10,892 bases of DNA from an uncultured euryarchaeote. Lineage in GTDB: Archaea > Thermoplasmatota > Poseidoniia > Poseidoniales > Thalassarchaeaceae. The stretch covers positions 1 to 10,892 of the forward strand of contig CALCOR010000376.1 in NCBI GenBank assembly GCA_937897085.1, in the 5' to 3' direction. Below, in pieces: positions 1-10,892 of the stretch. Each line of letters starts with the position of its first letter. The first letter of the stretch is position 1. A program made the position numbers and the translations under genes. A model generated the notes under the pieces. That model did not search any database. It worked only from the letters and a program-made list of their open reading frames with translations, and was not told the origin of the DNA.

Positions 1-134
1 CTCCACCTCCCGGAATGGATGACGCACCACCTCCACCTCCCGGAATGGATGACGCACCACCTCCGCCTCCCGGAATGGATGACGCACCGCCACCTCCGCC
101 CGGAATGGATGCCCCACCACCTCCGCCTCCCGGA
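1..134 (+). repeat. 30-bp in-frame tandem repeat encoding polyproline units
   Basis: Four full 30-bp units begin at 15, 45, 75 and 105, and a partial unit occupies bases 1-14. Each encodes Met-Asp-Asp-Ala-Pro-Pro-Pro-Pro-Pro-Gly; the last has lost one Asp and gained a Pro. Units differ by a few third-position changes (cca/ccg, cct/ccg), so the copies are diverging under amino-acid constraint. The array continues past the left edge, so its total copy number is unknown. Such arrays change length easily by slippage and may be collapsed in assemblies. Confidence 0.95.
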
Positions 135-2702
135 ATGGACGATGAGTCCGCCGATGTCGCTGAGCCACCAGCGATGAGCGCACTGGACGCCCTCGCCACA
201 TTCGATGTCCCAGACGCTGATGAAGAGGATGCTGAAGAGGAAGAGGGCGAGCCGGATATCTCGATCACTGTGACAGAAGATGCTCTAGGAGCACTCGACG
301 CTCTCGATGCACCTGCAGAGGATGCTGACGACGACGCTGATGAGTCCGACGACGCTGACGACGGATTGCTCGACGCTGCAGCAGACAGCCTGCTGGATGT
401 TGAGGCCGACGATGAGGACTCCGAAGACGCCGAGCAGGATGCTGTTGGGGAGGAAACTGCTGATATCGCACCTGCTGAAGAAGCGGCCGTGACAGAACAT
501 GCAGGCGGTCGAATCAGGCCTGTCGAGGAAGTCGACAGTGCCCGCGGGGACAAGTTGATTGGAACGCTGCTCGAGGAGGAGACCTCCACGCTCACTCCAG
601 ATGGAGAGATAGTCGAGCAAACCGTCGAAGGCACGATGACCATCCAGAATCCGTCGGACAAGGATCGACTGTGGGACATCGACATCTTCCTGAATGGGAT
701 GGAACATACCGACCTCGACGACAGCCACATGCCGGTTCAGGAACTCGAAGCAGGCGAAGATCACACGTGCGAGTACTCTGTCTCTGGAGCACGGATGTTG
801 GTACTGCGTGAGAGCATCGACACCAAGCCTGACCGTGGCCAAGAGCGTAGCCTGTCTGCCGTGTGCAGTCCTGACCCTGAGTCGATATCTCTCGAGATCG
901 AGGTTGAGAATGTTGGTCCGGTAGATCTGACCGAGGTGGTCGTCTACAGGAATATCCCCAGCCAGATGTCGGTCGAAGACAGTGACCAATACGAACTCAG
1001 TCAAGGAGAGTTGACCTGGAATGTCGGCACGCTCACTTCAGGTGGCAAGCGCACCCTGCCAATCCATGCAAGTCTCACATCAGAGGCCGTCGAGACCATC
1101 GAAGGTGGCGTGACACGTGCTGAATACGTCGCTGAGGCCACCCTCTCGGGAATGAACTTCGCAGAGTTGGACGCGTGGTGCCGTGGCTTCAGTTACATGA
1201 CCATCGACGAGGATGAGCGCCCGGACAACTGGCAATGCCAGGTCGTGTTCGAGAACCGCTCGTCGTTCGCTGTGGACCTCGTGAAACTCCGAGTGAAGCA
1301 GGTGGGCAGCGATGACCTGCTGTTCGACATCAGCGATGTAGACGAGGATGTGGCTCCAGATGGACGCTGGGAGAGCGGTGTGGAAATCGTCGCGTCGACC
1401 GTTAAGCCGAACTTCAACCAGGAACTCGGGTTCACCGTGCTGCCGCGGGTGACCTCGAAAACAGAAGGCGTACTGTTCCTGGAACCATGCACCATCGCGG
1501 TGCTGGAGGCTGAAATCTCCAAGAGTTATTCCACCGATGTGCTGCGCAGTTTCCGCGAAGCCGGTGTCGATGCAGAGGTGAGCATCATCAACTCAGGTTC
1601 AGCCACCATCAACCTGATGCGGCTGACCGAGGATGTTCCGGGAGTGTTCAACAGCCCGGACCCCGATCAGGTCACGTGTTCGATTGACGGCAAGGAGATG
1701 CTGCGAGAACAGTTCCGCATCGAAGTCAAGGAGGGAATCACGCTTGAGGAGAAGCACGTCAGTCCCGACGGACCGGGTCATACGATGATCATCACCGTCG
1801 GGACGAAGGGTCCAATCGGCTTGGAGCCAGGTCAGACTCTGACAGTCAACTACTCCCTGGTGGCACCCGACCCGACTCCAGACAACGAAATTGTCGCCGG
1901 CCCTGTACGGGCGGACTTCAGCGCCGAGCGCTTCGGACCGGTAGCGACACGAAACGTCGAGGTGGCCCCGGCCATTCGCGTCATCCACAAGAGACGGCGG
2001 TTCAGCACCGGAAAGGAGGTGTTCGCTGCCGGCGGAGCCGGGCGATATGAGGTGTTGATAATGTTCCAGAACAGGTCTGACTCTGCTCTACAGGACCTCA
2101 TCATCCACGATCTCGTGCCGGAATCCTTTGACATCAAGGGATTCAGCATCCGCAGCGACACCTCGGGCAACCGAGAAGCTGAGATGATCAAGTCCGACGG
2201 CGATGGTGGTACGAAGGTCAGCTGGCACCTCGACGTCATCGAGAAGGATGAGCGGATTGAGGTGATCTACGAACTCGTCGGAGACGCCGATGCTGAGTAC
2301 AAGGTATCCGAGACACAGGAGTCGCACGGGGCTACATTCGGCGACGAGGTCGACGAGGATCTCCCACCCCTCCCCGAGCCCGAGGCCGAGGAGGAAGAAT
2401 CCGAAGAAGCCGAGGAAGCCGATGAGGATGAGTCTGATGAAGCCGACGAGGAAGAGGGTGATGACGACAGCGATGACTCCGGCGACGACTCCGAGGGCGA
2501 CGAGGATGACGCCGAGATGGACGCCGCGCTGGCCAAGTTGACCGGTGGCGGTGAATCGGAGGAGGAGTCAGCCGACGAGGAAACCTCTGAGGATGAGGCG
2601 GCGGACGACGGTGAGTCACGCGCCTGCCCGGTGTGTGAGAGTTCAAACCCCGCCGGAGCAAACGTCTGCAGCGCCTGCTCGTTCAAGTTCCCAGACGAGT
2701 GA
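1..2702 (+). CDS. Large acidic multi-domain protein: polyproline N-terminus, Ig-like repeats, C-terminal zinc ribbon (5' partial)
   Basis: I do not recognise a named gene. The reading frame is open to the window edge and the proline repeat already runs through bases 1-14, so the true start probably lies upstream; the first visible ATG is at 15, and residues are numbered from it. Residues 1-40 are four copies of a Met-Asp-Asp-Ala-Pro5-Gly unit. Residues 41-165 are rich in Asp/Glu/Ala and probably disordered. About residues 205-765 form a chain of beta-rich segments with a recurring 'V-x-N-x-(S/G)' pattern (near 210, 293, 408, 522 and 680), resembling DUF11/CARDB-type Ig-like sandwiches. Residues 776-869 are a very acidic tail. 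The end is a zinc ribbon: CPVC (C871, C874), a 10-residue gap, CSAC (C885, C888). No signal peptide or membrane segment is visible, although the missing N-terminus could hold one. The ribbon suggests a cytoplasmic location. Role unknown; scaffold or binding protein is a guess. Confidence 0.85.
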   Translation, partial: PPPGMDDAPPPPPGMDDAPPPPPGMDDAPPPPPGMDAPPPPPPGMDDESADVAEPPAMSALDALATFDVPDADEEDAEEEEGEPDISITVTEDALGALDALDAPAEDADDDADESDDADDGLLDAAADSLLDVEADDEDSEDAEQDAVGEETADIAPAEEAAVTEHAGGRIRPVEEVDSARGDKLIGTLLEEETSTLTPDGEIVEQTVEGTMTIQNPSDKDRLWDIDIFLNGMEHTDLDDSHMPVQELEAGEDHTCEYSVSGARMLVLRESIDTKPDRGQERSLSAVCSPDPESISLEIEVENVGPVDLTEVVVYRNIPSQMSVEDSDQYELSQGELTWNVGTLTSGGKRTLPIHASLTSEAVETIEGGVTRAEYVAEATLSGMNFAELDAWCRGFSYMTIDEDERPDNWQCQVVFENRSSFAVDLVKLRVKQVGSDDLLFDISDVDEDVAPDGRWESGVEIVASTVKPNFNQELGFTVLPRVTSKTEGVLFLEPCTIAVLEAEISKSYSTDVLRSFREAGVDAEVSIINSGSATINLMRLTEDVPGVFNSPDPDQVTCSIDGKEMLREQFRIEVKEGITLEEKHVSPDGPGHTMIITVGTKGPIGLEPGQTLTVNYSLVAPDPTPDNEIVAGPVRADFSAERFGPVATRNVEVAPAIRVIHKRRRFSTGKEVFAAGGAGRYEVLIMFQNRSDSALQDLIIHDLVPESFDIKGFSIRSDTSGNREAEMIKSDGDGGTKVSWHLDVIEKDERIEVIYELVGDADAEYKVSETQESHGATFGDEVDEDLPPLPEPEAEEEESEEAEEADEDESDEADEEEGDDDSDDSGDDSEGDEDDAEMDAALAKLTGGGESEEESADEETSEDEAADDGESRACPVCESSNPAGANVCSACSFKFPDE

Positions 2703-3557
2703 TCAATCCAGGTCAGGGAAATCAGCGAACGGATCATCCTCCTCCTCGGAGGATGGTGCCTTGGGTTCAGTCGAGCGCTCGGATGATTGAAGTGGGGCCC
2801 CGGAAACCGCCGAGGATTCCGTAGGGGGAGCATCACTGAGCGTCTCACCGAGTGCAGAAAGGTCGATTCCCAGAGGTGTGGCACTTGCAGCAGTCTCTCC
2901 TAGAAGCTCTTCGACACCAGGAGTTGACTGGGTGCGTAGGGCTTCCTCGTCGATGCCGGCCATCTCCTCGAGGCTCCCTGATGCGAACGACGCATCATCC
3001 GACTCCGAATATACACCTGGATCACGTCGAACGGTGCCGGGTTCGTCTGGTAGGTCGGCGAGGTCGAACTCATCCAAGTCAGGGACCCGTAAGCCTACAA
3101 TCGGTGATATCTCGGTCATGAACCCATGCAATTCACGGCTTTTTCTACCCCCTTCGATGAACTGAGCGTTCGCCTTCTCCCACGCCTCGTGATGGCGACC
3201 GCGAAGGCATAGCGCCCGGCCGATGCCCTTCGTGGCGATGTCGATGTTCATTCCAAGACCGACCGATCTCCCATAGAGGCGGGTCGCGTCGCGAGCCCAG
3301 CCGCAGGCGAGGGCGCACCCAGCTGCACCTGCACATGCATCCAGCCTCTCAGGAGAGATGCGCATCACGCGCTTGTACTGCCTGTACGCTTGCGAGTGTC
3401 GGCCCAGACGCTCAAGCACGTCTGCATAGCGGATACGGAACTCTGGTTCCTTCTGCCAGCGCTTGCACGCCTGCTTGAATAATTTCGCAGCACCCTCTAG
3501 GTCCCCCTCGACCATACAGCGTCGAGCGTCAGCCAGAACCTGCTCCGGAGTAGCCAT
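2703..3557 (-). CDS. TPR-repeat protein with acidic disordered C-terminal tail
   Basis: A 284-residue protein. Residues 5-140 break into four helical pairs of about 34 residues (5-38, 39-72, 73-106, 107-140) with TPR spacing: alternating Ala/Gly/Leu positions, a Tyr near the start of helix B, and Pro ending the first and second units (for example the 'RISPE' turn near 70). TPRs make protein-protein contact surfaces. From about 145 onward the chain is Ser/Glu/Asp/Pro-rich and probably disordered, ending in an acidic-aromatic 'DPFADFPDLD' tail that could be a short binding motif. No signal peptide or membrane helix is visible, so it is probably cytoplasmic. Its stop codon abuts the stop of the convergent upstream gene with no spacer. 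The start at 3557 is favoured because a GGTTTGAA promoter-like octamer lies 33 bp upstream, suggesting a short or absent leader. Specific partner and function are unknown. Confidence 0.85.
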   Translation of the reverse strand: MATPEQVLADARRCMVEGDLEGAAKLFKQACKRWQKEPEFRIRYADVLERLGRHSQAYRQYKRVMRISPERLDACAGAAGCALACGWARDATRLYGRSVGLGMNIDIATKGIGRALCLRGRHHEAWEKANAQFIEGGRKSRELHGFMTEISPIVGLRVPDLDEFDLADLPDEPGTVRRDPGVYSESDDASFASGSLEEMAGIDEEALRTQSTPGVEELLGETAASATPLGIDLSALGETLSDAPPTESSAVSGAPLQSSERSTEPKAPSSEEEDDPFADFPDLD

Positions 3558-3573
3558 CTTCCCGATTGCTAGT

Positions 3574-3586
3574 CGGGTGTCACCCG
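3574..3586. promoter_or_regulatory. 13-bp perfect palindrome upstream of the TPR gene
   Basis: The sequence CGGGTGTCACCCG is a perfect dyad around one central base. It lies 17-29 bp upstream of the TPR start codon on the minus strand, just inside a putative promoter octamer (3587-3594). Position and symmetry suit an operator for a dimeric repressor, or a hairpin if transcribed. No regulator is identified. Confidence 0.35.
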
Positions 3587-3594
3587 TTCAAACC
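3587..3594 (-). promoter_or_regulatory. Putative TATA-type promoter octamer (GGTTTGAA) for the TPR gene
   Basis: On the minus strand this reads GGTTTGAA, centred 33 bp upstream of the ATG at 3557. Archaeal TATA boxes sit about 26 bp upstream of transcription start, so the transcript would have a very short leader. Related octamers precede the tRNA, tusA, the surface protein and the archaeosortase-like gene at similar distances. The call rests on this recurrence only. Confidence 0.35.
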
Positions 3595-3625
3595 TTGTCA
3601 TTCAATCTCAGGCTGCCCTTGACGG

Positions 3626-3642
3626 TCAACCCGAAGGGTTGA
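3626..3642 (+). promoter_or_regulatory. 7-bp perfect hairpin over the DUF106 start codon
   Basis: TCAACCCGAAGGGTTGA forms a 7-bp stem with a GAA triloop. It contains the possible TTG start (3639) and the A of the ATG start (3642). If transcribed it could hide the start codon, or it could be a DNA operator for the DUF106-cmk-cbf5 cluster. If translation instead starts at the in-frame ATG at 3696, the hairpin would lie in the leader. Confidence 0.35.
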
Positions 3643-4574
3643 TGCGGCACCCGAGGCGCGCTGAGGGCGTGCCAGCAGACCCCGATGAACAGCCGATGCC
3701 TGCGATGGGTTCGATGATGATGCCGATGCTGATGATGCTCGCCATGACCTCCCTGCTGTTCATTCCAGGTATCCGCCCATTGCTTGCCAACTCCGCAGAT
3801 TCGGTAATCGCTCCGCTCGTCCCGTTCCACGACAAGTGGTTCGTGCTTACCGTAGGCTTGGTCGGCTCGAGCATCATGGTGGTGAACACAGTGCTGCGTT
3901 CGTTCTTCATGGACCCGATAAAGCAGGCACACCTCGGACATCGCAATAAGCAGCTGCGCGTCCTGATGCGAGAAGCGACCCAGTCGCGCGACCCGGTGCG
4001 CCTTGAGAAGATCCAGCGTATGCAGCAACGCATGATGCCCGAACAGATGGAACTGCAGTCATCCACCATGAAACCGATGATGTTCACATTCATCTTCATC
4101 ATCGCCATCTTCTCTTGGATGGCCGCCAATGTCGAGGTTTTTCGTGTCGGTTACGTTTCGCTGCCGTGGAACCCGACCTGGAGTCTGACTGAAGGGAAGG
4201 TGATCATCTTCCCCGCTTGGATTGCCACCTACATCTGTCTGTCAGCACCACTCGGGCGGGTGGTCGACCGCCACATACGCCTGCTTCGCTATCGAACGCA
4301 TCCAATCGTAATTGCCGGAGAGCCACTCGATGAACCGCTGTTGGAGATGCTCAAGACAGACGACAAGAAGCCATCGCGAGGCAGCAGATCGGGGAGGTCA
4401 AAACGTCAGAGAAGGAAGGCGCGTGCATCCATTACATCAAGTCCAAGGCAGGATATAGCTGCCGCCGAGGCGCGCACTGATGCGGTCTGTCCGGAGTGTG
4501 ATGGAGATGCGGTCGAAAGGGCACCTGACGGGCGATTGCGCTGCGATGTGTGCCGGCACACATGGAGGAGATGA
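3642..4574 (+). CDS. DUF106 family (EMC3/TMCO1-like, Oxa1 superfamily) membrane protein with C-terminal zinc ribbon
   Basis: The protein belongs to the archaeal DUF106 family, related to EMC3, TMCO1 and the YidC/Oxa1 insertases that help place proteins in the membrane. Visible features, numbered from ATG 3642: a first membrane segment at about 22-44, a second at 65-87, a basic Gln/Met-rich cytoplasmic coiled-coil hairpin at about 93-140 (typical of the superfamily), a third segment at 145-165 and a fourth at 186-205. A basic linker follows (240-270). The unusual part is a C-terminal zinc ribbon: CPEC (C283, C286) and CDVC (C301, C304). The start is uncertain: TTG at 3639 or ATG at 3642, both inside a hairpin, or ATG at 3696 just before the first membrane segment. 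It leads a cluster with cmk and cbf5; its stop is 7 bp before the preferred cmk start. Archaeal DUF106 genes commonly sit near secY, adk, cmk and truB, which supports the assignment. Confidence 0.88.
   Translation: MRHPRRAEGVPADPDEQPMPAMGSMMMPMLMMLAMTSLLFIPGIRPLLANSADSVIAPLVPFHDKWFVLTVGLVGSSIMVVNTVLRSFFMDPIKQAHLGHRNKQLRVLMREATQSRDPVRLEKIQRMQQRMMPEQMELQSSTMKPMMFTFIFIIAIFSWMAANVEVFRVGYVSLPWNPTWSLTEGKVIIFPAWIATYICLSAPLGRVVDRHIRLLRYRTHPIVIAGEPLDEPLLEMLKTDDKKPSRGSRSGRSKRQRRKARASITSSPRQDIAAAEARTDAVCPECDGDAVERAPDGRLRCDVCRHTWRR
4564..4570 (+). promoter_or_regulatory. Shine-Dalgarno sequence GGAGGAG deciding the cmk start
   Basis: A strong purine SD motif lies inside the last codons of the DUF106 gene. 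It is 11 bp upstream of TTG 4582, after which the protein reads as a normal NMP kinase N-terminus. The motif also overlaps an out-of-frame ATG at 4571, which does not open a recognisable product. Confidence 0.55.
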
Positions 4575-4581
4575 CCTGGTT

Positions 4582-5118
4582 TTGATTACCATCAGCGGAC
4601 ATCCGGGCAGCGGTACTTCCACTCTCGTCCACCTTCTGTGTGACAGGCGTGGCTGGACGAGCCTGAACGGAGGGGACGTGTTCAGGACGGAGGCTGCTGG
4701 ACGTGGGCTTCCCTTGGAAGAGTTCAGTCGCCTTTGCCGCGATGAGCCAGAGGTCGACCGAACATTGGATGATCGACTGCGTCACGCGATGCAGGTGGAG
4801 AGCGGCCCCGAAGTGATCGAAAGCCGTCTCGCAGGATGGTGGGCCGACCAACTCGAACTAGACTGCATCAAGGTCTGGCTAGAGGTGTCTACAGCAGAAC
4901 GAGCGCGTAGGATCGTCGAACGGGAGGGTGGTGAACTCTCGGCCGCTCTCGAGAGGATGAACGAGCGTATGGCTGCGGATGCGCTGCGCTATGATCTGCT
5001 CTACTCGATCTCGCTCGAGGACATGTCGCCCTATGACCTGCAGTTGAACACCGATTCGATGCAGCCCGACGAGGTTGCCGACGCCGTCGAGGCAGCGCTG
5101 GAATCCCGGGGGGACTGA
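4582..5118 (+). CDS. cmk: Cytidylate kinase, archaeal type
   Basis: A P-loop kinase that phosphorylates CMP and dCMP with ATP, supplying CDP for RNA, DNA and lipid precursors in the cytoplasm. With a TTG start at 4582 the protein is 178 residues, the usual size of archaeal Cmk (about 180), and begins 'MITISGHPGSG' like its relatives. The Walker A loop is GHPGSGTST (6-14), followed by GDVFR (31-35) in the substrate-binding region. 'ESRLAGW' (80-86) and 'YDLQLNTD' (151-158) match the conserved archaeal Cmk blocks; an Arg-rich helix at 106-114 fits the lid. The frame stays open upstream: ATG 4546 would add 12 residues, and the longest frame starts at 4480 inside DUF106. These extensions have no family counterpart, and the GGAGGAG motif at 4564 favours TTG. 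The spacer to cbf5 is 2 bp, so the genes are probably co-transcribed. Confidence 0.92.
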   Translation: MITISGHPGSGTSTLVHLLCDRRGWTSLNGGDVFRTEAAGRGLPLEEFSRLCRDEPEVDRTLDDRLRHAMQVESGPEVIESRLAGWWADQLELDCIKVWLEVSTAERARRIVEREGGELSAALERMNERMAADALRYDLLYSISLEDMSPYDLQLNTDSMQPDEVADAVEAALESRGD

Positions 5119-5120
5119 AC

Positions 5121-6089
5121 ATGGTCGACATGGATGGCTGCATCGTGTTGGACGAGGCGGCGACATCGAGCTCTAAGCATGGCTGTGTTCCCACAGACCG
5201 AGACATTTCTGGGCGTCTGGCGGCTGGATGGCTGTTGATTGACAAGCCCGCTGGCCCTACCAGCCACCAGGTGTCTGCGTGGGCGCGCGACCTTCTCGGA
5301 TTGAGCAAATTGGGTCATGGAGGCACGCTCGACCCGTTCGCCACCGGGGTGCTCGCACTGATGAGCGGGCGCACGATGCGTCTTACTGACCGCGTGCTCA
5401 AGAGTGGCAAGACCTACGTCGTTGTCCTTCGCCTCTCATCCGATGTCGAAAATGCTGCATTGGAAGGGGCGCTCACAGAACTGAAAGGCGAGATACTGAA
5501 CGTGCCTCCGAAGCAGTCGGCTGTGAAGATCCGCGTCCGCGCCCGAACTCTACACGAGGTCGACATGCATGAACGGGAAGAACGGTATGTGGTCATCAGC
5601 ATCAGTTGTGATGCTGGAACATACATCCGCACCTGGGCACGGGATCTTGGACTGCTGCTAGGAACTCCTGTAGAACTCATTGAACTCAGGCGAACCTGCT
5701 CGGGACACTTCTCCGAGGATTCCACTGTGACCATGCAACAACTGGCTGACGCCGTCTGGCTGTGGCAGGCGGGCGATGATCCAGAGGCATTGGAGCGGGT
5801 CGTTAGGCCGGTCGAGGAACTTCTGGTAGGCATTCCCCGAGTGTTCGTCAAGGATGGTGCCGCTGCCGCTGTATGCCATGGAGCGCCCCTTCTGCGTCCA
5901 GGCGTGGTTGCCTTTGACAGCGGGTTGACGAATGGCGATGAAGTCCGACTGCTGACATTGAAGGGTGAAGCCGTCGCGCTTGCACGAATGCAGGTTGATG
6001 CTGCTGGGCTCGAGGAGATGAAGAATGGCGAAGTAGCGAAATCAACGACTGTGCTGATGGAGGTCGACACCTACCCGCGAGGGTGGTGA
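5121..6089 (+). CDS. cbf5: Archaeal tRNA/rRNA pseudouridine synthase Cbf5 (TruB family) with PUA domain
   Basis: Cbf5 converts uridine to pseudouridine, as the catalytic subunit of archaeal H/ACA ribonucleoproteins (with Nop10, L7Ae, Gar1) and as a guide-free tRNA U55 modifier. The catalytic motif GHGGTLDPFATG covers 65-76, with the nucleophilic Asp at 71. The active-site Tyr is probably Y99. 'PPKQSAVK' (129-136), 'AGTYIRTWARDLG' (165-177) and 'ELRRTCSGHFSED' (188-200) match Cbf5 closely. The PUA RNA-binding domain spans about 239-316, beginning 'PRVFVKDGAAAAVCHGA'. Length (322 residues) is normal for archaeal Cbf5. The first 33 residues are weakly conserved in appearance, so ATG 5130 is a possible alternative start; ATG 5121 is 2 bp after the cmk stop, with a G-run at 5108-5113 that may serve as ribosome binding site. 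It is the last gene of the cluster. Confidence 0.95.
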   Translation: MVDMDGCIVLDEAATSSSKHGCVPTDRDISGRLAAGWLLIDKPAGPTSHQVSAWARDLLGLSKLGHGGTLDPFATGVLALMSGRTMRLTDRVLKSGKTYVVVLRLSSDVENAALEGALTELKGEILNVPPKQSAVKIRVRARTLHEVDMHEREERYVVISISCDAGTYIRTWARDLGLLLGTPVELIELRRTCSGHFSEDSTVTMQQLADAVWLWQAGDDPEALERVVRPVEELLVGIPRVFVKDGAAAAVCHGAPLLRPGVVAFDSGLTNGDEVRLLTLKGEAVALARMQVDAAGLEEMKNGEVAKSTTVLMEVDTYPRGW

Positions 6090-6341
6090 GACCTATAGAA
6101 CGATTGCCATCAGCCTAAATCGTATTCCTCATAAATCCATTCGTCGCATTCCAGTCGCAGTTTCAAACGCCCCATCTCGCGCACTCCCCTACTCCCACCC
6201 CGATCGACGCAGCGATCTATTGGAAGCATTCCTTTCACACACGGACGCCACTTAACCGTTGAGGGTGATTTGGTGATTATCCGTCGATACGAGGTGTGTG
6301 CGCCCTATGTTGCGCGGGTTCGCTAGGAAGCCGAGGACATC
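6090..6341. other. Convergent intergenic gap, no gene recognised
   Basis: This 252-bp gap separates the end of cbf5 (+) from the end of the surface-protein gene (-), so it needs no promoter for either. The first half is more AT-rich than its surroundings (6110-6150), followed by a pyrimidine-rich stretch around 6170-6200 that could aid termination. I looked for a tRNA, a box C/D pair, an H/ACA fold and small ORFs with a plausible start, and found none I can support. Confidence 0.6.
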
Positions 6342-8780
6342 TCATTTGAATCGGCGGATCTTGCTGGGGCCTACTTGGAACGCCAGTATGGTGACCAGTA
6401 TGATTCCCCCCGCCAGCGTCCATAACATAGGCGTGGAGACCGAAAGCCCTCCACTTGCAGGTTGTTGGTCCCCTCCTTCTTCTTCGCTGACCGGTGGTTC
6501 CACAGTGACTTCGCGGGATGCCTCGTTGTTCTCCTCGTTGGTCTCTTGGATGTCATGCAGTGGGTCGACGACCACCCTGATGCTCGCTGAGTCACCCATC
6601 ATACCGACCTGCCAGTCACACGACGTGGAAGCGAGTTGGTCGGGAACGATTACCGGGATGCTCGAGGAGGTGCCCACGAGCTGATCATCGACGTAGCAGC
6701 GAACCAACACCAGGTTGGCGGCCGAGCGTCCCGAGTTGCGCACCCACGCGGTGATGGTCACGACATCACCTTGGGTGACGTTCACGGCCTGTTGACCTTG
6801 CTGGAAATACTCGAGGGTGATCTGCTCGATGAACAGGTCAGGCTCCGCCGTAGCGAGAACCCCGATGCTGGTCTGTACCGTGTTCGTACCGTCCGAGATG
6901 GTGATGATGACATCGAACGATCCTTCGGCGATGGGCTCCAGAAGGAGGTTTCCTGACTGATCGATGGACGCCCACGAGACATCAGTGTTGAACTGCAGTT
7001 GTGATAGTGGTGTGTCGACATCCTCGACGCCCAACTCGATCACCAGAGACTCACCCACCTCTACCTGCACTTCGAGCGGCAGTGGCGCGTGGGTGGGGGC
7101 GTCCTCCACCTCATTCACTGTCACGCTGAAGTTGCTGATCCAAGAGTTGCCCCGCTCATCTTGCACTTGCACCATCACGGTGGTCTGTCCATGCTGCTCG
7201 GGTTGCTGACTGACCACCAATTGTCCATCCACGACCGAGACGGTCAGCAGCGATGTATCCCCTGAGTTGGCGCTGACCTGTAGATTCTGCCAAGCGGTGA
7301 TGTCGTCGTTGCATGTCGAGAGCATCGGAATCACTGCTCCTGAGGCATCCTCGTCGAGTTGCCTGTCAGTTATGTCGTCGCACGACGGGTCGCGGTCCCA
7401 TTCGACCACGAACCCACCGGAGAGAATGATGTCGTCCACGACCACCACTGTCGTCTCTGCGTGACCATCGGACGACCACTGGAAACGGGTCCTGAGCCCG
7501 ATGTCTATCTGTTCACCTGCAGCTGGAAGCAAATGCCCCACCGGAATGGAGTGGCTGAAACTACCGAGTATCAGTGGCAAGTCTACCAGCACCACCCCTT
7601 CGAAGGCGACCCTGAGCGTGCTGACGTTCACGACCAGATCTTCGATGGCCCCCGATACGTGACCCGACACGGTCACCGTGGGGTCGTTTATGTCCGCGCG
7701 CACGCTAGCGAGGCAACCGTCCAACAGATCGACCTTGAATTCCAGGAAGCGGTGGTCTGGCAACAGGAAGGGATCGTTCAACAGCATGTATCCAAACCAA
7801 TTCTCTGCGTCGGCACTGCCGCGAACCTCGACACTGGCATTTCCGGTGGTGGACATATGCACCCGCCCCCATGATTGACCGTACGGCCGCTCCTGCACAG
7901 TCGAAATCCATGTCCCACCTGTAGCCGAGTCGATGAGTTCCAAGCCACATGGGCTCTGAGCCAGGTTGGTCGTCTGTCCGAGTGCAAGGTTGAGGTCGAT
8001 CACCGGAGACGCGCTCAGCAGAACGCTAGCCTCAGCCTTGGCGATCTCGAACGAGTACCATGATTGGAAGTAGGTCGCGTGGATTCCGACCGCATCGATT
8101 TCGACACGACTGTCATCTGTCGCTCCCACTGAATTGTAGTCGATGGTCACAGAGACGTTAGCAAGGATTGACCACGTCCATGATTCGAGCGAATCGAGTG
8201 GGATTGCTGCCGGATTGCCCGACATGTGGTCGATGGAGGACTGCGTGTGTGCGTACGTGCGCACCAGTTCAGTGCTACCGGGCCAAGAGACGATGAAGCG
8301 GACATCGTCCTGCTGCAGCGAGTCGGGTATCGCGAACGAGACGAGCAGTGTCACGTTGGTCAACTCACGATCCGAGACTGCACTGAGATCGTATCCAGAC
8401 AGCGTAATCTCCTGTCCGCTGCTGTACCAGTAGGCGCCGTCAGGGAATCCGAGCGTGTTATTGCTGTTGGTCAACGAGGACTCAGTCGCCCATGCAGTGG
8501 TGGAATCCCTCACCTCAGGACGAGAATGGGTGAACGACAACACTCCGTCAGCGACCATGGTTGTCGTATAGTCAGCAGGTCGACTCTCAAATCCTGCTTG
8601 ACTCGACAGAGTCCAGTCGGTGGCGTCATCGAAGGTCCCCTCAGGAAACAGGTCTACGGATTCAGCCCGGATGACCGTATCCGCAATCACAGACGGAGTA
8701 AGCGGCAAGAACAGCCCCGACAGTAGCAGCGCCAGAACTGTCAAGGATAGCCGAGACCTGAACTTGTGGACATCCTGCAT
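6342..8780 (-). CDS. Secreted, membrane-anchored surface protein with cadherin/Ig-like and CARDB domains
   Basis: An 812-residue cell-surface protein of unknown specific role. Residues 1-33 are a Sec signal peptide: basic start, hydrophobic core at 11-29, likely cleavage after 'VIA' (31-33). Residues 34 to about 460 are beta-rich with many N-x-S/T sites and no family I can name. Residues 461-562 resemble a cadherin-like module (DEDASG start, ending 'SVTVNEVEDAP'), and 563-645 a second Ig-like module with an acidic 'EDVDTP' loop that could bind calcium. Residues 646-761 are a CARDB domain, shown by 'NSGRSAANLVLVRCYVDD' and the ending 'IQETNEENNEA'. After an acidic/Gln linker come a membrane helix (about 785-803) and a basic end (KIRRFK). 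This is a tail anchor and also the layout of archaeosortase-processed proteins. Cysteines fall in pairs, so disulfides are likely. A leaderless start fits: a GGATTCAA octamer lies about 30 bp upstream and no SD is present. Confidence 0.9.
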   Translation of the reverse strand: MQDVHKFRSRLSLTVLALLLSGLFLPLTPSVIADTVIRAESVDLFPEGTFDDATDWTLSSQAGFESRPADYTTTMVADGVLSFTHSRPEVRDSTTAWATESSLTNSNNTLGFPDGAYWYSSGQEITLSGYDLSAVSDRELTNVTLLVSFAIPDSLQQDDVRFIVSWPGSTELVRTYAHTQSSIDHMSGNPAAIPLDSLESWTWSILANVSVTIDYNSVGATDDSRVEIDAVGIHATYFQSWYSFEIAKAEASVLLSASPVIDLNLALGQTTNLAQSPCGLELIDSATGGTWISTVQERPYGQSWGRVHMSTTGNASVEVRGSADAENWFGYMLLNDPFLLPDHRFLEFKVDLLDGCLASVRADINDPTVTVSGHVSGAIEDLVVNVSTLRVAFEGVVLVDLPLILGSFSHSIPVGHLLPAAGEQIDIGLRTRFQWSSDGHAETTVVVVDDIILSGGFVVEWDRDPSCDDITDRQLDEDASGAVIPMLSTCNDDITAWQNLQVSANSGDTSLLTVSVVDGQLVVSQQPEQHGQTTVMVQVQDERGNSWISNFSVTVNEVEDAPTHAPLPLEVQVEVGESLVIELGVEDVDTPLSQLQFNTDVSWASIDQSGNLLLEPIAEGSFDVIITISDGTNTVQTSIGVLATAEPDLFIEQITLEYFQQGQQAVNVTQGDVVTITAWVRNSGRSAANLVLVRCYVDDQLVGTSSSIPVIVPDQLASTSCDWQVGMMGDSASIRVVVDPLHDIQETNEENNEASREVTVEPPVSEEEGGDQQPASGGLSVSTPMLWTLAGGIILVTILAFQVGPSKIRRFK

Positions 8781-8805
8781 GTGTGCACGGCGGCGGAGCA
8801 GCCCC

Positions 8806-8813
8806 TTGAATCC
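8806..8813 (-). promoter_or_regulatory. Putative promoter octamer (GGATTCAA) for the surface protein
   Basis: The minus strand reads GGATTCAA, centred about 30 bp before the ATG at 8780, which would give a nearly leaderless transcript. It is a weaker match to the local GGTTTGAA pattern. A second candidate, CGTTTGAC (8832-8839, minus), lies 55 bp upstream of the ATG. Confidence 0.25.
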
Positions 8814-8838
8814 GTCGGACTTGCGAGCGTTGTCAAAC

Positions 8839-8846
8839 GGTTGAAA
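8839..8846 (+). promoter_or_regulatory. Putative promoter octamer (GGTTGAAA) for tRNA-His
   Basis: GGTTGAAA, followed by an AT-rich TA, is centred 36 bp before the mature tRNA 5' end. This suits an archaeal TATA box with a short 5' leader removed by RNase P. It adjoins an opposite-strand candidate (8832-8839), so 8832-8848 may be a bidirectional promoter core. Confidence 0.35.
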
Positions 8847-8878
8847 TAGCGGCCTCTGCCCGGTCGGTTCACACCTAT

Positions 8879-8951
8879 GGCTGCGGTAGTCTAGTGGTTA
8901 GGACGGCAGACTGTGGCTCTGCCAGCCCGGATTCGAATTCCGGTCGCGGCC
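8879..8951 (+). tRNA. tRNA-His (anticodon GTG) with encoded G-1
   Basis: A complete cloverleaf can be drawn. The acceptor stem pairs 8880-8886 with 8944-8950 (two G-U wobbles). U8/A9 are at 8887-8888. The D stem is GTCT/GGAC with an AGTGGTTA loop. The anticodon stem GCAGA/TCTGC holds the loop CTGTGGC, anticodon GTG at 8913-8915. The T stem CCGGA/TCCGG holds the loop TTCGAAT. The discriminator base is C (8951) and the base before the acceptor stem is G (8879), giving the G-1:C73 pair that histidyl-tRNA synthetase recognises. No intron is present, and CCA is not encoded, so it must be added after transcription. The gene converges on ribA. Confidence 0.96.
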
Positions 8952-8984
8952 CTCTTGCATTCCGGATGGGTCCTACGGGAATCA

Positions 8985-9626
8985 TCAATCTCCGTTGAGG
9001 ATGTCCGCATCGATTTCGTGTCCCATACGCTCTACCTTGGTCGTCAGATAACCGAAATTCTCGTCGGATAGGCCTGCAACTAGCGGCATCTGTTCAATCA
9101 CATCGATGTCAAGTGAGCGAAGCTGCGCGAACTTGTCTGGATTGTTGGTGAGCAAGGATACCTTGTCGATGTCGACTCCCCTCAGAATCTCAGCTGCAAC
9201 CCTGTAGTCACGCGCGTCCACCGGATGACCTAGCAGCAGGTTGGCGTCCAGCGTGTCAGCGCCTCGGTCCTGGAGATGGTAAGCGCGGATCTTCTCGCGC
9301 AGCCCGATGCCACGCCCCTCCTGTCTAAGGTAGATCAGGCAGCCCCAGCCGCGCTTGTGGATGGCGCTGAGAGCAGCCTCCAACTGCGCGCCGCAGTCAC
9401 AGCGCAGGCTGCCGAATGCATCTCCAGTCAGGCATTCAGAATGAATGCGGACGAGCACGGGGTCAGGCCCAGACATGTCACCCATAGTCAGGGCGACGTG
9501 GTCGAGGTTCTTTCCATCCTCGTGAAAGACGCGAATACGAAATTCACCATGCGCGGTAGGCAGCCGTGCGTCGGGCGGGACTTTCGTCGACTCGGAGACG
9601 GCGAGAACATTCTCTGTGTCACTCAT
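8985..9626 (-). CDS. ribA: GTP cyclohydrolase II (riboflavin biosynthesis)
   Basis: RibA opens the imidazole ring of GTP, releasing formate and pyrophosphate, as the first committed step of riboflavin synthesis. From ATG 9626 the protein has 213 residues, near the usual 200. The zinc site is 'HSECLTGDAFGSLRCDCG' (62-79), with C65, C76 and C78 as ligands. The catalytic block 'YLRQEGRGIGL' covers 99-109, 'DTLDAN' 124-129, 'LGHPVDARDYRVAAEIL' 132-148 and 'LLTNNPDK' 158-165. This is a stand-alone RibA, not fused to RibB. The frame extends upstream to 9650, but ATG 9626 is preferred: it lies 4 bp after the tusA stop, and a G-rich GGGGTG stretch (9634-9639, minus) is a possible SD. Many archaea make the first intermediate with the unrelated ArfA (GTP cyclohydrolase III), so this bacterial-type enzyme is notable. 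Confidence 0.95.
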   Translation of the reverse strand: MSDTENVLAVSESTKVPPDARLPTAHGEFRIRVFHEDGKNLDHVALTMGDMSGPDPVLVRIHSECLTGDAFGSLRCDCGAQLEAALSAIHKRGWGCLIYLRQEGRGIGLREKIRAYHLQDRGADTLDANLLLGHPVDARDYRVAAEILRGVDIDKVSLLTNNPDKFAQLRSLDIDVIEQMPLVAGLSDENFGYLTTKVERMGHEIDADILNGD

Positions 9627-9630
9627 TGTC

Positions 9631-9888
9631 TCACACCCCTTCACCGGCACGAATCAGGAATCGGAATTCACCTGCCACGTCCTCGAGCGATACGAGTTCA
9701 GCACCGACTCTGGCGAGTAGCAGCGGGATATCATGCTTTGTCTCCGGATCATCCGCCAACACCTCCAGCAGCTCACCGGGGCTGATCTGTTGCAACACCC
9801 GCCGCGTCTCGTGTACTGGTACCGGGCAGAGGTAGCCCACCACATCCAACCTATGCGCCGGGTCGTTTCCGTTCTGTTCAACTGCCAT
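9631..9888 (-). CDS. tusA: TusA/SirA-family sulfur carrier protein
   Basis: A small protein (85 residues) of the TusA/SirA/YeeD fold, cytoplasmic, which carries sulfur as a cysteine persulfide. The family signature is the Cys-Pro-x-Pro motif near the N-terminus, here 'LCPVPV' with the active Cys at 21, preceded by 'LDVVGY' as is usual. The rest fits the fold: a helix ('HETRRVLQQI', 26-35), a turn 'SPGELLEVLADDP' (36-48), a second helix and a final strand 'EFRFLIRAG'. The exact sulfur acceptor cannot be told; tRNA thiolation, molybdenum cofactor or another pathway are possible. It is separated from ribA by 4 bp, so the two are almost certainly co-transcribed, although no direct biochemical link is obvious. 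A GGTTCAGA octamer lies about 35 bp upstream of the start. Confidence 0.88.
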   Translation of the reverse strand: MAVEQNGNDPAHRLDVVGYLCPVPVHETRRVLQQISPGELLEVLADDPETKHDIPLLLARVGAELVSLEDVAGEFRFLIRAGEGV

Positions 9889-9919
9889 CGGTTCACACTC
9901 GGCAACTGGTTGCGCTCAC

Positions 9920-9927
9920 TCTGAACC
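9920..9927 (-). promoter_or_regulatory. Putative promoter octamer (GGTTCAGA) for tusA-ribA
   Basis: The minus strand reads GGTTCAGA, centred about 35 bp before the tusA ATG, within the 97-bp divergent spacer shared with the archaeosortase-like gene. It is a moderate match to the local pattern. Confidence 0.3.
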
Positions 9928-9941
9928 GTACACCTGTCTTG

Positions 9942-9957
9942 AACCCACGGGGGGGTT
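9942..9957. repeat. Inverted repeat AACCC/GGGTT with poly-G loop in the tusA/archaeosortase spacer
   Basis: AACCC (9942-9946) and GGGTT (9953-9957) are complementary and flank a 6-base loop ending in Gs. They form part of a run of seven Gs at 9949-9955. The repeat overlaps the putative promoter octamer of the downstream gene, so it may be an operator. The arms are short and chance cannot be excluded. Confidence 0.25.
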
Positions 9958-9961
9958 TGAT
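9954..9961 (+). promoter_or_regulatory. Putative promoter octamer (GGTTTGAT) for the archaeosortase-like gene
   Basis: GGTTTGAT followed by AG is centred about 28 bp before ATG 9986. With a TATA-to-start distance of about 26 bp, the transcript would begin almost at the start codon. No clear SD precedes the ATG, which also fits leaderless translation. Confidence 0.35.
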
Positions 9962-9985
9962 AGAGGCATCTCTCATAGGGCAGAC

Positions 9986-10892
9986 ATGGCAGATGTGCCT
10001 CGAGGCAGCGATGACATCTCCATCGAGGAGTTGAGAGAGCAGGTCGTGTTCATGCTCGGCGTCATCGTCGTGCTGCTGGGTGGGGAGTTAGTCTACCGTT
10101 GGCTGACCGACCCAACAGACTCGCTCTCGTGGATCCAGGTGGCTGACGCTTGGATTTGGAACAGCCTTCACTCCATGTTGTTCGGCTCCAGCTCAGTGAC
10201 AGTGTTGGAGAGCACCTACGGCCTGCCCACAGTGATGGAGTTCGACCACTCCTCGTTCTATCAGCCGATTCCGCTCGAGGTCACCGATGAGTGCGTGGGT
10301 GTGCATGAGGTCGTGTTCGTCTCGCTGCTGATCGCAATCTCTCCGGGAGTGCCGGGGCGCTTGAAGGTCCGGGGAATCCTTGCCATGGCAGTCGCGCTGC
10401 AGATGATCAACATGGCTCGTCTGCTCGTTCTCTACCCGCTGGCTGTCAGTGGCTGCCAAGCGGATCCGGGTGTCTACGGATGCGAGGAACCGATGTGGCG
10501 GTTCCACGAATTCATGCTGCGTATCGGTTTCATGCTGCTCATCGTCGTCGGCTGGCTGATCTGGTTCGTAGTCTCCGATGGCGCAGGACATCTGCGCCGC
10601 CACCAGCGGCGCATAGAGAAACGTGGCCCTGTCCAGCGGCGGCTTGCCATGCGTGAATCGCTTCCGGACTGGTCGAAGGCGGTGCTGACGGTCGGACTGT
10701 TGCTAGCGGCGGCCGGAGTGTACACGTTGGCGTTCGACGATGAGGCACGCCAGCATAAACTGGAAGCAGAGGGGTGCGAAGACATCATCTCATCGGCGTG
10801 TGGCAGGGAACTGCACGAATGGGATGACATCTCGGGAATAGCGCTGCGCCAACTGCTGCTGGGCGCATCACTCGTCGCAATTGCCACAGTGA
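9986..10892 (+). CDS. Archaeosortase/exosortase-family membrane transpeptidase (3' partial)
   Basis: The frame from ATG 9986 has no stop before the window end (302 codons visible). The family comprises multi-pass membrane cysteine proteases that cut a C-terminal sorting signal and attach surface proteins to a lipid or other anchor. The predicted triad is in order: Cys103 in 'DECVGVHE' at the outer end of a helix, Arg145 in 'MINMARLLVLY' (the family's N-x-x-R helix), and His174 in 'WRFHEFMLRIGF'. Membrane segments lie at about 18-38, 107-119, 129-152 and 176-197. Beyond the usual core there is an added part: a very basic loop (201-223), another helix (231-249), an outer stretch with Cys264 and Cys272, and the start of a further helix (285-302). 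It diverges from tusA. Overall identity to named subfamilies cannot be judged, so no symbol is given. The triad context makes the family call fairly strong. Confidence 0.82.
   Translation, partial: MADVPRGSDDISIEELREQVVFMLGVIVVLLGGELVYRWLTDPTDSLSWIQVADAWIWNSLHSMLFGSSSVTVLESTYGLPTVMEFDHSSFYQPIPLEVTDECVGVHEVVFVSLLIAISPGVPGRLKVRGILAMAVALQMINMARLLVLYPLAVSGCQADPGVYGCEEPMWRFHEFMLRIGFMLLIVVGWLIWFVVSDGAGHLRRHQRRIEKRGPVQRRLAMRESLPDWSKAVLTVGLLLAAAGVYTLAFDDEARQHKLEAEGCEDIISSACGRELHEWDDISGIALRQLLLGASLVAIATV

Follow-up and report, generated by a model that had tools for sequence, protein, structure and literature searches.

Archaeosortase A (ArtA) is among the described systems closest to the enzyme considered here: both belong to one superfamily by profile and are multi-helix membrane enzymes whose active site combines Cys, Arg and a third residue; ArtA is recognised by TIGR04125 and serves PGF-CTERM tails. 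In one report on Haloferax ArtA, Cys173, Arg214 and Arg253 are described as critical (PMC9263693), and another proposes, for Haloferax, that the ArtA thioester intermediate is resolved by archaetidylethanolamine (PMC7157517). In rhombosortase systems dedicated enzyme–target pairs are known, and dedicated targets tend to adjoin the gene of their enzyme (PMC3237569). We found no archaeosortase work on Thermoplasmatota, Poseidoniales or marine groups in the open-licence literature searched and, among the matches listed, no biochemical data on the subfamily described below.

The window, by which we mean the whole stretch of 10,892 nucleotides analysed here, is the entire contig C376, one of the 376 contigs that make up a genome of 1.87 Mb, and its source is, we infer, a member of the Poseidoniales (Marine Group II). 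An archaeosortase-family open reading frame begins with an ATG at 9986 and stays open through base 10892, the end of the contig (9986..10892, + strand), thereby covering residues 1-302 of a 319-residue protein. It belongs to a real gene, truncated where the contig stops, and the part beyond the window could be recovered: contig C61 of the same genome repeats residues 271-302 at 100% identity and continues into the missing 3' end, and the complete protein is present in the database as P0001, with 319 residues. Because 35 of the 59 genomes searched, its own included, encode a window-type homologue, and these relatives are 30-89% identical, a chance open reading frame is excluded.

The original prediction had placed this protein in the exosortase/archaeosortase superfamily on its letters alone, and profile searches bear that placement out. 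Residues 97-195 (10274..10570, + strand) match the generic exosortase/archaeosortase signature of NCBIfam, TIGR04178, at 23.8 bits, only 0.8 bits above the cut-off of 23; relatives score up to 42.7 bits with the same profile, and PF09721 is matched in 4 of 19 aligned members and carried by many among the best 120 of 240 database relatives. Since the relatives score higher and some carry PF09721, superfamily membership is sound despite the borderline window copy, which itself matches no family in Pfam. None of the named subfamily profiles in NCBIfam is passed by the window protein or by the relatives scanned: archaeosortase B (TIGR04144) reaches 16.2 bits against a cut-off of 150, and archaeosortase A (TIGR04125) returns no row for the window protein at E values up to 10 and at best 20.5 bits among five relatives scanned, below its cut-off of 75. 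Judged by sequence comparison, the window protein represents a real, conserved and unnamed archaeosortase subfamily with a lineage-specific hairpin, within a family that is itself already known.

Conservation was assessed over 157 distinct homologues (158 collected, one exact duplicate removed), for which a database search had listed the best 120 of 240 matches; P0005 (255 residues, with an altered C-terminal part), L006 (with unknown residues) and the short L196 had been left out beforehand. Cys103, Arg145 and His174 occupy the positions and the order originally predicted, and each is invariant (157/157). Cys103, the proposed nucleophile, lies in a DECxGxHE motif (10292..10294, + strand), Arg145 in an NxxRLxxxYP motif (10418..10420, + strand) and His174 in what is an FHxF motif in the window protein (10505..10507, + strand). 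Cys, Arg and His (or Arg), in this order within the core, are expected of superfamily members, and all 157 homologues carry each of the three residues; the complete list of invariant positions is C103, G105, H107, N142, R145, P151, H174, W193 and C264. Two further cysteine pairs stand out. The outer loop between the Arg and His helices (10454..10483, + strand) contains Cys157 and Cys166, both of which are present in 153 of 157 homologues and both missing in the other four (all of genus g2), with neither ever found alone. As this both-or-neither pattern suits a disulfide, Cys157 and Cys166 are probably bonded. A later outer segment (10775..10801, + strand) contains Cys264 and Cys272, both kept to within about 3 alignment columns in 157/157, and these probably form a second disulfide.

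An AlphaFold2 model built on 40 sequences (mean pLDDT 86.4, pTM 0.70) has helices at residues 13-41, 48-66, 106-117, 124-159, 168-196, 199-213, 228-250, 252-263 and 270-301. Cys103 is found just ahead of helix 106-117 (block pLDDT 77), Arg145 inside helix 124-159 (pLDDT 93) and His174 near the beginning of helix 168-196 (pLDDT 92). Searches by sequence and by fold gave no match among solved structures in the PDB. Segments 119-128 and 196-228 are basic and segments 152-171 and 251-278 acidic. Taken with the helix limits, this charge pattern would set Cys103, the outer part of the helix that bears Arg145, His174 and the two pairs of cysteines outside the membrane and the basic loop inside. The pattern is not uniform, because both ends that the topology places inside are acidic, namely the N-terminal 17 residues (mean K+R 1.5, D+E 4.3) and the C-terminal tail (K+R 4.7, D+E 7.7). 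The helix limits and most, though not all, of the charge pattern agree with convergence of the predicted active site, and in the predicted topology Cys103, Arg145 and His174 would meet at the outer face of the membrane.

Beyond the core lies an extra C-terminal module (residues 215-302; 10628..10892, + strand), which in the model and the 157 homologues consists of a cytoplasmic strand, helix 228-250, an outer segment and helix 270-301. The elements that had been read from the DNA after the core, a basic loop, a helix, an outer segment with C264 and C272 and a further helix, are real and all conserved; the whole series, ending in an acidic tail, is carried by 157/157. The window-type protein has 124 of its 319 residues beyond the TIGR04178 match, compared with 19 in one Poseidoniales ArtA and 17-37 in four short relatives. 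A search of 389 genomes from the phylum with the family profile found matches in 92; the matches extending past model position 224 all belong to two families of the order. Outside the order, 10 of 10 matches end at or before that position (five come from a sister family within the class). In eight of these ten proteins the chain ends 3 to 33 residues beyond the match, L187 is truncated where its contig stops, and L188 continues for 89 charged, non-hydrophobic residues that contain no membrane helix; none of the ten has a membrane helix after its core match. The module is thus additional, as had been proposed, being absent from ArtA and from the ten relatives outside the order. One divergent Poseidoniales protein, L196 of genus g20, ends 14 residues beyond the match, where the helicase gene abuts its own. 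In the tree L196 falls among the window-type sequences with weak support (84/77), and because of this grouping its lack of a hairpin looks like a secondary loss. A natural hairpin-less protein beside hairpin-bearing cores makes the function of the hairpin directly testable.

TIGR04178 matches occur in 57 of 59 related genomes, and 55 of 59 have a second, stronger copy; G018 and G055 are those in which only the window type was seen. All 30 second copies fetched are recognised by an ArtA-type profile seeded with 6 of their number, none matches the window-type profile, and the one checked against TIGR04125 scores 106.1 bits (cut-off 75). Since this ArtA-type copy sits in 55 of 59 related genomes, the window type is a distinct enzyme. 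The suggestion of a distinct subfamily is borne out by a tree of 45 sequences from the phylum: ArtA-type and window-type sequences fall on opposite sides of a 99/99 split, and a long-branch warning applies to distant rows. The window-type enzyme is encoded in 23/23 genomes of family f2 and 12/36 of family f1, and 33 of the 59 genomes encode it together with an ArtA-type copy. Within f1, the genomes that carry the window-type gene are the larger ones (1.6-2.1 Mb), and those that lack it are mostly the smaller (1.2-1.7 Mb), a pattern expected if the gene was lost during genome reduction. A further size difference concerns the ArtA side: in the sister family these proteins (L202, L203, L204, L207) have open frames of 477-560 residues and the 30 fetched Poseidoniales ArtA-type proteins are shorter, 307-414 residues, so the longer ones may, from their length, carry an extra domain.

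The surroundings of the gene help to trace its history. In the window, the archaeosortase gene is preceded by a gene whose product we take to be TusA/SirA-like (9631..9888, - strand), by one that presumably encodes a RibA-like, GTP cyclohydrolase II-like protein (8985..9650, - strand) and by one for an 812-residue secreted CARDB protein with a C-terminal transmembrane segment (6342..8780, - strand; PF07705, 59.7 bits), the last found in 57 of 59 genomes. Genes of at least 80 residues were called with a custom gene caller in 26 stretches carrying the enzyme, several of them short. The sortase gene and the helicase gene, presumably of the DEAD-box type, were each called in 25 of these, against 24 for the RibA-like gene, 14 for the secreted-protein gene and 11 for the TusA-like gene. 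Sortase and helicase are convergently encoded, and in all 24 loci measured 0 to 26 bases separate their stop codons. In the sister family, which is probably Marine Group III, a RibA homologue 45-52% identical to that of the window adjoins the short orthologue in 5/5 loci; no RibA homologue stands beside the relatives in the five stretches from other families (0/5). Because the sister family has this same neighbour at every locus, the position beside ribA is ancestral to the class at least. Among 23 enzyme-minus genomes, the RibA-like locus was examined in 21, and the TusA-like match is present in all 21. In 15 of them 28-262 bases separate the helicase gene from the TusA-like match, too few to accommodate a sortase gene, so that the locus is intact without it; in the other 6 the helicase was not within the fetched flank. 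Several genera thus have this locus with a clean absence of the window-type gene. The enzyme-minus genera are g3, g5, g6 and g8-g11, and the enzyme-plus ones are g1, g2, g4 and g7 along with all of f2 examined. The intact minus locus together with the ancestral position suggests that it was most likely lost in part of family f1. Such a clean on/off pattern among related genera could serve to find the substrate of the second enzyme. Elsewhere in the window, positions 1-2702 encode a long protein with repeated GMDDAPPPPP units at its start, acidic stretches and a zinc-ribbon-like CPVC...CSAC end, a similar cysteine-rich end being present in most homologues. A 311-residue membrane protein with a zinc-ribbon-like tail (3639-4574) presumably resembles the archaeal YidC/EMC3-type insertases.

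Compared with known systems, the window type differs from ArtA in several respects. The ArtA core is late and terminal (residues 222-317 of 336 in L079), whereas that of the window type spans 97-195 of 319 and is followed by the hairpin. The third active-site residue is Arg253 in Haloferax ArtA but His174 in the window type, and the motif around the Cys is CSxLQSM in ArtA and DECxGxHE in the window type. The short, ribA-linked archaeosortases of the sister family have the same core motifs and stand on the same side of the tree as the window type. Unlike it, they end 3-11 residues after the profile match, in a mostly basic tail, and have neither the hairpin nor the second Cys pair. Archaeosortases B and D, pacearchaeosortase and exosortases G, M, W and X give weak core matches far under their cut-offs. 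Fused exosortases are extended family members in which a core is joined to additional parts, and exosortase W likewise has a core plus added parts (its profile has 494 positions), but it matches at best at 19.8 bits against a cut-off of 425. The likeness of the window-type hairpin to the added parts of such extended members is at the level of layout.

These comparisons lead us to regard it as likely, with good confidence, that the gene encodes a second Poseidoniales archaeosortase, distinct from the ArtA of the same genome, that is a Cys-Arg-His tail-processing enzyme with a lineage-specific hairpin. By analogy with Haloferax ArtA, Cys103 would attack the C-terminal sorting tail of an exported protein, the tail would leave as a peptide, and the protein would stay bound to Cys103 as a thioester until it is passed to an amine acceptor, as proposed for archaetidylethanolamine in Haloferax; Arg145 and His174 would act with Cys103 in these steps. 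The enzyme thus described probably trims and re-anchors cell-surface proteins in abundant marine archaea, and the hairpin on its outer face, closed by a disulfide, probably serves as a gate that limits access or as a docking site for a particular substrate or partner. A stronger version of this idea, in which the enzymes form a distinct class whose Poseidoniales-added, disulfide-locked hairpin alters the choice of substrate or acceptor so that non-PGF proteins are anchored, and whose C-terminal EEE tag recruits it to a partner, seems to us unlikely.

It had also been suggested that the window-type enzyme has its own sorting signal, which is possible, but three candidate substrates fail to track the enzyme in presence, absence or tail type. 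The 812-residue CARDB neighbour occurs in 57/59 genomes, with or without the enzyme, and the CARDB tails listed share no common motif ahead of the membrane helix. Tails of the LPAPG/LPAAS type were, among the first tails examined, confined to enzyme-plus genomes; a profile built from 5 of them brought up a single family of secreted proteins, about 650-700 residues long. This family is present in 57/59 genomes (58 records from 57 genomes), and its [LIV]P-type tails are found in 31 of 34 enzyme-plus records (the exceptions being G003 and G023, with a plain anchor, and G032, which is cut off) and also in 23/23 enzyme-minus genomes, as well as in G002, a genome 60% complete in which the enzyme was undetected; enzyme-minus G012 and G014 have an LPAPS tail in an unrelated family too. 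Within the family of L201:1878-3962, the tails vary around [LIV]P, from LPAPG to LPFPS, IPSSG and LPGFS. Choice-of-anchor T proteins (NF041740) are over the cut-off in 53/59 genomes, again with or without the enzyme; those of Poseidoniales (L348-L377) have a PGF-like segment followed mostly by acidic residues, often with an APGL end and not a basic-cluster end. In G036, a sample of about 40% of the genome's length gave 591 called genes; a crude filter, set to keep proteins with a C-terminal helix and no other, retained 23 of these, and no second tail class emerged.

PGF-CTERM tails (TIGR04126) are over the cut-off in 30/59 genomes, enzyme-plus and enzyme-minus alike, and 29 of the 30 fetched loci have a readable PGF-like tail; at a loose threshold weaker matches appear in all 59 genomes, which mean little because 12/14 control genomes also match, two of the 14 controls being over the cut-off. 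The PGF-CTERM tails are best assigned to ArtA. The window-type enzyme could be a redundant helper of ArtA that acts on all or some of these tails and lacks a separate signal. Such a role would fit the occurrence of PGF-CTERM tails in enzyme-plus and enzyme-minus genomes, the lack of a second tail class tracking the enzyme and, in the sister family, the choice-of-anchor T protein that is encoded near the short orthologue and has a PGF-like tail. We consider this doubtful, however, since the deep split from ArtA, the different motifs and the invariance of the extra module speak for a separate function, and in the sister family 4/5 genomes have an ArtA-side copy as well.

A single dedicated substrate, with a sorting tail outside the sampled set, is a tentative alternative that we would still put on the less probable side. 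A lone target could be missed because the sample covered about 40% of one genome's length and used a crude hydropathy filter, and dedicated enzyme–target pairs have a precedent in rhombosortase systems (PMC3237569). In those systems, however, the targets tend to be adjacent (PMC3237569), and here no adjacent gene qualifies, the secreted neighbour at 6342-8780 occurring regardless of the enzyme. The unusual added hairpin with its invariant Cys and the failure of all three candidates would also suit a former archaeosortase that is now a non-catalytic membrane protein, such as a chaperone or insertion factor, yet the catalytic Cys, Arg and His are kept in 157/157, which is unexpected after loss of catalysis and makes this reading highly improbable.

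A minor observation concerns the very end of the protein. The last three residues (317-319 of P0001) are EEE in 147/157 homologues and at least two of the three are acidic in 157/157, while the tail ahead of them varies in length. In the sample of about 40% of G036, EEE ends 13 of 556 genes (sortase included) versus 0.76 expected from shuffling of the last 12 residues, and a rival source of the EEE ending would be a pyrimidine-rich terminator of the converging helicase gene.
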